Positions 1-64,000 of a stretch of DNA of 64,000 bases are shown here, piece after piece (the stretch's first letter is position 1; each line of letters starts with the position of its first letter). The DNA is from Salinibacterium sp. SWN248. GTDB taxonomy: Bacteria > Actinomycetota > Actinomycetes > Actinomycetales > Microbacteriaceae. Where the stretch lies: contig NZ_JADYWW010000001.1 in NCBI RefSeq assembly GCF_015864575.1, positions 186,001 to 250,000 of the forward strand, read 5' to 3'. A program made the position numbers and the translations under genes. The notes under the pieces are model-generated. The model searched no databases. It was not told where the DNA came from and saw only the letters and a program-made list of their open reading frames with translations.

Positions 1-1267
1 GCTCGGCGGCGGGCTCCTCGGTGGCGAGCGCCAGCAGTCGATCGGCCGTGGCGTTGGCGTGCGTGACGATGCCAGCCAGCCCGGTTCCGCCGACGGTTTC
101 GCCGACAACGACTACGCCATCCGTGCGCTCAGCGGCGGCGAGCGCGGCCGGGCGAACCCATTCGCGACGAGCAAAATCGATAACGGACCCCGGCGGCAAC
201 GAAACCCCGAGCAGCACTTCGGCATCGCGACGAGCGACGTCGGCAAACTCTCCGGCCGGCACCTCGTTGTACGAGAGGCGCACAACGTGGCGGCCATCCG
301 CCTGCTCTTTCAGCCACTGCCATTTCGCGGTCGCATGGGTGAGCGCGCGAGCGGAAACGGCGGTGCAGCCGGGGGCGACGAGCACTCCTGAACCGCGGGG
401 TTCGGTATCCAACGCGGGCGCATCAAGCACGAGGGTTGCGAGCGTCACGGTGCGGCCACGAACCGGGGCGAGGATGCCGGGAGCCGCCACAATGACGGTA
501 CCGTCAAGGTCGGCGAGCGCCTCAGCACTCTCAATGCGCCGGTCGAGCTCGACAATCACGCCGTAGGTCTTCAGGTCGGCGGCCAACTCAGTGACGAGTC
601 GATTGATGCCGCCCCGGATGCCCTGAACCGCGGTTCCGGCCGGCATCGCGCCGCGCATCGAACGCACCGCTGCCGCCAGCGACCCGTGGAGGGCGAGGCG
701 TTCCTTGAGCGTTGCAACGCGGTCGAGCGGAAGATCGTCGGGGTGCAGCGAGTACACGCCGTGCACGACGGGGGCGACCAGTTTCTCTACGACGGCCTTG
801 CCCATGCGGCGACGAACGAGCGCTCCGAGCGACACGTCAGTACGCTTTCCGAACCACGGGATAAGTGAGTCGAGTTGGGCGCGCAGAGCGCCGCCCATAC
901 CCAGAACTGCGATCGTCTGAGCGTCGAGCGGTGTCGCCGGAATGCCCAAGATGCCGGTGCTGGGCAACGGAAGGGCCGTGCCATCCACGGGCTGCAGCCA
1001 GGCACCTTCGTCGCTCGGCGAAACGATGTCGTCGCCAAGACCCAGCTCGCGAGCGAGGTCGGCAACAGTATTGCCGCGGGTGGCGAAGCTTTCGGCTCCG
1101 GCATCCAGATTGATGCCGCCGACACGGTGGGATGCCACGGTGCCGCCCAGATGATCGCTTGCCTCAATGAGACGCACGGTCCGTCCCGCCCTAGCGAGAC
1201 GGCGCGCCACAACGAGTCCGGCAATGCCCCCGCCAACGACGGTGAATTCTGTCGTGCTCACGCTCAC
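1..1267 (-). CDS. hemY: Protoporphyrinogen/coproporphyrinogen oxidase, 3' end outside window (partial)
   Basis: FAD-dependent oxidase of late heme synthesis; in Actinobacteria this family (HemY, also called HemG/CgoX) oxidises coproporphyrinogen III. The first 422 codons are visible; the stop lies beyond the left edge. A Rossmann FAD motif (VVGGGIAGLVVARRL) lies near residues 8-22, followed by a glutamate-ending second strand (VRLIEASDHLGG), as in amine-oxidase-like flavoproteins. The GTG start at 1267 shares its G with the TAG stop of hemE; a second GTG six bases later is an alternative start. The TAGTG overlap indicates translational coupling with hemE. The HemY family is clear; whether the substrate is coproporphyrinogen or protoporphyrinogen is inferred from lineage. 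Confidence 0.93.
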   Translation of the reverse strand, partial: MSVSTTEFTVVGGGIAGLVVARRLARAGRTVRLIEASDHLGGTVASHRVGGINLDAGAESFATRGNTVADLARELGLGDDIVSPSDEGAWLQPVDGTALPLPSTGILGIPATPLDAQTIAVLGMGGALRAQLDSLIPWFGKRTDVSLGALVRRRMGKAVVEKLVAPVVHGVYSLHPDDLPLDRVATLKERLALHGSLAAAVRSMRGAMPAGTAVQGIRGGINRLVTELAADLKTYGVIVELDRRIESAEALADLDGTVIVAAPGILAPVRGRTVTLATLVLDAPALDTEPRGSGVLVAPGCTAVSARALTHATAKWQWLKEQADGRHVVRLSYNEVPAGEFADVARRDAEVLLGVSLPPGSVIDFARREWVRPAALAAAERTDGVVVVGETVGGTGLAGIVTHANATADRLLALATEEPAAE

Positions 1268-2325
1268 TAACCTTCCTCGTGAACGAGCTCCACAATTTTG
1301 GTGAGCACATCCGGGTCAGTGTCGGGGCCAACACCGTGGCCGAGGTTCACGACGTGGGCTGGGGCAACGCGGCCGCGGTTCATGACGTCGCGCACGTGCG
1401 CTTCGAGCACATGCCACGGTGCGCCAAGCAGCGCGGGGTCGATGTTGCCCTGCAGTGGAACGCCGCCACCGAGGCGACGGTCAGCCTCATCGAGCGGGAT
1501 GCGCCAGTCAACACCCATCACGTCGGCGCCAATGCCGTGCATGGCCTGCAAAACTTCGCCGCTGCCGACACCGAAGTGAACCTTCGGAACCTCGTAACCG
1601 CGCAAGTGCGACAGAACGCGCTTGGAGTGCGGGGCAACCCGGCGCACGTACTGCTGCTCGGAGAGCGAGCCAACCCAGGAGTCGAACAGCTGAACGGCAG
1701 AGGCGCCAGCCTCAACCTGGGCGATCAAGAATTCGCCAGCGACATCCGCACACCAGTTGAGCAAGTTCGCCCAGGTCTGCGGGTCGGAATACATGAGCGT
1801 GCGAGCACGCTGCTGGTCTTTGCTCGGGCCACCCTCAACCATGTACGACGCGAGAGTGAATGGTGCTCCAGCGAAACCGATCAGCGGGGTGGTTCCCAAC
1901 TGAGCAACGGTTTGCGCGACAGCCTCGCGGATCGGCGCAAACGCAGCCGGGTCGATCGGGTGCAGCTTGGCGACATCCGCCGCTGTACGAATGGGGTTAG
2001 CGAACACGGGGCCACGACCGGGAACAATCTCGACCTCAACGCCGGCAAGCTTGGCGGGGATCACGATGTCGCTGAAGAAAATAGCGGCGTCGACATCGTG
2101 GCGGCGCACGGGCTGCATCGTGATTTCGCTCGCGAGGTCGGGCGTGAGGCACGCCTCCAACATTTCGTTGCCTTCGCGCAGTTTGCGGTACTCCGGAAGG
2201 GAGCGGCCGGCCTGGCGCATAAACCAGACGGGAGTGGTTTCGGGGCGATCGCCGCGGTAGGCCCGGATGATAGGCGAGTTAGCTGTGCGGCCGTCGAGAA
2301 GTGGGTGGTCAGAATTCAAAGTCAC
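1267..2325 (-). CDS. hemE: Uroporphyrinogen decarboxylase
   Basis: Cytoplasmic enzyme that removes four carboxyl groups from uroporphyrinogen III to give coproporphyrinogen III. The 352-residue product has the usual family length. The N-terminal signature with two arginines is present (WFMRQAGRSLPEYR, about residues 34-47), as are the substrate-contacting aspartate segment FFSDIVIP and the C-terminal NLGHGVGPDTDP motif. The start is GTG with no Shine-Dalgarno sequence, and a TAATGT -10 element lies seven bases upstream, suggesting leaderless translation. It is followed without a gap by hemY and diverges from hemA, forming a heme regulon. Confidence 0.97.
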   Translation of the reverse strand: MTLNSDHPLLDGRTANSPIIRAYRGDRPETTPVWFMRQAGRSLPEYRKLREGNEMLEACLTPDLASEITMQPVRRHDVDAAIFFSDIVIPAKLAGVEVEIVPGRGPVFANPIRTAADVAKLHPIDPAAFAPIREAVAQTVAQLGTTPLIGFAGAPFTLASYMVEGGPSKDQQRARTLMYSDPQTWANLLNWCADVAGEFLIAQVEAGASAVQLFDSWVGSLSEQQYVRRVAPHSKRVLSHLRGYEVPKVHFGVGSGEVLQAMHGIGADVMGVDWRIPLDEADRRLGGGVPLQGNIDPALLGAPWHVLEAHVRDVMNRGRVAPAHVVNLGHGVGPDTDPDVLTKIVELVHEEG

Positions 2326-2330
2326 GGGGT

Positions 2331-2338
2331 TAACATTA
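2331..2338. promoter_or_regulatory. Overlapping divergent -10 elements of hemE and hemA
   Basis: Only 17 bases separate the two GTG start codons (2325 leftward, 2343 rightward). On the plus strand TAACAT (2331-2336) is followed by six bases and then the hemA GTG. On the minus strand TAATGT (2338-2333) is followed by seven bases and then the hemE GTG. Both spacings put the transcript start at or next to the start codon, and neither gene has a ribosome-binding site, so both messages are probably leaderless. The -35 elements are weak. Two polymerases could not bind at once. Confidence 0.5.
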
Positions 2339-2342
2339 GGTT

Positions 2343-3578
2343 GTGCTCCTGTGTCTTAGCTCGAATCATCGCAACGCGAGCTTAGACGTACTCGAAAGTC
2401 TGTCTGAGGTCGCCCCGGCGGCCACCGTCGACCTCGTATCGCACAATGATTTCGTTGCCGGAGCCGTTCTGGTTGCCACCTGCAACCGCTTCGAGGCCTA
2501 CCTCGATGTCGAAGAACCACTCACCGCCGGTTCGGCCATCACCGTGTGTTCTCTGCTCGAATCGCTGAGCGAACGCACTGGACTCAGCCTCGATACTTTG
2601 CACGCCTCCATCGCCGTTCATGAGGGGGCGGATGCCGCAGCTCACCTCTTTGCGGTGACCTCGGGTCTTGAGTCCGTCGTGATCGGTGAAGCCGAGATCT
2701 CCGGCCAGGTCAGTCGCGCTCTCGATCAGGCGCGCAAGGATGGCACCACTACCCGCGACCTCGAGCGCCTCTTTCAGCGCGCCACTCACACGAGCCGCGG
2801 CATCAAGAACAACACGGCCATCGGCGGGGCAGGCAAGTCCCTCGTGCGCCTCGCTCTCGAACTGGCCTCGAGCCGCGTCGCCGACTGGTCGACCGCGAGC
2901 GTTCTCGTCGTGGGCACCGGCCGCTACGCGGTCACGACCGTCAACGCCCTGCGCGACAAAGGCGCACTCGACCTTCGCGTCTTCTCGCCCTCGGGCCGCG
3001 ACGCCGCCTTCGCCCTCAAGCACGGGCTTACCCAGAGCGAGGACTTCGACGTCGATGTCGTAGTCACCTGCACCGTGAGCGCTCTGCTCGGCGCCGAACG
3101 CTTCTCAGCCGCCAGCAAGTGCCTCGTGCTCGACCTCGGGCTCCCCCGCAACGTTGACCCCGCCGTTGGCCAACTCAACGGTGTTGACCTGCTCGACCTC
3201 GAAACCATCAGCCTGCACGCCCCGCTCGAAGAACTGAACGCGCATGCGGATGCTCGCAACCTGGTTCGCACGGCCGCCCACGAATTCGCTGCCGAAAGCC
3301 AGGCGGAGCCAGCCATCGTTGCTCTTCGCACGCACCACTTCGCCCTCCTTGAGGCGGAAATAGCTCGCGCCACTGCCCGCGGAGCCGGCGACGAAACCAT
3401 TTCGGCGCTGCGTCACCTCGGCGGCGTTCTACTGCACGGCCCTTCGGTGCGCGCCCGCGAGTTCGCGGCTGATGGCCGCGTCGCAGAGTTTGATGCTGCC
3501 CTCTCGGCGCTCTACAACATCCCGGTGGAGCGCACGGCACGAGCAAGCGACGCCCAGGCGCGACCGCACACGGCGTAG
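2343..3578 (+). CDS. hemA: Glutamyl-tRNA reductase
   Basis: Catalyses NADPH-dependent reduction of glutamyl-tRNA(Glu) to glutamate-1-semialdehyde, the first committed step of the C5 heme pathway. The 411-residue product is slightly short for the family. The catalytic cysteine lies in VLVATCNRFEAYL (near residue 48). The catalytic-domain segment VIGEAEISGQV corresponds to the family GExQIlgQ motif, and the NADP fold begins at VLVVGTGRYAV (about residue 190). The GEAEIS and GTGRYA versions differ from the commonest GEtQIL and GaGeMa forms, but the domain order is standard. GTG is chosen because it opens the conserved N-terminal strand and sits just after a -10 element. It is divergent from hemE. 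Confidence 0.94.
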   Translation: MLLCLSSNHRNASLDVLESLSEVAPAATVDLVSHNDFVAGAVLVATCNRFEAYLDVEEPLTAGSAITVCSLLESLSERTGLSLDTLHASIAVHEGADAAAHLFAVTSGLESVVIGEAEISGQVSRALDQARKDGTTTRDLERLFQRATHTSRGIKNNTAIGGAGKSLVRLALELASSRVADWSTASVLVVGTGRYAVTTVNALRDKGALDLRVFSPSGRDAAFALKHGLTQSEDFDVDVVVTCTVSALLGAERFSAASKCLVLDLGLPRNVDPAVGQLNGVDLLDLETISLHAPLEELNAHADARNLVRTAAHEFAAESQAEPAIVALRTHHFALLEAEIARATARGAGDETISALRHLGGVLLHGPSVRAREFAADGRVAEFDAALSALYNIPVERTARASDAQARPHTA

Positions 3579-3631
3579 TCACGGGTCGCGATTCTGGCCT
3601 TCGGCACCACCCACAACGATGAGGGGCTCGC

Positions 3632-4264
3632 ATGAAACCGTATGAGTCAACAACGCCCCTCCACACCGAGCGCCTCGTGCTGCGCCGTCTCACTCCCAGC
3701 GAGCACGATATCGATGATCTGCACGCCCAGCAGTCAGACCCCGAGCTCACCACCTACATGCTCTACGAGCCCCGCGACCGCGCCACGATAATCGAGAAGA
3801 TCACCGAGTGGACGGCCAGCGAAGTGCTCGCGGAGACTGACGATTACGTGCAGCTGGCCATTGAGCTTCCGGATGCTGTTCCTCCTGTTGCGGCGGGTGC
3901 GGTGCCCTCAGCTCACCACCGCGAGCGCCGCCCTGTGATGATCGGAACCCTGTATTTCAAGATCGAAAGCGCTGAGGATTCGAATGCTGAGATCGGCTGG
4001 GCGCTGCATCCCGATTTTCAGGGCAAGGGCTATGCCCGGGAGGCGGCATCCGCTCTGCTCGATCTCGCTTTCGACACTCTGAAGCTGCACCGGGTATTCG
4101 CCAATCTGGATCCCCGAAACGACCATTCCGTTCGCTTGTGTCTCGCGCTTGGCATGCGGCATGAAGCGCATCACGTGGAAGATATGTGGTTCAAGGGCGC
4201 GTGGGCCGATACCGGAATTTATGCAATTCTCGACCGCGAATGGGCTGCACACCCGCACAGTTGA
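3632..4264 (+). CDS. GNAT-family N-acetyltransferase (RimJ/RimL-like)
   Basis: A 210-residue acetyl-CoA-dependent acetyltransferase of the RimJ/RimL subgroup, which acetylates protein N-termini or small amines; the substrate here is unknown. The N-terminal strand TERLVLRRLTPSEHDIDDL is typical of the subgroup. The core GWALHPDFQGKGYAREAASALLD (about residues 125-147) carries the acetyl-CoA pyrophosphate loop Q-G-K-G-Y-A. The C-terminal part NDHSVRLCLALGMRHE is the usual last helix and strand. An internal insert (DDYVQLAIELPDAVPP...RERRPVMIG) precedes the core. ATG starts about 50 bases after hemA. It may be cotranscribed with hemA but has no obvious link to heme. Confidence 0.88.
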   Translation: MKPYESTTPLHTERLVLRRLTPSEHDIDDLHAQQSDPELTTYMLYEPRDRATIIEKITEWTASEVLAETDDYVQLAIELPDAVPPVAAGAVPSAHHRERRPVMIGTLYFKIESAEDSNAEIGWALHPDFQGKGYAREAASALLDLAFDTLKLHRVFANLDPRNDHSVRLCLALGMRHEAHHVEDMWFKGAWADTGIYAILDREWAAHPHS

Positions 4265-4300
4265 GGCTCCCGCGCCCTCGTTTTTCTTTGCGAATTCTCC

Positions 4301-4318
4301 CATTTTCCGCGGAAAATG
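4301..4318. promoter_or_regulatory. Perfect 18-bp palindrome upstream of the GTPase operon
   Basis: The gap of about 260 bases between the acetyltransferase and the GTPase gene holds an uninterrupted palindrome, CATTTTCCGCGGAAAATG. Further downstream is a short GTCCCC/GGGGAC hairpin (about 4383-4399) and a TATAAC -10-like element near 4427-4432, ahead of the GTPase start at 4524. The palindrome is about 110 bases upstream of that putative -10, so an activator site or a distant operator is possible. No cognate regulator gene is adjacent. Confidence 0.4.
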
Positions 4319-4523
4319 CACACCCAGACTAGGGGACAGACAGAACGTTCTGGTGCAGTTTTCTGCGGGATCTCGCCGCGCGTCCCCCGAGTGGGGACTC
4401 GTGAAGATTTTCGGCAGCGCCGATTCTTATAACACCGCGCACACTTCCCGACCGTTACGCGGTTTTTCTACGCCCATCTGATGGGGCGTCGGCTCCGAAC
4501 TACAAACCAACCGAAAGAGATCT

Positions 4524-5099
4524 ATGTCTGAGCATGTCGTTTTGTTTGCTGGCCCCATGGGCTCCGGCAAGACGACCGCTATTCGCAGTCTGAGTGAAAT
4601 CGATGTGGTGTCGACTGAGGCTACCAACACGGATCGCGAGACAGCGGATAAAGAGACCACTACGGTGGCGCTTGACTACGGCGAGATCACCATCGACGAT
4701 GTCACGAAGGTTCGCCTCTACGGAGTTCCGGGGCAAAAGCGTTTCGATTTCATGTGGTCTATTTTGGCGGGCCGCGCACGTGGTCTACTGCTGCTGATCA
4801 ACAATGATGCGCCCGACTCTGTCGCGTTGCTTCTCGAATACCTCAACAACTTCCGCGACCTTCACTCCCGCGGCGCAGTTGTCATCGGTGTCACCAAGTC
4901 TGATGTGTCTGATGCACCCAGCGTTGCCGACTATTCCGCAGCACTCACCGCTGCATCCCCTGACCAGCTCATTCCCGTATTCACCGTTGACCCGCGCAAT
5001 GCTGAAGAGATGCGCACCCTGCTGCTGACGCTCGTCGCCAGCGTCGAAATGCGTGAACTCCTTGCACCTGCTCCGGCACCAATCTCCGAGAAAATCTGA
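4524..5099 (+). CDS. Conservon-type (CvnD-like) small GTPase
   Basis: A 191-residue P-loop GTPase of the MglA/CvnD type, which pairs with roadblock/LC7 proteins in bacteria. The G1 loop is GPMGSGKTT (about residues 10-18). The switch II region is YGVPGQKRFDFMW, where the usual DxxG aspartate is absent; the same VPGQ/TPGQ form is seen in actinobacterial conservon GTPases. G4 is TKSD within VIGVTKSDVS. The acidic threonine-rich switch I (ETADKETTTVALDYGEI) matches the family. Its TGA overlaps the ATG of the next gene by one base, so it is coupled to a roadblock gene. No histidine kinase or DUF742 gene flanks it, unlike complete conservons. Confidence 0.87.
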   Translation: MSEHVVLFAGPMGSGKTTAIRSLSEIDVVSTEATNTDRETADKETTTVALDYGEITIDDVTKVRLYGVPGQKRFDFMWSILAGRARGLLLLINNDAPDSVALLLEYLNNFRDLHSRGAVVIGVTKSDVSDAPSVADYSAALTAASPDQLIPVFTVDPRNAEEMRTLLLTLVASVEMRELLAPAPAPISEKI

Positions 5100-5518
5100 T
5101 GAACCTCACACCTGCGCCCGTCGCCACCATGGCGTCGCACCTGAACCCCGTCCACATCGATGCCGGCAACCGCACCCTCGCCGAAATGCAAGATCTTGCG
5201 AGCTCGCTCACCTTTGCCTCGCTGCTCACCGATGATGGCTTCGAGATCGTTCACCTCAACGGAACCCACGCGGATGGCGGACGCTTCGCCAGCATGTCCA
5301 GCTCAGTGCAAGCACTCAGCGATGCTGTCGCCCACGAACTGAAAATCGGCACCAACGAGTACGTGATCATTGCATCCGAACTCGGCCACGTCATCCAACT
5401 GCGCGTTCAAGGGCACCCCATCGTGCTCGCCGCGCTGTTCGACACTCATGAAACTTTGGGCAAAGGCCTCTCGATCGCTCGCATCGCCGCGCGACGCATG
5501 GCCGAGCTCATTGCGTAA
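5099..5518 (+). CDS. Roadblock/LC7-domain protein, first copy
   Basis: A 139-residue protein with the roadblock/LC7 fold of MglB/CvnB, usually a homodimer that binds or activates the partner GTPase. About 30 extra residues precede the domain. The domain runs from AEMQDLASSLTFASLLTDDGFEIVHL through the long helix SMSSSVQALSDAVAHELKIG to the strands EYVIIASELGHVIQLRV and the closing helix. It is translationally coupled to the GTPase (TGATG overlap). The assignment rests on the secondary-structure pattern and the gene partnership. No catalytic residues are expected. It is followed by a second, shorter roadblock-like gene. Confidence 0.8.
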   Translation: MNLTPAPVATMASHLNPVHIDAGNRTLAEMQDLASSLTFASLLTDDGFEIVHLNGTHADGGRFASMSSSVQALSDAVAHELKIGTNEYVIIASELGHVIQLRVQGHPIVLAALFDTHETLGKGLSIARIAARRMAELIA

Positions 5519-5568
5519 CTACGCACCACTCGAAGTAACACCAACCCGACACCTAAACGGAGAACACA

Positions 5569-5928
5569 ATGTCAAACATCACTGAAACCCTCGCCGCTCT
5601 TCTCGAGACTGACGGCGCTATGGCTGCCGCAGTAGTCGACAGCGGATCGGGCATGCTGCTCGGAAGCGCCGGAACCGGCATCGACCTCGACGCGGCAGCA
5701 GCCGGCAACACCGAGGTAGTGCGCGCCAAGCTCAAGACCATGAAGGCTCTCGGCCTCAAGGACTCCATCGACGACATCCTCATCACGCTCTCGAGCCAGT
5801 ACCACATCATCCGCCCGTTGGCATCGAACCCCGAGGTCTTCATCTACTTCGTACTCGACAAGGCGAAGTCGAACCTCGCGCTTGCACGTATCAACGTCAA
5901 GACCGCCGACTCCAGCCTCGGCCTCTAA
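5569..5928 (+). CDS. Roadblock/LC7-domain protein, second copy
   Basis: A 119-residue single-domain protein. The start MSNITETLAALLETDGAMAAAVVDSGSGMLLGSAG is a typical LC7 first helix and strand. The middle helix AGNTEVVRAKLKTMKALGLKD and the strand pair DDILITLSSQYHIIRPL / VFIYFVLDKAKSNLALARI follow. The start ATG has a good upstream site (ACGGAGAAC). It differs strongly from the first roadblock protein, so the two could form a heterodimer or act separately on the GTPase; this is inference. A strong hairpin follows its stop codon, which may raise its level relative to the next gene. Confidence 0.78.
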   Translation: MSNITETLAALLETDGAMAAAVVDSGSGMLLGSAGTGIDLDAAAAGNTEVVRAKLKTMKALGLKDSIDDILITLSSQYHIIRPLASNPEVFIYFVLDKAKSNLALARINVKTADSSLGL

Positions 5929-5939
5929 GAATCCACTCG

Positions 5940-5968
5940 CTGTGGCGGTCATTCGATGACCGCCACAG
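5940..5968 (+). terminator. Intercistronic hairpin between roadblock gene and DUF2510 gene
   Basis: Perfect 13-bp stem (5940-5952 with 5956-5968) and a TCG loop, 12 bases after the roadblock stop and about 30 bases before the DUF2510 start. Only a short CTTT follows, so it is more likely a partial terminator or a 3' mRNA stabiliser than a full terminator. Confidence 0.6.
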
Positions 5969-5996
5969 CAGGCTTTACCGCTCAGAAAGAAACATC

Positions 5997-7094
5997 ATGA
6001 CCGACGGCACCAGTATCCCCGCTGGGTGGTACCGCGACCCGCTGGGCGCTCTGCAGCTTCGCTGGTGGGATTCCGCGTCCTGGACCGAGCACGTTTCGGC
6101 CCTCGACAGCTCGCCAACACCACTAAACGACACGATCGCTGAAGAACAGTTCAACGTCAGCGCTCCTGCCACCGCCGCGGACCCCGACGTTCTCGTCATT
6201 CACCCGGCCCCGCGCAAGAGCGCCCGGGATCATGCGAACGCGAGTGCCTCCATGGCCTCGGCAATGCCCGCAATGGGCGGCACGACAACTACTGCGACGG
6301 CCACCGCCCCTGTCCCGGTCACAGCCTCATCGACGGTTGCTGCCGCTACTGCTGCACCTGCCGACGAGCCGACGCGCGCCACCGCACACATTCTCAACGT
6401 CACCCCGATCGACGACGACAACACTCAAGCGGATGCCGCCTCCGTTGCGCCCGCAGCCGGCAAGCGCCGCGCGGGCCCCGCTAGCAGTGTTGATATCGCT
6501 CTGCCCGCGGCCACCTGGAACGCGCTCAACCGCGCCATCACCGAAGCCGTTCATTCCGCTGCGGAACCGCTCGTGGAACTCCGCTTCGCCGACGCCCCCA
6601 CCCTGGTCATTGACCCCCGCGGCAGCGTCTACTGGTGGGCCCAACCGCTCGAAAAACTCTCCGCAACGAACACCGATGGTGACGTTGAAACCGTCGCTCG
6701 CCCGCTCGCGATCCATCACAGTGAAGCTGGCCGCGACTGGGAACCCCTGATTTGGCTCATCGGCACTCAGGCTCAGCCCGAGTCGTTCGATCCGCTGAGC
6801 CTTTCGGGTGCTCGCTTCAAGCTCCGTCGCTGGCCAAACCTCACCACGCTCACGCACACGACCGATCAGATGAGCATGACCGCAATGCTCGGCGCCGCCT
6901 ACCTCACGATCACCGAACTCGCGTCACTCGCGCATGTTCCTGAAGATGAAGCGCGTCGTCTGGTCTCGACTTTTGAACTGATGGGTCTGTTGACGCACAC
7001 CGTCGATACGACGGCAGATGTGATTCGGATGCCTGAGTCTGAAGCCTCGAAAGAGGGAATCTTCTCTCGACTGAAAGCACGCTTCAGTCGCTAG
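5997..7094 (+). CDS. DUF2510 protein with C-terminal winged-helix-like region
   Basis: A 365-residue protein of unknown function. Residues about 5-37 are a DUF2510 domain (AGWYRDPLGALQLRWWDSASWTEHV), a short Trp-rich domain common at the ends of actinobacterial envelope and signalling proteins. A linker of about 110 residues rich in Ala, Thr and Pro follows. The region from about residue 160 is folded; its end (ITELASLAHVPEDEARRLVSTFELMGLLTH) looks like a winged helix and resembles in layout the C-terminal helix-turn-helix of conservon DUF742 proteins. No membrane segment is seen. It is the last gene of the GTPase/roadblock cluster and may be its effector; that role is inference. Confidence 0.75.
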   Translation: MTDGTSIPAGWYRDPLGALQLRWWDSASWTEHVSALDSSPTPLNDTIAEEQFNVSAPATAADPDVLVIHPAPRKSARDHANASASMASAMPAMGGTTTTATATAPVPVTASSTVAAATAAPADEPTRATAHILNVTPIDDDNTQADAASVAPAAGKRRAGPASSVDIALPAATWNALNRAITEAVHSAAEPLVELRFADAPTLVIDPRGSVYWWAQPLEKLSATNTDGDVETVARPLAIHHSEAGRDWEPLIWLIGTQAQPESFDPLSLSGARFKLRRWPNLTTLTHTTDQMSMTAMLGAAYLTITELASLAHVPEDEARRLVSTFELMGLLTHTVDTTADVIRMPESEASKEGIFSRLKARFSR

Positions 7095-7108
7095 CCGCGG
7101 GGTGCGTC

Positions 7109-8053
7109 TTAGTGCACATACTCCAGCAGGTCGAGGCCGAAGGTGCGCATCGCTTCAATCACGCGCAAGCGTGAACGAAGGTTGGCGTCATCAAATTGAA
7201 TGGATGCCGCATAGGCGACCGCGCGCTTGTTGCCTCTGAGGGCGCCCGCTTCCGCTCGCACCCCCTGGTCGATTCCGGTCTTGTTGACCAGCAGTGTGTT
7301 GTGGTCTGCTCCCCGGTGAGCCAGGGGATCAAGCCCGAACGCACTCGCCACGAGCGACAGATCGGTGTTGAGCGAGAGCCAACCGAGCACGCGCTGGCTG
7401 GCGATCGAGTTCACAATTTCACCCCGGGCGAGGGCGCCGAATAGCCAACTGAGTTCTATGGCGGAGCCGACGGAAAGCTGCGGTGCATCGTCGGGACCGC
7501 GGGTGTCACGCACGAGGTCGAGAAGTGCTGTCTTGGTGAGGCCGAGGGATTCGGTGCGGGCTCGCACAGCATCCAACCCAATGAGACGCAGCAGGATGTT
7601 GGTCGCGAGGTTGTCGCTGGTCGCACCGACGAGGGCCGCCAAGTCCGCTACCGGAAGCGATGGTGCCTGCAAGTGCTGCCACAGCCCTGCAGCACCGACG
7701 GAGGCTCCGGGAACTTTGTCGAGGATGCCGTAGGGGGCAAAGTCGCGACTATCGAATCGTGCCGCTACTTCGATGAGCAACAGGATCTTGCCGATGCTGG
7801 CCGTGGGAAGCTCTACCCGATCGTCGATGCTGAGGATCGTCTTGCCCGTGTTGATGTCGACCGCACTGGCGGATACGCGCACGCTGCGATCGGCAAGTTT
7901 CAGTTTTCCAAGCGCGGCAAAGGTACTGGTGAAGTTGGGTACTTCTCCAGTTCCGGCATGCTTCGCAACTCGGGGGGTGCGAATGCGATTCCGGCGTTCT
8001 CGGGTTTGCTCGATCTCTACCAAATAGTGACGCGATCTTTCGGGTCCAGCCAC
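7109..8053 (-). CDS. Serine hydrolase, class A beta-lactamase-like fold
   Basis: A 314-residue penicillin-recognising serine hydrolase. The three active-site boxes are in order: SxxK in PTASIGKILLL, SDN in VGATSDNLATNILLRL, and KTG in LLVNKTGIDQGVRAEAG. No signal peptide or lipobox is visible, so it may be cytoplasmic, unlike secreted beta-lactamases; antibiotic resistance should not be assumed. The proposed ATG overlaps the end of the upstream metallopeptidase gene by 37 bases. A later start (for example TTG at residue 11) is possible, because the N-terminal 35 residues are basic and not part of the fold. It converges on the DUF2510 gene with a 14-base gap. Confidence 0.8.
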   Translation of the reverse strand: MAGPERSRHYLVEIEQTRERRNRIRTPRVAKHAGTGEVPNFTSTFAALGKLKLADRSVRVSASAVDINTGKTILSIDDRVELPTASIGKILLLIEVAARFDSRDFAPYGILDKVPGASVGAAGLWQHLQAPSLPVADLAALVGATSDNLATNILLRLIGLDAVRARTESLGLTKTALLDLVRDTRGPDDAPQLSVGSAIELSWLFGALARGEIVNSIASQRVLGWLSLNTDLSLVASAFGLDPLAHRGADHNTLLVNKTGIDQGVRAEAGALRGNKRAVAYAASIQFDDANLRSRLRVIEAMRTFGLDLLEYVH

Positions 8054-9984
8054 AACGAATCGGATTTCGTAACACTAAATGTCTCATAGAACGCGTCAAG
8101 ATTGCGAACAATTTGATTGCATCTGAACTCGTTCGGCGAGTGAGGATCGATCGCGAGCAAGCGAATTACCTCTTCATCGCGACCCTTTTGCTGCCACGCT
8201 TGCGCCCAGGACATGAAGAATCGCTGCGCGCCGGTGAGGCCGTCGATGACGGGAGCTTCGGCTCCGTCGAGCGAGATTTGGTAGGCCTTCCACGCAATCG
8301 CGAGCCCGCCGAGGTCGCCGATGTTCTCGCCAATCGTGAGCGAGCCATTGACGTGGTGCTCGGGAACCTGAGCCGGAGCCAAAGCGTCGTACTGGTCGAT
8401 GAGCGACTTGGTGCGTTCTTCGAACGCGGCCTTATCTTCGGGAGTCCACCAGTCAATGAGGCGACCATCGCCATCGTATTTGGAACCCTGATCGTCGAAG
8501 CCGTGACCGATTTCGTGTCCGATTACCGCACCGATCGCGGCATAGTTGGCGGCGTCATCCCGACCCTCGTCGAAAAAGGGGTACTGCAGGATGGCGGCGG
8601 GGAAGACGATCTCGTTGAAGCCAGGGTTGTAATAGGCGTTGATGGTTTGCGGCGTCATGAACCACTCGTCGCGGTCGAGCTCTTTGCCGATCTTGCCGAG
8701 TTCACGCTGGAACTCGAATTCGTTGGCCGCCCGCACGTTGCCGGCGAGGTCATCCGCGCTGATCTCAAGCGTGGAATAGTCGCGCCACTTTTCGGGGAAC
8801 CCGATCTTGGGCGTGAACTTGTCGAGCTTCTCGAGCGCACGCTCGCGGGTGGTGGGGCTCATCCACTCCAGGTCGGTGATCGACTGGCGGTAAGCCTCAA
8901 CAAGGTTGGCGACGAGCACATCCATCGCGGCCTTCGCCGTCGGCGGAAAGTGACGCTCAACGTAAATCTTGCCGACAGCTTCTCCAAGCACTCCTTCGAC
9001 CAGCGAGACGCCGCGCTTCCAGCGGGCACGAAGCTGGGGAGTGCCCGACAGCGTGCGACCGTAGAAATCAAAGTTCGCTTCAACAAAGTCACCCGACAGG
9101 TAGGCAGCGTTGTTGCGGATGACCTGCCACGACAACCAGTCACGCCACGCCTGCAGGTGGTCGTCACTCAGCACCGCCTCTAGCCCCTCGGCGAAGCTGG
9201 GCTGGCGCACGACAACCTCGTCGAAGGCATGGTCGGGAACATCGATGGCGTCGAGCCACACGTTCAAGTCGACAGCACCCGTGAGGTCGTTAGCGGCCTG
9301 CCACGTCATCGGGTTGTAGGTCTTTTCACTGTCACGGTTGGCGACGTTATCCCAGTGCTTCGACGCGATCTCGGTTTCGAGGGCGACGATGCGGCCGGCA
9401 CGCTCAGCCGGGGCATCGAGACCGGCGAGCGTGAGCATCCGCTCAATAAAGGTTTCGTACTTGGCGAGGATTTCGGCGAACTTTTCTTCGCGGTAATACG
9501 ACTCATCGGGGAGGCCAAGACCGCCCTGCTCGAGAAAGACGAGGTAGCGCTCGGGGTTGCCGGGGTCGTTGTCGACGAAGAGTTGGAAGAAGCCACTCGT
9601 GCCGCCGCGTTCGAGGCGACCGAGAGTGCTGAGAAGAGTGGGGATGGAATCGACAGCGGCTACGTCGGCAAGCTGCGGTGCGATGGGGGTAGCCCCGAGC
9701 TCGTCGGCACGGGCCTCATCCAGGAAGCTTGCGTAGAGGTCGCCGACCTTGCGCGCTTCTGTGCCCGGCTCAGCCGACTGCGACTCAATGATGATGTCGC
9801 GCACAGCGGCTTCGGACTCTTCGGCCAGCACCATGAACGAGCCATAGCGCGCCTTGTCCGACGGAATCTCGGTGCGGTCAATCCAGGCGCCATTCACATG
9901 GCGGAAGAGATCGTCTTGAGGGCGCACCTTCTCATCTAGTTCGTTGACGGCAATTCCGGAAGGCAATGACGATTCGGCACTCAT
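8017..9984 (-). CDS. M13-family zinc metallopeptidase (neprilysin/PepO-like)
   Basis: A 655-residue endopeptidase, the normal M13 length. The zinc site HEIGHGFDDQGSKYD (HExxH) and the downstream glutamate motif ENIGDLGGL are intact, as is the substrate-binding NAYYNP segment. The C-terminus ends in the usual DRVTIW. The reading frame is open for another 83 codons upstream, but that part is low-quality sequence overlapping the divergent MFS promoter. The ATG of MSAESSLPSGI at 9984 is chosen because the M13 fold starts just after it (VRPQDDLFRHVNGAWIDRTEIP). No signal peptide is seen, so the enzyme is probably cytoplasmic, as many actinobacterial PepO proteins are. Confidence 0.93.
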   Translation of the reverse strand: MSAESSLPSGIAVNELDEKVRPQDDLFRHVNGAWIDRTEIPSDKARYGSFMVLAEESEAAVRDIIIESQSAEPGTEARKVGDLYASFLDEARADELGATPIAPQLADVAAVDSIPTLLSTLGRLERGGTSGFFQLFVDNDPGNPERYLVFLEQGGLGLPDESYYREEKFAEILAKYETFIERMLTLAGLDAPAERAGRIVALETEIASKHWDNVANRDSEKTYNPMTWQAANDLTGAVDLNVWLDAIDVPDHAFDEVVVRQPSFAEGLEAVLSDDHLQAWRDWLSWQVIRNNAAYLSGDFVEANFDFYGRTLSGTPQLRARWKRGVSLVEGVLGEAVGKIYVERHFPPTAKAAMDVLVANLVEAYRQSITDLEWMSPTTRERALEKLDKFTPKIGFPEKWRDYSTLEISADDLAGNVRAANEFEFQRELGKIGKELDRDEWFMTPQTINAYYNPGFNEIVFPAAILQYPFFDEGRDDAANYAAIGAVIGHEIGHGFDDQGSKYDGDGRLIDWWTPEDKAAFEERTKSLIDQYDALAPAQVPEHHVNGSLTIGENIGDLGGLAIAWKAYQISLDGAEAPVIDGLTGAQRFFMSWAQAWQQKGRDEEVIRLLAIDPHSPNEFRCNQIVRNLDAFYETFSVTKSDSLWLDPKDRVTIW

Positions 9985-10056
9985 GCACCCCAGCCTAGAG
10001 CGTTCTTTACAAGGATTCGCTGCGAATCTGAGACCAGTGGATAGCCCTACACTTAA

Positions 10057-11478
10057 GTGATGACAGCCTCTGACTCGGCCGCCACACCCCCCTCTCTTCC
10101 GCACGGCCTCACCAGCCGCCAGGTGCTTTCGTGGCGCAATGCGATCGCCACCCTTTTCGCGCTCGCTGGCTTCTCTTTTGCCAGCTGGGTTGGCCGCATC
10201 CCGACGGTGCGTGACACTTTTGATGCCAGCCATTCGGAGATTGGCATCATGCTCTTCGGGCTCGCGATCGGCTCGCTGCTCGGGCTCGTCGTTGCCGGCA
10301 AGCTCGTCGAGCGGTTCGGCGCGAAGATCGTCGTACGGGCGTGCGTCGTGCTGTTTGTCGCTTCGCTCGCCGCCACCGCGATCATTATTGGGGTACTGGG
10401 CAGCTTCCTCGGTGCTGTGATTTCTCTCGCTGTCTTTGGGCTGGCTTTCAGCACCTACGACGTTGCGATTAACCTCTCGGGCACCGCGAACGAACGACTA
10501 CTCGGTCGTTCGAGCATGCCTACCCTGCACGGTTTCTACAGTCTCGGCACGATGGCGGGCGCTGGCTTCGGCGCTGCGGCAGAGGCGCTGAGCGTTCCTC
10601 TCGCCACCCACCTCGTGATCGTCTCGGCGATCGTGCTCATCACCGCGCTCATCGTGTCGGCGTTCATCCTGCCCGAACGCCTCGCCGATCCGGCGCCGAA
10701 CACCGTGGAGATGAAGATCGCCGCGGGTGAGCTGACCGCCCCGAAATTGAAGAGTGTCTGGCTCGAGCCCCGCACCATCCTCATCGGCATCATTGTGCTC
10801 GGCATGGCCTTTGCCGAAGGCTCGGCGATCGACTGGCTCGCTCTCGCCATGGTCGACGGTTACGAAATCTCCAACGCCTTCGGCACCCTGATCTTTGGTG
10901 TCTTCGTGACCGCCATGACCGCCACCCGCTTCTTTGGCGTTCGCGCCCTCGACCGCTTCGGTCGCGTCCCCGTACTGCGCGCATCCGCCGGTCTCGCTGC
11001 TGCCGGCTTGCTGCTCGTGATCTTTTCGCCCGCCGTCTGGCTCGCCGTCATCGGCACCGCGCTCTGGGGTGCAGGTGCCGCACTCGGCTTCCCCGTCGGC
11101 ATCTCCGCCGCTGCGGATGACCCCAAGCGTGCCACCGCCCGCGTCACCGCCGTGGCGACCATCGCTTACGCCTCCACCCTGATCGGCCCACCCATGATCG
11201 GCGTTCTCAGCGACCAAGTCGGCGTGCTGAACGCCCTGCTGCTCATCGTCGTTCTCGCGATCATCTCCGGACTGCTCTCGCCCTACGCCCGCGAACTGGC
11301 AGGCCGCCACGCTTTCCCGTACGTCGACTTCTCGTCGCCGGGTACGACATCCATTGCCATCACTATGGCCACCACCGAAATGTACTTCGTCATCACCCCC
11401 GAGCAGATCGAAGAAGCTCAGCGCGAGAACGAGCGTCGCGGCTTGGGCAAGTTCAAGCGCAAGCGCCCTGGCAAGTAG
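10057..11478 (+). CDS. MFS transporter (YbjJ/fucose-permease-like)
   Basis: A 473-residue major facilitator with about 12 hydrophobic segments between residues 25 and 430. The first segment FALAGFSFASWVGRIPTVRDTF and the loop KLVERFGAKIVVRACVV after helix 2 resemble the YbjJ/FucP-like subgroup. Helix 8 is followed by ALDRFGRVPVLRASAGL, the second MFS signature. The C-terminal 40 residues are charged (EQIEEAQRENERRGLGKFKRKRPGK) and cytoplasmic. The start is GTG at 10057 or ATG three bases later. It is divergent from the M13 peptidase gene. The substrate is unknown and the neighbours give no clue. Confidence 0.87.
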   Translation: MMTASDSAATPPSLPHGLTSRQVLSWRNAIATLFALAGFSFASWVGRIPTVRDTFDASHSEIGIMLFGLAIGSLLGLVVAGKLVERFGAKIVVRACVVLFVASLAATAIIIGVLGSFLGAVISLAVFGLAFSTYDVAINLSGTANERLLGRSSMPTLHGFYSLGTMAGAGFGAAAEALSVPLATHLVIVSAIVLITALIVSAFILPERLADPAPNTVEMKIAAGELTAPKLKSVWLEPRTILIGIIVLGMAFAEGSAIDWLALAMVDGYEISNAFGTLIFGVFVTAMTATRFFGVRALDRFGRVPVLRASAGLAAAGLLLVIFSPAVWLAVIGTALWGAGAALGFPVGISAAADDPKRATARVTAVATIAYASTLIGPPMIGVLSDQVGVLNALLLIVVLAIISGLLSPYARELAGRHAFPYVDFSSPGTTSIAITMATTEMYFVITPEQIEEAQRENERRGLGKFKRKRPGK

Positions 11479-11507
11479 CACCGCGCAGCTTCCTCGAAGC
11501 TGATCAC

Positions 11508-12245
11508 TCAGGCCTGAGCGAGCCACTCCCTCACGCGGTCGCTGAACCAGTCCGGGCGTTGCAGCGGGATGCCGTGCCCGCAGCCTTCGACGAGCGTGAG
11601 TGTGCTGCTGGGCTGGGCTTCGTGAATCGCGGCGGCCGACTCGTGCATCAGCCGACGCTCCTTCGTCCCGGCCATCACGAGTACACGACCGTCGAAGGCA
11701 GACCACTCCGCCGGGAGTTCGAATCTCATGTTCTCGCCGACGGCGGCGAGCAAGCTTTCTTTCGTGACACCGGCACTCGTCTCGATGTAGTCCTCGAGTT
11801 GGTGAGGAGGAACGAACAATTCGCGAGCTTGTAGCTTGGCGAACCAACGCTGGCGAGCGAGCGGAGCGCTGACCCCCAGGGCGGCGAGGGTGAGCCCCGT
11901 GAAGGGCATGGCTTTCGCCTGCGCGCTCACGATCACGGCATTCGTGACGAGTTGAGGGTGGTGCGATGCGAGCAGAATCGAAAGCTGCGCGCCCAGCGAG
12001 AACCCGATTACGGTGACCGGGGTCGTGATGAGACTTGCCAGCGCTGCGACCGTCGCGGCGTGCGAAACATAGGGTTCGTCGGCTGAGCGTCCGTGGCCCG
12101 GGAGGTCAGGAACAATCACCCGGTAATCGGCCTCGAGCCGCTCTCGCAATGAATCCCACATCCATCCCGCAACACCGCCACCGTGGAGAAGCAGTACGGG
12201 CGGGGCATCGGCTGGTCCGGAGGTGGCGACATACATGGTCACCAT
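11508..12245 (-). CDS. Alpha/beta hydrolase
   Basis: A 245-residue alpha/beta-fold hydrolase. The oxyanion segment [16 protein letters not shown] is near residues 18-33, the nucleophile elbow GFSLGAQ near residues 80-86, and the catalytic histidine lies in [13 protein letters not shown] near the end. An aspartate in the strand ahead of the last helix ([11 protein letters not shown]) fits the family layout. The substrate is unknown. It converges on the MFS gene with a small CAGCTTC/GAAGCTG hairpin (11486-11502) between the two stops. The ATG start lies just before the nucS promoter region. Confidence 0.85.
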
Positions 12246-12347
12246 CCTGTCAGGTGCGCGAACGCGGATGGCCGTCGGCGGCGCGGCCAGATGATGAATC
12301 TCGTCCGGAATGATTCACCACCGGCCTTCTCCGAGTACCGTAGGACG

Positions 12348-13043
12348 GTGCGACTTGTCATAGCCAAATGCTCCGTTGATTACGCCGGGCGTCTCAGTGC
12401 CCATCTGCCCCTCGCGACGCGACTGCTGTTACTGAAGGCCGACGGCAGTGTGCTCGTGCACTCCGATGCGCTCTCGTACAAGCCGCTTAACTGGATGAGC
12501 CCGCCCTGTGTGCTTTCCACTCTTGAGCCCGGAGCCGAGCAGTCGGATGCCGGAGTCACCGAGATCTGGAAGGTCGCCCACACCAAGTCGGCCGACATGC
12601 TCATCGTCTCGATCCACGAAATCCTGCACGATTCGAGCCACGAACTAGGCGTCGACCCCGGACTGCAAAAGGATGGCGTCGAGGCTCACCTGCAGAAGCT
12701 GTTGGCCGAGCACATCGACATTCTCGGCGAGGGCTACCGCCTCGTGCGCCGCGAATACATGACCGCCATCGGGCCGGTCGACATTCTGGCGACCGATGAG
12801 AAAGGTGCGAGCGTTGCCGTGGAGCTCAAGCGCCGCGGCGACATCGACGGTGTTGAACAGTTGACGCGCTACCTCGAGTTGATGAACCGCGACCCGCTGC
12901 TAGCTCCGGTCACCGGCATTTTTGCAGCCCAGGAAATCAAGCCTCAGGCACGCACGCTCGCGAAGGACCGCGGGATCCGCTGTGTGTTGTTGGATTACGA
13001 CGAGATGCGCGGACTCGACGACCCCAACATGCGATTGTTCTAG
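12348..13043 (+). CDS. nucS: Mismatch-specific endonuclease NucS (EndoMS)
   Basis: A 231-residue endonuclease for the non-MutS mismatch-repair pathway of Actinobacteria and some Archaea; it cuts both strands at mismatches. The GTG start is chosen because [21 protein letters not shown] is the conserved N-terminus, although the frame extends further upstream. The nuclease core has the PD-(D/E)XK pattern in [12 protein letters not shown] and [22 protein letters not shown]. The protein ends in DDPNMRLF, a short hydrophobic tail like the beta-clamp-binding tail known for this family. A tandem 20-bp repeat overlaps its stop codon. Confidence 0.93.
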
Positions 13044-13070
13044 TCTTCAGGCGATTGTCTTAGTCTTCAG
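13031..13070 (+). repeat. Tandem 20-bp duplication across the nucS stop codon
   Basis: Two adjacent 20-bp units, 13031-13050 and 13051-13070, differ only at their ninth and tenth bases (TC versus CT). The first unit holds the last nucS codons and the TAG; the second copy lies in the 3' untranslated region. The unit is not a multiple of three, and the stop in the first unit keeps the protein end unaffected. Confidence 0.8.
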
Positions 13071-13094
13071 GCACACGGCCTAGGCTGGTAACAA

Positions 13095-13757
13095 ATGGCT
13101 AATAACTGGACTTGCATTCTCGTTGACCTCGATGGCACGATCGCCGACTCGGCGCCCGGAATTACGGCGTCACTCGCGTACATGTTTGAGGAGATGGGCC
13201 ACCCGGTTCCCTCGGCAGAAGAGCTTCGGGCCTACGTCGGCCCGCCCATTGTGGACTCGTTTCGCGACCGCGCCGGGTTCACCGCCGTTGAAGCGGCGCA
13301 GGCCCTCTCGATTTACCGCCGCCACTACATGGAGGGCAACAGCGCCAACGGAAGCGACATCTTCCCAGGCATGCCCGAGGTACTGAAGACGCTGCACGCG
13401 ACCGGAATTCCGCTGTCGCTGGCAACCTCGAAGCCCGAGTTTCCCGCATCCGTGATTCTCGACCTAGCGAACCTCACGCAGTACTTCCGCGTGATGGCGG
13501 GTGCGTCGATCGATGAGATTCGTAGCGCGAAGAAAGACATCGTGTCCGAAGCACTCAACCGCCTCACCATGATCGGGGCAGATATCAGCAACCCCGTCAT
13601 GATCGGTGACCGCTTCTACGACATCGAGGGCGCTGCCGAGCACAACATCCCCACGATTTATGTCGACTGGGGTTATGGCAACCCCGGCGAATCCGAGGGC
13701 TCGCTCGCGGTCGTGTCGAAGGCAGAAGAACTGCTGCCGCTGCTGCTTCCTAGCTAG
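13095..13757 (+). CDS. HAD-family hydrolase (phosphoglycolate-phosphatase-like)
   Basis: A 220-residue phosphatase of the haloacid dehalogenase superfamily. Motif I is LVDLDGTIADSAPGI (nucleophile and acid/base aspartates near residues 11 and 13). Motif II is SLATSKP, motif III the lysine in SAKKDIVSEAL, and motif IV VMIGDRFYDIEGA. A helical cap follows motif I (SLAYMFEEMGHPVPSAEELRAYVGPP), as in Gph/PpaX-type enzymes. The substrate could be phosphoglycolate, pyrophosphate or a nucleotide. The 3' end overlaps the convergent lipoprotein gene by eight bases. Confidence 0.9.
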   Translation: MANNWTCILVDLDGTIADSAPGITASLAYMFEEMGHPVPSAEELRAYVGPPIVDSFRDRAGFTAVEAAQALSIYRRHYMEGNSANGSDIFPGMPEVLKTLHATGIPLSLATSKPEFPASVILDLANLTQYFRVMAGASIDEIRSAKKDIVSEALNRLTMIGADISNPVMIGDRFYDIEGAAEHNIPTIYVDWGYGNPGESEGSLAVVSKAEELLPLLLPS

Positions 13758-14199
13758 AAGGCCGCAGCTCGACCGTTTTCGGGAACTCATCGTTGAAGGT
13801 TTGCTCGATCACGAGCGGATCCCGGTCGACGCCGTCAGGGATCTCGAGCACGTGCAGCGTGTACTCAATGTTGTTCATGCTCGGCAGCAGCGATGGTGGT
13901 TGACGAAACTCAACGTGCATCACGCCGTCGTCAGCCGCATACGCTTTCGTTGGCGTCCACTGCCGACCGCTACTCCCTCCGGTGCGGATGCCGACCTTAT
14001 CGTCATCAATGAGGCAGGCGACGAGGGCGCCGGTGTCGTCTTCCGCCACAACCGCGGCGTCATCACAGTCGCCTGCATCCTTGAGCGCGATGCTCGGACC
14101 GACGCACGCCGTGAGGGCTAGGCCGCATACGACGAGGGCGGCGGCGAGCCCACTGGCCCGCCCGACCGCTCGGTAACGAAAACTGCGTGTTCTGCGCAT
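13750..14199 (-). CDS. Putative lipoprotein of unknown function
   Basis: A 149-residue protein that I do not recognise. The N-terminus has arginines (MRRTRSFRYR), a hydrophobic stretch (GLAAALVVCGLALTAC) and a lipobox LTAC, predicting lipid attachment at the cysteine near residue 32 and an extracytoplasmic location. The mature part starts with an acidic segment (KDAGDCDDAAVVAEDDTGALVACLIDDD) containing two further cysteines that could form a disulfide. The ATG at 14199 is preferred because GGAG lies upstream at good spacing; in-frame ATGs at 14214 and 14244 are alternatives. Its stop overlaps the HAD gene on the other strand. Confidence 0.7.
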   Translation of the reverse strand: MRRTRSFRYRAVGRASGLAAALVVCGLALTACVGPSIALKDAGDCDDAAVVAEDDTGALVACLIDDDKVGIRTGGSSGRQWTPTKAYAADDGVMHVEFRQPPSLLPSMNNIEYTLHVLEIPDGVDRDPLVIEQTFNDEFPKTVELRPSS

Positions 14200-14362
14200 C
14201 ACCTGGATCTCCATTTCCCGCTGCGGCACCTCTGCATAATTCAACTAAAGCTCATGCTCCTGCGCGGGGGGGCTTCAGGAACAAAGTTGATCGAACCGAG
14301 ACCTAACCGGGCCACCACGATTTAATTCCGGATTGGTCCTTGGCTTAGCCAGGCCACAACCT

Positions 14363-15499
14363 CTAGCGGGCCAGGCTTTCCACAATGCGACCATAAATGC
14401 CGGGCAACCGCGCGGCGAACGGCACGATGGCTCGGCGCAGCGGTGAGTTCGCGGCCGCCACGAGCCCGGTGGTGAGCATCCGAAAGTCGCGGGTCACTCG
14501 CCGCCATTCGCGTTCGTACCGTTCAGGTTTGCCGGCGACGATGCACTCGATGGCGGCGCGCGCCTCCGCGAGCCCTAAGCGGATTCCCTCCCCCGTGATC
14601 GCATCGACGTAGCCAGCGGCGTCGCCCACGAGCAGCACTCGGCCCGCGCGCTGCCCGGTCGTGTTCTGCAAGAGCGGGCCAGCCCCCCGCACGCTCGACG
14701 CAGGAGTCGCGCCGCGCAACCGTTCGGCGAGCGCAGGCACACTCGCCAGCGCCTCCTCGAACGACGTTCCGCGCGGGCCCAGCACCGCAACACCCACCTC
14801 GGTGTCGCTCACCGGCGTGACATACAACTCCGCGGTCGGCGCCCAATGCACCTCCACGAGATCCGTCCACGGAGCAATCTCAAAGTGCTGCCGGATGCCG
14901 AACCGCCGAGAATCACGTCGCCTCACGCGGCGAGGGCGCGCGGCCAGACCAACCAGCTCGCGCACCGTGGAGTGCAGGCCATCGCAGCCGAGCATCCACC
15001 GCCCCTCGATGGTGCGGCCGTCGGCGAGGTGCGCGGATACCGCGCCGCCGTTCTCGCCGTCGTCGCCTTGCTCGATCGCCTCAACCTTGCCGTGGTCGAA
15101 CTCAACGCCGAGCTCGAGCGCACGCTCGGTGAGCGCACGGTGCAGTTCGGTGCGGCGAACGCCGAGCGCGGCATCTGAGGCGAAGCGATGTTCGGCGGTG
15201 CGGGTGCCGTCTTGGTAACTGATGCCCGCGATCTTGCGCCCGTGTGGGTGCACCCCGAGAGCGGCGAGTTCGGCGACGGCGCCGGGCATGACTCCTTCGC
15301 CGCAGGCTTTGTCGATGGTGCCGGTGCGCGGTTCGACCACGAGGGCGGTCAGGCCGCGCAGCCGCGCGTTGATGGCAGCGGCGAGACCGATGGGCCCGCC
15401 ACCGACGACGATGACGTCGATGACCGGCGAAACGCTCGGTTCGGCCGCCGCATCATCGGCCGTACCTGCAGCGACCGCATCGTCACCCGCCCCACTCAT
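14363..15499 (-). CDS. FAD-dependent monooxygenase of a phenolic-lipid operon (SrsC-like)
   Basis: A 378-residue flavoprotein of the aromatic hydroxylase / geranylgeranyl reductase group. The FAD motifs are VIVVGGGPIGLAAAINARLRG near residue 30 and GDAAGYVDAITGEGI in the last third. KACGEGVMPGAVAELAALG marks the substrate domain. The gene is third in a PKS-methyltransferase-oxygenase operon. In Streptomyces griseus SrsC hydroxylates and oxidises methylated alkylresorcinols to quinones, and that role is inferred here from the matching gene order. The ATG at 15499 overlaps the methyltransferase stop (ATGA); the open frame further upstream is a shadow of that gene. Confidence 0.83.
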   Translation of the reverse strand: MSGAGDDAVAAGTADDAAAEPSVSPVIDVIVVGGGPIGLAAAINARLRGLTALVVEPRTGTIDKACGEGVMPGAVAELAALGVHPHGRKIAGISYQDGTRTAEHRFASDAALGVRRTELHRALTERALELGVEFDHGKVEAIEQGDDGENGGAVSAHLADGRTIEGRWMLGCDGLHSTVRELVGLAARPRRVRRRDSRRFGIRQHFEIAPWTDLVEVHWAPTAELYVTPVSDTEVGVAVLGPRGTSFEEALASVPALAERLRGATPASSVRGAGPLLQNTTGQRAGRVLLVGDAAGYVDAITGEGIRLGLAEARAAIECIVAGKPERYEREWRRVTRDFRMLTTGLVAAANSPLRRAIVPFAARLPGIYGRIVESLAR

Positions 15500-16026
15500 G
15501 GCGTCAGTTCGCGCAGTGCCCGGTTTTCGGTCGGGATGCGGAACGCTAACAGCAGCACCGCGTTCAGCACGGTGAAGACGATCGCGGTGACCCACGCGGT
15601 GTGCACGAGCGGCAACGCGATGCCCTCGATCGCCACGACAAGGTAGTTGGGATGCGGCAACCACGTCAGCTTGTACGGCCCGCGGTTCTGCACACGGCCG
15701 GCTCCGGGCACCACGATTACGCGCGTGTTCCACTGAGCGCCGAGCGAGTTGATAATCCAGTAGCGTGCCGCTTGGCAGAGCAGGGTGATGACGAGCATCG
15801 GGATTCCGAGCCACAGCAGGAACGGGCGATCGGCCACGATCACTTCGACAACGCAGGCGATCAGCAGGCCCGTATGCAGGGCCACCATCCACGGAAAATG
15901 CTTCTGCCCATACTCGCGACCGCCGCGCTCGAACGCTGCCGCAGCGTTGCGCTGGGAGATGCGCAGCTCATAGAGGCGTTCCATGCCGGTGCCGAGCACA
16001 AGCGCGATGTAGGCAATGACGGTCAT
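15496..16026 (-). CDS. Isoprenylcysteine carboxyl methyltransferase-like membrane protein (SrsB-like)
   Basis: A 176-residue integral membrane methyltransferase of the ICMT family. About five hydrophobic segments are visible. The C-terminal signature GPYKLTWLPHPNYLVVAIEGIALPL carries the RxPxYxxxHPxY-like methyl-donor site, and the protein ends with FRIPTENRALRE. In phenolic-lipid operons this protein O-methylates the alkylresorcinol made by the type III PKS. The ATG at 16026 is the first sensible start; 67 bases separate it from the PKS stop. Overlap with the next gene suggests coupled translation. The methyl acceptor is inferred from context. Confidence 0.83.
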   Translation of the reverse strand: MTVIAYIALVLGTGMERLYELRISQRNAAAAFERGGREYGQKHFPWMVALHTGLLIACVVEVIVADRPFLLWLGIPMLVITLLCQAARYWIINSLGAQWNTRVIVVPGAGRVQNRGPYKLTWLPHPNYLVVAIEGIALPLVHTAWVTAIVFTVLNAVLLLAFRIPTENRALRELTP

Positions 16027-16093
16027 GCGCGCGGCTCCTTCATGCTCAGCGCTCGGTCGTTGAGGCGGCCACGAAACCCAGCAGCGGCGCCCA

Positions 16094-17152
16094 TCACGAC
16101 CACTCCAAGAGAACGAATTCGGCGCTGACGCCAGGCCCGAGAGCGAAGGCGAGAGCGTGACTACCGGGGGCTGGCGCGGGATCGGCGTGCAGAGCATCCG
16201 CCAGCACATGCAGCACCGCTGCCGACGACAGGTTGCCGACGCGGGCAAGGCAATCCCAGCTCGACTGCAGGTCGCTGCGCTGAAGCCCGAGCGAACTCTC
16301 GAACGCTTCGAGCACGCGCGGGCCACCCGGATGCGCGATCCAGGTATCGATATCGGCAATCGTCAGGCCGTTGCGGCCCAGAAACTCGCTGACCTCGCCC
16401 GGGAAGCTGTTCTGAATCACGTCGGCCACGCCGGCGCTCAGCACGATCTCGAAGCCAGTGCCGCCCACGTTCCAGCCGATCACATCGTTGCTGTCGGCTA
16501 CGAACGTGCTGCGGGTGTCGATGACGCGCGGGCCCGGCTCGCTGCGGTTCTCCCCCACCATCACGACCGCTGCAGCACCGTCGCCAAAGAGGCCGGTAGC
16601 GACGAAGTTGGCCATGGTCTGGTCGTCGCGTTGCAGGGTGAGCGAGCACAGCTCGACGCTCAGAACGACGCCCACGTCATCCGGATGCCCGACCAGATAG
16701 TCATGCACCCGAGCTAAGCCCGCGGCCCCCGCCACGCACCCCAACCCGAACGACGGAACCCGCTTCACGTCGGGTCGCAGCCCCAGCCGCGGAATCAGCA
16801 GGGCGTCGATCGAGGGTGCCGAGATGCCGGTGACAGAGGTGAAGAACACAAAGTCGACATCGCTCGGGGCGAGCCCGGCATCCGCGAGTGCTGTTCTCAG
16901 CGCCCGATCAAGCAGGTCGGTAGCGACGCGAATGAACTCGTCGTTGCTCTCCCGAAAGCTGCCGAGATCGCGGTAACGCTCGAGCGGGAGGGCAGTATGC
17001 CGACGCTGGATGCCGCTGGCTCCGTGCATCCGCTCGATGACAGCCTGATGCGAGGGTGTGGCAGACAGGAGCGGGCCAAGCTCGGCTGTGATTTCGGCCT
17101 GCGTGTAGCTGCGCTCGGGCACCACCGGGGCGACTGCCGTAACTCTGCTCAT
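16094..17152 (-). CDS. Type III polyketide synthase (alkylresorcinol/alkylpyrone synthase, SrsA-like)
   Basis: A 352-residue chalcone-synthase-superfamily enzyme. The catalytic triad is visible: Cys in PSFGLGCVAGAAGL (about residue 140), His in WIAHPGGPRVLEAF, and Asn in CLARVGNLSSAAVLHVL. It should extend a fatty acyl-CoA starter with malonyl- or methylmalonyl-CoA to give an alkylresorcinol or alkylpyrone. The PKS-methyltransferase-monooxygenase order matches srsABC of Streptomyces griseus, which makes methylated phenolic lipids. The start ATG has GGAG upstream. It begins 29 bases after hipA on the same strand, so it may share a transcript with the hip pair. The chain length cannot be predicted. 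Confidence 0.88.
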   Translation of the reverse strand: MSRVTAVAPVVPERSYTQAEITAELGPLLSATPSHQAVIERMHGASGIQRRHTALPLERYRDLGSFRESNDEFIRVATDLLDRALRTALADAGLAPSDVDFVFFTSVTGISAPSIDALLIPRLGLRPDVKRVPSFGLGCVAGAAGLARVHDYLVGHPDDVGVVLSVELCSLTLQRDDQTMANFVATGLFGDGAAAVVMVGENRSEPGPRVIDTRSTFVADSNDVIGWNVGGTGFEIVLSAGVADVIQNSFPGEVSEFLGRNGLTIADIDTWIAHPGGPRVLEAFESSLGLQRSDLQSSWDCLARVGNLSSAAVLHVLADALHADPAPAPGSHALAFALGPGVSAEFVLLEWS

Positions 17153-17181
17153 TCAGAGACTCCGCTCATTTAGTGAATTTA

Positions 17182-18588
17182 TCACGCACCGGCGTCGCGC
17201 CCGAGGCCGTCGCCGTGACCGTGACCGTCGTCGTGGCCAGTGCCAGCCTCTGGTGTTCGGGCCCACTGCCCGGAGTTGCCAGGGACGCCCAGCTGCCCTC
17301 GCCGTTTCTGTGCAGCAGAGCGTGGGTTCGAAGCGCCGGACGGTGGAGCGTAGCCCGCTGTCATCGCTAACGCCCTCTCACGGTTGGGGCCATCGATCGC
17401 ACGCCTCGACGACTCTGCTGCTTCCGGCGAAATTCCGTAGCTGACGGCGACCTGAGTCCAGTCCGTGGTGCGTGCGGCGACATCGCGCACAATGGCCGAG
17501 GCGTCGTCGCGGCTGAGCCGGAACGCGTCGTGGGCGTCGCGCAGTTGCCGGATGTCGCGCCCGTACCGTTCGCCGCCCTCGACGATCGGCGTCGCTTCGA
17601 CGTGGTCGGGGCGACGGTTGGGTTCGAGATCGAAAACCGGTGACAAGCTCCAGCCATTGTGGTCGCGAAGGAATCCGTGGTTCCGAAAATGATCATCAAC
17701 GTTGCTGATGATGAGATTGAGCGCAATCCGACGAAACAGCTCAGCCTGATCGTCGCTCGGCGCCGGACTGTATTGCGCGAGAGTGTCAGCGAGGTCGCTA
17801 TAGGACAGCGTGTGGTTGTCACTTTTTGTGGTCAGCGAATGCGCGCTGATGTACCCGATGCGGCGATCAGAGTCTCGGTCAAAACGGCGACTGAGGAGAA
17901 TCGATTGCGACTCCGAAAGGCGCACGAGATCGAATTCTGGGGTGTGGATGCCGGCAGCTTTCGCTAAGGCAAGCGCCGTGGCTTCCCAGGCCATGGGGTC
18001 GTAGAACTCTGTCTCGCGGGCGAACTTCGCCATCCACAGTTCGCCACCCTTGGTGACGGTCGCTTTAGGGCGAGCACCTCCCGCGCTGGTACCCGCGTCG
18101 GCAAGAATCTGAAGTTCGGCATCCGTCTCCTCGCCCGCCTCGAAAGCGCGCGCGGCGGCGACGATCCTCGTGAGGTCGTGCACCTCAGCGACCGGATGAT
18201 TGTGGGCGCCTAGGTACGTGCCCTGCGCATCACGCAACCGAAGCGCGCCCTGTCGGGTCGCGTCATTGACGTGAGTGAGAAAGTCGAGCGTGGTGCGGGC
18301 AGGGGTGCCGGCGCGAATGATTCGCTTGCCCCACGCATCCGGCATCGAGTCACCTAGTGCGCCCAGCGTTTCGCGGCCAGACCACGTGCGAATCGGTCCG
18401 CTCGTGCGCGGCATGTCCGGGGAAAGGTCATAGCCCCGAGGATCGGTGACGTAACTATCGGTGTAGCGAAAAACGAGCGACGTCGCGGCAGAACTGCTTG
18501 CCCCTTCGCTGGCGACAGTTCCCGCCTGAACTTCGGCGCCATCAGGAAGAACAACACTAACGTCGGCGGAGGCGAGTGGCTCACGCAT
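17182..18588 (-). CDS. hipA: HipA-type Ser/Thr kinase toxin
   Basis: A 468-residue HipA-fold kinase; known homologues phosphorylate aminoacyl-tRNA synthetases and arrest growth. An N-terminal HipA domain (about residues 10-100) precedes the kinase. The glycine-rich loop is GTSAGGARPKATV, the ATP-binding lysine is in ELWMAKF, the catalytic loop is NLIISNVDDHFRNHGFL, and the metal-binding aspartate is in LSPVFDLEP. After about residue 430 there is a tail with PGNSGQWARTPEAG and a His/Gly/Asp-rich run (HDDGHGHGDGLGRDAGA) not usual in HipA. The ATG overlaps the hipB TAA by one base. The motifs look intact, so activity is plausible. Confidence 0.9.
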   Translation of the reverse strand: MREPLASADVSVVLPDGAEVQAGTVASEGASSSAATSLVFRYTDSYVTDPRGYDLSPDMPRTSGPIRTWSGRETLGALGDSMPDAWGKRIIRAGTPARTTLDFLTHVNDATRQGALRLRDAQGTYLGAHNHPVAEVHDLTRIVAAARAFEAGEETDAELQILADAGTSAGGARPKATVTKGGELWMAKFARETEFYDPMAWEATALALAKAAGIHTPEFDLVRLSESQSILLSRRFDRDSDRRIGYISAHSLTTKSDNHTLSYSDLADTLAQYSPAPSDDQAELFRRIALNLIISNVDDHFRNHGFLRDHNGWSLSPVFDLEPNRRPDHVEATPIVEGGERYGRDIRQLRDAHDAFRLSRDDASAIVRDVAARTTDWTQVAVSYGISPEAAESSRRAIDGPNRERALAMTAGYAPPSGASNPRSAAQKRRGQLGVPGNSGQWARTPEAGTGHDDGHGHGDGLGRDAGA

Positions 18589-18911
18589 TACTCTCCCTCG
18601 GTTCGAAGGGTCGGTCGTGGGCTACGCACTCGTTCCACGCTCGCGCGTGCAAGGTTACGGGAACCAAAATCGCTCGCGATGGGGTCGGACGCATCGACCA
18701 CTGCAGCAAGAATTCCGACCACCCGCATGACGGCGAGCAAGTTCTCGGATGACGTAGAGCGCCCCGTTTCGATCGCGCGAAGAGTGTCGCGGGAAACTCC
18801 AGCACGCTCCGCCGTGATGAGGGTCGTGAGCCCTGAAATCTTGCGCCATGCCCTGATGTTGCGGCCGAGACGCTCCATCTCTCGCGCAAGATTCGCGCTC
18901 TGTGACGCCAT
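18588..18911 (-). CDS. hipB: HipB-type HTH antitoxin/repressor
   Basis: A 107-residue helix-turn-helix protein of the Xre/HipB type. The helices MERLGRNIRAWRKISGLTTLITAERAGVSRDTLRAIETGRST form the DNA-binding domain; the recognition helix is near SRDTLRAIE. It should bind and neutralise HipA and repress the pair through operators upstream. GAGGAG lies eight bases before the ATG. The stop and the hipA start overlap as TAATG, the usual arrangement of a toxin-antitoxin pair. A large imperfect palindrome lies 18-66 bases upstream. Confidence 0.9.
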   Translation of the reverse strand: MASQSANLAREMERLGRNIRAWRKISGLTTLITAERAGVSRDTLRAIETGRSTSSENLLAVMRVVGILAAVVDASDPIASDFGSRNLARASVERVRSPRPTLRTEGE

Positions 18912-18928
18912 CTCGTCTCCTCAGTTAG

Positions 18929-18977
18929 TGCCGTAATTATTAGCCACAATATCAGATTATGGCTACTTTTTACGGCA
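18929..18977. promoter_or_regulatory. Nested inverted repeats upstream of hipBA (candidate HipB operator)
   Basis: Two inverted repeats share one centre at 18953. The outer arms are TGCCGTAA (18929-18936) and TTACGGCA (18970-18977); the inner arms are TAGCCA (18941-18946) and TGGCTA (18960-18965). The symmetry continues imperfectly between the inner arms. The site lies just upstream of hipB, where autoregulatory HipB operators occur, and its right edge covers the stop codon of the upstream DoxX gene. Confidence 0.6.
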
Positions 18978-19515
18978 TTATGAGTGGGCTGTGAACCTGG
19001 TCACGACGGTAAGCACGCCATGCGCGCCAGGCCCCGGTAGACCACAAAGCCCAGGCGATGAGCACGGGCTGGAACGGCATCCGAATCCAGCGCTTCAGGT
19101 CAGTGTCGAGACCGAGGGAATCGACGTGGTTGACGAGCTGGGAGATGTTGCCGGGGTAGATCGCGATGAAAAACGCGGCGGCAATCCAGCCCACGGCCGG
19201 GCGGTACTTCTTGGAAAGAATCAGGGCGCTACCGAGCGCGATCTCGACAACACCGGATGCCACGACCACGAAGTCTTGATCGAACGGTTGCCAATTCGGC
19301 ACCTGAGCCTGGAAGTCGTCGCGCGCAAAGGTGAGATGGCCGATGCCAGCGAAAACGAGGGAGGCGCCGAGTGCGATACGGCCGATCCGGCGGCCAATGC
19401 GACTGGCGCGCGAAGGTTCGTCGGGCGCGGTTGAATCTCTGGCAGACGCGACTTCGATCTGCTCGCTTGACGGAGTGTTCCCGGTCGAGTCACTGGCGGC
19501 TGGTGTCTTATGCAT
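18970..19515 (-). CDS. DoxX-like membrane protein
   Basis: A 181-residue membrane protein. After about 55 polar residues come a DoxX-type first helix (RIALGASLVFAGIGHLTFARDDFQAQVP) and three more hydrophobic segments (FVVVASGVVEIALGSALIL, AVGWIAAAFFIAIYPGNI, PFQPVLIAWALWSTG). The GHLTF...VP...P pattern is typical of the DoxX/DUF417-like group, whose biochemical role is poorly known. The ATG of MHKTPAASD at 19515 is preferred; the upstream extension is Cys/Arg-rich low-complexity read-through. It lies upstream of hipBA on the same strand, separated by the hip operator region. Confidence 0.8.
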   Translation of the reverse strand: MHKTPAASDSTGNTPSSEQIEVASARDSTAPDEPSRASRIGRRIGRIALGASLVFAGIGHLTFARDDFQAQVPNWQPFDQDFVVVASGVVEIALGSALILSKKYRPAVGWIAAAFFIAIYPGNISQLVNHVDSLGLDTDLKRWIRMPFQPVLIAWALWSTGAWRAWRAYRRDQVHSPLIMP

Positions 19516-19627
19516 TCCACCATTCTGGTGGGGCGGGCTTAGGGTCTGCCGAGTGACAAGCTGCAGCGCGAGTGGCCAGCAGCGGCAGCGGCAGCAGCCA
19601 CGGCCACGGCCAACCAACGTTAACGAG

Positions 19628-19661
19628 CCACGGCCCCCACCGGGTGTGGTGAGGGCCGTGG
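19628..19661 (-). terminator. GC-rich hairpin downstream of the alcohol dehydrogenase
   Basis: Arms CCACGGCCC (19628-19636) and GGGCCGTGG (19653-19661) form a strong stem, extended by inner CCACC/GGTG pairing. It lies about 30 bases past the dehydrogenase stop on the minus strand. No clear T-run follows, so a terminator role is plausible but not certain. The flanking bases contain short CCACGGCC and GGCAGC repeats. Confidence 0.45.
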
Positions 19662-19691
19662 CCGTCGCGCTGTTCGGAGCGCGGCTAGCCG

Positions 19692-20729
19692 TTACGGAAT
19701 GAGTACCGCACGGCCGGTAATGCGGCCGGCTTCGAGGTCGTCGAAGGCCTTCTGGAAGTCGGCCATCGGGTATTTCGTTACCTCAACGCCAAGCTTGCCC
19801 TGCTGAGCAAGCGCGATCACCTGGAGTTGATCGGCGCGGGTTCCGCCATACGAGAGCTGAACGTCGGTTCCCCACGGGAGGACCGGGGCGGCACCTACGG
19901 CGTAATCGAACTGTGCACCGCCGAGGCCTACAAAGCGGAGCATCCCGCCGGGAGCGATCACGGCAACCGCGAGATCTACGGTGGGCTGAATGCCAACAAA
20001 ATCGAAGACGGCATCCGCACCGTACTGGTTAGTTTCATCGAGGATGCGCTGAGCTGCAGCGCCGTCGCTCTTGAGCACAAGGTCAGCACCGAGTTCACGC
20101 GCGAGCTCGAGCTTGGAGTCATCGCTGTCGAGGGCGATGATGCGGGCACCGGTGGTGGCCTTCAGAATCTGGAGTCCGAGGTGTCCGAGGCCACCGACAC
20201 CGATTACTACGGCGGTCGAGCCAGGAGTGAGGCGCGAACGCGCACTGTTGATGGCGTGCATGGGGGTGACACCGGCATCCGCGAGGGGCGCTGCCTGAAC
20301 GGGGTCGAGGTCACCGATCTTGTCGAGGTGGCGGGCCTTCACGACCAGGTACTCGGCCATGGCGCCGTCTGGGCCGAGGCCCGGGGTGGTGGGGAATTGC
20401 ATGCGGCTGCCGTTGACTTCACACTCGTTGTCGCGACCTTCGATGCAGGCGCGGCAGTGGCCACACGCCCAGATTAGGCTCACAAGAACGGCGTCACCTT
20501 TGCTGTAGCCCTCGAGTGCTGAACCAACTTTTTCCACCCAGCCGGCGCCTTCGTGACCGACTGTTCCGCCGAAGAAGGGCCATTCTTCGCCCATGTGAAG
20601 GACGTGGAGGTCGGAGTGGCACAGCCCAGCGCCCGCAATCTTGACCAAAATTTCATCGGGACCGATCTCCGGCACGGGAACATCCTGAAGTTCCATCGTG
20701 TGGGGGCTTACGAGCTTCACTGCTTGCAT
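19692..20729 (-). CDS. Zinc-dependent NAD(P) alcohol dehydrogenase
   Basis: A 345-residue medium-chain dehydrogenase. The catalytic zinc ligands are in GLCHSDLHVLHMGEEWPFFGGTVGHEGAGWVEKVG (Cys and His). The structural zinc loop is CGHCRACIEGRDNEC with four cysteines. The Rossmann motif is AVVIGVGGLGHLGLQIL, followed by an acidic residue in IIALDSDDSKLELA that favours NAD. The substrate may be a primary alcohol. It is divergent from a TetR gene, with a perfect inverted repeat between them, so repression by that TetR is likely. A TAGGCT -10 (20783-20778) with a TGACAC -35 at 17 bp can be read on the minus strand. Confidence 0.92.
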   Translation of the reverse strand: MQAVKLVSPHTMELQDVPVPEIGPDEILVKIAGAGLCHSDLHVLHMGEEWPFFGGTVGHEGAGWVEKVGSALEGYSKGDAVLVSLIWACGHCRACIEGRDNECEVNGSRMQFPTTPGLGPDGAMAEYLVVKARHLDKIGDLDPVQAAPLADAGVTPMHAINSARSRLTPGSTAVVIGVGGLGHLGLQILKATTGARIIALDSDDSKLELARELGADLVLKSDGAAAQRILDETNQYGADAVFDFVGIQPTVDLAVAVIAPGGMLRFVGLGGAQFDYAVGAAPVLPWGTDVQLSYGGTRADQLQVIALAQQGKLGVEVTKYPMADFQKAFDDLEAGRITGRAVLIP

Positions 20730-20790
20730 GGGCTAAATCCTCTCTAGGGTGAGGCTGAGGTTTGCAGCCTCCCCTCTAGCCTATACGTCC

Positions 20791-20810
20791 TATCTGACAG
20801 GTGTCAGATA
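20791..20810. promoter_or_regulatory. Palindromic TetR operator between adh and tetR
   Basis: Perfect inverted repeat with 9-bp arms TATCTGACA and TGTCAGATA separated by GG. It covers the -35 elements of both divergent promoters: TGACAC for the dehydrogenase on the minus strand, and TGTCAG with a 17-bp spacer to TACAGT (20825-20830) for the regulator. The regulator's ATG at 20837 is seven bases after the -10, so its message is probably leaderless. Placement, symmetry and size fit a TetR dimer site. Confidence 0.8.
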
Positions 20811-20836
20811 GTGGTCTATTCCGCTACAGTTCGGTT

Positions 20837-21502
20837 ATGGATGCTCGCACTCGCCGCTCCCGCGACGCTCTCGTTGCGGCGGCCTACGCCCTCGCCGAGC
20901 AGCGCGACATCGCCACCATTTCGGTCACCGACATCACGAACGCGTCCGGCATCAGCCGCGACACTTTCTACCGCCATGCCTGCGACCCCGTTGATCTCAT
21001 CGCCACTGCCCTGCACGCCGAGTTGGCTGACGCCATCGAACAATTCGGTGATCTGCTCGACCCCGCGGAGACGGCTGCGTTCTCCCACGCCACTGAGCCT
21101 GCCCCGGACGCTAGAGCGAACCAGAACGCATCGACCACGACCTTGTCGACGACGAACCATGTTTTCGCCGGCCCCACTCGCGTCTTCCTCAACCACGTGC
21201 GCACCCACGCCACGCTCTATCGGATGGCGGCCAGCGGCCGCCTGAGCGGCCGCCTGCGTTCGGTGCTCATCGAGCCTGCGCGCGAGATTCTCGCGGATCA
21301 TCTGCGGCGGCATCCAGAAATCGTGCCTGCCACACTCGCCCCGCTTTCCGAAACGACGTTTGCCATGGCTGTCGCCTACGCCGCCGGCGGAACGGTCGCC
21401 GCGGCCGAAGCGTGGCTCCTCACGGGCGACCTCGATGACCTTGACGGCGCCGTGCATGCGGTGCTCGCCGCGAGCCCGCAATGGTGGGGCGACCGGCGCT
21501 AG
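20837..21502 (+). CDS. TetR-family transcriptional regulator
   Basis: A 221-residue repressor. The N-terminal HTH runs from TRRSRDALVAAAYALAEQRDIATISVTDITNASGISRDTFYRHACDPVDLI (residues 4-54), with the recognition helix in SRDTFYRH. The rest is helical and should hold the ligand pocket. The ATG at 20837 is preferred over the upstream GTG at 20801, which lies inside the operator palindrome. It probably controls the divergent zinc alcohol dehydrogenase and itself. The ligand is unknown. Confidence 0.88.
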   Translation: MDARTRRSRDALVAAAYALAEQRDIATISVTDITNASGISRDTFYRHACDPVDLIATALHAELADAIEQFGDLLDPAETAAFSHATEPAPDARANQNASTTTLSTTNHVFAGPTRVFLNHVRTHATLYRMAASGRLSGRLRSVLIEPAREILADHLRRHPEIVPATLAPLSETTFAMAVAYAAGGTVAAAEAWLLTGDLDDLDGAVHAVLAASPQWWGDRR

Positions 21503-21552
21503 CTGAGGGCCGATACGAGCCGAATAGCTTCCGAGCAACGCACGGGCGGTCG

Positions 21553-21708
21553 CTATTTCTTCTTACCGTTCTCGATGACGCGTGGCGGACCCTCGGGGTT
21601 AGGGGCTCCACCTTCATTCACCCAGTCGTCGATTTCGTCAGCATCTTCTCTAGGGATCGGTCGTGAAAGCCCGAACATCGACCGAACCTTGTCTGTGAAC
21701 TTACCCAT
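21553..21708 (-). CDS. Small hypothetical protein, 51 residues
   Basis: A short hydrophilic protein starting MGKFTDKVRSMFGLSRP, with an acidic middle (REDADEIDDWVNEGGAPNPEG) and a basic end (VIENGKKK). I do not recognise the family. It has coding-like composition and a plausible ATG at 21708, with another in-frame ATG at 21726. It lies 73 bases after the MFS gene on the same strand and may be on the same transcript. No membrane segment is seen. Confidence 0.5.
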   Translation of the reverse strand: MGKFTDKVRSMFGLSRPIPREDADEIDDWVNEGGAPNPEGPPRVIENGKKK

Positions 21709-21781
21709 GCCCGGCAGTGTAGCCATCGGAACGTAAAACTGCCGGTGAGAAAAGGTTTCAGCGTGAAGTCGTCTTCCTCTG

Positions 21782-22981
21782 TTAAACGGCCCGGCCTTTC
21801 GAGCCTGAAGCGCGCCTCGGCCCGAACACCACAAACAGCACCGCGACGATGACCGCCCACGCGGGGTAGGTCAGCCAGACCCACTCGGCCCCGGGCTCAC
21901 CCGAGCCGGCGAGCGCGTAGATCACTCCCGCCGAGCTGCTTCCCACGACGCCACCGATCGCGTTGGCGAGACCCTGCACGCCGAAGTAGCTCGCGACGGA
22001 GCCTTCGGGGGCGAAGCGCGAAACGGTGGCATTGAGCACGGGCTGCGCGAGCATTTGGCCGACAATGAACACGGCAACGCCCACGAGCATTCCGGGCAGA
22101 TTCGTCGAGAGCCCCATGATGCCGACGCCGACGCCCAGACACGTCGTCGCGCCGGCGAGGGTCACGCGGTCAGGCAGAAAACGGTTAGCGGCACCCGTGA
22201 GCGGCAGCATCGTGAGCACCATCACGATCGCAGCGCCCGAGTAGATGAAGCCGAGATCAGACGGGCCCGACGTGAACTCGGCGGCCCGAAACGGGATCAC
22301 GAGATAGAACTGAGCGATGAGCACCGCGGTTCCCGCCACGAGCGCGCAGTACCGCACGAACGCAAGGTCGGCGAAGGCAACTCGCAAGCGCGGCGGGGTG
22401 CGCGCCTTGTCGTCCTCCCCCGGTCCGGGCAAGCCGAACGCGCTAATGATGAACGCGATCACGAACATCCCCGCCGCCGACAGGCTCACGAAAGCAAAGT
22501 CAGCACCCGCTAAGAAACCGCCGATGATGGGGCCCACGATGAAGCCAACATTGCTGACCACCTCGCGCGTCGAATACACGCGGATGCGGTCGCTGCCGGT
22601 CGTGAGGGCGGCATACGCCGAATAGCTGGCGGGGTGAAACAGCGCACCGCCGAGCCCTGTGAGGATCGACGCCACCACTAGCAACGGCACGGAATCCACG
22701 GTGCCCAGCATGGCGAATCCCGAAGCCCGAACGAGCACCCCGATCAGGATGGCACGGCGAAAGTTGATGCGGTCAGCAACCCACCCGGCGATCGGCATCA
22801 TGCCGTTTTGGGCGGCGGTGCGCACGGCCGTTAGCGCCGCGACAACCGCGATCGTGAGGGTCAGATCTTGCAGAAAGTGGTACGCCAGCAACGGCACGAG
22901 CATGTAAAAGCCGACGGCCATCGTGAAGGTATCGCCATAGAGAACCTTCAGCGCAAACGAGATCGGCGGGCGCTTCGCCAC
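21782..22981 (-). CDS. MFS transporter, last gene of the heparinase operon
   Basis: A 399-residue major facilitator with about 12 hydrophobic segments. It begins VAKRPPISFALKVLYGDTFTMAVGFYMLVPLLAYHFL. The loop GWVADRINFRRAILIGVLV after helix 2 is the MFS signature, and the pattern LTGLGGALFHPASYSAYAALTTGSDR is that of drug/sugar efflux members. The GTG at 22981 lies four bases after the DUF624 gene, which places it in the operon; longer starts overlap that gene. The substrate is unknown: a breakdown product of the lyases or an oligosaccharide is possible. Confidence 0.85.
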   Translation of the reverse strand: MAKRPPISFALKVLYGDTFTMAVGFYMLVPLLAYHFLQDLTLTIAVVAALTAVRTAAQNGMMPIAGWVADRINFRRAILIGVLVRASGFAMLGTVDSVPLLVVASILTGLGGALFHPASYSAYAALTTGSDRIRVYSTREVVSNVGFIVGPIIGGFLAGADFAFVSLSAAGMFVIAFIISAFGLPGPGEDDKARTPPRLRVAFADLAFVRYCALVAGTAVLIAQFYLVIPFRAAEFTSGPSDLGFIYSGAAIVMVLTMLPLTGAANRFLPDRVTLAGATTCLGVGVGIMGLSTNLPGMLVGVAVFIVGQMLAQPVLNATVSRFAPEGSVASYFGVQGLANAIGGVVGSSSAGVIYALAGSGEPGAEWVWLTYPAWAVIVAVLFVVFGPRRASGSKGRAV

Positions 22982-22985
22982 CGCC

Positions 22986-23630
22986 CTAATCCTGTTCGTC
23001 GTTGACGGGAGGTTTCGGGCCCCAGGCCCGCACCCCGACATACACCGGCACCGCGATCGCAGCGAAGGGCGCAATCGTCGGCAGCAGAATCGACACCACG
23101 AGAGTCACCGCAACCGTGAACGACACGAAGAGCGCGCGACGCGGATGCTGCAGCATCAACACGAATCCCTCCCGAACCCAGGTTCGAGCATCCGCTTCCG
23201 GGCTGAGGGTCGCGGCGGCGGTCGTGGCTACGAACAGTCCGCACACACCGGCAGCCACCGGGATGACGGCGGCGCTGAGCATCAGCGCAATCGAGCCACC
23301 GCCCTGAGCCAGTTGGTACGCCAAGAACACGCCATCGCCGACCATGATCGCGAGCACCACGGTCGCGATGATGCCGAGGCCGAGCGTGCGACGCCACGTA
23401 TCGCGAAACTCCCGAAAAGTGTTCGTGAAGACCTTGTCATCGTTATCGACTATCCACCGCGCGAACGCTCGAGCGAGAGCGATCGCAGCGGGAAGCACCG
23501 TGATGATGCCGAGCGTGAGAATCAGCACCGCAAGCGAACCCAGAAAGATGTTGCCCGGGTAGGTGAGCGCGGTCAGCATGCTGCGCTCCCACCGCGGCGT
23601 GCGGCGCTTGGTTCTCTTCGGCTGGCTCAT
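22986..23630 (-). CDS. DUF624 (YesL-like) membrane protein
   Basis: A 214-residue protein with about five hydrophobic segments. The N-terminal LTYPGNIFLGSLAVLILTLGIITVLPAAIALARAF is the DUF624 pattern: an Asn before the first helix and a Pro-rich helix end. A central segment FTNTFREFRDTWRRTLGLG is typical too. The family is named after Bacillus subtilis YesL and is found with rhamnogalacturonan and other polysaccharide-use genes, but its function is not known. The ATG overlaps the heparinase stop (ATGA), so it is part of the operon. Confidence 0.82.
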   Translation of the reverse strand: MSQPKRTKRRTPRWERSMLTALTYPGNIFLGSLAVLILTLGIITVLPAAIALARAFARWIVDNDDKVFTNTFREFRDTWRRTLGLGIIATVVLAIMVGDGVFLAYQLAQGGGSIALMLSAAVIPVAAGVCGLFVATTAAATLSPEADARTWVREGFVLMLQHPRRALFVSFTVAVTLVVSILLPTIAPFAAIAVPVYVGVRAWGPKPPVNDEQD

Positions 23631-25594
23631 CGTCGCGCGTTCGTGTTTCCTTGGAATCCTTCGCCCACGACGGCTGCTGCGCCCAGCGTGGGAGCGTCGC
23701 CATCGAAGCCCAACGATACGGTTTCGGTCACTCCGTCGCGCTCGATCTCCACACGAACTCCGCCGGCAGCGACGTCGTAACGGATGCTCGCCGGGGCAGT
23801 GTCATCCCAGCGACGCGACTCGAGCACCGTCACGAAGCGTGCACTCGTCGTCGGCTCACTCACGCGCTTGAGCGTGTGCTGCTTCTTGCTGATCGCCAAG
23901 CTCGGAGTGGATGACGTGGGGTTGGCGTGCACGAAGGTCTCGACGATCTCACTGGTGGCATTGTCATCGAGCGCAGCGATCGGCATGACACCGTGACCGG
24001 CATCCGCTCGCCACCGCTTATCGGCGAGCGCCACCGGAGCGTTGTCGGTTTGCAGCAGCCACGTCCAGGTGCGGGGCTGGTCGGCGGCGAGGTCGTCGGC
24101 GATCACGAGGGTTCCCCCGGGCGTCATGACGAGGTGGCGGCGAACGCGCGTGACGCCCAGGTCGCGGTCGTACATCGCGGAAGACTCGCTCACCGCATGC
24201 GTCCAGCCGTCCTTGATCGTGGTCGTCAAAATCTCGGCCGTGAACTCCTCGGCCAGCTCTTCGAACACGTGATACCGGTCTTCGTTCACGAAACCGTTGC
24301 CGTCAATGAGGATCGAGTTGTGGTGTTCAGTGAGTTTGCGCGACGAATAGCCTTCGTCAATCGCCAAGTACGAGCCGTTCCCGAGGAACACGAACGAGCC
24401 CGAGTCAGGGTGGTGGTGTCCCGCGTTCAGCGTGACCCAGCCGTTCTCCTTGCGCTGGCGGTGCGACTGATCCCACGCTTTGTGGCCGCCACCAGGCGAT
24501 GCTTTGAACGAGACGAGGCTCGCCTGCTCATCCCACGAGCTGCGCCCAACCACGAGTCCGAGGTCTTCGAAGTACTTGCTCGGCGGGAGAGTTTCCGGGC
24601 CGGCCGGCTCAACCGTGGGGTCGAACCACAGCAGCTCTTGGTACGCCTCGGGGCGAACGCCGGGCCGCACTCCACTCTCGTAGGCTTCGCGCCAATAGAA
24701 CTCGGTCGACACCTTGTTGGCCAACCACTGTGCCTGCGGGATGCGGTACTCGGCAGCGAGCTTGTAATACAGGGCGACCGGGTGCCCGCTTCGGCGGTCG
24801 TGGCAGTCACCGTGATCGACGATCCGCTCCATGTCCGGAGCTGCTTGGTAGAGGCGGTACCAGAACGTTTCCTTTAGATAGGTGCCGCGATTGAACCAGT
24901 CGAGGCCCTCTTGGTCGCGCAGCACGTCGAGGTAACTCGCGATCCACGGCACTCCGTAGCGCCAGTAGACGACGCCCTCGTTGTTGGAGCCGTCATCAGG
25001 AAGCGAGTCGAGAACCTTGCCGAAGTTATCTTTCGCGCGCTCCGTCCAGGCTTTGGCTTCGGGGTACTTCTCTTGCAGGGCGTAGCCCGCGGTGGCGAGG
25101 CCGGCGTAGCAAATCCAGTTGTGGTTCTGCCAGTACGACGACGACCACCATCCGCCCTCTTTCTCCACGGCGAACTCGTACATGCGCTGGCCCTGCAACA
25201 GCAGTTTGTCTTCGAGCGCCTGCTTCTCTTCGGGACGCAGCGCATCGCCAGCCCACGAGTACGCGAGCGAGAGCCCGTGCAGAATCCAGCCGGCATCGAG
25301 GTCGTGGTCGGGCAGATTCGCCTTGCCCCAGTGCGGGAACGACAGCGGCGGCGCCAACCAGCGACGCAACTCTTCGAGGTACGCCTCTTGACCGGTGAGG
25401 CGGTACGCGAGCGCAAGGTTCGCAGAACCCGGCCCGAAATAGGTGATGGATGCCAGCGGGTGTTCCTGCGGAAGTTCCATACCCTTCGCGCGCTCACACT
25501 CCTCCAAGAGTCGACGGAATTGCGCGCTCAACGGGCCATCCAGCGCGCTCCGCAGCTCAGCTTCGCGGCTACCAATCAGCATGGGGGTGGTCAC
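23627..25594 (-). CDS. Heparinase II/III-family polysaccharide lyase, first copy
   Basis: A 655-residue protein with an (alpha/alpha) toroid N-terminal domain (to about residue 340) and a beta-sandwich C-terminal domain starting near NAGHHHPDSGSFVFLGNGSYLAIDEGYSSRKLTEHHNSILIDG. The toroid has SSYWQNHNWICYAGLAT, corresponding to the Asn/His catalytic segment, and DHGDCHDRRSGHPVALYY. These features match lyases for uronic-acid polymers (heparin, alginate or related). No signal peptide is visible, so it likely acts on imported oligosaccharides in the cytoplasm. The GTG start overlaps the previous stop (GTGA). The exact substrate cannot be told. Confidence 0.85.
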   Translation of the reverse strand: MTTPMLIGSREAELRSALDGPLSAQFRRLLEECERAKGMELPQEHPLASITYFGPGSANLALAYRLTGQEAYLEELRRWLAPPLSFPHWGKANLPDHDLDAGWILHGLSLAYSWAGDALRPEEKQALEDKLLLQGQRMYEFAVEKEGGWWSSSYWQNHNWICYAGLATAGYALQEKYPEAKAWTERAKDNFGKVLDSLPDDGSNNEGVVYWRYGVPWIASYLDVLRDQEGLDWFNRGTYLKETFWYRLYQAAPDMERIVDHGDCHDRRSGHPVALYYKLAAEYRIPQAQWLANKVSTEFYWREAYESGVRPGVRPEAYQELLWFDPTVEPAGPETLPPSKYFEDLGLVVGRSSWDEQASLVSFKASPGGGHKAWDQSHRQRKENGWVTLNAGHHHPDSGSFVFLGNGSYLAIDEGYSSRKLTEHHNSILIDGNGFVNEDRYHVFEELAEEFTAEILTTTIKDGWTHAVSESSAMYDRDLGVTRVRRHLVMTPGGTLVIADDLAADQPRTWTWLLQTDNAPVALADKRWRADAGHGVMPIAALDDNATSEIVETFVHANPTSSTPSLAISKKQHTLKRVSEPTTSARFVTVLESRRWDDTAPASIRYDVAAGGVRVEIERDGVTETVSLGFDGDAPTLGAAAVVGEGFQGNTNARR

Positions 25595-27438
25595 AGTGCT
25601 ACCTCTATTCGGGAAGTGTCGTGGTCAGCGGTGGCGATCTCAATCACCACAGCGGTATCGGAAATATGGGTCTCAATGGAGTCGATGGTGGCGTCGGGAT
25701 CGAAGCTGTAGACGCTCACGAAAGTCGCGGTCGGGGCCGTGGTCACCCAGTCGCCGATTCCTTGGAGCCGGCTTGGGTCGTCGGAGGGCCCGCGACCGGC
25801 GTGGAGGTCGAGCGTGGTTTCGCCGGCGGCCCAGTGCCAACCGTTCAAGGCCGGCAGAGTCTGCTCGCCAGTTGTGGCGTGCGCGCCCACGGGCGAAGCA
25901 GCTGCTCCCGCACCAGCACCCCAAGTCGAACGCCACGAGTTGCCGATAACTCTGACGCTGAAATCAACGGCAGGGCGAAGACCAAGCGCAATCGTGTGTG
26001 GTTCGCCGTCGTCGCACGTGACGTGAACGACATCCACGAGCACTCCGTCGGCGAGTTGCACCGTGCGGCTCAGGCGCACGCCCTCGATCGCGGTCGTGGT
26101 GACGGCCGTGACGCGCGAGGTCGCAGCATCCCACGCGGTGATCTCGGCGGTTGCTTCGACCTGATCGGCGCCATCAACGCTCACCGTCGGATGCGCGATC
26201 GTGCGCGCGTAATACGAATGACGAAGCGCATGCCCATAAGGCGGAACCGCCGGGGCCGGCTGCCAGCGAACGCCATCGCCATAGAGATAGAGCGCGAGCT
26301 TGTCGAAGTGACCGTGAGCTCCGCCGTGGGGTCCAGCATCGAGGATGCCGACCATGCGATTGCGTGAATCACGCAACACGACATACCCGGCATCCTCGAA
26401 TGCTCGCGAACCGACCACCACCGGTGCGCGGTCAAGCGGTGCGCCCACAAACCAGCCATCGAGCATCCACTCGAGACCATCGTGGTCAGCACCAAGTCTT
26501 TCGACGACCCACGACTGCACAGTCGTCAGGCCGGTGTCACTGAAGAACTGAGCACCCAGCGAACAGATCTCCAACACCTCGCGGTGCATCGCGACCCGGT
26601 CGTAGGGGCCGTCGTGCAGCGCGGGCAAGAATCCATCGGGGGCCGCGATCGACACCAGTACATCGATCATGCGGCGCACAGTATCGGCAACCTCAGTCGC
26701 AACCTGCTGCGGGTCGAGCCCACGCAGGCCCAGAAGATAGGCCCGCAAAACGAACACGTGATAGTAGGTGGATGCCTCCCACTCCCAGCCGTCAGAACGC
26801 ACGGCGAGCTGCAAGTGATCCACGATCGCGGTCTCGAAGTGTGCGGCAACAGGCTCGCCACCCAACGACTCGCGGGCTAACGCGATAAGCCGAGCGGCGG
26901 CATTCAACCACGCGGTGTAGTTGCTGCGCTGGTCGTTGCGGTCTTCGACGAGGATGCGGCGCGACTCGGCCAGCGTGTCAGCAAGCCCTTCGAGGGTGCG
27001 GTTGAGAGTTGCCGACTCGTGAAGTTCAGGGATTGGTCCGAGCGTGATGATCGCATCCGCGAAGCCGACGGCCCACTGCGCCTCAGAGAGTGCTTGGGCA
27101 AAGAGCTTGCCGCGCAGCATCCACGATTCACTGCGTTCGCTCCAGCCGCCGGCCGAAATCTGGTCGTACAGTGCGGCGTAATCGAGCACGAGCTCGACAG
27201 CACGCTCACGATCGGCGACGTCACCGTGCAGCGCGTACTGTCGCGCAGCAACCCGGGCGGCCCGAGCAAGGGCTTGATGTTCAAGCGCGAGCCAGGCGGC
27301 CTCGACCTTGTCACCCGTGAGGCGACAGCCGTAGCTGCACAGAAACTCGTTACCCTCGCGGGCGCCCAACTCGATGCCGTGGGTGGGGCAGACATAGTCA
27401 TGCCACCACCCGCCCGGCTGCTGCGGAACTGAACTCAT
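25591..27438 (-). CDS. Heparinase II/III-family polysaccharide lyase, second copy
   Basis: A 615-residue protein with the same two-domain layout as its neighbour but little direct similarity. The helical part contains RSNYTAWLNAAARLIAL, GWEWEASTYYHVFVLRAYLLG and FLPALHDGPYDR. The beta-sandwich begins at GILDAGPHGGAHGHFDKLALYLYGDGVRWQPAPA and ends with a WHWAAGETTLDLHAG segment. An N-terminal Cys/His motif (CPTHGIELGAREGNEFLCSYGC) may bind metal. No signal peptide is seen. It overlaps both neighbours by four bases. It may act on a different linkage from the first lyase, for example endo versus exo. Confidence 0.83.
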   Translation of the reverse strand: MSSVPQQPGGWWHDYVCPTHGIELGAREGNEFLCSYGCRLTGDKVEAAWLALEHQALARAARVAARQYALHGDVADRERAVELVLDYAALYDQISAGGWSERSESWMLRGKLFAQALSEAQWAVGFADAIITLGPIPELHESATLNRTLEGLADTLAESRRILVEDRNDQRSNYTAWLNAAARLIALARESLGGEPVAAHFETAIVDHLQLAVRSDGWEWEASTYYHVFVLRAYLLGLRGLDPQQVATEVADTVRRMIDVLVSIAAPDGFLPALHDGPYDRVAMHREVLEICSLGAQFFSDTGLTTVQSWVVERLGADHDGLEWMLDGWFVGAPLDRAPVVVGSRAFEDAGYVVLRDSRNRMVGILDAGPHGGAHGHFDKLALYLYGDGVRWQPAPAVPPYGHALRHSYYARTIAHPTVSVDGADQVEATAEITAWDAATSRVTAVTTTAIEGVRLSRTVQLADGVLVDVVHVTCDDGEPHTIALGLRPAVDFSVRVIGNSWRSTWGAGAGAAASPVGAHATTGEQTLPALNGWHWAAGETTLDLHAGRGPSDDPSRLQGIGDWVTTAPTATFVSVYSFDPDATIDSIETHISDTAVVIEIATADHDTSRIEVAL

Positions 27439-28199
27439 CGGAAGTTGAGGCCTCCGTTGATGTCGACAACTTGGCCCGTGACATACGACGAGAGGTCGGA
27501 CGCCAAGAACAGAGCAACGTCAGCAACGTCACCGGCGGTGCCGGCGCGACCGAGCGGGATGCCCGCCACGATGTTCTTCTGGGCTTCGCCCGGAGTGAAG
27601 GTCTCGTGGAAGGCGGTCTCGCCGATGAAGCCAGGAGCAACAGCGTTGACGGTGATTTTCTTGCCGGCGATCTCCTTGGCGAGAGCACGCGTGAAACCGA
27701 CAACGGCAGCCTTCGAGGTTGCGTAGACAACCGATCCAGCACCACCACCGTTTTCGGCAGCGAGAGATGCCATCGTGATGATGCGGCCGTGCTCCGACTC
27801 GGCGAGCGCGGGGAGGGCCTGGCGAGTCGTGAAGAAGGTGCTCGCAATGTTCACATCCATGACCTCGTTCCAGCGCTCATCCGTGGTCTCGGTGATCGTG
27901 GCGCGGCCCACCAAGTGACCGGCGTTGTTGACGAGGATGTCGAGGCCGCCAAGGAACTCGACTGCGGCATCCACGAGCTTCGTCGCCTGCGCTGAATCGG
28001 TGAGGTCAGCCTGCACCGCGAGTGCGCGATGCCCGCCCGCTTCGATCTCTTCCTTGACGGCGGTGGCTCCCGCTTCACTGTTCGCGTAGTGCACCACTAC
28101 GTCAGCTCCCGCCGCCGCCAGTGCTTTCGCGATGGCCGCGCCGATTCCTGCTCCTGCGCCTGTTACGAGTGCGCGTCGTCCGGTGAGGTCAATGCTCAT
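27435..28199 (-). CDS. Short-chain dehydrogenase/reductase (uronate-catabolism type)
   Basis: A 254-residue classical SDR. The cofactor motif is TGAGAGIGAAIAKALA, followed by NNAGHLVG and the active-site Tyr/Lys in SVVYATSKAAVVGFTRALA. In operons with uronate lyases such enzymes reduce 4-deoxy-L-erythro-5-hexoseulose uronate to 2-keto-3-deoxygluconate; this is inferred from context. The ATG at 28199 follows a 95-base gap after the permease gene, where a secondary promoter could lie. It overlaps the second lyase gene by four bases. Confidence 0.86.
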   Translation of the reverse strand: MSIDLTGRRALVTGAGAGIGAAIAKALAAAGADVVVHYANSEAGATAVKEEIEAGGHRALAVQADLTDSAQATKLVDAAVEFLGGLDILVNNAGHLVGRATITETTDERWNEVMDVNIASTFFTTRQALPALAESEHGRIITMASLAAENGGGAGSVVYATSKAAVVGFTRALAKEIAGKKITVNAVAPGFIGETAFHETFTPGEAQKNIVAGIPLGRAGTAGDVADVALFLASDLSSYVTGQVVDINGGLNFR

Positions 28200-28294
28200 G
28201 TCTAATTACCGTGCCTATCTATTGATTGGGTGTTGATTAGTCGAAGGTTCGTGCGGTGCCGCCAGTCGTTCAGGGTGGCTACCGTGCTATTCCG

Positions 28295-29230
28295 CTACTT
28301 GATGCCAGCGTTGGTGAAGCCTTGAATGAAGTACTTCTGGGCGAAGATGAACAGCACCACCATGGGCACCGTCGCCATCGTTGTTCCGGCCATCAGGTAC
28401 TGCCATTGCGTGTTGTCGAGCTGCTGGAACACGGCGAGCCCCACCTGAATCACGCGCAGATCGCTGCTGGTCGTCACGAGCAAGGGCCACAGGAAGTTAT
28501 TCCAGCTCTCTTGGAACGTCAGCAGCCCGACAGTCGCGATCGCTGGCTTGATGAGCGGCGTATAGATCTGCGCGAAGATACGAAACTCGCCAAGCCCATC
28601 GATGCGCGCTGCCTCTTCGAGGTCCTTCGGCAGCGACAAATAGAACTGACGGAACAAGAAGATGGCCGATGCGCTCAGCCCACCGGGAATGATGAGCGCC
28701 CACCAGGTGTCGAGCCAACCGCTACCGCCCTGGCCGAGGATGTCGTTGCCGCCGAACAGGGGCATGAACTTCACGAGCAGGAACTGCGGAACGATCTTCG
28801 TGTAGGTGGGGATCATCAGCATCGCGATAAAGGCGAGGAAGATCGCCTCCCGCCCCTTGAAGTAAATACGCGCCAGCGCATACCCCGCCATGGAGCCCAA
28901 CACGACAGTGATGAGGGTGTGAGTGGTGGCGATCACAAAGCTGTTGCGAAAGTACAGGCCGAACGGCGCAGCATCCAGAGTCGCCGCGTAGTTGCTGAAC
29001 ATCCACTCTTGCGGAAAGAACGTGGGCGGGAACTGTGCCAGTTCGGCCGGCGACTTGAGGCTCGTGAGCACCATCCACAGGAACGGCACCAGCATCGTGA
29101 TCGAGCCGAGGATGAGCGCCACATTGATGAGCGCCGCTTGACGGCCCTTCGCGTGGTGGAACCACCGCTTGCGCGGAACAACCGTGACCTGCTCGCTGAT
29201 CGCGAGGGCTTTGATAGTAGGGAGAGTCAT
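28295..29230 (-). CDS. Carbohydrate ABC transporter permease, MalG type
   Basis: A 311-residue inner-membrane protein with six hydrophobic segments. The EAA motif reads EEAARIDGLGEFRIFAQIYTPLIKPAIATV (about residues 195-225) and ends the protein with the MalG-type GITNAG-like tail FTNAGIK. It pairs with the MalF-type permease next to it. The ATG at 29230 has AGAGGA six bases upstream; a GTG three bases earlier touches the stop of the upstream gene. No ATPase gene is in this operon, so a shared MsiK-type ATPase is expected elsewhere. Confidence 0.93.
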   Translation of the reverse strand: MTLPTIKALAISEQVTVVPRKRWFHHAKGRQAALINVALILGSITMLVPFLWMVLTSLKSPAELAQFPPTFFPQEWMFSNYAATLDAAPFGLYFRNSFVIATTHTLITVVLGSMAGYALARIYFKGREAIFLAFIAMLMIPTYTKIVPQFLLVKFMPLFGGNDILGQGGSGWLDTWWALIIPGGLSASAIFLFRQFYLSLPKDLEEAARIDGLGEFRIFAQIYTPLIKPAIATVGLLTFQESWNNFLWPLLVTTSSDLRVIQVGLAVFQQLDNTQWQYLMAGTTMATVPMVVLFIFAQKYFIQGFTNAGIK

Positions 29231-29232
29231 CA

Positions 29233-30192
29233 CTAGTCCTCTTCTTTGGTGACGCGACGGCTAATGAGAGTGACAAAGAGGAGGAAGGCAAAGAGCACGA
29301 CCGACTGAGCGGATGCCATTCCCATCCGGAATTCTTGGAACGCCGAGCGATAGACCTCGTAGGTCATCATCGTCGTGACGTTCGCGGGGCCACCGTCGGT
29401 GAGCACGTAGATCTGGTCGAACACTTGGAAGGCACCGATGATCGAGATGATGAAGACGAAGAATGTGGCCGGCTTGAGCATCGGAACGGTGATGCTGAAA
29501 AACTTGCGAATAGAGGATGCGCCGTCGAGCGATGCTGCCTCGTAGAGCGATTCGTCAATGTTCTGCAGTGCCGCGATGTAGATGAGCATCTTGATTCCGA
29601 TGCCCTGCCACGCGCCGACCAAGATCACCGAGGGCAGCGCCCACTGCGGGTCGACGAGCCAGGCTTGACCAGGAATGCCGATCGTTTCCAGCATGGCGTT
29701 GAGCAGACCGTACTGCGGGTTGAAGATCCACAGCCACACCATCGCGATGGCGACGGTGGCGGTGACCTGAGGAAGGAAGAAGGCGGTGCGGTAAAACTTC
29801 TGCAGCTTCAGGCCCTGGTTCAGCAGCACGGCCACCACGACAGCGACGGCCATTGATACGGGCACTGTCCAGAACGTGTACCAAATGGTGTTGCCGATGG
29901 ACTGCATGAAGACGGCGTCGTTGAACATTTCGACGTAGTTGTCGAACCAGATCCACTTCGGCGCTTCGAAGATGCCGTAGTCAGTGAACGAAAGATAGAA
30001 GGTCGCGATAACAGGGATCAGTGTCCACAGTCCTACGTGGATCACCGATGGCGTGATCATCAGCCAGCCAGCACGGCGACGCTTCTTCTCCGCGGTACTG
30101 ATCCGCTTGCGTTTCTTCGGTGCGGTGGATGGGGAACCCTGCTTCGCTGCCGCTTCCGCGCTGCGAATGGGGTGTCGCTCTGTAGTGGTCAT
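29233..30192 (-). CDS. Carbohydrate ABC transporter permease, MalF type
   Basis: A 319-residue permease. A basic Lys/Arg-rich N-terminus (KKRKRISTAEKKRRRAGW) precedes six hydrophobic segments beginning LMITPSVIHVGLWTLIPVIATFYLSF. The EAA loop is YEAASLDGASSIRKFFSITVPMLKPATFFV. It forms the channel with the MalG-type partner. The ATG at 30192 has GAGGG upstream; GTG at 30195 is an alternative. A strong hairpin lies between this gene and the upstream binding-protein gene. Confidence 0.93.
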   Translation of the reverse strand: MTTTERHPIRSAEAAAKQGSPSTAPKKRKRISTAEKKRRRAGWLMITPSVIHVGLWTLIPVIATFYLSFTDYGIFEAPKWIWFDNYVEMFNDAVFMQSIGNTIWYTFWTVPVSMAVAVVVAVLLNQGLKLQKFYRTAFFLPQVTATVAIAMVWLWIFNPQYGLLNAMLETIGIPGQAWLVDPQWALPSVILVGAWQGIGIKMLIYIAALQNIDESLYEAASLDGASSIRKFFSITVPMLKPATFFVFIISIIGAFQVFDQIYVLTDGGPANVTTMMTYEVYRSAFQEFRMGMASAQSVVLFAFLLFVTLISRRVTKEED

Positions 30193-30224
30193 CACGCCCT
30201 CGTGTGGTTGAAGTCTGGGGAGGT

Positions 30225-30255
30225 AGTGCCCGGGCGGGTTGGTCGCCCGGGCACT
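30225..30255 (-). terminator. Intercistronic hairpin between binding-protein and permease genes
   Basis: Perfect 12-bp GC-rich stem (30225-30236 with 30244-30255) and a 7-base loop, 11 bases past the binding-protein stop and 32 bases before the permease start. No T-run follows in the direction of transcription. Such hairpins commonly keep binding-protein mRNA more abundant than downstream transporter mRNA. Confidence 0.6.
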
Positions 30256-30266
30256 CAGGGGAGGAA

Positions 30267-31565
30267 CTAGCGGTCTATTGCTGTCTGAACGAGAGCAGCG
30301 AGATCGTCAAGTGCTTCCTGGGGAGTTTTCTGTCCGAGCAGAGCGCCCTGAACTGCGGGGGCGAAATCGCCACGCACCTCAAGCCACTGTGACGGGCCGC
30401 CCTCGCGCTGGGCGACATCCAAGTTCTCCATGGCGAACTGCACGAAACGGTTCGACTGCACGTAGTCAGAGTCGAGCAGTTCGGTCAGAGCCGGCACGTT
30501 GCCGCGCTGTTCGTTGGCCGCGAGTGCTGCGTCAGGGCTCGAGAGGAACTCGAGGAGTGCGCGAGCTGCTTCCGGGTTCTTCGAGTTGTTGGCAACAGTC
30601 GCCAAGGTTCCGCCGAAGAACATGCCGGATGCTTCGCCCTGAATCACAAAGGGCTCAAGGTTGTCGAGCACGGTTTCATCCGCTTCGAGCGCTTGCGTCC
30701 ACAAGTTGTTGTGAGCGATGCCCATTGCGGCCCGACCATTGATGAGCGGGTTCACGATGTCATCCGTCGACGTGAAGCCGATGTCTTCAACTTCGTACTT
30801 GTTCACGAGGTCAGCCATGAGGCCAAGAGCCGCAACACCTTCATCACTGTTGAAGGCGGGTGCCGTTGCGTCGTCATTGAAGAGTTCGCCGCCGGCCGAG
30901 AAAAGAATCGTTTCGAAGGCTTGGCGGGCATCCAGCGACATCATGTCGAAGCCTGCACGCTCAAGCGAACCGTTGGATGAGCGCACGGTGGTCGCTTCGG
31001 CGATCTCGATGAGCTCTTCCCATGAGGAGGGCGGGCTGTCGTAACCAGCTTCTTTGAGGATGTCCATGCGAGCGACTCCGAAGCGAGTGTCGAGCATGAT
31101 CGGCACGGCGTAGACATTGCCATCCCACATGCCGGCTTCGACGATCTCGTCGGTGTAACTCTCCTTGAGGGTGTCTTCGCTCAAGCCGAGTTCGCCGAGG
31201 TCGGCAAGTACTCCCTTGTCGGCGAAGGCTTCGATCCAGCCGACGCCCATGAGCATCACGTCGGGCACGAGGCCCGAAACGACAGCCGTCGTGAGCTTCT
31301 CGTTGAGGTTGCCATAGGTCGTGTAGTCCACGTTGACCGTGACATTGGGGTACTCCTCGTAGAACTGCGGAAGCAGCTCGTCTTCGAGAAGGTCTTGCCC
31401 GGGGCTTCCTTCAAAGATGGGGGTGAGCAGGCTGATCTCGCCCGAAACCTCGTCGGGGTTGAGATCAGTGTCTGCTTCTCCTGCTGAACAGGCGGCGAGA
31501 CCGAGACCCAACAGGGCCACCATCGCGACCGATGCTGTGCGGCGCATTCGTGACTTCACTTCCAT
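30267..31565 (-). CDS. Extracellular solute-binding lipoprotein (carbohydrate, family 1)
   Basis: A 432-residue binding protein for a MalFG-type importer. The signal peptide (RRTASVAMVALLGLGLAAC) ends in a lipobox LAAC, so it is anchored to the membrane by a lipid. The mature part has the family pattern: SGEISLLTPIFEGSPGQDLLEDELLPQF, MLMGVGWIEAFADKGVLADL, and GRAAMGIAHNNLW. The ATG at 31565 is chosen because GAGAGGA lies seven bases upstream; an ATG six bases earlier is too close to it. It is the first gene of the heparinase operon, with a good promoter upstream. The substrate is probably an oligosaccharide. Confidence 0.92.
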   Translation of the reverse strand: MEVKSRMRRTASVAMVALLGLGLAACSAGEADTDLNPDEVSGEISLLTPIFEGSPGQDLLEDELLPQFYEEYPNVTVNVDYTTYGNLNEKLTTAVVSGLVPDVMLMGVGWIEAFADKGVLADLGELGLSEDTLKESYTDEIVEAGMWDGNVYAVPIMLDTRFGVARMDILKEAGYDSPPSSWEELIEIAEATTVRSSNGSLERAGFDMMSLDARQAFETILFSAGGELFNDDATAPAFNSDEGVAALGLMADLVNKYEVEDIGFTSTDDIVNPLINGRAAMGIAHNNLWTQALEADETVLDNLEPFVIQGEASGMFFGGTLATVANNSKNPEAARALLEFLSSPDAALAANEQRGNVPALTELLDSDYVQSNRFVQFAMENLDVAQREGGPSQWLEVRGDFAPAVQGALLGQKTPQEALDDLAALVQTAIDR

Positions 31566-31678
31566 GTGCATGTCCTCTCAAGCTGAGATTGAGCGACGGC
31601 TCCAGTGCCTTCGTTCCGCGACGTCGTCGTCGGCTCATTCGATTCCTGGCCGATTTCCTAGGGGGGTGGGTGAAATCG

Positions 31679-31724
31679 GTGTAACGATGCACTGACCATA
31701 GACGAGTCTGTCTCGTTACGTCAA
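31679..31724 (-). promoter_or_regulatory. Promoter of the heparinase operon with two candidate LacI sites
   Basis: On the minus strand TTGACG (31724-31719) and TATGGT (31700-31695) are separated by 18 bases and form a good -35/-10 pair for the binding-protein gene. A CGTTAC core (31714-31719 on the plus strand) lies between them, and GTGTAACGAT (31679-31688) overlaps the expected transcript start. The same core in reverse, ATCGTTACAC, is found at the divergent lacI promoter. Repression by the LacI protein is therefore likely. Confidence 0.65.
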
Positions 31725-31775
31725 TAGGTTTTATTTGAATAGGTTCTACGCCGGCGCGAGTGGTTCAGAGGCCGT

Positions 31776-31803
31776 TTGCCGAAAACCAATAAATCGTTAC
31801 ACT
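31776..31803 (+). promoter_or_regulatory. lacI promoter with overlapping operator half-site
   Basis: TTGCCG (31776-31781) and TACACT (31798-31803) are separated by 16 bases. ATCGTTACAC (31793-31802) overlaps the -10 and is the exact reverse complement of the site at 31679-31688. Together they suggest autoregulation and possibly a loop between the two sites, about 114 bases apart. Confidence 0.55.
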
Positions 31804-31846
31804 GAAACAGCGATCATCAGGATCGCCATCAACCAAAGGAGGTCAC

Positions 31847-32911
31847 GTGGCTCGAGTAACCATCCAGCATGTGGCGCAGGCCGCTGGCGTTTCCCCCAGC
31901 ACCGTCTCCAACTTCCTCAACGACCGTCAGGGTCGAATGGTCGCTGCGACACGAACACGCATTGAGACGGCGATCTCAGAACTCGGCTACCGGCCCAACC
32001 GTGCGGCCCGCCAGTTGCGCAATGGCAAAACTCAAACCGTTGGCCTCGTCGTGCCGTCTGTCGGCAACCCATTCTGGGGAGCATTCGCTCACGAGGTTGA
32101 GGTGGCAGCGCTGGCTTTGGGATGCAGCGTTCTGCTCTGCAACAGCGAGCGCGATCCCGAACGCGAGCGCCGCTATGTCGAAGAGCTGTGGGAAGACGGC
32201 GTGCGCAGCATCATCCTCTGCACCTCATTGCCGTCGCTCGATCACGTCAGCAATGTGATCGCCGAGGGCCTCCGTCTTGTCACTTTTGATCGACCAGCTC
32301 AACCAAATGATCCCGAATCGGTGGTGAGCATCAGCATCGACAACAACGTGGGCGGCCAGGTCGCCACCGCGCATCTCCTCGAGCTTGGCCACACCAGCAT
32401 CGCCTTCGTGTCTGGCTCGATTCGCTCGGTCAACCGTTCAGCGCGCTACCGCGGGTATTGCGATGCCATCGAAGCTGCTGGGCTCTCGGTCGCTGACATG
32501 CCGCAATGGACAGGGATGGATGCCGCACACTTTGGCGACGTCGAAGCTGCCGAAGTGGGGCGGGCTGCCGCACGCGACCTCTTCGCTGACCCGAAGAATG
32601 CCCCCACTGCGGTGGTAGCGATCAATGACATGACGGCACTGGGATTCTGCCGCGGCCTGCGCGATTTGGGGCTCAAGGTCGGGCGCGATGTTTCTGTGAT
32701 CGGCTTTGACGACATCATCCTCGCCGACCTTTATGACCCGCCGCTCACGAGCGTTCGCCAACCCATCACGCGGATGGCGCAGCTTGCCGTTTCGGAGGCT
32801 GTCGAGCGCGGCTCGAACGAGTCGACCGACCCGGGCAGCTCGGTTCTCTTGCGCCCAGAGCTTGTGGTGCGAGAGTCTACGGAGCATGTCCCCGCAACCC
32901 CACGACCGTAA
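31847..32911 (+). CDS. LacI-family transcriptional regulator
   Basis: A 354-residue repressor. The HTH is VTIQHVAQAAGVSPSTVSNFLNDRQGRMVAATRTRIETAISELGYRPNRAARQL (residues 4-57), including the hinge helix. The rest is a periplasmic-binding-like sugar-sensing domain (TVGLVVPSVGNPFWGAFAHEVE... SVIGFDDIILADLYDPPLTSVRQP). The GTG start follows an almost perfect AAAGGAGGT ribosome-binding site. Divergent from the binding-protein gene, it most likely senses a lyase product and represses the operon. Confidence 0.94.
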   Translation: MARVTIQHVAQAAGVSPSTVSNFLNDRQGRMVAATRTRIETAISELGYRPNRAARQLRNGKTQTVGLVVPSVGNPFWGAFAHEVEVAALALGCSVLLCNSERDPERERRYVEELWEDGVRSIILCTSLPSLDHVSNVIAEGLRLVTFDRPAQPNDPESVVSISIDNNVGGQVATAHLLELGHTSIAFVSGSIRSVNRSARYRGYCDAIEAAGLSVADMPQWTGMDAAHFGDVEAAEVGRAAARDLFADPKNAPTAVVAINDMTALGFCRGLRDLGLKVGRDVSVIGFDDIILADLYDPPLTSVRQPITRMAQLAVSEAVERGSNESTDPGSSVLLRPELVVRESTEHVPATPRP

Positions 32912-33257
32912 GCGCCCCGCTCTTCTCCGCCACTGGAATGCGACCGCGATCACTTTCGCGGTGCTCTCCATCATCGGTCTGGTCGGCACGTGGATCTTCA
33001 ACGCGCTGGCAATCGTGCAGATGCGCGACTACCTCGGCGACTGGTTCGGCAGCGGCCCGGCCGTCAACTCGCTCGGCGTTGACCTTCTCATCGTGGCCGT
33101 TGCGGGCAGCATCCTGATCATCATCGAAGCGCGCCGACTCGGGATGAAGCGGGCCTGGCTCTACATCGTGCTCTCGGGCATCACGGCCTTCGCGTTCACC
33201 TTCCCGCTGTTCCTCGCGATGCGCGAGCGCAAGCTCGTGGAGCTCGGCCGTCGCTAG
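32886..33257 (+). CDS. DUF2834 membrane protein
   Basis: A 123-residue membrane protein with three hydrophobic segments (ITFAVLSIIGLVGTWIFNALAIVQ, VDLLIVAVAGSILIIIEARRL, WLYIVLSGITAFAFTFPLFLAMRER). The pattern matches the small DUF2834 family of unknown function. The ATG at 32886 overlaps the lacI end by 26 bases, with GGAG three bases before it, and the frame open further upstream is a lacI shadow. A hairpin terminator follows. Confidence 0.78.
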   Translation: MSPQPHDRKRPALLRHWNATAITFAVLSIIGLVGTWIFNALAIVQMRDYLGDWFGSGPAVNSLGVDLLIVAVAGSILIIIEARRLGMKRAWLYIVLSGITAFAFTFPLFLAMRERKLVELGRR

Positions 33258-33274
33258 CCCCGGGCACAGAAAAA

Positions 33275-33304
33275 GGGGAGCAGCCGCTACACGGCCGCTC
33301 CCCC
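33275..33304. terminator. Bidirectional terminator between convergent genes
   Basis: Stem GGGGAGC-GCCG with CGGC-GCTCCCC (one A/C mismatch) at 33275-33304, preceded by AAAAA on the plus strand. That A-run gives a T-run after the stem on the minus strand, so it best terminates the dehydrogenase operon; on the plus strand it may end the DUF2834 message. Confidence 0.65.
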
Positions 33305-33314
33305 AGTCACGCAA

Positions 33315-34682
33315 CTACGCCCGACGAATGAGCTTGCGGTTCACGAATTCGGCCATGCCGTATTCGCCAAGCTCTCGGCCCATTCCTGATGACTTCACTC
33401 CACCGAAGGGGAGGTCGGCCTGGGTTTGCGACGGGGCGTTGATTGCGACCATGCCGACTTCGAGCTGCTCGGCAACAGCCTGAGCTCGCACGTCATCAGT
33501 AGTGAAAATCACACTTCCGAGTCCATACGGCGAATCGTTGGCGAGGCGGATAGCCGCATCCTGATCCGCAACCCGGTACACGGCAGCGACCGGTCCGAAT
33601 ATTTCTTCGCTGTAGGCGCGGGTGCCTGGTCGAATATCCGCGATGACGGTCGGCTGCACATAGGCACCGGGGCGATCGATGCGACCACCGCCAGTGAGGA
33701 GCGTTGCGCCGTTAGCGACCGCATCCTCTACCTGACCAACAACCTGAGCAGCAGCGGCCTCGGATGACAGGGGGCCGAAGGCGACGCCTCCCTCTCTAGG
33801 CTCACCCACCTTCAGCGCCTGAACCTGAGCCACGAAACCCTCAACGAAACGGTCGTAGATCGCATCGAGCACAATGATGCGCTTCGAGGCGTTGCAGGCT
33901 TGACCGGCGTTGCCCATCCGGCCTGCAACCGCACCGGCGATAGCTGCATCGAGGTCAGCATCGTCAAGAACAATGAACGGGTCCGATCCGCCGAGCTCAA
34001 GAACGAGCTTCTTCATCTCGCGGCCCGCGATCGCGCCGACGGCACGCCCAGCACGCTCAGAACCGGTCAACGAGACACCCTGAATAACGGGGCTCCCGAT
34101 GATCGTCTCGACCTGCTCGTTGGTGGCGAAAACGTTGACGTACACGCCTTCCGGCAATCCGGCATCCGCAAAGATCTCGGCAATAGCTTCGGCCGATTCT
34201 GGGCAGCTCGGGGCGTGCTTGAGCAGCATCGTGTTGCCCAATGCGAGGTTCGGCGCCGCAAAACGGGCGACCTGGTAGTACGGGTAGTTCCACGGCATGA
34301 TGCCCAGAAGGGCGCCAATGGGTTCGCTGCGAACATAAGCCGAACCGGATGCCACATCGATGGGCTTGTCAGCCGCGAACGCCTCCGCGTTGTCGGCGTA
34401 GAAAGCATAAATGCTCACGCACAGGTCAACTTCGCCAAGAGCTTCCGCGGTGGTCTTGCCCATCTCGCGGATGATTATCTCAGCAAGCCGTTCGCGATCG
34501 GAAGCGTAGCGATCAGCAACCTTCCGCAGCATTGCCGCACGCTCCGCGATAGGAACGAGACGCCACTGGCGATAGGCCTCGCCTGCTGAAGCGACAGCCG
34601 TTGCTACCTGTGCGTCGGTCGCGGTCTCGTAGCGTTTGACAACGAGACCGGTAGCGGGGTCTGTAACGGCGTAGTCGATCAC
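33315..34682 (-). CDS. NAD(P)-dependent aldehyde dehydrogenase (succinate-semialdehyde type)
   Basis: A 455-residue aldehyde dehydrogenase. Visible motifs are [22 protein letters not shown] (cofactor/substrate region), [14 protein letters not shown], the general-base glutamate in [12 protein letters not shown], and the nucleophile in [13 protein letters not shown]. The ending [12 protein letters not shown] and [28 protein letters not shown] is close to succinate-semialdehyde dehydrogenases of the GabD/Sad group. The GTG start overlaps the M20 gene stop (GTGA), so the two are cotranscribed. The substrate could be succinate semialdehyde from amine or pyrimidine breakdown. Confidence 0.9.
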
Positions 34683-35962
34683 GAAAGTTCCTTGTCAGTT
34701 GAATCGGATGTTGCTGGAGCGAGCTCGCCCGCCACCAGACGGCGAGTCACCGCAGCGATAACAGCGAGACCGGCCACGAGGTCTTCGTCGGTGGTGTACT
34801 CGCCTTCAGCGTGAGAGATTCCTTCGACCGAGGGAACGAAGAGCATGACGGTGGGAACAATATCTTTCATGTTGGTCGAGTCATGACCAGCAACAGTCAT
34901 GATGTCCATGTGCGAAAGGCCCAGTGCTTCCGCCGAGGAGCGACTGACGTCGACGCCCTCGGACTGGTAAGGGTTGATGCCCCACGAGTGCGACAAATCG
35001 ATGTCGACCGAGACCTTGGCATCCGCTTCGATCTCGGCGATGGTGCTGGCCAGAATCTCGTCGGCTTCCTTGAGAACTGCTTCATCACCCGACCGCAAGT
35101 CAAGAAGAAGGGTTACTTTCGACGCCACAACGACGGGTGAGTTCGGGTACACGTCGAGTTGACCGATGGCCGTGTGGAGGCGTCCGGGAAAACGGTCAGC
35201 GAGGCGGCGGGCGGCAACAACGAGAAGTGAAGCTCCCAACAGCGCGTCGTGGCGGTCTTCCATGACGGTCGCGCCCGAGTGGGCTTGCTCGCCGTTGACA
35301 ACGATGCGGTACTTGCTTGCCGCCCACGTCGCCGTGACGAGACCGATCGTGACCTTGGCGTTCTCGAGCAGGCGACCCTGCTCAATGTGAATCTCCGCGC
35401 AGCCGACAGCCAGCGGACCATCGCCGGAACCGACAAACTCGGTCTCGGCGAGTGCTTGCTCGACGGTGACTCCGAGGTGGTCGGTGACCGCGAGCGCCGT
35501 CTCCAACGCCATCTTGCCGGTGTAGACCGAACTGCCCATCATCGAGGGGGCGAAGCGCGAGCCCTCTTCGTTGAACCAGTTGACGACGGCCAAGTTGTAC
35601 ACGGGAGTGAACGAACCCTGCTCCCAAGCCTGCTTGAGGCGGAAGGCGGAGTGTGCTGCTGCGAGCACTCCGTAGGCACCGTCGTACTTGCCCGCGGTCG
35701 GCTGGGAATCCATATGGGATCCGACAATGATGTACGGCGCACCAGGAACCAGCTCGAGCAGACCGAACTGGTTAGCGATGCGGTCGTACTCAACGGTGAA
35801 GCCGTGAGATTCAAGCAACCCAGCGAACCACCGGCGCTGCTCATTGTCGGCAGCGCTGGCGGCCTGGCGGTCAACGCCACCGGCTCCGGTGGCTCCAAAC
35901 AGGCTCATCGTGGCAAAATCGGCCAAGAATGCGGCGTCGGTGGTGATGTCGTTAGCGTCCAC
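34679..35962 (-). CDS. M20-family amidohydrolase (allantoate / N-carbamoyl-amino-acid hydrolase type)
   Basis: A 427-residue zinc hydrolase of the M20 carbamoyl-hydrolase group (AllC/HyuC/beta-ureidopropionase). The metal site begins at IIVGSHMDSQPTAGKYDGAYGVLAA (His, Asp), followed by NWFNEEGSRFAPSMMGSSVYTG and ALAETEFVGSG. The dimerisation-domain signature EIHIEQGRLLE and the last ligand in VAGHDSTNMKDI are present. GTG at 35962 is preferred because GAAGGGA lies upstream; a TTG at 35992 is an alternative. It acts in the cytoplasm on a carbamoyl or ureido compound, consistent with PucR-type regulators nearby. Confidence 0.88.
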   Translation of the reverse strand: MDANDITTDAAFLADFATMSLFGATGAGGVDRQAASAADNEQRRWFAGLLESHGFTVEYDRIANQFGLLELVPGAPYIIVGSHMDSQPTAGKYDGAYGVLAAAHSAFRLKQAWEQGSFTPVYNLAVVNWFNEEGSRFAPSMMGSSVYTGKMALETALAVTDHLGVTVEQALAETEFVGSGDGPLAVGCAEIHIEQGRLLENAKVTIGLVTATWAASKYRIVVNGEQAHSGATVMEDRHDALLGASLLVVAARRLADRFPGRLHTAIGQLDVYPNSPVVVASKVTLLLDLRSGDEAVLKEADEILASTIAEIEADAKVSVDIDLSHSWGINPYQSEGVDVSRSSAEALGLSHMDIMTVAGHDSTNMKDIVPTVMLFVPSVEGISHAEGEYTTDEDLVAGLAVIAAVTRRLVAGELAPATSDSTDKELS

Positions 35963-36193
35963 GGGGACGGGTCCCTTCTTCGTTTGTGGCAAGAGCGCTC
36001 AAGGCGAATGCCCTCTTTGTGCTTTCCTGCTGCTCCACTAAAGTCGGCGAGCGATCTCGGGAGAACTGTTCACCCCGCCAGGATCCCTCTGACCATTTGC
36101 ACACCTCGATAACGAGGCGTGCGCGGTCAGGGTTTGCCGACGATAGAACCGGTGAATCAATGATTCCAACGATGTTGAGTTCCAGCAATCACG

Positions 36194-36234
36194 GATACGC
36201 GTATCATTGAGCAGACATTGTGTGCATCTGCACA
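36194..36234. promoter_or_regulatory. Two palindromes upstream of the first PucR gene
   Basis: The gap between the divergent M20 and PucR genes (about 296 bases) holds GATACGCGTATC (36194-36205, perfect 12-bp palindrome) and TGTGCA-TC-TGCACA (36221-36234, 6-bp arms), 25 bases before the PucR start. The rest of the gap shows no ORF. The second element has a partial match upstream of the other PucR gene (TGTGCAGAT at 39290-39298). They are candidate PucR binding sites. Confidence 0.5.
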
Positions 36235-36258
36235 GACTGAAATCTGTTCGAAACGTGA

Positions 36259-37479
36259 GTGAAATTGACCGAGCTCTCTGTGCCCACAATCCTCTCCCGC
36301 GCCACCAGCGCGTGCCTGAGTGAAGTCGACACCCTCGTCGAACGATGGACAGTTCAGCTCGGCTCGATCGAGGTATATAAAGAGGGCCTCGTTGATTTGG
36401 ATCGTGTGATTGCCGATTGCCGGATGATCTTCATCCGCCTCCTCACCGACATCGGCGGGCATGCGGTCCCGCCAGAAGCCAGGGAGGTATCGGAGCGCGT
36501 CGGCCACACCCGTGCGCTGCAAGGAATTCCGCTCGTGGACGTGATGTCGGCCATCCGCCTCGATTACCGCGTGATGTGGGAGGCAATCTCGGCACACACC
36601 ACCGATGTCGAAATGCGTGAAGTGTTCGACAGCGTCCCGCGAATTTGGGATGCGATTGAGCGGCACAGCCAAGAACTCACCAGTGCTTACACCGCCACTC
36701 AATTTGGCATGGCTCAAGTGCGTCAGGATGAGCGACGCCTGTGGTTTACTCGCCTCCTCGAAACTGACGGTAAGAACCACGTACTCAATACTCGAGCGTG
36801 TGCGGTGTTGTCGTTCGCGCCGGAAAGCGATTTCACGATCTTCACGCACGCCGACAGAGTAGATGAGTCGCTCGATCGCCTGAACGATACTTTGCACCGG
36901 GCCGGGATCGTCGCCCACCAGCACGAAACCGAGTCCGGACCGGTGCTCATAGCGCAGATGCCACGTGAGGGCTCCATGCCGCTGAACGCGATCACGCACG
37001 AACATAAAGTTCTGATGCTCGACGGTATCCCCGGAATCTCGTCAGTTCCGGCCGCAATTCGGGTCACCCAGGCGGTGGCGCTAGTTTTGCCGCCCAGCGA
37101 TGCTCGCCTCGTGAATGTCACCGACTTTTGGCATGTCTCTGTCTTTCAGAATCCGTTCGATACTGGGCGGATAATTCACCAACGCCATGTCGACGCACTC
37201 CTAAAACTGCCCGCGTCTGAGCGTGCCGTGCTCGAGCGCACCGCAGACGAATTTCTGACAAGCGGTTCTATCGCCTTGGCTTCGCGGGCGCTCTTTTGCC
37301 ACCGCAACACCATTACCAACCGACTCGACAGCCTCGAACGAGTTACCGGCTTGGATCTGCGGCTTCCGGCAGAAGCGTCGCTCTACATCTTGGCGCGCAA
37401 TGCTAGCCGTGCCGAAGCAACCTCACACAACGGCTCCAGCGCGGATGCCGCTCGAGCCCGTCCAACCGCGTTACGCTAG
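36259..37479 (+). CDS. PucR-family transcriptional regulator, first copy
   Basis: A 406-residue regulator. The C-terminal HTH is typical for PucR/CdaR proteins: ERTADEFLTSGSIALASRALFCHRNTITNRLDSLERVTGLDLRLPAEASLYILA (about residues 325-385). The first 170 residues are helical (SACLSEVDTLVERWTVQLGS... VSERVGHTRALQGIPLVDVMSAIRLDYRVMWEAI), a sensor-like region shared with the other PucR gene here. The GTG start has a weak ribosome-binding site. It overlaps the convergent amidohydrolase by four bases. It likely controls the amidohydrolase or M20 genes around it. Confidence 0.88.
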   Translation: MKLTELSVPTILSRATSACLSEVDTLVERWTVQLGSIEVYKEGLVDLDRVIADCRMIFIRLLTDIGGHAVPPEAREVSERVGHTRALQGIPLVDVMSAIRLDYRVMWEAISAHTTDVEMREVFDSVPRIWDAIERHSQELTSAYTATQFGMAQVRQDERRLWFTRLLETDGKNHVLNTRACAVLSFAPESDFTIFTHADRVDESLDRLNDTLHRAGIVAHQHETESGPVLIAQMPREGSMPLNAITHEHKVLMLDGIPGISSVPAAIRVTQAVALVLPPSDARLVNVTDFWHVSVFQNPFDTGRIIHQRHVDALLKLPASERAVLERTADEFLTSGSIALASRALFCHRNTITNRLDSLERVTGLDLRLPAEASLYILARNASRAEATSHNGSSADAARARPTALR

Positions 37480-39158
37480 CGCCGCGCTGGTTCTCGCAGT
37501 TCTGTTACGGAGGAAACAGCCGAGAACAGGCCACTGGCGTCGTGGCTCACTAGCCCGCCGACGATGGTGGCAACGACCTCAATCTGACCAATCTGATCGG
37601 GCCGGACATCCACGGGGCTATCTCCGAGCACCACGAGGTCGGCAAGCATTCCGCGCGCCAGCGTGCCCTTGCGAGAAGCCCACCCTGTGGCTGCTGCAGA
37701 ACCGACGGTGTACGCCCGCAGTGCTTCGTAGGCCGTGATTCGCTCCCCCTCGCCATAGCTCGCTCCCGACTGGGTCAGCCGCTCAACGAAGGACTGCATC
37801 ACTGCGAGGGGTGCACCAGGGGCAACCGGGCGGTCCGAGCTTCCGGGAAGCACGATGCCAGCGTCGAGGAAGGAACGGGCGCGATAGCTCCATTGCGCCC
37901 GCTCGGCGCCCAGACGTTCGATCATCCCGTCGCCGAATAGTCGGATGAAGTGTGGCTGCGGCACAACGCTCGCGCCCGATTCAGCCAGTCGCTGCATCTG
38001 ATCAGGTCGGATGACGCCACCGTGCTCGATCCGGTTCGGCATCCCGTGACCCGACGCATCTCCGCGCGCGCTTTCCAGAATGTCGAGGGCGAAATCCAAT
38101 GCCCCATCACCGATGGCGTGCAATGCGAGAGCCCATCCCGTGCGGTGAGCCGCCAAGGCGCGCTCCCGCAACGCGTCCGGGTCTCCCTGCAGGTACCCGT
38201 GATTGTGAGCGGCACCTTCGTAGTTCTCGGTCATCAGAGCGGTGGAGGAAAGAAGTGAACCATCAGTAAAGATCTTGGTGGGGCCGATCTGTAACCACTC
38301 GTCGCCAGCTCCAGAACGGATGCCCGCAGAGAGCCCCACTCCGGCGGAGTCTTCGCTGTGCCCGGGGAGCTCCTCAAGCGCGTCCAAGCTGATCATCACT
38401 TGCATGCGAGAGCGCAGCGTTCCCGCATCTTTAGCATTCTGATAGCCGGCGAATTCGCGGGGACTGTGCCCGATCCAGCCACCGGCGATACCGGCATCCG
38501 TCACGCTTGTGAGGCCCTCGCGAGCGTACTGAGTGGTGGCTTTCGCCAGAGCGTCCTCAATCACCGTCAATGGATACGGCAGCACGAGGGCCTGAACGAG
38601 ACTCATTGCGGTCTCTTCAAGCAGCCCGGTGGGGCGGCCAGCGTGGTCGACGACAACGCGTCCTCCGCTGGGCACCGGTGGTGCTGAGTTCTCAGCGCCG
38701 ACAAGTTTCAGTGCCACGCCATTCAGCACGCAGGCGTGACCCGAGCTGTGTTTGATCCACACTGGGCGGCCTTTGGAAACCCGGTCGAGGGCATCCCGGT
38801 CAGGGTACTGACCGCCGGTCGCGTGGTGGTTGAGGCCGCTTGCGATGATCCAGCCATCGCCGTCCGTGCGTGCGGCGGCTGCGGCAATCACATCGTAAAT
38901 ATCGTTCAGCGCAGTCGCGCCACTCACATCGGCTTCGATGAGTGTGAGCCCGAACCAGACACTGTGCGCGTGAGCATCGTTGAAGCCGGGCACCACGGTC
39001 GCACCGTGCGCGTTGATGCGATTGCGCGCTGTGATTCCGGTTAACTCGTCGTCGACTCCGACAATCACACCGTGAGTGATTCCGATGCTATTGGCGAGCG
39101 GACGCGCCTCATCCATGGTGATGATTGTCGCGTTTTCGATAATGGTGTCGATGAGCAC
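37476..39158 (-). CDS. Amidohydrolase, YtcJ/Amidohydrolase_3 type
   Basis: A 560-residue metal-dependent hydrolase. The metal motif HAH is in VVPGFNDAHAHSVWFGL (about residue 64), later ligands are in ALALHAIGDGALD and RIEHGGVIRPDQM, and the C-terminal aspartate is in VLPGSSDRPVAPG. The N-terminal beta strands (IENATIITMDEARPLANSIGI) are usual for the urease-related superfamily. The YtcJ subgroup has few known substrates. The GTG start has AAGGTGG five bases upstream. It is flanked on both sides by PucR genes. Confidence 0.9.
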   Translation of the reverse strand: MLIDTIIENATIITMDEARPLANSIGITHGVIVGVDDELTGITARNRINAHGATVVPGFNDAHAHSVWFGLTLIEADVSGATALNDIYDVIAAAAARTDGDGWIIASGLNHHATGGQYPDRDALDRVSKGRPVWIKHSSGHACVLNGVALKLVGAENSAPPVPSGGRVVVDHAGRPTGLLEETAMSLVQALVLPYPLTVIEDALAKATTQYAREGLTSVTDAGIAGGWIGHSPREFAGYQNAKDAGTLRSRMQVMISLDALEELPGHSEDSAGVGLSAGIRSGAGDEWLQIGPTKIFTDGSLLSSTALMTENYEGAAHNHGYLQGDPDALRERALAAHRTGWALALHAIGDGALDFALDILESARGDASGHGMPNRIEHGGVIRPDQMQRLAESGASVVPQPHFIRLFGDGMIERLGAERAQWSYRARSFLDAGIVLPGSSDRPVAPGAPLAVMQSFVERLTQSGASYGEGERITAYEALRAYTVGSAAATGWASRKGTLARGMLADLVVLGDSPVDVRPDQIGQIEVVATIVGGLVSHDASGLFSAVSSVTELREPARR

Positions 39159-39263
39159 AGGGCCACCTTCAGATGAGAAATCGAAGTCGACGTCAACGGA
39201 TGCCGGAACTTCCCGACATTGGTGGCCCTAGTTAACCGGTGCAGAAAGTCACTATCAATGGGA

Positions 39264-39303
39264 TATTGCGATCAGAATACGCAATAGGCTGTGCAGATCA
39301 CCA
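39264..39303. promoter_or_regulatory. Inverted repeat and PucR-like half-site upstream of the second PucR gene
   Basis: TATTGCG (39264-39270) and CGCAATA (39280-39286) form an inverted repeat with a 9-base spacer. TGTGCAGAT (39290-39298) repeats the half-site seen at the first PucR gene. Both lie between the divergent amidohydrolase and PucR start codons. Confidence 0.45.
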
Positions 39304-39336
39304 AAGCACGGGGCTTGGCCCTGATCGGGGTTTGCG

Positions 39337-40512
39337 ATGAAGGCACGAGACACTCACCCGACACGGGTCGAAACCGCAGTGGATGAGGAGTGGTCGAGTC
39401 TCGTCGATCGCTTGTTTGCTCACATTGAGGAAATCGTCGCCGACTTCCTCAAGCTTTTCGCGGAAGCTGACTACTACGAACCGCGGATGGTTGATAAAAG
39501 CGACCTCACGCGAACCGCGCATGACACGCTCACCATGCTGCTTCACAAGCTGGGTGATAAGCCACTCCCCCAGGAATTGAAATCCCTCTCCCACGAGTTT
39601 GGAGCACGGCGAGCGCGTCAGGGCGTTCCCGAAGATGTGCTCCTCGAGGCAATCCGTCTCGACTTTCGGGTGCTCTGGTACTCCCTTCAACGGCATGCCG
39701 GCCCAGACTCGGACGCTCTGCTTGTGCGCAACGTCGAACGCGTGCTGACCACCGTTGAGGACTACGTGAGCGAAGTGCAGCAGTCTTTCTTAGCGGAACA
39801 AGCACGCCTGAGCCGCGACTCTCGCCTACTCACCGCGCGCCACGTGTCGCGCCTGTTCACCAGCGACCTCACCCGCCCCGAGTTGGTCGCGGAGATCGCG
39901 GATGGGCTTGGCGTCTCCGCCGCTGCGCAGTTTGAGATTGTGCTGGTCGTGGGCGAAGGCGTAGCGGAACTTCAACTGCAACTCGCGAGAGGAACAATCT
40001 CGTCGAGTTGGTTTGGGTATGACCGTGGCGATGGATTTTGCATGTTTCGCGAGCAGGGCACCCCCACTGCAAGCACGTCCGTCGCGGAAGAACTCGCCAA
40101 CCTCCCCGGCGGCTACATCGACGAAGTGATCGGCCTTGCGAACGTCCCCGCGGCTGCAGATGCCGCCGCCCTCTTCGCCCGTCAAGCCTCGCGATCGTCC
40201 CACCCTCGCATGCTAGGAACCAACGAAGCCTGGCTAGCCGTGGCCCGAGATTTGTTGGCGTCCGCAATCCCTGACTTTGGACGGGATGTTCGCGAAGCTC
40301 TCGCCGAGTGCACCCAGTACGAACGGGATCACCTCGTGCACGCGGTACTGGCGTACTCCGAGACTGGATCGATCAAGCTAACATCGGAACGTCTCTTCTG
40401 TCACCGCAACACCGTTGTTAACCGGCTCAGCACGTTTCGCCAGGTCACGGGTCTCGACATCACGGTTCCCCGGGATGCCGCAATTGCGTTAGTTGTACTG
40501 CACTCACCGTGA
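39337..40512 (+). CDS. PucR-family transcriptional regulator, second copy
   Basis: A 391-residue regulator with the same layout as the first copy. The C-terminal HTH is YERDHLVHAVLAYSETGSIKLTSERLFCHRNTVVNRLSTFRQVTGLDITVPRDAAIALVVL. The helical N-terminal region starts near DEEWSSLVDRLFAHIEEIVADFLKLF. The middle part has AQFEIVLVVGEGVAELQLQL. The ATG at 39337 has no strong ribosome-binding site. It is a divergent paralogue rather than a recent duplicate. It lies upstream of the dehydrogenase/ABC operon and probably controls it. Confidence 0.88.
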   Translation: MKARDTHPTRVETAVDEEWSSLVDRLFAHIEEIVADFLKLFAEADYYEPRMVDKSDLTRTAHDTLTMLLHKLGDKPLPQELKSLSHEFGARRARQGVPEDVLLEAIRLDFRVLWYSLQRHAGPDSDALLVRNVERVLTTVEDYVSEVQQSFLAEQARLSRDSRLLTARHVSRLFTSDLTRPELVAEIADGLGVSAAAQFEIVLVVGEGVAELQLQLARGTISSSWFGYDRGDGFCMFREQGTPTASTSVAEELANLPGGYIDEVIGLANVPAAADAAALFARQASRSSHPRMLGTNEAWLAVARDLLASAIPDFGRDVREALAECTQYERDHLVHAVLAYSETGSIKLTSERLFCHRNTVVNRLSTFRQVTGLDITVPRDAAIALVVLHSP

Positions 40513-40597
40513 CTCATATTTCCAGCATGTTTCGCGAGTGATTCCTAGCGATTCATTTCTTCGGAATTTTGGGCAATTGCACACTGAATCATGAATA

Positions 40598-40613
40598 GTC
40601 GCACAAATGCGAC
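40598..40613. promoter_or_regulatory. Inverted repeat in the promoter region of the dehydrogenase/ABC operon
   Basis: GTCGCA-CAAA-TGCGAC, with perfect 6-bp arms and a 4-base spacer, lies about 155 bases before the dehydrogenase ATG. AATTGCACAC occurs just upstream (about 40575-40584). No clear sigma-70 pair is seen in this 255-base gap. It is a candidate site for the adjacent PucR protein. Confidence 0.45.
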
Positions 40614-40767
40614 ATTGCCTATGACTCTTTGCTACATCTAGCGTTGCTTCAACGAACCGGAACGCACGGTTTTGGCAGTCGGAACCATGGCCATCAGACA
40701 CGACAAATGTTCGTTGCTCATGAACCCCACCTCTGCCCACGTTTTCTTTCAGCAGTCAGGAACGCAC

Positions 40768-41865
40768 ATGAAATCTCTCCTCTTCGATGGCGTCGGCACC
40801 GAGCCCTATCTCGCAGAAGTTGCTGTCGCCGATCCACGTGCCGGTGAAGTGCTCGTTCGCATGACAACCGCCGGCGTCTGCCACTCCGACCTTCACGTCA
40901 TCAACGGTGACTGGCCATTCGACCACCGCGTCGCTCTTGGGCACGAAGGTGCCGGAATCGTCGAAGCTATTGGAGATGGCGTCAGCGACCTCACGGTCGG
41001 CGAGCAAGTGGTGCTCTCCTGGTTCGCCCCTTGCAACACCTGCGCCTCGTGCATCGCCGGTCAATCGTGGCTGTGCCAAGCCTCAGGAGCTGCAACCAAC
41101 GGATTGCCCGATGGCACCACGCCTCTCACCGCGGCCGACGGCAACGAAGTCCGTCCGTACCTCGGAGTCGGAACGTTCTCCGACTACGCAGTTGTGCCCC
41201 GCTCGGCCGTCGTGCCCATCCCGGCTGAAGTGCCGGCAGCAGTGGCAGCACTCATCGGATGCTCGGTCACGACCGGAGTAGGCGCTGTCATGAACACCGC
41301 CGACGTTCGCGCAGGTCAATCTGCCGTCGTCGTCGGATGCGGTGGCGTTGGCCAGACCATCATCATGGGCCTGAAGCTTGTGGGTGCCAGCACCATCATC
41401 GCGATCGACCTCTCCCCCGACCGCTTGGAGACAGCAGCAGAATTCGGCGCGACGCACACGCTCCGCGGCGACGACCCAGAACTTGCCGAGAAGATCGTGG
41501 CCATCAGCAACGGCGGCGTGGATTACGCGTTCGACGCGATTGGCCTCGCCGCGACATCCGCTCGCCTTCCTGACTACCTGAAGCCGGGTGGGGCAGCCGT
41601 TCTCGTGGGAATGCCTGCGCGCGATGTGGAAGTTGGCTTCAAGACCTGGCACCTCGTTGCAACCGGAAAACGTATCCTCGGCTGCAACTACGGCTCATCA
41701 CGACCTCAGGTCGACTTTCCTCGAATCGCTCGCCTGTATTTAGGCGGCCAACTTCCCCTCGACAAGCTGATCGGCGACACCATCCCCGTAGCCGAAGCAG
41801 CCCGTGCAATTGACGATCTGCGTGCCTCCACTGGCCGCCGCATGGTCGTTGATCATTCCCTGTGA
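40768..41865 (+). CDS. Zinc-dependent alcohol dehydrogenase, class III-like
   Basis: A 365-residue medium-chain dehydrogenase. Catalytic zinc residues lie in TAGVCHSDLHVINGDWPFDHRVALGHEGAGIVEAIG. The structural zinc loop is APCNTCASCIAGQSWLC. The cofactor motif is SAVVVGCGGVGQTIIMGLKLVG followed by IIAIDLSPDRLETA (NAD-type acidic residue). The length and the CNTCASC loop are close to the formaldehyde/mycothiol-dependent group, but the substrate is not certain. The ATG at 40768 has AGGA upstream and opens the fold; longer starts add unrelated residues. It is first in an operon with an ABC importer. Confidence 0.91.
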   Translation: MKSLLFDGVGTEPYLAEVAVADPRAGEVLVRMTTAGVCHSDLHVINGDWPFDHRVALGHEGAGIVEAIGDGVSDLTVGEQVVLSWFAPCNTCASCIAGQSWLCQASGAATNGLPDGTTPLTAADGNEVRPYLGVGTFSDYAVVPRSAVVPIPAEVPAAVAALIGCSVTTGVGAVMNTADVRAGQSAVVVGCGGVGQTIIMGLKLVGASTIIAIDLSPDRLETAAEFGATHTLRGDDPELAEKIVAISNGGVDYAFDAIGLAATSARLPDYLKPGGAAVLVGMPARDVEVGFKTWHLVATGKRILGCNYGSSRPQVDFPRIARLYLGGQLPLDKLIGDTIPVAEAARAIDDLRASTGRRMVVDHSL

Positions 41866-41967
41866 GCCACTAACTCCGCAGCTTTTCTCGCACGGCCCGC
41901 TTTATCTGCGTCCGCCCTCAGTGGGCGCAGTCCTTCCGCAGCATCACTTCCCATAAAGGACACAGCA

Positions 41968-42960
41968 ATGTCTATAACCTCATCACGTTTCCGCCGCCGA
42001 GCTCTGAGCACGGTCGCAGCAGCATCCGTTCTCGCTCTTAGCCTCGGAGCCTGCAGCAGCGCTGCAGACGACTCGTCAAGCACGCCCGCAACCAACGGTG
42101 CGATCGCCATGGGCTTCGCCGGCATGGACATCACCATCTGGAACGACCAGCTGAAGATCATGCAGCCGATCATCGAAGACGCCGGGTATGAGTTCCTGAC
42201 GAGCGACCCACAGTGGGATGTCCAAACTCAAGTTTCTGACTGGGACGCATGGATCCAGCGCGGCGACGTTAAAGCAATCATGGGTTTCCCCGTGCAGAGT
42301 GACGCCATGGTTCCTGTAACCGAGCGCGCTCAGGCTGCCGGTATCCCCGTTCTCGGCTACGCCGTCAAGTGGGATGGTGTGGAGTACGGCACGATCATCG
42401 ACGCGTATGAAGACGGTCGCCTCCTCGGCACCGCTGCTGGCGAGTGGATCAACGAGAACATGGCTGACGAAGCTGAAGTAACGGTTGCTCTCATCGCCGA
42501 CAAGACTTCGGACCTCGGAAAGGGTCGCACCGAGGGAATCGCAGATGCGCTCCTCGAGACCGCCTCCAACGCCGTAATTGACGAGCTCCCCGGCATCTCG
42601 CGCGCCGAAGGTAACGACAACGCCAAGAGCCAGCTCATCGCTGACCCCGACACCAAGATCTGGTTGGGCACAAGCAACGACAACACGGCCGGCGTTTACC
42701 AGGCCCTGCTCGACTCCGGCGTAGCAGCGGATGACGACAGCTACCTCGTCGGCTCGCTTGACGCCACCAACGAGACGCTCGACATCGTGAAGGATGCCAA
42801 CAGCATGTGGCGTTTCGCCTTCATCCTGCCCGCTCAGCTACTCGCAGAGAGCAACGCCTCGCTTCTGCTCAAGGCCGCGGCCGGCGAAGAACTCGAAGAC
42901 ACCGTGCTGACCTCGATTCAGGTCACTCCCGAGAACGCAGAATCTTTCTACGTTCAGTAA
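41968..42960 (+). CDS. Sugar-type ABC substrate-binding lipoprotein (ribose/AI-2 class)
   Basis: A 330-residue binding protein. The signal peptide ends in lipobox LGAC (about residue 28) after a twin-arginine-like RFRRRALSTVAAASVLALSL. The mature part begins AIAMGFAGMDITIWNDQLKIMQPIIEDAGYEFL and has the periplasmic-binding pattern (VKAIMGFPVQSDAMVPVTERAQAAGIPVLGY), like RbsB-type proteins. A strong hairpin follows its stop. The ligand is not certain: the neighbours are amide-compound enzymes, so a nucleoside or polyol-like compound is as likely as a sugar. Confidence 0.9.
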   Translation: MSITSSRFRRRALSTVAAASVLALSLGACSSAADDSSSTPATNGAIAMGFAGMDITIWNDQLKIMQPIIEDAGYEFLTSDPQWDVQTQVSDWDAWIQRGDVKAIMGFPVQSDAMVPVTERAQAAGIPVLGYAVKWDGVEYGTIIDAYEDGRLLGTAAGEWINENMADEAEVTVALIADKTSDLGKGRTEGIADALLETASNAVIDELPGISRAEGNDNAKSQLIADPDTKIWLGTSNDNTAGVYQALLDSGVAADDDSYLVGSLDATNETLDIVKDANSMWRFAFILPAQLLAESNASLLLKAAAGEELEDTVLTSIQVTPENAESFYVQ

Positions 42961-42973
42961 GCACGCAGCACTT

Positions 42974-43011
42974 GTCCCGCCGTCGACTCCATTGGGTGTC
43001 GACGGCGGGAC
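42974..43011 (+). terminator. Intercistronic hairpin between binding-protein and ATPase genes
   Basis: Perfect 14-bp stem (42974-42987 with 42998-43011) around a 10-base loop, 13 bases past the binding-protein stop and 19 bases before the ATPase start. No T-run follows. It matches the hairpin placement in the other transporter operon, so a role in unequal expression is likely. Confidence 0.6.
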
Positions 43012-43030
43012 TTCTAAAAGAGAGCAAGTC

Positions 43031-44497
43031 ATGACATCCACCACTGAGAGCGTTCGACTCCGCTTCGACAAGATCACGATGCGCTACGGCTCAACTCTCG
43101 CGGTTGATGGCATCGATCTCTCCATCAAAGCGGGTGAAATCGTCGGCCTGCTCGGCCACAACGGCGCAGGCAAATCCACCCTGCTGAATGTGGCAACAGG
43201 GGCTGCCACAGCGACATCAGGCGCTCTCTGGCTCGACGGCGAAAAAATCCCTGCCGGATCTACACCAGGCGAGATTGCTCACAGCGGGATTACCGTCATC
43301 CACCAGGAGCCAGCACTTGCTTCTAACCTCTCGATCATCGACAACCTGTTCCTTGCTCGATCGAATGTGCCGGGCCGCGCAGAACGGTTGCGCCGCGGCC
43401 GCGAAGCACTTGACTCAGTCGGCGCGGAAGGACTCGCGCTTGACGTCCCCGTTGGGGCGCTGACTCTAGGCGAACGCCAACTCGTCGACCTGGCCAGAGG
43501 CTACCTCGCCGGTGAGATGAAAGTTCTCATGCTCGACGAACCGACGGCAGCCCTCGGCGCCGCCGAAACGGAAGCGCTGCACGACCTCATTCGCCGCCTC
43601 GCTAGTCAGGGAACCGCGGTCATTTACGTTTCGCACCGTCTTCCCGACATCCTCGAAGTCTGCGAACGCATTGTCGTTTTGCGTGGCGGCGAACTCGTCA
43701 TGGATCATCCCGCCAGCGGAATGAGCCTCGCTGCACTTTCCGCAGCTCTAGCCCCCGAAGTCGACTTCGATTCCGAATGGCATCCCGAGATCGGTGAAGA
43801 ACGTCTCGTGGTCAATGACGACGATGGGCCGTTAGTTTTCCGTGACGGCGAAATCGTGGGGCTCTTCGGCATGGCCGCCGGGGAACAGTTCGACCTCCTT
43901 GCCACACTCTTCGGCCTCGGCAATCCTGTCGACGCGACGCTCTCCGGGCGACGGTATCGCGCCCCTTCGCCGCAACATGCGATCACAAGTGGCGTGCACC
44001 TTGTCCCTGCCGACCGTGAGGTCGACGGGCTAGTCGTCGGCATGAGTGCCATCGACAACACTTTCCTTCCTTGGCGCGGCCGCCTCGGGCGCGCAGCAAT
44101 GACGAAGCAGTACGCCACCATCCGGGACACCCTCAACGTCGTCGGCCCCGATGGCGACGCGCCCATTGCGAGCTTCAGTGGCGGAAACCGTCAGAAGCAC
44201 CTGCTCGCCCGGTGGATGTTCCCCGTTGCCCCCAAGGTGCTCTTGCTCGCCCAACCAACGCAGGGGGTCGATATTGGCGCAAAACACGACATCAAACTCG
44301 CCCTCCGGGCACTCGCCGCAACGGGAGTGAGCGTCATCATCGCGTCAGCCGAGACCGACGAGATCGCTTCACTGTGCGACCGCAGCTACGTGCTCGCCCA
44401 CGGACGCCACCAAGAACTACACCGCACTGGAGGCTACGAAGAGCGCCTCCTCAACACCCTTCTTGATCTCACTTCAGCCGAAAGAAGCCCCGCATGA
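43031..44497 (+). CDS. Sugar-type ABC ATPase with two nucleotide-binding domains (RbsA-like)
   Basis: A 488-residue double ATPase. The first domain has Walker A GHNGAGKST, signature LTLGERQLVDLA and Walker B VLMLDEPTAAL. In the second domain the Walker A position is GLFGMAAGEQFDLL, without the GKS/T lysine, while the signature FSGGNRQKHLLARW and VLLLAQPTQGVDIGAKHD are retained. A degenerate second Walker A, and Q in place of D or E, are seen in RbsA-type proteins, so one site probably hydrolyses ATP. The ATG at 43031 opens the fold. It overlaps the permease start by four bases. Confidence 0.92.
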   Translation: MTSTTESVRLRFDKITMRYGSTLAVDGIDLSIKAGEIVGLLGHNGAGKSTLLNVATGAATATSGALWLDGEKIPAGSTPGEIAHSGITVIHQEPALASNLSIIDNLFLARSNVPGRAERLRRGREALDSVGAEGLALDVPVGALTLGERQLVDLARGYLAGEMKVLMLDEPTAALGAAETEALHDLIRRLASQGTAVIYVSHRLPDILEVCERIVVLRGGELVMDHPASGMSLAALSAALAPEVDFDSEWHPEIGEERLVVNDDDGPLVFRDGEIVGLFGMAAGEQFDLLATLFGLGNPVDATLSGRRYRAPSPQHAITSGVHLVPADREVDGLVVGMSAIDNTFLPWRGRLGRAAMTKQYATIRDTLNVVGPDGDAPIASFSGGNRQKHLLARWMFPVAPKVLLLAQPTQGVDIGAKHDIKLALRALAATGVSVIIASAETDEIASLCDRSYVLAHGRHQELHRTGGYEERLLNTLLDLTSAERSPA

Positions 44498-45501
44498 ACC
44501 GCATCAAAATCGCTCTCGCCCAGAACGGGACATTCATCGCTCTCCTCGTGATGATCATCTTCTTTGCGTCGATGAATCCGCGATTCCTCAGCCTTGCAAA
44601 TGGCCAGACCATTCTTCTGCAGATCGCTGAGCTGGGAATCATTGCTCTGCCACTCGCCTTCCTCGTCATGTCAGGAACCCTCGACCTGTCCGTAGGTTCC
44701 GTCGCTAGCTTGAGCGCTGTCGTATCGGCCATGGTGATGCTCGAAACCAACTCTGCGCTGTGGGGCTTTGCGGCCGCAATTGTGGTCGGAGTGATCACCG
44801 GGGCGCTGAACGGACTTCTCGTTGCGTACCTCAAGCTCAATCCCCTCGTCATCACACTCGGGTTCCTCAGTGTGTGGGGCGGCTTAGCGTTGTTCCTCAC
44901 GCAGGGTTCGACCCTGGTGGGATTCCCCGATTCCTTCAAAGCGCTCGGAACGATGACAATCGGGCCCGTGCCTCTTCAAATCATCATCCTTGCCGTCGGC
45001 GTTTTCTTGGCGTGGTACGTCCTGAATAGAAACTCGCTGGGCCGCAATGTGCTCGCAATCGGTGGTAACCCGCGGGCCGCTCACCTCATGGGCATCCGGG
45101 TTCCCCGCACGATCTTCTCGCTCTTCGTCGCTACCGGAGTTGCTGCCGCCATTTCAGGAACTCTGCTCGCCGCCAAACTACAGTCCGCCCCTCCTACGGT
45201 AGGCAACGGTATGGAGATTCAGGCCCTCACGGTAGTGCTGCTTGGTGGTGTCGCCCTTGAGGGAGGCATGGGCCGCATTACGGGCGTCGTGTCCGGTCTG
45301 CTCTTTGTGGGAGTGCTCCGCAACGGCCTCGTCATCATGGGCGTCTCGCAGTTCCTGCAGACCATCCTTATCGGTGCCACTCTGGTGGTCGCTGTGCTGC
45401 TCGACGGCTCAGTCCAGCGCCTGCTCAAGAAATCGTGGACGACGCTCGACGTCAAGAAGTCACCGAATTCCGATACGGCGAAGACCGAGGTCACAGCCTG
45501 A
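44494..45501 (+). CDS. Sugar-type ABC permease (RbsC-like)
   Basis: A 335-residue permease with about ten hydrophobic segments. Typical family segments include SGTLDLSVGSVASLSAVVSAMVM, GVITGALNGLLVAYLKLNPLVITLGFLSVWGG and GNGMEIQALTVVLLGGVALEGGMGRITGVV. No second permease gene is present, so it should act as a homodimer. It overlaps the ATPase stop as ATGA. The C-terminal tail (WTTLDVKKSPNSDTAKTEVTA) is cytoplasmic. Confidence 0.92.
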   Translation: MNRIKIALAQNGTFIALLVMIIFFASMNPRFLSLANGQTILLQIAELGIIALPLAFLVMSGTLDLSVGSVASLSAVVSAMVMLETNSALWGFAAAIVVGVITGALNGLLVAYLKLNPLVITLGFLSVWGGLALFLTQGSTLVGFPDSFKALGTMTIGPVPLQIIILAVGVFLAWYVLNRNSLGRNVLAIGGNPRAAHLMGIRVPRTIFSLFVATGVAAAISGTLLAAKLQSAPPTVGNGMEIQALTVVLLGGVALEGGMGRITGVVSGLLFVGVLRNGLVIMGVSQFLQTILIGATLVVAVLLDGSVQRLLKKSWTTLDVKKSPNSDTAKTEVTA

Positions 45502-45569
45502 GCGCTTCAACCGCGCGATAGCACCTGCCGTTGCAGCAGGCACAGAGTGGAAGGTGGGAGAATTAGAGG

Positions 45570-46421
45570 ATGAAGATCCTCTCGATTCAGTCAGCAGTCG
45601 CGTTCGGCCATGTCGGCAATTCAGCCGCGGTGTTCCCGCTGCAACGCATCGGCGTTGAGGTGTTGCCCGTTTATACGGTCAACTTCTCTAACCACACCGG
45701 CTACGGCGCGTGGCGCGGACCGATGATCGACCCGAGCGATGTGTCTGAAGTTATCGCCGGCATCGAGGATCGCGGCGTCTTCCCCCAGATCGATGTCGTG
45801 CTCTCCGGCTACCAGGGCGGCGAGGGCATCGGCGATGTCATCATCGACACGGTTGCACGCGTCAAGGCAGCGAACCCCCGCGCGATTTACTCGTGCGACC
45901 CCGTGATGGGCAATGCGAAATCCGGATGCTTCGTGGCCCCGGCCATCCCGATCCTGCTGCGTGAGCGCGTGGTCCCGGTCGCTGACATCATCACCCCCAA
46001 CCAGTTCGAGCTGGGCTTCCTCACCGAAACCGACCCCGACACGATCGAGTCGACGCTCGCATCCGCCGACCTCGCCCGCGCCATGGGCCCGAGCACGGTT
46101 CTCGTAACGAGCGTTGAGCGCCCCGACCGTGAGACCGACACCATCGAAATGATGGTCGTGACGGATGCCGGAGCCTGGATCGTGCAGACCCCGCAGCTTC
46201 CGATGAAGGCCAACGGTTCCGGTGACGTCACGGCCGCTCTCTTCACCGCCCACTTCACCCGCACCGGCGATGCCGCGGATGCACTAGCCCGCACGGCATC
46301 CAGCGTCTTCGACCTGCTCACCAAGACCCTCGAGTCGGGCGAACGCGAACTGCAGCTCGTCGAGTCGCAAGAGTTCTACGCGAACCCGCAAATGCAGTTC
46401 ACTTCGCGTCAGGTTCGCTAG
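45570..46421 (+). CDS. pdxY: Pyridoxal kinase
   Basis: A 283-residue ribokinase-superfamily enzyme that phosphorylates pyridoxal in vitamin B6 salvage. It starts MKILSIQSAVAFGHVGNSAAVFPLQRIGVEVLPVYTVNFSNHTGYG, the signature of PdxY. The catalytic region is KANGSGDVTAALFTAHF, with the base aspartate. The substrate-side segment YSCDPVMGNAKSGCFV is also typical. The ATG at 45570 has GGGAG upstream. It stands alone, 68 bases after the permease gene, and ends at a strong terminator. Confidence 0.94.
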   Translation: MKILSIQSAVAFGHVGNSAAVFPLQRIGVEVLPVYTVNFSNHTGYGAWRGPMIDPSDVSEVIAGIEDRGVFPQIDVVLSGYQGGEGIGDVIIDTVARVKAANPRAIYSCDPVMGNAKSGCFVAPAIPILLRERVVPVADIITPNQFELGFLTETDPDTIESTLASADLARAMGPSTVLVTSVERPDRETDTIEMMVVTDAGAWIVQTPQLPMKANGSGDVTAALFTAHFTRTGDAADALARTASSVFDLLTKTLESGERELQLVESQEFYANPQMQFTSRQVR

Positions 46422-46460
46422 TCGGCAGAAAACCGGGGCAAACCCCTACAGACCAATAAG

Positions 46461-46488
46461 AAAAGGCCCACCAATCGGTGGGCCTTTT
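46461..46488. terminator. Bidirectional terminator after pdxY
   Basis: Perfect 12-bp stem AAAAGGCCCACC (46461-46472) with GGTGGGCCTTTT (46477-46488) and an AATC loop, followed by CTTTTA. The A/T runs at both ends allow it to end pdxY on the plus strand and tRNA-Leu on the minus strand. Confidence 0.88.
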
Positions 46489-46516
46489 CTTTTACTTCTA
46501 CTGTGCGATTGCACTG

Positions 46517-46600
46517 TGCGCGAGGGGGGACTTGAACCCCCACGTCCTTTCGAACACACGGACCTGAACCGTGCGCGTCTACCAATTCCGCCACTCACGC
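46517..46600 (-). tRNA. tRNA-Leu (CAG)
   Basis: 84-base tRNA read on the minus strand. The 7-bp acceptor GCGTGAG/CTCGCGC closes the molecule. The anticodon stem-loop has CACGG/CCGTG around a loop with CAG. A long variable arm is present, and the T-loop is GTTCAAGTC. The 3' CCA is not encoded. The fold and anticodon are unambiguous. Confidence 0.95.
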
Positions 46601-46812
46601 GTGGGTTGAGTTGAACACTCAACTGAGTGAGATTATCACAGCGCCCGACCGTTCAACGATTCCATGCCCAGAAGTTCAACAGTGACGATTCCCAGCTTCG
46701 TCATATAGAGTCGATAGCTGTCCGTGTGCCTAAAGCCACGGGTTCAACCAGACTTGATCCAAAATCTGTCCCACCAGACAGAACTACAGACCACACCCCT
46801 GGGGGTTACCGC

Positions 46813-47529
46813 GTGAAACGATTGCTGATCATCAGCACAATCATGGCTGTTGTCGTGAGTGTGACTGTTCCAGCCGCAGCACACATGGAGCCTTCGTCGC
46901 GCGATATCGAGTCGACTGCTTCTGCAGCTTCGGCATCCGCAATTTTGCAACAGTCTGCTGCCGTCGCCACGACTGAGCCTGTTCAGAGTGTGCCGATCCA
47001 GTCCTTTGCTTCTTCGGTAGAAACCGAAATCAGCGCCGCAGAGCGCGACAAGCTCTCGATCAAAGAACCTGAGCCTGAGCCAGAGCCCGTTGCAGAGGTT
47101 TACTCCGCGGGGGCTTCCGGTTCATTTGCGGGAACCTACGACGGTGCCTTCGCTGGATTCCTTGCCGTCTGGCCCGCCAACGCTCCCGTCAACGACGGCT
47201 TCGGCTACCGCGGCTCAGAATTCCACGGCGGCATCGACATCATGACCGGCAGCGGGGCGACAATCGTTTCCGCTTCCCCCGGAGTTGTCACCCAAGTCAC
47301 CTACGGTGGCGGCTGGGGCCAGTACGTCAAGATCGATCACGGCAGCGGAGTCTCAACCCTCTACTCGCACATGATTGCAGGATCGCAAATGGTCTCCCCT
47401 GGCCAAACTGTGGCAGCAGGCACCCCCATCGGCCTGAGCGGCAGCACCGGTTACGTCACCGTCGCCCACCTCCACTTCGAGACCTACGTCAACGGCACTC
47501 GTGTTGACCCGATGGGTCTCCTGCCCTAA
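46813..47529 (+). CDS. M23-family (LytM) peptidoglycan peptidase-like protein, secreted
   Basis: A 238-residue secreted protein. The signal peptide VKRLLIISTIMAVVVSVTVPAAAHMEPS precedes a Ser/Ala-rich linker ending in EPEPEPEPVAEV. The M23 domain starts at VNDGFGYRGSEFHGGIDIMTGSG, with the metal-binding H and D, and ends with SHMI...GSTGYVTVAHLHFETYVNG, with the HxH ligands. All LytM zinc ligands (HxxxD, HLH) can be seen, so it may be an active endopeptidase. The GTG start is chosen because the signal peptide begins there. It lies 80 bases before fhaA and may act with the cell-wall operon. Confidence 0.86.
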   Translation: MKRLLIISTIMAVVVSVTVPAAAHMEPSSRDIESTASAASASAILQQSAAVATTEPVQSVPIQSFASSVETEISAAERDKLSIKEPEPEPEPVAEVYSAGASGSFAGTYDGAFAGFLAVWPANAPVNDGFGYRGSEFHGGIDIMTGSGATIVSASPGVVTQVTYGGGWGQYVKIDHGSGVSTLYSHMIAGSQMVSPGQTVAAGTPIGLSGSTGYVTVAHLHFETYVNGTRVDPMGLLP

Positions 47530-47609
47530 TTGCTCGACCGTGGGTAACGGGTTAGCCACAAGCACCGGCTAACATCGACGTACTACAACGAGCCACAACG
47601 AGGAGAGCT

Positions 47610-48326
47610 TTGGGTCTTCTGGACAACTTTGAACGAGGTCTCGAACGCGCCGTCAATGGCGCTTTCGCTAAGACCTTTAAAAGTGGTCTGCAACCCGTCG
47701 AAATCACGAGCGCCCTGCGCCGCGAACTCGACACGCAGGCCGCCGTTGTATCGCGAGAGCGCATCCTCGTACCCAACAACTTCACGGTGCGCCTCGGCCA
47801 AAGCGACTATCAGCGCATGGCTGGCCTCGGCAGCACGCTCATCTCCGAACTGACCGAGTTGGTGCAGCGTCACGCTACCGCCCAGCACTATTCGTTCTCA
47901 GGCGGCATCTCTATCGTTCTTGCCCCCGATGACTCTCTCAGCCAGGGAATGATCGAAGTCGATTCCGTCAACGTGAAGGGCACCGTGGCCTGGACTCCGG
48001 TACTCGACATCAACGGCACCCGTCACACCCTCAAACACGCCCGTACGATCATCGGTCGCGGCAGCGAAGCCGACATCACCGTCGACGACAATGGCATTTC
48101 CCGCAAGCATGTGGAGATCCTGTGGGATGGCAGCCGGGCCGAAGTTAACGACCTGAACTCCACAAATGGGTCAAAATTGAACGGATCTCCTGTTTCTCGT
48201 GCACCACTCGCGCCGGAATCCGTGATTGATATCGGTCGAACCCGTATCGTATTCCGTGTGCTTGCCCAATCTGCAGATGTCGACCAGCCCGCTGATCGTC
48301 GCGACGACGGGGGGTTCACCCTATGA
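47610..48326 (+). CDS. fhaA: FhaA, DUF3662 and FHA-domain protein
   Basis: A 238-residue cytoplasmic protein. The N-terminal DUF3662 domain (GLLDNFERGLERAVNGAFAKTFKSGLQPVEITSALRRELD) is followed by a C-terminal FHA domain (RTIIGRGSEADITVDDNGISRKHVEILWDGSRAEVNDLNSTNGSKLNG) that binds phosphothreonine. FhaA of mycobacteria binds the pseudokinase MviN and regulates peptidoglycan synthesis. The start is TTG with AGGAGAG upstream. The central linker is shorter than in mycobacterial FhaA. First gene of the operon. Confidence 0.95.
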   Translation: MGLLDNFERGLERAVNGAFAKTFKSGLQPVEITSALRRELDTQAAVVSRERILVPNNFTVRLGQSDYQRMAGLGSTLISELTELVQRHATAQHYSFSGGISIVLAPDDSLSQGMIEVDSVNVKGTVAWTPVLDINGTRHTLKHARTIIGRGSEADITVDDNGISRKHVEILWDGSRAEVNDLNSTNGSKLNGSPVSRAPLAPESVIDIGRTRIVFRVLAQSADVDQPADRRDDGGFTL

Positions 48327-48847
48327 GTGAACTAACCCTCCTTTTGTTGCGCGTCGCGTTCCTGGCCATCATGTGGGGCTTCATCTTCGCTATCGTCTAC
48401 GCGCTGCGCTCCGATCTCTTCGGAGAAAAGGTGCGTCGGATGCCCGTACAGAGCGCAGCTCAGGCGCAACAAGCCGCCGCTCCCACCGCTCCTGCTCCCG
48501 CCGCAGCCCAGCCCACGCGCCCCGTACCGCCAGCTCCTGCCGACGGAAGCTCGCTTGATGCCACGCGCCTGGTAATAGTTTCTGGATCAAAAGAGGGGCT
48601 AGAGATTTCGCTCCCCGAAGAACAGCTGACTATCGGCCGCTCAAGCGAGTCCGGCTTGGTTATCCGTGACGACTACACCTCAACCCATCACGCACGCTTG
48701 TTGCGTTGGGCCGATAGCTGGGTTGTTCAGGATCTCGATTCCACGAACGGCACTTTCTTGGCTGGCCAGCGGGTGAGCGTTCCGACGCCCATTCCGTTGA
48801 ATACGCCGATCAAGATCGGCACTACTAGCTTCGAACTGCGACGGTAA
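48323..48847 (+). CDS. fhaB: FhaB/FipA, membrane-anchored FHA-domain protein
   Basis: A 174-residue protein with one N-terminal membrane segment (TLLLLRVAFLAIMWGFIFAIVYALRSDLF), an Ala/Pro-rich linker of about 50 residues, and an FHA domain (LTIGRSSESGLVIRDDYTSTHHARLLRWADSWVVQDLDSTNGTFLAGQRV). The FHA phosphothreonine-binding residues (GRS, S/T-H, N) are present. The ATG overlaps the fhaA stop by four bases. In mycobacteria the protein links FtsZ and FtsQ. Confidence 0.93.
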   Translation: MSELTLLLLRVAFLAIMWGFIFAIVYALRSDLFGEKVRRMPVQSAAQAQQAAAPTAPAPAAAQPTRPVPPAPADGSSLDATRLVIVSGSKEGLEISLPEEQLTIGRSSESGLVIRDDYTSTHHARLLRWADSWVVQDLDSTNGTFLAGQRVSVPTPIPLNTPIKIGTTSFELRR

Positions 48848-48851
48848 TTGA

Positions 48852-50096
48852 ATGGCCACTTCGGGCAACAGTGCTGCCGCATCCCATGTGGGTAAGGTTC
48901 GGGCTAATAACCAGGACAGTGCGTACGCCGGCAGTCATTTATTTATTGTTGCGGACGGCATGGGTGGCCACGCCGGTGGTGATGTCGCCTCGGCGATAAC
49001 GATCAAGCACGTTGCAGAAGCCGACCACGTTTTCGAGACAGCGGAAGAAGCTGCTCAGGTATTGCACGACACGCTACTCGCCGCCAACCGCATCCTGTCT
49101 GACACCGTCATCGAACACAATGAGCTCACCGGTATGGGCACCACGGTCAGTGGAATGGTTCGTGTCGGCGACAAGATGGGCATGGCGCATATTGGCGACT
49201 CGCGCATCTATTTGCTGCGCAACGGCGCCATGAAGCAGATGACGCACGATCACACCTTCGTGCAACGTCTGGTTGAAAGCGGTCGCATCACGCTCGAAGA
49301 AGCTGCCGTGCATCCGCGCCGCTCTGTCTTGATGCGCGTGTTGGGCGACGTTGATGCGTCGCCCGAGATCGATACGGACGTTTTTGACACGCAGGCCGGT
49401 GACCGTTGGTTGCTGTGCTCCGACGGGCTGAGCAGCTTCGTCACCGAAGAGAAGATCGCGGCAATCCTTCGTCGCGTAACCGATTCGCAGGTCGCGACCG
49501 AGCGTCTTGTTCAGGCGGCTCTCGATCAGGGCGCCCCCGACAATGTCACCGTCGTGTTGGTGGATGTCGGTGACGACGCGTCGTCAGCCCACGAGCCGCC
49601 GCTCATGGTTGGTTCCGCAGCTTCCCCGCTCTCGTTCGAGCCGACGATCGTGAAGAAGCCGGTTCGTTTGCCGAACCTCCTGCTGCACCCGTTGAAAGCG
49701 ACGCAGACCGACGACAGTCACTTCGAGCCAGAGTCTGACGAGTACTACCAGGCCATCATCCGCGAGGATCGCCGCCGCGTTCGCCGCCGCCGCATTTCGT
49801 GGATTACGTTCATCACTCTCACGATCGCAGCAATCGTGGCTGGTCTTGTTGTTGGCTACCAGTACACCCAGCAGCAGCACTTTGTGGGCACGGATGACGG
49901 CAAGGTCGCGATTTATCAGGGTGTGCAGCAGAGCATCGGCCCGATTTCGTTGTCCCACGTCTACCAAATCACCGACGTTCGCGTTGTCGATTTGCCGCTC
50001 TACTTGCGCACGAGCGTTGAGCACACCATCAACGCGAGCGACCTTCAGGATGCCCAACGCATCGTAGAAATGTTGTCTGATGCCCGTATCCCCTAG
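48852..50096 (+). CDS. pstP: PP2C-type Ser/Thr phosphatase
   Basis: A 414-residue membrane phosphatase that opposes PknA/PknB. Motifs are RANNQDSAYAG, VADGMGGHAGGD, AHIGDSRIYLLRNG, WLLCSDGLSSFV and APDNVTVVLVDVGD, all with their metal-binding aspartates. A basic stretch (EDRRRVRRRRI) precedes one membrane helix (WITFITLTIAAIVAGLVVGYQYTQQ), followed by a short extracytoplasmic C-terminus of about 75 residues. It overlaps the rodA start by 17 bases. Confidence 0.95.
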   Translation: MATSGNSAAASHVGKVRANNQDSAYAGSHLFIVADGMGGHAGGDVASAITIKHVAEADHVFETAEEAAQVLHDTLLAANRILSDTVIEHNELTGMGTTVSGMVRVGDKMGMAHIGDSRIYLLRNGAMKQMTHDHTFVQRLVESGRITLEEAAVHPRRSVLMRVLGDVDASPEIDTDVFDTQAGDRWLLCSDGLSSFVTEEKIAAILRRVTDSQVATERLVQAALDQGAPDNVTVVLVDVGDDASSAHEPPLMVGSAASPLSFEPTIVKKPVRLPNLLLHPLKATQTDDSHFEPESDEYYQAIIREDRRRVRRRRISWITFITLTIAAIVAGLVVGYQYTQQQHFVGTDDGKVAIYQGVQQSIGPISLSHVYQITDVRVVDLPLYLRTSVEHTINASDLQDAQRIVEMLSDARIP

Positions 50097-51525
50097 CGCT
50101 GATGCTCGGGCCTCGGCTGCAGCCGGCCCTCGAGCTATCACCGAAAACATCCGCCTCAAGCTGCGGGTTCCTGCCCGTCTGCGCAACCTTGAACTGCTGC
50201 TGATCATTGTGGCGATCGGCATCAACTTGGGTGCGATCGCGCTCGTGCAATTGGGCGCGCTTGGCCACCTTGGCTACACCGTCTTGGGGCTCTCGGGACT
50301 GCTTGGTGTGCTCGTGTTCGCAATGCACATCACGCTGCGTAAAACAGCGCGGGATGCCGACCCTCTGATCTTGCCGATCATTACGGTGCTCAATGGCCTC
50401 GGTATTGCCATGATCTACCGCATCGACTTGGCGGATGAATCCACTGGTTGGGGCAGCGGCGGCGTTCGCCAGATTGTCTGGACCGGCATTGCCATCGTCA
50501 TCGCCATGGCGGTGCTGATCATCATCAAGAATCACCGGGTCCTGCAGCGCTATCGCTACATTGCGATGTTCAGCGGTATCGCACTGTTGCTGCTGCCGCT
50601 CGCTCCCGTGATCGGTGACACACGTTTCGGCGCGCGCCTGTGGGTCCAAATTGGTGCGTTCTCGTTCCAGCCGGGCGAGCTCGCCAAGATCGCCCTCGCT
50701 GTGTTCTTCGCCGGCTATTTGGTGTCGGCGCGAGATTCCCTCTCCATGGTCGGCCGCAAATTTATGGGAATGACCTTCCCGCGTGCCCGCGATCTCGGCC
50801 CCATCATCGTTGTCTTCGTGGCATCCATGCTCGTGTTGATCTTCCAGCGCGATATGGGTACCGCCCTGCTTTACTTCGGTCTGTTTCTTGTGATGATCTA
50901 TGTCGCCACGGGGCGTTCGAGTTGGATTCTGCTCGGAATGGCCATGTTCTTGGGCGGCGCTTTTGTTGCCAGCCGCTACCTGACCTACATCTCCGGGCGC
51001 ATTGATGCGTGGCTCGACCCCTTCAACCAGGAGGTCTACGAGGCAACCGGAGGAAGTTACCAGTTAGTCCAGGGCCTCTTCGGTTTCGCTGACGGTGGCC
51101 TTATAGGAACCGGCCTCGGACGCGGCAGTCCCGAGATCACGCCCCTCGCTGAGAGTGACTACATTGTGGCGTCGCTCGGCGAAGAACTGGGTCTTATCGG
51201 CATCTTCGCAATTCTGGCGTTGTACCTTCTGTTTGTGTCTCGTGGATTCCGCATCGGCTTTGCCGGTCAAGATGATTTCGGCCGCCTCTTAGGGGTCGGT
51301 CTCGCTTTCGTGATCGCTCTGCAGGTGTTTGTTGTCATCGGTGGTGTCACGCGAGTGATTCCGTTGACCGGTCTCACGACGCCGTTTTTAGCTGCCGGTG
51401 GATCGTCGCTGGTTGCTAACTGGATCATTGCAGCGCTTTTGCTGCGTCTCTCCGACACCGTGCGTCATCAGCCGCAACTCGTTATTGAGCCTTCGATCGA
51501 AAACCGATTGGTGGTGGGACAGTGA
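50080..51525 (+). CDS. rodA: RodA/FtsW-family peptidoglycan glycosyltransferase
   Basis: A 481-residue SEDS-family glycosyltransferase with about 12 membrane segments. The signatures KIALAVFFAGYLVSARD and IIVVFVASMLVLIFQRDMGTALLYFGLFLVMIY are typical. The later part has ITPLAESDYIVASLGEELGLIGIFAIL and VGLAFVIALQVFVVIGGVTRVIPLTGLTTPFLAAGGSSLVANW. It should polymerise lipid II together with the PbpA encoded next. The ATG lies within pstP; the operon order is conserved in Actinobacteria. Confidence 0.95.
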   Translation: MPVSPSADARASAAAGPRAITENIRLKLRVPARLRNLELLLIIVAIGINLGAIALVQLGALGHLGYTVLGLSGLLGVLVFAMHITLRKTARDADPLILPIITVLNGLGIAMIYRIDLADESTGWGSGGVRQIVWTGIAIVIAMAVLIIIKNHRVLQRYRYIAMFSGIALLLLPLAPVIGDTRFGARLWVQIGAFSFQPGELAKIALAVFFAGYLVSARDSLSMVGRKFMGMTFPRARDLGPIIVVFVASMLVLIFQRDMGTALLYFGLFLVMIYVATGRSSWILLGMAMFLGGAFVASRYLTYISGRIDAWLDPFNQEVYEATGGSYQLVQGLFGFADGGLIGTGLGRGSPEITPLAESDYIVASLGEELGLIGIFAILALYLLFVSRGFRIGFAGQDDFGRLLGVGLAFVIALQVFVVIGGVTRVIPLTGLTTPFLAAGGSSLVANWIIAALLLRLSDTVRHQPQLVIEPSIENRLVVGQ

Positions 51526-52976
51526 ACCGTGAACTTAAGCGAGTGAGCACCGTCGTGCTTCTCATGTTCGTGAGCCTGTTTATCTCAAGTTCTGTGATTC
51601 AGGTCGTCACTGCCGACAGTCTGCAAGCGGACGGCCGCAATGTACGCACGCTCTACGCGAGCTATTCGGCCGAACGTGGCCCCATCCTCGTCAACGGCGA
51701 GCCGATCGCGTACTCCGAACCTGTCGACGACGAATTCAAGTTCTTGCGGGTCTACCCGAAGGGCGAGTTGTACGCGCCCATCACCGGCTACCTCACTCTG
51801 AACCAGGGAAACACTGGTCTGGAGAACTCGCTCAACGACTACCTCAGTGGTTCCTCCAACGATCAGTTCTTTGATCAAGTGAACTCGATCCTCACCGGAC
51901 AGAACCCCACCGGTGCTGCGGTCGAACTGACAATCGATCCTGTGATTCAGCAAGCGGCCTGGGATGCACTCGGAGATCTCAAGGGCGCGGTCGTCGCCAT
52001 CAAGCCCGATACCGGCGAAATTTTGGCCATGGTGTCCAAGCCGTCGTATGACCCCAACGAGTTGGCCGTTCACAACACGAGCGAAGTCATCGATGCGTAC
52101 GACCGTTTGCTCGCTGACCCCGACGACCCGTTCTTCAACCGCACGCTTGCCGGACCTTTGGACCCTCCCGGGTCGACGTTCAAGCTCGTTGTCGCGGCTG
52201 CCGCTCTCGAGAGCGGCGACTACACCGCAGAGAGCACGTTCCCGAACCCTGCAGAATTGCAGTTGCCGGAGAGCACCTTCGTCATCAGCAACTCCGACAG
52301 CGCGACGTGTGGCTCGGGCAGCACCGCGTCAATTGCTACGGCCATCCGCCTCTCGTGCAACATCCCCTTCGCTCAGCTGGGTGCAGAGCTCGGTTCCAAC
52401 GCTATTCGCGAGCAAGCCAACCTCTTCGGCTTCAACGAGAGCGTCTCCGTGCCACTGGCATCAACCGAGAGCGTTTACCCGCGCGCTCTTGACGCTCCCC
52501 AGACGATGCTCTCGGCCTTCGGTCAATCCAGCGTTCGTGCTTCCCCGCTGCAGATGGCCATGGTGTCGATGGCGATCGCCAACAGCGGCACTCTGATGCA
52601 GCCCAATCTTGTTGAGAGCATCGTGTCCTCCGATCTCACAACCATCCAGTCCTTCGAGCCAACTCTGTTCAGTCAGGCACTCAGTCCGCAAACCGCCGCC
52701 GCACTCACCCAAATGATGGTGGATGGGGTCAGTAACGGTGCTGCGAACACTGCCAGTATTGACGGGGTTGAGGTTGCAGGGAAGACCGGTACAGCGGAAA
52801 ACGGAGAAGGCGAGCCATACACGTTGTGGTTCACCGGATTCGCGCCGGCAAATGATCCAGAAGTTGTTGTCGCGGTAGTTGTCCAAGACGGTGGCGGGCT
52901 AGGACAGTCCGGCACATCGAGTGGGCTCTCCGCACCAATTGGGCGTCAAGTACTAGAGGCGGTGCTAAACAGATGA
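51522..52976 (+). CDS. pbpA: Penicillin-binding protein PbpA, class B transpeptidase
   Basis: A 484-residue class B PBP. The N-terminal part has one membrane helix (VSTVVLLMFVSLFISSSVIQVVTA). Transpeptidase motifs are DPPGSTFKLVVAAAALE (SxxK), AIRLSCNIPFAQLG (SxN) and GVEVAGKTGTAENGE (KTG). The pedestal region (NGEPIAYSEPVDDEFKFLRVYP) is short. It cross-links peptidoglycan with the SEDS protein RodA. GTG overlaps the rodA stop (GTGA). Confidence 0.95.
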   Translation: MNRELKRVSTVVLLMFVSLFISSSVIQVVTADSLQADGRNVRTLYASYSAERGPILVNGEPIAYSEPVDDEFKFLRVYPKGELYAPITGYLTLNQGNTGLENSLNDYLSGSSNDQFFDQVNSILTGQNPTGAAVELTIDPVIQQAAWDALGDLKGAVVAIKPDTGEILAMVSKPSYDPNELAVHNTSEVIDAYDRLLADPDDPFFNRTLAGPLDPPGSTFKLVVAAAALESGDYTAESTFPNPAELQLPESTFVISNSDSATCGSGSTASIATAIRLSCNIPFAQLGAELGSNAIREQANLFGFNESVSVPLASTESVYPRALDAPQTMLSAFGQSSVRASPLQMAMVSMAIANSGTLMQPNLVESIVSSDLTTIQSFEPTLFSQALSPQTAAALTQMMVDGVSNGAANTASIDGVEVAGKTGTAENGEGEPYTLWFTGFAPANDPEVVVAVVVQDGGGLGQSGTSSGLSAPIGRQVLEAVLNR

Positions 52977-54655
52977 GACCAACTAGTGGACTCACATTCG
53001 GCGGTAGATACCAGCTTTCCAGTCGCGTAGCGATTGGCGGCATGGGTGAGGTCTGGCAAGCAACAGACCTCGTGATCGGCCGAACGGTTGCGATCAAAAT
53101 CCTTAAGGATGAGTACCTCGGCGACCCCGGGTTCTTAGAGCGTTTTCGCGCCGAAGCGCGCCACGCTGCCCTCGTCAACCATGAGGGCATCGCCAACGTC
53201 TTCGATTACGGAGAAGAAGAGGGCAGCGCCTACCTCGTCATGGAACTCGTTCCTGGCGAAGCTCTCAGCGCCATTATTGAGCGCGAACGCGTGCTCGACC
53301 CCGACCGCGTTCTCGACATCGTGTCTCAGACTGCCGCCGCTCTCCAGGCTGCTCACGCCGCAGGTCTCGTGCACCGCGACATCAAGCCCGGAAACCTTCT
53401 CATCACGCCAGAAGGCCGCGTCAAGATCACCGACTTCGGCATCGCGCGCATTGCCGACCAAGTACCGCTGACCGCGACCGGTCAGGTCATGGGAACAGTT
53501 CAGTACCTCTCGCCCGAACAGGCCAGTGGTCACCCCGCCTCCCCCACGACTGACATTTACTCCCTCGGAATCGTCGCCTACGAAGCTCTTGCCGGGCGTC
53601 GCCCGTTCACGGGCGAATCGCAAGTCGCGATCGCGATGGCACAGATCAACGAGACTCCACCTGAGCTGCCGATGACGGTGTCCGAACCGGTGCGCAACCT
53701 TGTGTACGCGTGCTTGGCTAAGTCACCTGGCGACCGCCCCGCATCCGCTTCGCATCTGTCCCGTGCAGCGCAGTCGTTGCGCCGCGGGGATGTCGCTGCT
53801 GCTGCCACCGCTGTTCCCGGCATCTTGGGCGATAACTCTCATGCCGCCACGGTGGGCCTCAACTACGGGAACAACACACAGGCAACTCGAGTTCTCACGA
53901 CCGCGAACCCGGCCGGTGCTGCCGTCACCACCGGTGAGGTCCTCGAGGAAACCAAGCGCCGCAATCCGTGGACCTGGCCAATCGTTGCGTTGATTTCGTT
54001 GCTTGCGGTTGTCTTGATCGGTGCGATCATCGCGCTGCTCGCCAGCCCGGGCGACGAAGAGCCTGTCGCGACAAGCGCATCGCCGAGCGCATCGGAGACT
54101 GTAGCTCCCGAGCCAGAACCCACGTCCACGCTAGTCGCGCTCAGTGAGGATGAGCTCTTGGACCGCAAGCAAGACGCGGTCGCGCAAATCTTGGAAGAGA
54201 AGGAACTCGTGCTCGATGCTCAAATCGGCACCGAAGCGCCTTCGTCTGAGAAGGTCGGATTCTCATACCAGGCAGCCCCGACCGGCAACGTCTCTAAGGG
54301 CGAAACCATCACGGTCTACTTCTACGACAAGATCGCGGTGACGCCGAATCCGACGCAACCTTCTGCAACGACCCTGACTCCACTCGGCCCGTACTACGGA
54401 GACGAGCCTGTCACTGTGAAGTGGACGTCCTATCAGGGTTGCCCCGCTGGTCATCCCCTCACCTCGTTCAACTTCCTCGTTGTCGGTGGGCCAAGCGCAG
54501 GAGCTTCCAGCTATGCCGCGGGCGTGAACCAGTTCGAAATCACGTTGCCGCCAAATGAGGGCGACACTACAAAGATCTCGTACACCGCCGTGTGCACCGA
54601 TCTTGAATCGCCGTCATCCGAACCCGTAACGGTCACTATCGTTGCCAGTCCGTGA
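52973..54655 (+). CDS. pknA: Ser/Thr protein kinase PknA, with unusual extracytoplasmic region
   Basis: A 560-residue kinase. The catalytic domain (residues about 8-275) has AIGGMGEVWQA, VAIKILKDE, LVHRDIKPGNLLI, TDFGIARI and a full activation-loop end (LSPEQAS). One membrane helix (WTWPIVALISLLAVVLIGAIIALLA) lies near residue 335. The outer 200 residues include a PASTA-like stretch (AQILEEKELVLDAQIGTEAPSSEKVGFSYQAAPTGNVSKGETITVYF) and a terminal Ig-like domain (YYGDEPVTVKWTSYQGCPAGHPLTSF...ISYTAVCTDL) with two cysteines. Mycobacterial PknA has no such sensor domain. It lies between pbpA and pknB. Confidence 0.93.
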   Translation: MRPTSGLTFGGRYQLSSRVAIGGMGEVWQATDLVIGRTVAIKILKDEYLGDPGFLERFRAEARHAALVNHEGIANVFDYGEEEGSAYLVMELVPGEALSAIIERERVLDPDRVLDIVSQTAAALQAAHAAGLVHRDIKPGNLLITPEGRVKITDFGIARIADQVPLTATGQVMGTVQYLSPEQASGHPASPTTDIYSLGIVAYEALAGRRPFTGESQVAIAMAQINETPPELPMTVSEPVRNLVYACLAKSPGDRPASASHLSRAAQSLRRGDVAAAATAVPGILGDNSHAATVGLNYGNNTQATRVLTTANPAGAAVTTGEVLEETKRRNPWTWPIVALISLLAVVLIGAIIALLASPGDEEPVATSASPSASETVAPEPEPTSTLVALSEDELLDRKQDAVAQILEEKELVLDAQIGTEAPSSEKVGFSYQAAPTGNVSKGETITVYFYDKIAVTPNPTQPSATTLTPLGPYYGDEPVTVKWTSYQGCPAGHPLTSFNFLVVGGPSAGASSYAAGVNQFEITLPPNEGDTTKISYTAVCTDLESPSSEPVTVTIVASP

Positions 54656-54724
54656 GGCAATATCACTACTCGCAACGGATAGACTGAGGCGGTACTAACC
54701 GCGACAACAAACAGGAGTGAACCA

Positions 54725-56449
54725 GTGAGCGAAGGCGTGGCACAGGGCGTACGCCAGCTCGCTGGGCGATACCAAATTGGCGAGCTGCTCGGCCACGGTG
54801 GTATGGCCGATGTTCATTTGGGAATGGATACGCGACTGGGGCGCCGGGTAGCAATCAAGCTACTCAAGCCCTCGCTCGCTAACGATCCCGCTTTCCGCAC
54901 CCGTTTCCGTCGTGAGGCCCACGACGCAGCAAAGATGGCGCACCCTACTATCGTGCGAATTTTCGATGCCGGCGAAGAGTCCGTAATCGATGAAACGGGT
55001 CATGAGACCCTCATCCCGTTCATCATCATGGAATACGTCGACGGTCGGCTGCTGAAGGACATCGTCGCTGAAGGCCCGATTGCTCCCGACGAGTCGGCGC
55101 GCATTGTGTCGCAAGTACTCACCGCTCTCGAATACTCACACCGCGCTGGCGTCGTTCATCGCGACATCAAGCCCGGCAACATCATGGTCACCAAGAGTGG
55201 CCAAGTGAAGGTCATGGACTTCGGAATCGCCCGTGCGGTGTCGGATTCTGCTGCCACGATCGCCGAGTCGAGCGCTATTGTCGGCACCGCCCAATACTTC
55301 TCGCCGGAGCAAGCCCGCGGCGAAGGGGTGGATGCCCGTTCCGATCTCTACTCCACCGGCGTTGTTCTCTTCGAACTTCTCACCGGACAGCCTCCGTTCA
55401 CGGGAGAAAACCCTGTTGCCGTGGCCTACCAGCACGTCAACTCCGAGCCTGTTCCCCCGAGCACGATGGTGGCCGCGGTCTCCCCCGCTCTTGATGCTGT
55501 CGTATTGCGCTCGCTCTCCAAAGATCGCTTCGACCGCTACCAAAGTGCTGCCGAGTTCCGCACCGATGTTGAGGCTGCTGCTGCCGGTTCCGTTCCCGAA
55601 CGCAAACAGCTCGCATCCACAGATTTCAATTCCACGCTCTTCGGCGTCAACCCGAACGCAACGGCCGGCAGTGATGCCACGTTCCGCCAGCTCGCGGTTG
55701 ATGAGAATGACCGCACCCCACGCACTCAGAACCGTCCTCCGGTTGCCTGGATCTGGGGCGGCATCGCCCTCATGGCCGTCATTATCGTGTCCGTTGTGGT
55801 CTGGGCGTTCAGCCTCACTCCCGCTCAACTCAGCGGAACCAGCGCCGTAGATATCCCCGATGTCGCAAGCCTCACCTACGACGAGGGTGCCGCTCTGCTC
55901 ACGGAGCTCGACCTCGTTCCCAAACGCGTAAACCAGGCCAGTGAAACCGTCGAAGAGGGCATCATTATCCGCACGGATCCTGGCCCCGGCCAGACTGTTC
56001 CGCTCGGTCTCGAGATCCAAGTTGTGGTGTCGCTGGGGCGCACCCCGGTGACTGTGCCCAATGTCAGCAATATGCAAGAAGACGCGGCGATCAAGCTCCT
56101 TGAGTCGGCGGGGTTGGTCTACGGAACAAGTTCCCAAACCTATTCGCCGAACCTCAAAAAGGGCACCGTTATTAGCTCTGACCCACGCGGGGATGCCGAG
56201 CGCAATGCAGACGGCGCCGTCATCCGTGAAGGCGAGACAGTCAACTTGGTTGTCTCCAACGGACTCGTGCAGGTTCCCGACGTCACCGGCAAAGACATTG
56301 GCGAAGCCAACACCACGCTCACTGGCTTGCAACTCAGCGTGAAGCTGAATGCGGACTTCGGATGCTCGGGCAATACGGTCAGCTACCAATCGATCGTCGG
56401 CGACCAAGCTCAGAAGTCCGAGATCACGCTCCAATACTGCGCCGGCTAA
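54725..56449 (+). CDS. pknB: Ser/Thr protein kinase PknB with PASTA repeats
   Basis: A 574-residue kinase. The kinase domain shows GHGGMADVHLG, VAIKLLKPS, VVHRDIKPGNIMV, MDFGIARA and a conserved activation loop with YFSPEQARGEGVD. A membrane helix (VAWIWGGIALMAVIIVSVVVWAFSL) is near residue 345. Three PASTA repeats follow: DIPDVASLTYDEGAALLTELDL, VPNVSNMQEDAAIKLLESAGL and VPDVTGKDIGEANTTLTGLQL, which bind peptidoglycan fragments. Mycobacterial PknB has four. The GTG start has AGGAGTGA upstream. Last gene of the operon. Confidence 0.95.
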   Translation: MSEGVAQGVRQLAGRYQIGELLGHGGMADVHLGMDTRLGRRVAIKLLKPSLANDPAFRTRFRREAHDAAKMAHPTIVRIFDAGEESVIDETGHETLIPFIIMEYVDGRLLKDIVAEGPIAPDESARIVSQVLTALEYSHRAGVVHRDIKPGNIMVTKSGQVKVMDFGIARAVSDSAATIAESSAIVGTAQYFSPEQARGEGVDARSDLYSTGVVLFELLTGQPPFTGENPVAVAYQHVNSEPVPPSTMVAAVSPALDAVVLRSLSKDRFDRYQSAAEFRTDVEAAAAGSVPERKQLASTDFNSTLFGVNPNATAGSDATFRQLAVDENDRTPRTQNRPPVAWIWGGIALMAVIIVSVVVWAFSLTPAQLSGTSAVDIPDVASLTYDEGAALLTELDLVPKRVNQASETVEEGIIIRTDPGPGQTVPLGLEIQVVVSLGRTPVTVPNVSNMQEDAAIKLLESAGLVYGTSSQTYSPNLKKGTVISSDPRGDAERNADGAVIREGETVNLVVSNGLVQVPDVTGKDIGEANTTLTGLQLSVKLNADFGCSGNTVSYQSIVGDQAQKSEITLQYCAG

Positions 56450-56523
56450 AACGGCAGCAACGAGCCACCGCCTAACTGAGCACGGCAAGATTCGGCCGTA
56501 CGCCGCAGCGCGCGCCGATTCCT

Positions 56524-57159
56524 CTAGTTGTGAACGAGTGGCGTAAGCGTCTTCGCAAGTGCGGGAGCTTCGGTCATCCCGACCCGAGATAACCAGTTGC
56601 CGAGCATCAAGTAGCCACCCTCGGTGAGCACAGACTCGGGATGGAACTGAACGCCGTACACCGGCTGTGTCGCGTGCTGCACGCCCATGATGATTCCATC
56701 GTGCGTGCGCGCCGTGACCACGAGGTCGTCTGGCACAGTGCCGTCAACGATCGCGAGTGAGTGATAGCGCGTTGCCGTGAATGGCTGAGGAAGGTCACGG
56801 AAGATCAGGCTGTCGTCGTGTTCGATCTGCGAAGTCTTGCCATGCATGAGCTCAGCCGCGTGAGTGACCGTTGCGCCAAGCGCCTCGGCGATCGCCTGAT
56901 GCCCGAGACACACTCCGAGCAACGGAATACCCGAGGCAAGAGCGGCGTGCACGATCGGGATGCTCACTCCAGCGTCGGCCGGCGTGCCCGGTCCAGGCGA
57001 GAGCAGCACGGCGTCGTAGTCAGCAAGAACAGCGGCTGCGTCATCCGCGCTAAAAGCGTCATTGCGCACGACCTCGGTTGTGGCACCGAGTTCAAGCAAA
57101 TACCCGTTGAGGGTGTAAACGAAGCTGTCGTAGTTATCAACAACAAGGATGCGGGTCAC
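56524..57159 (-). CDS. trpG: Glutamine amidotransferase of anthranilate/aminodeoxychorismate synthase
   Basis: A 211-residue class I glutamine amidotransferase. It starts VTRILVVDNYDSFVYTLNGYL, with the catalytic cysteine in GIPLLGVCLGHQAIAEALGA and the His/Glu pair in YGVQFHPESVLTEGGYLM. It provides ammonia for anthranilate (TrpG) or p-aminobenzoate (PabA) synthesis, and sequence alone cannot decide. The GTG start overlaps the stop of a 52-residue membrane protein (GTGA). Genes of this type next to pknB are common in Actinobacteria. Confidence 0.93.
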   Translation of the reverse strand: MTRILVVDNYDSFVYTLNGYLLELGATTEVVRNDAFSADDAAAVLADYDAVLLSPGPGTPADAGVSIPIVHAALASGIPLLGVCLGHQAIAEALGATVTHAAELMHGKTSQIEHDDSLIFRDLPQPFTATRYHSLAIVDGTVPDDLVVTARTHDGIIMGVQHATQPVYGVQFHPESVLTEGGYLMLGNWLSRVGMTEAPALAKTLTPLVHN

Positions 57160-57314
57160 TGTTGCACCGTCGCATCCAACGGGGTGACGAGGGGCAACGC
57201 CCACGGGAAGACCCACATGAACAGCGCAGCCACGATGGCCGCGGCCATCACCAACAACAGGAGAACGCGAATAATTGCGGGTCCCGGAAGCACCCGCCAG
57301 AGGGCAGCGTACAT
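57156..57314 (-). CDS. Small membrane protein, 52 residues
   Basis: A small ORF exactly filling the gap between the sortase and amidotransferase genes. It starts ATG (57314), overlapping the sortase stop as TAATG, and ends in TGA overlapping the next start as GTGA. The product begins MYAALWRVLPGPAIIRVLLL and has one long hydrophobic segment (residues about 13-38) ending in MWVFPWALPLV. The perfect fit between two coupled genes argues that it is real. I do not recognise the family; the position suggests an envelope role. Confidence 0.72.
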   Translation of the reverse strand: MYAALWRVLPGPAIIRVLLLLVMAAAIVAALFMWVFPWALPLVTPLDATVQQ

Positions 57315-58087
57315 TAGCCAGCTCCTTCGAGATTGAGGGCGATCGCCGAGATCTCCGAGGGGGCACCCTCAGATCGCGGATACCAAGTGTCGTACACCGC
57401 GTAGGCGATGATGCGCTCGTCGGCGGTGTGGATGGGGTTGCAGCTCGTGAGCGTCATGATGCGATCACTGGCCGCTGCTCCCCCGAACTGAGGAACAGGC
57501 TCCAGAACTCCAACACCGGATGCCAGAACATATTCAAGAGAACGGTAAACGTAACGGTACCAACCGGCTTCGGTCTCAACATAAATGCTGTCACCGAGCT
57601 GAAGCTTGTCGATATCGAAGAAGGGGTCACCGTAGCCGGTGCGGTGAGCAGCAACCGCAAAGTTGCCGACCTCGCCGGGCATTTGGGTTCCGGTGTAGTG
57701 GCCAACGCCTTGTGCATTGAGCACGCTGTAGAGGCTCACGCTTTCGGCGATCGGAATCGCGTAGTCCTCGCCAAAACGCGGAACGATCAACGTGCCGAAG
57801 GCGATTGCTTGTCCGGGAGCTTCGTCGACCACGGGCACGCCGGGGTCGGCACGCTCATCCGGCGCCAGAGTGACAGCTTCGCCCTTGCTCCACTCTTGGC
57901 TGAGCTCGAGAGCGTCATCGCGCTGTGCATTGCTGACGAAATAGCTGTTTACCCAGGTCTGCCAGACAAGAAAGAGCAACACAACTACGCCGGCGGTAAT
58001 GAAGATTTCACCAAGCACTCCGATGAAGGAGATAGGGCGGCGGGCCTTCGCACTGCGCCGCACGCGGCGGCCGTCTTCGAGAACCAT
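57314..58087 (-). CDS. Class E sortase
   Basis: A 257-residue sortase anchored by an N-terminal helix (LGEIFITAGVVVLLFLVWQTWV). The catalytic His is in FAVAAHRTGYGDPFF, the Cys in IMTLTSCNPIHTADERIIAYAVY, and the Arg of the triad in the same segment. Class E sortases attach proteins with an LAxTG signal to the cell wall. No substrate gene with such a motif is seen in the window. Order with crgA, trpG and pknB is the usual actinobacterial layout. The ATG is the first start after a Lys/Arg stretch. Confidence 0.92.
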   Translation of the reverse strand: MVLEDGRRVRRSAKARRPISFIGVLGEIFITAGVVVLLFLVWQTWVNSYFVSNAQRDDALELSQEWSKGEAVTLAPDERADPGVPVVDEAPGQAIAFGTLIVPRFGEDYAIPIAESVSLYSVLNAQGVGHYTGTQMPGEVGNFAVAAHRTGYGDPFFDIDKLQLGDSIYVETEAGWYRYVYRSLEYVLASGVGVLEPVPQFGGAAASDRIMTLTSCNPIHTADERIIAYAVYDTWYPRSEGAPSEISAIALNLEGAG

Positions 58088-58168
58088 AAGCGCAATTCTA
58101 TCCGCAGACTCTGCGTGGTTTCCGCGCGGCCGTTCGGCACTCAGGGCGTTCGCGCTAGAATCTCTCCC

Positions 58169-58399
58169 ATGGCCCGTAACTCTGCAGAAAAATCATCGTC
58201 GCGTCCCGCTGAAGACGCTCCCAACGCGGTCTGGTTCAAGCCCGTCATGTTTGGCTTCATGCTGATTGGGCTCGCCTGGATCATTGTGTTCTATGTCAGC
58301 AACCAGCAGCTGCCCATTGCTTCGCTCGGAAGCTGGAACATTCTTGTTGGTTTCGGAATCCTCTTCGTCGGATTCCTGATGACTACGCGGTGGCGTTAG
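58169..58399 (+). CDS. crgA: Cell division protein CrgA
   Basis: A 76-residue membrane protein. It has a polar N-terminus (MARNSAEKSSSRPAEDAPNA) and two hydrophobic segments (WFKPVMFGFMLIGLAWIIVFYV and WNILVGFGILFVGFLMTTRWR), the hallmark of CrgA, which recruits divisome proteins in Actinobacteria. The ATG at 58169 is the only sensible start; the much longer frame running through it is antisense to the sortase gene. It is divergent from the sortase. Confidence 0.94.
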   Translation: MARNSAEKSSSRPAEDAPNAVWFKPVMFGFMLIGLAWIIVFYVSNQQLPIASLGSWNILVGFGILFVGFLMTTRWR

Positions 58400-58416
58400 A
58401 AATTACACGCGTGTAG

Positions 58417-58447
58417 TTATACCCAGTGTTAATAACCCTGTGGATAA
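58417..58447. promoter_or_regulatory. DnaA-box-like elements downstream of crgA
   Basis: TGTGGATAA at 58439-58447 is the reverse complement of the consensus DnaA box TTATCCACA. A weaker TTATACCCA (two mismatches) lies at 58417-58425. A perfect TACACGCGTGTA palindrome is just upstream (58404-58415). All lie in the short gap between the convergent crgA and rhomboid genes. A replication role is speculative; the position close to gyrA and oriC makes it worth noting. Confidence 0.4.
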
Positions 58448-58458
58448 CTTTTAGTCAG

Positions 58459-59292
58459 CTATAGAACGAAGATCCGCACCAGCGTCAGGCTGATCAAAGC
58501 CACGACAACGAGCGCCACTAAAGCGATCTCGGTATTCGTGCTTCGCTTGTTGCGTTGACGCAAAAAGATGAGTGCGAGAACGGCACCCGTGATGAGTCCA
58601 CCCACGTGGGCCTGCCACGAGATGTTCAGTCCGGGGATAAAGCCGGCGACCAAGTTGATCACGAGCACGATCAACAGCACTCGGTTGTTCACGCCCATGC
58701 GGCGCTGAATGACGAAGAACGCGGCGACGATTCCGAAGATCGATCCGGATGCGCCCAACACGACCGAGGTCGGGGCAAGCAGCAGCACGGCGACCGAGCC
58801 ACCCAGCGCGCTGATCAGGTAGAGCGCGATAAACCTCGCTCGCCCCAGCGGAATCTCCAAGGTGCGCCCAAAGATAAAGAGCGTGAACATGTTGAAGCCG
58901 AGATGGAAAATGCTGCTCGTCGAATGCAGGAACGCAGAGGTGATCATCCGCCACGGCTCAACCGCCGTCAGGGGCGGGTAATACACAAGCGCTTGAGTCA
59001 CGCCGAGACCTGGAATGAGCTGCAGCAAGAAGATTGCGACAGTCAGGCCAATCAGCGTGTAGGTGACTACAGGCTTGCCTTGAGAGGCTCGAGCCGCGCG
59101 AACCAGAACAGGTTTACGTTTCGGCCCATTGGCGCGGGCTTCTTTAATGCACTCGGGGCAATGTACGCCCACAGCTGCCTGCGTTTGGCAGCTGGGGCAT
59201 ACGGTGCGCCCACATCGTTGGCAGAGCGTAAAACTTTGCCGGTCAGGATGCCGGTAGCAATAATTGCCGCTGGCATCCGGGGATGTGGTCAC
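58459..59292 (-). CDS. Rhomboid-family intramembrane serine protease
   Basis: A 277-residue membrane protease. A zinc-ribbon-like N-terminus with paired cysteines (CYRHPDRQSFTLCQRCGRTVCPSCQTQAAVGVHCPEC) precedes six or seven hydrophobic segments. The catalytic serine is in VVLGASGSIFGIVAAFF and the catalytic histidine in WQAHVGGLITGAVLALIFL. HLGFNMFTLFIFGRTLE in the second membrane segment is the family oxyanion region (H and N). Actinobacterial rhomboids often have this Cys-rich extension. It lies next to the cyclophilin gene. Confidence 0.92.
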   Translation of the reverse strand: MTTSPDASGNYCYRHPDRQSFTLCQRCGRTVCPSCQTQAAVGVHCPECIKEARANGPKRKPVLVRAARASQGKPVVTYTLIGLTVAIFLLQLIPGLGVTQALVYYPPLTAVEPWRMITSAFLHSTSSIFHLGFNMFTLFIFGRTLEIPLGRARFIALYLISALGGSVAVLLLAPTSVVLGASGSIFGIVAAFFVIQRRMGVNNRVLLIVLVINLVAGFIPGLNISWQAHVGGLITGAVLALIFLRQRNKRSTNTEIALVALVVVALISLTLVRIFVL

Positions 59293-59297
59293 GAAGG

Positions 59298-59837
59298 TTA
59301 GACCTCGTCGATCGTGACGGACTCGATGACGATGTCGGTGAGGGGCTTGTCGCTGCCGTCGGTGTCAACAGCTTCGATTGCGTCGACTACCTTGCGGGAC
59401 TCGTCGTCAGCAACAGCACCGAAGATGGTGTGCTTGCCCTGAAGCCACGGAGTAGCAACGGTGGTGATGAAGAACTGCGAACCGTTGGTTCCCTTACCGC
59501 CGCGCGTTCCGGCGTTCGCCATAGCGAGGATGTAGGGAGCCGAGAAGTCGAGCTCGGGGTGGATTTCGTCGTCGAAGTTGTAGCCGGGGCCACCGATGCC
59601 CTTACCCAGGGGGTCGCCACCCTGAAGCATGAACTGCTTGATGATGCGGTGGAAGATCACGCCATCGTAGAGAGGTGCGTTGGTCTTCTGACCGGTAGCG
59701 GGGTGGGTCCATTCGATGTCGCCCTTGGCGAGACCAACGAAGTTAGCAACGGTCTTCGGCGCGTGGTTGCCAAAGAGGTTGAGACGGATTTCTCCGAGGT
59801 TTGTCTTGATTGTGGCAACTGCGGTGTGTTGAGACAT
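59298..59837 (-). CDS. ppiA: Peptidyl-prolyl cis-trans isomerase, cyclophilin type
   Basis: A 179-residue cytoplasmic cyclophilin. Key motifs are FHRIIKQFMLQGGDPLGKGIGGPGYNFDDEI (Arg and Gln of the active site), MANAGTRGGKGTNGSQFFITT (Gln/Phe) and LQGKHTIFGAV. The rest matches PpiA of Actinobacteria. No signal peptide is present. The ATG at 59837 fits; a short gap of five bases separates it from the rhomboid gene, so they are cotranscribed. Confidence 0.95.
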   Translation of the reverse strand: MSQHTAVATIKTNLGEIRLNLFGNHAPKTVANFVGLAKGDIEWTHPATGQKTNAPLYDGVIFHRIIKQFMLQGGDPLGKGIGGPGYNFDDEIHPELDFSAPYILAMANAGTRGGKGTNGSQFFITTVATPWLQGKHTIFGAVADDESRKVVDAIEAVDTDGSDKPLTDIVIESVTIDEV

Positions 59838-59970
59838 AAGGTCAATTCTTACATAGCCAACCTGAGCCTATGATCCGGGTTATTCAGCGTGCTCACAGCC
59901 AAAGCAGTGCGCACACAGAAGAGGCCATGGCAGTATGGACTCACCGATCGACCATCTTTGGAGGTTTCCC

Positions 59971-60522
59971 GTGGCACTAACTCGCAAACGCCGGAAAGAA
60001 CTCAAGCGCTTGAAAGGTCAAGCTGAAGACCTGTGGGCCGACCAAAAGGAGCTGCTTGACCATGCTTCTGCGGTCGTCCGAGAGGCTAGCCACCAGGCTG
60101 CCAACTACGCCCGCGAAGAAGTCAGCCCCAAGATTCACAACACGATCGACTCCCGGGTGAAGCCCGTTGTGTCGTCATCCGTTGCTGGAGCCCGCTCAGT
60201 GGCCGAGAGCACGCGCTCCAAGGTCAAGGGTGATGTATTGCCTGCAGTCACGTCAGCGCTCGGCACAGCCCTTGCCGCTCTCGAGGTAGCTAAGAATCAG
60301 CAGGTTCGGGATGCGTTCGCTCGCGTTTCGGGTCTCGCTGCGACTGCCGGCGAGAAGACCGGGCTTATGAAGGCACAACCGCAACCCAAGTCGGCCGGCT
60401 TCGGTCGCTACATCCTCATCGGTATCGGCGTAGTCGCTGCAGTGGGCGTCGCGTACGCCGCGTGGCAGACACTTCGCGCGGATGATGACCTGTGGATCGA
60501 CGACGAAGCAGAGACGGCGTAG
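59971..60522 (+). CDS. Hypothetical membrane-anchored protein with helical N-terminal part
   Basis: A 183-residue protein with no recognised family. The first 120 residues are charged and helical (RKRRKELKRLKGQAEDLWADQKELLDHASAVVREASHQAANYAREEVSPKI), resembling coiled-coil or apolipoprotein-like proteins of Actinobacteria. One membrane helix follows near the C-terminus (FGRYILIGIGVVAAVGVAYAAWQTLR), then an acidic tail (DDDLWIDDEAETA). The GTG start has GGAGG upstream. It is divergent from the cyclophilin gene and ends at a strong terminator. Confidence 0.7.
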   Translation: MALTRKRRKELKRLKGQAEDLWADQKELLDHASAVVREASHQAANYAREEVSPKIHNTIDSRVKPVVSSSVAGARSVAESTRSKVKGDVLPAVTSALGTALAALEVAKNQQVRDAFARVSGLAATAGEKTGLMKAQPQPKSAGFGRYILIGIGVVAAVGVAYAAWQTLRADDDLWIDDEAETA

Positions 60523-60566
60523 CCTTCCGCTGCTTCACACCGCACACGGTGTAGCTCCAACCTCTA

Positions 60567-60607
60567 ATAGTTCTGGCCCGGTTCCCAAGGAACCGGGCCA
60601 GAACTAT
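60567..60607 (+). terminator. Rho-independent terminator
   Basis: A 19-bp perfect stem (60567-60585 with 60589-60607) and a CAA loop, followed by a T-run (TTTTTG). It ends the upstream membrane-protein gene on the plus strand. Confidence 0.9.
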
Positions 60608-60627
60608 TTTTGTGCGTGGAGTGATCG

Positions 60628-60950
60628 CTCGCGCTGACTAAGTCAGGCAAGTGCTCCGTTGGCGACAACAACTTGGCCGTCGACCCCTCGGACGGCCCAG
60701 GCGCCGCAGCATTGGCTGTGACGTCTTTGCCTCGCAGCTCGCGGGAAGTGTCAGCGTGAGACTTTCCGCAGCCGCTTTACTCGCGCTGTACGGCCCATAG
60801 GAGGGGAATGGCGTGCACGCCACCGGGGTGGGAGAAGTTCACGCGTGCTCCGCCCTCCTGCACCCGTCTGGCGGCCCGCTGAGAGACCACAAACGTGCCG
60901 CGGATGTTGGTGCGGTGCATCCGATCTCGTCGGCGACATCGCCGCTCACT
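60628..60950 (-). pseudogene. Decayed short-chain dehydrogenase fragment
   Basis: The 494-base gap between the membrane-protein gene and tRNA-Ala holds, on the minus strand, pieces of an SDR split over several frames. One frame reads DRMHRTNIRGTFVVSQRAARRV, a second reads PSYGPYSASKAAAESLTLTL with the Tyr-x-x-x-Lys site, and a third reads LPRELRGKDVTANAAAPGPSEG. No single frame is open, the N-terminal cofactor motif is absent, and the fragment ends near a terminator. It is a degraded gene remnant with at least two frameshifts. Confidence 0.72.
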
Positions 60951-60970
60951 GCGAGTGACCCCCGGGAACG

Positions 60971-61006
60971 CAAAAACCCCGGCCAGAAGACTGGCCGGGG
61001 TTTTTG
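60971..61006. terminator. Terminator next to tRNA-Ala
   Basis: A 16-bp perfect stem, CAAAAACCCCGGCCAG (60971-60986) with CTGGCCGGGGTTTTTG (60991-61006), and an AAGA loop. The A- and T-runs at the two ends allow termination on either strand; on the minus strand it ends the tRNA transcript. Confidence 0.88.
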
Positions 61007-61016
61007 TTTCTTGCTG

Positions 61017-61089
61017 TGGAGCCTAGGGGAATCGAACCCCTGACCTCCTGCTTGCAAAGCAGGCGCTCTACCAATTGAGCTAAGGCCCC
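61017..61089 (-). tRNA. tRNA-Ala (TGC)
   Basis: 73-base tRNA on the minus strand. Acceptor GGGGCCT pairs with AGGCTCC (one G-U). The anticodon stem CCTGC/GCAGG encloses a loop with TGC. The T-arm contains GTTCGATTC. The 3' CCA is not encoded. Confidence 0.96.
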
Positions 61090-61119
61090 AATTTAAGGAA
61101 CCTCTTGTGGAGATTCCAG

Positions 61120-61193
61120 TGGGGGTACGTGGACTTGAACCACGGACCTCTTCGTTATCAGCGAAGCGCTCTAACCGCCTGAGCTATACCCCC
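61120..61193 (-). tRNA. tRNA-Ile (GAT)
   Basis: 74-base tRNA on the minus strand. Acceptor GGGGGTA pairs with TACCCCC. The anticodon stem CTTCG/CGAAG encloses a loop with GAT. The T-arm contains GTTCAAGTC. The 3' CCA is not encoded. It lies between the gyrA/DUF3566 genes and tRNA-Ala, the conserved actinobacterial order. Confidence 0.96.
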
Positions 61194-61241
61194 GTTGGGC
61201 AGATACGAGAGTACCGCATTCTGACCGTTTGGCGTAATCGA

Positions 61242-61649
61242 CTAGTTGTTAGTGAAACCCACGAGGATTCCGCCAGTAAGTCGAACGCTGAAGTTATAAA
61301 GCATACTCGAAATTGCACCGAGTGCAGTACCGATCAAAACGTTCAGGATCGCAACGACCAGCGAGAATCCGCCGACCTGTGCGAGCGAGAACGTTGTCGC
61401 CACGCTAAAGGTTTCGTCGCTCAAAATATCGCGGAAGATCTCATCGAGTTTTCCGAAAATTCCGGTGGAGTTCAGCACGATCCACACCAGGAGCGATGCC
61501 ACCACGAGAACGATTCCTAAGGACACTGCTACTAGGAATGAGAACTTAACAGCCGACCAGAAGTCGATGTACACCAGCTTCAGGCGAACCTGTTTCACTG
61601 ATGTTTGGCGCTGCGACTTGCGCTGCAGCTTCTCTGCGACACTACTCAT
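61242..61649 (-). CDS. DUF3566 membrane protein
   Basis: A 135-residue protein with two membrane segments ([24 protein letters not shown] and [28 protein letters not shown]) after a basic Lys/Arg-rich N-terminus ([31 protein letters not shown]). This is the DUF3566 family found directly after gyrA in Actinobacteria. The function is unknown. The ATG overlaps the gyrA stop by eight bases. Confidence 0.92.
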
Positions 61650-64000
61650 CTACCGACTCGTCCTTCCCAGCAGGGGCATCTTCGCTTGGAACACTATCGT
61701 TCCCAGCTTCAAGTTCTTTTTTCTCTAGATTTCGTTCGCTGTTTCGTGCGATTGCAATGATCTTGTCATCCGCCGCAAAGCGAGCAAAGACCACGCCCAT
61801 AGTGTCACGGCCCTTGGCCGGAACCTCAGCGACAGATGAGCGTACCACCTTGCCACTGGCAAGGACCACAAGAACTTCGTCCTCATCCCCGACCATCAAA
61901 GCGCCCGCCAAGTCACCACGAGTGCCGTCAAGTTTGGCAACCTTGATGCCCAAACCACCACGACCCTGAACACGGTATTGGTCGGCAGCAGTGCGCTTTG
62001 CGAAGCCACCCTCAGTGACGACGAACACGAAGCCACTGTCGGGCACCACACTCGCGCTGAGCAGCTGGTCATCCTCACGGAAGCTCATACCCATCACACC
62101 CGACGTTGAACGACCCATGGGGCGCAACGCTTCATCGGATGCCGTGAAGCGAATCGACATTCCCTTGCGCGACACCAACAACACGTCGTCGGTGTTCTCC
62201 ACCAGCAGGGCCGACACGAGTTCGTCACCTTCCCGCAGATTCACGGCGATGATGCCACCGCTGCGGTTGGTGTCGTATTCCGCGAGGGCCGTCTTCTTGA
62301 CGAGACCGTTGAGCGTGGCCAGCACTAGGTAGGTGGACTGCTCGTAGTCGCGGATGTCGAGAATCTGAGCGATCTCTTCGCCGGGCTGCAGCGCCAAGAA
62401 GTTGGCAACGTGCTGCCCCTTGGCATCCCGGCCACCCTCTTGCAACTCGTAGGCCTTGGCGCGGTACACGCGGCCGGTGTTCGTGAAGAACAGCAACCAG
62501 TGGTGTGTCGTGGTGACGAACAAGTGGTCAACGATGTCATCGGCGCGGAGTTGCGCGCCCTTGACTCCCTTGCCTCCGCGGTGCTGGCTGCGGTAGTTGT
62601 CGCTGCGGGTGCGCTTGACGTAACCGCCGCGCGTCACAGTAACCACCATCTCCTCTTCGGGGATGAGGTCTTCCATGCTCATGTCGCCATCGAAACCCAT
62701 CATGATTTCGGTGCGGCGGTCGTCGCCGTATTTGGCAAGCAACTCCGTCAGTTCTTCACTGACGATGTTGCTCTGGCGTTCCTTGCTCGCAATGATGGCC
62801 TTGAATTCAACAATTTCGAGCTCGATAGCATCGTGCTCGTCGATGATCTTCTGGCGCTCGAGGGCTGCGAGTCGACGCAGCTGCATGTCGAGAATTGCGC
62901 GAGCCTGAATTTCATCGATGTCGAGGAGATCAATCAATCCGTTGCGGGCATCTTCAACGGTGGGCGAACGACGGATGAGGGCAATAACCTCATCAAGAGC
63001 GTCTAGAGCCTTGAGGTAACCACGCAAGATGTGGGCACGTTCTTCAGCCTTGCGAAGGCGGAATTCGGTGCGGCGAACGATCACTTCGATCTGATGGGTA
63101 GCCCACTCAGTGATGAAGCCATCGATCGAGAGCGTGCGCGGAATGCCATCGACAATTGCGAGCATGTTCGCGCCGAAGTTTTCCTGCAGCTGCGTGTGCT
63201 TGTAGAGGTTGTTGAGAACAACCTTCGCCACAGCATCGCGCTTGAGCACGATGACGAGGCGCTGGCCCGTGCGGCCCGAAGTCTCATCGCGGATGTCGGC
63301 GATGCCGGCAAGCTTGCCGTCCTTGACGAGGTCGGCGATTTTCAGTGCCAGGTTGTCGGGATTCACCTGGTACGGGAGCTCGGTGACGACGAGGCACGTG
63401 CGACCCTGAAGTTCTTCGACATTAACTACGGCACGCATCGTGATCGAGCCACGACCCGTGCGGTACGCATCCTGAATTCCCTTGATACCCAGAATCTGCG
63501 CGCCAGTCGGGAAGTCAGGTCCCTTGATGCGCTGAATCAGCGCCTCAACGAGCTCTTCGTGAGAAGCATCCGGGTTGGCCAAGTGCCAGAGAGCACCCTC
63601 GCCAACTTCGCGGAGGTTGTGCGGCGGGATATTCGTGGCCATACCGACCGCGATACCCACTGAACCATTGACGAGCAGGTTCGGGAAGCGGCTCGGGAGA
63701 ACCGTGGGCTCTTGAGTGCGACCGTCATAGTTGTCTTGGAAGTCGACGGTGTCTTCTTCAATGTCCCGCACCATTTCCATAGCGAGCGGGGCCATCTTGG
63801 TTTCCGTGTAACGGTGGGCAGCAGCACCATCGTTACCGGGAGATCCGAAGTTTCCTTGGCCTAGCGCCAGTGGATAACGAAGGCTCCACGGCTGAACCAA
63901 ACGAACGAGCGCGTCGTAGACCGACGAGTCACCGTGCGGGTGGAACTGCCCCATGACATCACCGATGACACGGGTGCACTTGGAGAAACCCTTGTCTGGG
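61642..64000 (-). CDS. gyrA: DNA gyrase subunit A, 5' end outside window (partial)
   Basis: The visible 785 residues cover most of GyrA. The first residues seen ([39 protein letters not shown]) contain the quinolone-resistance region, with Ser and Asp in place (GDSSVYDAL). The active-site tyrosine is in [16 protein letters not shown]. The coiled-coil tower and six-bladed C-terminal beta-pinwheel follow, with the GyrA box [10 protein letters not shown]. An acidic tail ([26 protein letters not shown]) ends the protein. Type II topoisomerase that supercoils DNA with GyrB. The N-terminus and gyrB are outside the window. Confidence 0.97.

Follow-up and report, generated by a model that had tools for sequence, protein, structure and literature searches.

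The window, a stretch of 64,000 nucleotides from Salinibacterium sp. SWN248, holds four adjoining genes on the plus strand, which code for a GTPase (A), two roadblock proteins (B and C) and a DUF2510 protein (D). The features are listed below with the evidence for each.

4524..5099, plus strand: gene A, MglA-family small GTPase assigned to the Group 3 type, 191 aa (sequence, Pfam, tree, motifs)
4551..4574, plus strand: G1/P-loop of A, GPMGSGKT (sequence, alignment A3)
4722..4736, plus strand: G3/switch II of A, GVPGQ (sequence, motif count)
5099..5518, plus strand: gene B, roadblock/MglB-type protein and candidate GAP, 139 aa (Pfam, alignment, profile)
5234..5239, plus strand: Asp46-Gly47 of B, invariant across 17 aligned relatives (alignment)
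5569..5928, plus strand: gene C, second roadblock-fold protein, 119 aa (Pfam, NCBIfam, AlphaFold2, structure search)
5997..7094, plus strand: gene D, partner protein of 365 aa with DUF2510, a low-complexity linker and a Group 3-partner region (Pfam, profiles)
6021..6116, plus strand: DUF2510 domain of D, residues 9-40 (Pfam)
6474..7091, plus strand: residues 160-365 of D, the conserved C-terminal region with homology to the Group 3-type partner (alignment, model, profile)
6861..7001, plus strand: predicted winged-helix part of D, with model helices 130-141, 146-153 and 157-169 and strand 173-176 (model, weak structure matches)
7062..7085, plus strand: predicted amphipathic helix at the end of D, model residues 197-204, of low confidence (model, amphipathic test, family alignment)

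A and B overlap, as had been noted from the sequence, by one base (TGATG). This copy is flanked by GNAT and beta-lactamase2 genes with no PAS gene beside it (Pfam), and a second copy of the cluster is present in the same genome. No conserved fifth gene was evident by eye in gene maps made with a crude gene finder. A PADLOC search at E 0.01 gave no match for any of the four proteins, and on this ground an anti-phage role was rejected.

A matches ATP_bind_1 of Pfam at 2.3e-12. The initial annotation had called it a CvnD-like GTPase; its VPGQ switch II and its place in the MglA family at large stand, whereas it lies outside the CvnD clade and lacks the NxFD motif. In the GTPase tree (125 rows thinned to 74, identical or short sequences having been dropped beforehand, and loci L001, L002, L006, L017 and L019 as repeats of others), the Microbacteriaceae copies of A form one clade (support 100/97), which first joins L033 of Polaromonas and locus L039 (97/96). 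The A and proteobacterial rows (51, of which 19 proteobacterial) are split from the CvnD and Chloroflexi rows (23) with support of 100/99, in an unrooted tree for which the program warned of long branches meeting at this main split, and the CvnD-type rows form a separate clade (100/98) adjoining Chloroflexi, away from A. Mean identity of A is 41% to the proteobacterial rows and 32% to CvnD. The motifs divide in the same way: G5 reads DxR in all 40 Microbacteriaceae and all 42 proteobacterial rows, while the G4 Phe of NxFD occurs in 19/19 CvnD-type rows and in none of the 18 rows of alignment A3. The P-loop-to-switch II spacing is 51-52 in Microbacteriaceae, where 38 of the 40 rows were measured, and in 42/42 proteobacterial rows, against 60-61 in 19/19 CvnD-type rows, and the switch I region of A is 8 residues shorter than that of CvnD. 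The window copy has GVPGQ at G3, with Val found in 58% of the 40 Microbacteriaceae rows, and DPR at G5; the Group 3 motifs are given as GTPGQ and DAR in the available part of the 2014 MglA study (Wuichet & Sogaard-Andersen 2014, PMC4316618). On the evidence of tree, motifs, switch I length and partner profile, we assign A to the GTPases of Group 3 MglA type, the proteobacterial rows being labelled 'Group 3' by taxonomy, neighbourhood and motifs and not by the 2014 sequence set.

That the cluster holds two unlike roadblock proteins was borne out by different routes. B stays under the Pfam cut-off for Robl_LC7 (E 0.006), the B of the second genome copy clears it with 25.1 bits, and a profile of the B family, with clear roadblock relatives among its members, picks up roadblock proteins of solved structure including cvnB5 (3leq, E 4.5e-14). 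The Asp-Gly pair of B has been noted for MglB of Groups 2-5 and for MfpD, as far as the accessible text of both sources goes (PMC4316618, PMC13015309), and C carries Asp-Ser at this place (by eye). For C, no Pfam or NCBIfam family was found at E 1, and among solved roadblock proteins 7yh1 is matched weakly (E 0.008); its AlphaFold2 model (mean pLDDT 89) has the MglB fold (6hjm, E 5e-8, TM 0.77-0.81). By computation, both B and C are thus roadblock proteins. A roadblock protein is not diagnostic of a conservon, since several MglA groups commonly have a coupled MglB according to the part of the 2014 study at hand.

D was correctly described as a DUF2510 protein (residues 9-40, E 1.8e-9) with a C-terminal region that is winged-helix-like in the model. 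DUF2510 is, however, not the core of this gene: it is missing from the D proteins of several genera, and the common part is the C-terminal 200 residues, about 190 of which match the proteobacterial partner. In the model of residues 160-365 (mean pLDDT 80), the three helices and strand of the winged helix are predicted at high confidence and the terminal helix at low confidence (pLDDT about 50), and a GLFxRLRxRLG-like ending is kept across the D family. In profile comparison, D matches the product of the gene that immediately precedes the proteobacterial GTPase genes (prob 98.9, E 1.9e-17, 188 columns; the upstream gene L047:4465 was left out because it is not of the partner type), and the five nearest relatives alone (prob 95.9, E 6e-9, 101 columns). 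The initial annotation had proposed that the region from residue 160 be compared with DUF742 and DUF4388, and had suggested that D may take the place of CvnC. No significant match was obtained to DUF742 proteins (prob 7.8) or to Chloroflexi DUF4388 proteins (prob 1.3), and D was rejected by profile as kin of either. No Pfam or NCBIfam model reaches its cut-off on the C-terminal region, and Foldseek returned nothing at E 0.001 or better (best E 0.097). Its best-ranked weak matches are SEA, GATOR1-KICSTOR and RNA polymerase III subunits (E 0.1-0.5), and the model-based likeness of D to SEA/GATOR1 may serve as a lead only. More speculatively, a roadblock/longin-type GAP together with winged helices recalls Npr2/Npr3 of the eukaryotic SEA/GATOR1, which are composed of a longin domain and winged helices in the available part of PMC3521125.

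The four genes form a conserved unit of which D is a true member. Among 398 Microbacteriaceae genomes, 44 copies of A were counted in 36 genomes (2 of 46 GTPase matches, in G079 and G325, were weak, at CvnD level, and were left out), and D lies within 3 kb of A in all 44, so the grouping is not due to chance and D is not the unrelated, unconserved gene it might have been; genomes with both, A only, D only and neither number 36, 0, 5 and 357 (p 4e-46). B lies within 1.5 kb of all 28 A examined and C occurs in 19 of these 28 clusters; at the scale of 3 kb, C accompanies 26 of the 44 A copies and not the other 18, and it was found in 10 genomes without a strong A. The proposed coevolution check on the four genes gave Mantel r of 0.39-0.74 for the six gene pairs, values uncorrected for shared descent. 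Computation thus indicates that A, B and D stay together and that A, B, C and D diverge in step. The order D-A-B-C is found in 8 of the 17 larger Microbacteriaceae stretches; in Salinibacterium D stands at the operon end. The same four parts occur in three Polaromonas loci, with PAS proteins directly upstream of D in L033 and L041. The presence of the whole set there, with an A that ranks among the closest relatives, makes a transfer between phyla likely, and the sequences suggest that Microbacteriaceae probably acquired the cluster from Proteobacteria.

No kinase belongs to this unit, as the initial annotation had stated. At E 1e-6, no HATPase lies within 58 kb of the window cluster (nearest at C1:251700 and C1:116412); for the second copy, the nearest is 227 kb downstream, and the 44 kb between this copy and the contig start contain none. 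Nor does a kinase consistently accompany the orthologues: the scanned flanks of 28 of 30 actinobacterial loci are without HATPase, the exceptions being single ones (in L230 on the opposite strand at 2.8 kb from C, 6e-12; in L234 a marginal match 6.6 kb away, 5e-4), as are those of all 44 proteobacterial loci, while 15 of 31 DUF742 control loci, with flanks of at most 1.5 kb, were positive. A kinase-free set of this kind, consisting of a winged-helix protein, MglA and one or two MglB, was described in 2014 for the Group 3 clusters of beta/gamma-Proteobacteria, whose occurrence is worded as 'almost exclusively' there, leaving room for some actinobacterial members (PMC4316618, in the part available). 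The Microbacteriaceae clusters share with Group 3 the GTPase clade, the G5 DxR, the partner-GTPase-roadblock order (in the D-A-B-C stretches), one or two coupled MglB genes, a partner with a C-terminal winged-helix region and the lack of a kinase. They differ in that Salinibacterium has D last, that no PAS gene stands beside the window copy, and that Group 3 partners have a receiver-like N-terminus, whereas Microbacteriaceae D proteins have DUF2510 or nothing there; in L022, L024, L025, L026 and L029, D is only 218-258 aa long, which leaves no room for such an N-terminus beside the C-terminal region.

Taken together, the four parts are likely to make up a G-protein switch of Group 3 MglA type that came probably from Proteobacteria. 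A would cycle between a GTP and a GDP form, and a B dimer would act as GAP, in analogy to MglB and MfpD. C has no Asp-Gly pair and, instead of being the main GAP, may serve as an additional roadblock for tuning or scaffolding B or D. As the partner of the GTPase, D would work by means of its winged helix and terminal helix, acting either as an exchange factor or as an effector, and it may control transcription, a role put forward for Group 3 in the accessible text of PMC4316618, or bind only proteins. In Salinibacterium, DUF2510 would take the input place that is held by the receiver-like N-terminus in Proteobacteria and, in Polaromonas, might be held by the neighbouring PAS protein. These biochemical roles are carried over from Groups 1 and 2, since the literature search brought up no functional work on Group 3 systems; in the papers searched, 'group 3 MglA' appeared only in PMC4316618, and no paper turned up on DUF2510 or on Salinibacterium with roadblock. 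The Group 1 MglA-MglB of Myxococcus/Thermus resembles the cluster in its GTPase family and roadblock fold (C model versus MglB), but A has a switch I Thr where Group 1 has the intrinsic arginine, and the cluster has two roadblocks and a winged-helix partner.

D could be the GEF for A, with A-GTP acting on an unlinked effector, which we regard as quite possible, if somewhat short of an even chance. It is the most constant partner of A, it has an amphipathic ending as in CvnC, and GEF activity is reported for MfpC, the similarly placed CvnC protein of mycobacteria, in the available portions of PMC13015309 and PMC13343842; however, D and CvnC are alike in position and build only, the CvnC profile match not being significant. 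Somewhat unlikely, in our view, is a role of D as the final output itself, a transcription factor whose DNA binding is switched by A-GTP. The winged helix in the model, several MarR-type DNA-binding regulators among the weak structure matches (E 1.4-3), HTH_IclR at residues 303-333 (Pfam, E 0.1 only) and the 2014 proposal for Group 3, made on like grounds, argue for such a role, but hydrophobic residues prevail in the third helix (by eye), a character that is conserved, and the better-ranked weak matches named above are parts of protein complexes.

In a broader and unlikely reading, D and its proteobacterial kin, the CvnC/DUF742 proteins and the Chloroflexi DUF4388 partners would be one functional class, each an exchange factor or effector with winged helix, flexible linker and terminal amphipathic helix beside a roadblock dimer as GAP, whose core was horizontally transferred to Microbacteriaceae and whose sensor head was swapped for DUF2510. 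The Chloroflexi pairs (L074-L097) have an amphipathic-ending partner just upstream of an MglA-type GTPase, with a helix-turn-helix-like C-terminal part (by eye), though their GTPase groups with CvnD and their partner profile does not match D; the comparison of amphipathic endings covered D, CvnC and the Chloroflexi partners. Such a common design of GTPase partners is possibly also new here, and the swap of the sensor head, if true, would make DUF2510 an input module of a G-protein switch.

A degenerate conservon, i.e. a Group 2 system that has lost the CvnA kinase and in which D stands in for CvnC, is highly improbable: the phylum is the same, an MglA-family GTPase adjoins a roadblock gene as in conservons/AGPS (CvnA-D; MfpB-E), D and CvnC both have an amphipathic ending, and the winged helix of D gives a weak alignment (48 columns at the probability given above) with a part of CvnC that is helix-turn-helix-like (by eye), but the cluster lacks CvnA kinase, DUF742 and NxFD, the GTPase has a shorter switch I and sits in another clade, and DUF742 over cut-off occurs in only 2 of the 398 family genomes, that of the window not among them. 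In one of these two, G079, DUF742 is paired with a GTPase that falls with CvnD; on sequence this pair is a true conservon, and the A-D system looks different beside it. Conservon ancestry was hence rejected on tree, motifs, switch I length, partner profile and DUF742 scarcity, and with it the initial view of a conservon variant, the first four of these features pointing to Group 3.

What the cluster represents is not a broken conservon but a branch of a known kind with its parts rearranged. New are the actinobacterial branch itself, a D that is headed by DUF2510 or by nothing, and a C family unknown to Pfam and NCBIfam; because neither C nor the C-terminal region of D passes the cut-off of any family in these two, current annotation hardly reveals such clusters beyond their GTPase and DUF2510. 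Not every actinobacterial GTPase/roadblock cluster is a conservon, and the two kinds are easily lumped. With its compact and duplicated cluster, this small actinobacterial genome offers a clean place for the knock-out and reconstitution of a Group 3 system.

The cluster comprises four genes encoding a Ras-like GTPase (A), a roadblock protein (B), a protein predicted to be a second roadblock (C) and a DUF2510 protein whose C-terminal part is conserved (D), and a second copy, in the order A-B-D, is present on another contig of the same genome (G000).

4524-7094, + strand: A-B-C-D cluster, four genes
L098:6282-8438 (retrieved locus; G000:C2 about 44281-46437): second copy, with A 60% identical, B 56% and D with DUF2510, without C

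A and B share 1 base, followed by gaps of 50 and 68 bases between the genes. A GNAT acetyltransferase gene lies 259 bases upstream, and a beta-lactamase-like gene converges on D 14 bases beyond it; the latter (7109-8053, - strand; Beta-lactamase2, Pfam 4e-33) appears to be an ordinary neighbour. C has no named family in Pfam and NCBIfam, and its roadblock fold is predicted from an AlphaFold2 model (mean pLDDT 89; Foldseek match to MglB, E 5e-8), the nearest solved sequence being a roadblock protein (E 0.008).

The A-B-C-D cluster is a conserved unit. Among 398 Microbacteriaceae genomes, the A profile matched in 38 (E 1e-20), that of the D C-terminal region in 41 and that of C in 34 (both 1e-6). 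With the weak, CvnD-level A matches of G079 and G325 left out, 36 genomes with 44 A copies remained, and D was found within 3 kb of all 44 copies and C within 3 kb of 26. In 28 clusters from 27 loci read closely, B and D were always present and C in 19, although several loci come from one genus and the counts are not independent. These figures uphold the initial annotation in treating the four genes as a system. Pairwise distances in the four families rise and fall together (Mantel r 0.39-0.74, values equalled in no more than 1 of 999 permutations), with shared descent still included. The order D-A-B-C occurs in 8 of 17 larger Microbacteriaceae stretches, next to C-C-D-A-B, A-B-C-D, A-B-D and D-A-B. 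The A of the second copy clusters with the second-copy A proteins found elsewhere in the genus (100/100), and the second-copy D aligns closest to the D of those same copies; the copies thus evolve as units. In 83 genomes of the same order outside Microbacteriaceae, the best A match scored 5.3e-36 versus 1e-90 and 3e-86 for the own-genome copies, indicating that, within its order and in this sample, this A type is confined to Microbacteriaceae.

Both C and D also occur on their own. C-family proteins lie in ten of the 398 genomes without strong A (L247-L252), adjoining an ABC transporter ATPase in L251 and ORFs of like size in L250 and L252; might this family of roadblock proteins have its own role apart from A? 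D lacks A in five genomes, and such D-family proteins are encoded at L256:8641-9327, L257:8663-9343 and L246:8213-8971, that of L257 adjoining a cytidylyltransferase-like gene and RecG.

The cluster had been proposed to be a kinase-less variant of the conservon, whose published core consists of the CvnA kinase, the CvnB roadblock, CvnC and CvnD (as described in PMC13343842). The absence of a kinase beside it was borne out, as the HATPase match (E 1e-6) nearest to the window copy is at least 58 kb away, and that nearest to the second copy is 227 kb downstream, with none in the 44 kb upstream examined. A home-made HATPase profile, applied to flanks of 6-9 kb per side unless a contig end was nearer, found nothing in 28 of 30 actinobacterial loci; a match on the other strand 2.8 kb from C was seen in L230 (E 6e-12) and a marginal one in L234 (5e-4). 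The same profile was positive in 0 of 44 proteobacterial loci and, as a control, in 15 of 31 DUF742 loci (flanks of at most 1.5 kb). DUF742 exceeded the cut-off in only two of the 398 genomes, G079 and G255. G079 offers an instructive contrast to the window cluster: its DUF742 gene adjoins a GTPase that falls with CvnD, and this locus, L196, also contains a HATPase match. In L100:5467-7229 and L196 (G079:C1 about 1148466-1150228), roadblock, DUF742 and GTPase genes of conservon type stand together beside a HATPase match, as a set separate from the A-D system. The GTPase tree, which is unrooted and in which long branches meet at this split according to a program warning, separates A and Proteobacteria (51 rows) from CvnD and Chloroflexi (23 rows) with support 100/99. 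Independently of the tree, the separation is supported by the G4 Phe, present in 19/19 CvnD-type rows and absent from 18 aligned A-type rows, and by the P-loop to switch II spacing (51-52 in the A type versus 60-61). The missing HATPase, the rarity of DUF742, the tree, the G4 position and the shorter spacing all speak against a conservon variant, and this identity was rejected: the cluster is not a conservon.

Instead, the cluster is of the Group 3 MglA type defined by Wuichet and Sogaard-Andersen (PMC4316618), a label drawn from the taxonomy, the gene neighbourhood, the motifs and the partner rather than from the 2014 sequences. For Group 3, a type of beta/gamma-Proteobacteria, that paper describes sets that lack a kinase and combine MglA with one or two MglB and a winged-helix protein. 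In single profile-profile comparisons, the D C-terminal region matched, over 188 columns, the genes directly upstream of proteobacterial GTPases (39 sequences; prob 98.9, E 1.9e-17); against just the five nearest relatives the probability was 95.9. In the tree, the proteobacterial GTPases nearest A are that of Polaromonas L033 and that of L039 (97/96). In Polaromonas L033, L041 and L045, a D-type gene is followed by A, B and then C, the latter 60-61% identical to the window C. All four parts are present in L046, and some of them in L043, which is cut after A, and in L039, which is cut before A. Two other Polaromonas loci, L037 and L042, belong to the wider proteobacterial type, and C was not found there. 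The closeness of C across phyla, together with the tree, points to a transfer of the set between phyla, probably from Proteobacteria to Microbacteriaceae. Polaromonas has the D-A-B-C order of Microbacteriaceae but an extra small gene between B and C. At L033:6504-7861, L041:6512-7818 and L045:1616-2851 there seem to be three genes of roadblock type, namely B, C and one that resembles C weakly (profile E 3e-4 to 0.014, no Pfam match where scanned).

By eye, four groups of proteins (D, the proteobacterial kin of D, DUF742 proteins and the DUF4388 proteins of Chloroflexi) share one type of ending: a helix-turn-helix-like part (modelled as a winged helix for D only), followed after a linker by a short amphipathic helix. 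The hydrophobic moment of the last 16 residues, ranked within each protein only, was at or above the 90th percentile in 8/11 D, 17/21 DUF742, 21/21 DUF4388 and 18/39 proteobacterial sequences, the last set being the weakest and many rows being close kin. In profile comparisons among the four, only the D/proteobacterial pair was significant. The like build favours a common mode of action of these GTPase partners.

MglB and MfpD are reported as GAPs (PMC9481161, PMC13015309), and the CvnC protein MfpC, second-hand in PMC13015309 and PMC13343842, as a GEF. The Asp-Gly pair noted at the GTPase contact (PMC4316618; MfpD paper, PMC13015309) is invariant in 17 aligned rows of B, and C has Asp-Ser there by eye. 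By analogy with these kin, B would be the GAP of A and C a helper. D, the constant partner of A, would be either a GEF or an effector.

The Group 3 partner has a receiver-like head, whereas Microbacteriaceae D (218-258 aa in L022, L024, L025, L026 and L029) lacks one; the DUF2510 motif, which overlooks a degenerate DUF2510 of Microbacterium oleivorans, occurs in 13 of the best 30 D loci (L166-L195), a sample in which one genus is represented several times. A PAS protein is encoded directly upstream of D in Polaromonas L033 and L041 (L045 is cut at that point). In the proteobacterial Group 3-type clusters L048 and L063, the partner is preceded by a roadblock gene, a PAS gene (L063:2798-3292) and a phosphonate-binding-like gene (L048:2712-3458; identified by a scan of L048 alone). 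No signal peptide is obvious by eye in the phosphonate-binding-like protein of L048, which is perhaps a cytosolic ligand sensor. Given these differing heads and upstream genes, input heads seem to be the changeable part of the system and A, B and the D tail the constant one, and the cluster is a real, little-noticed variant of the Group 3-type switch.
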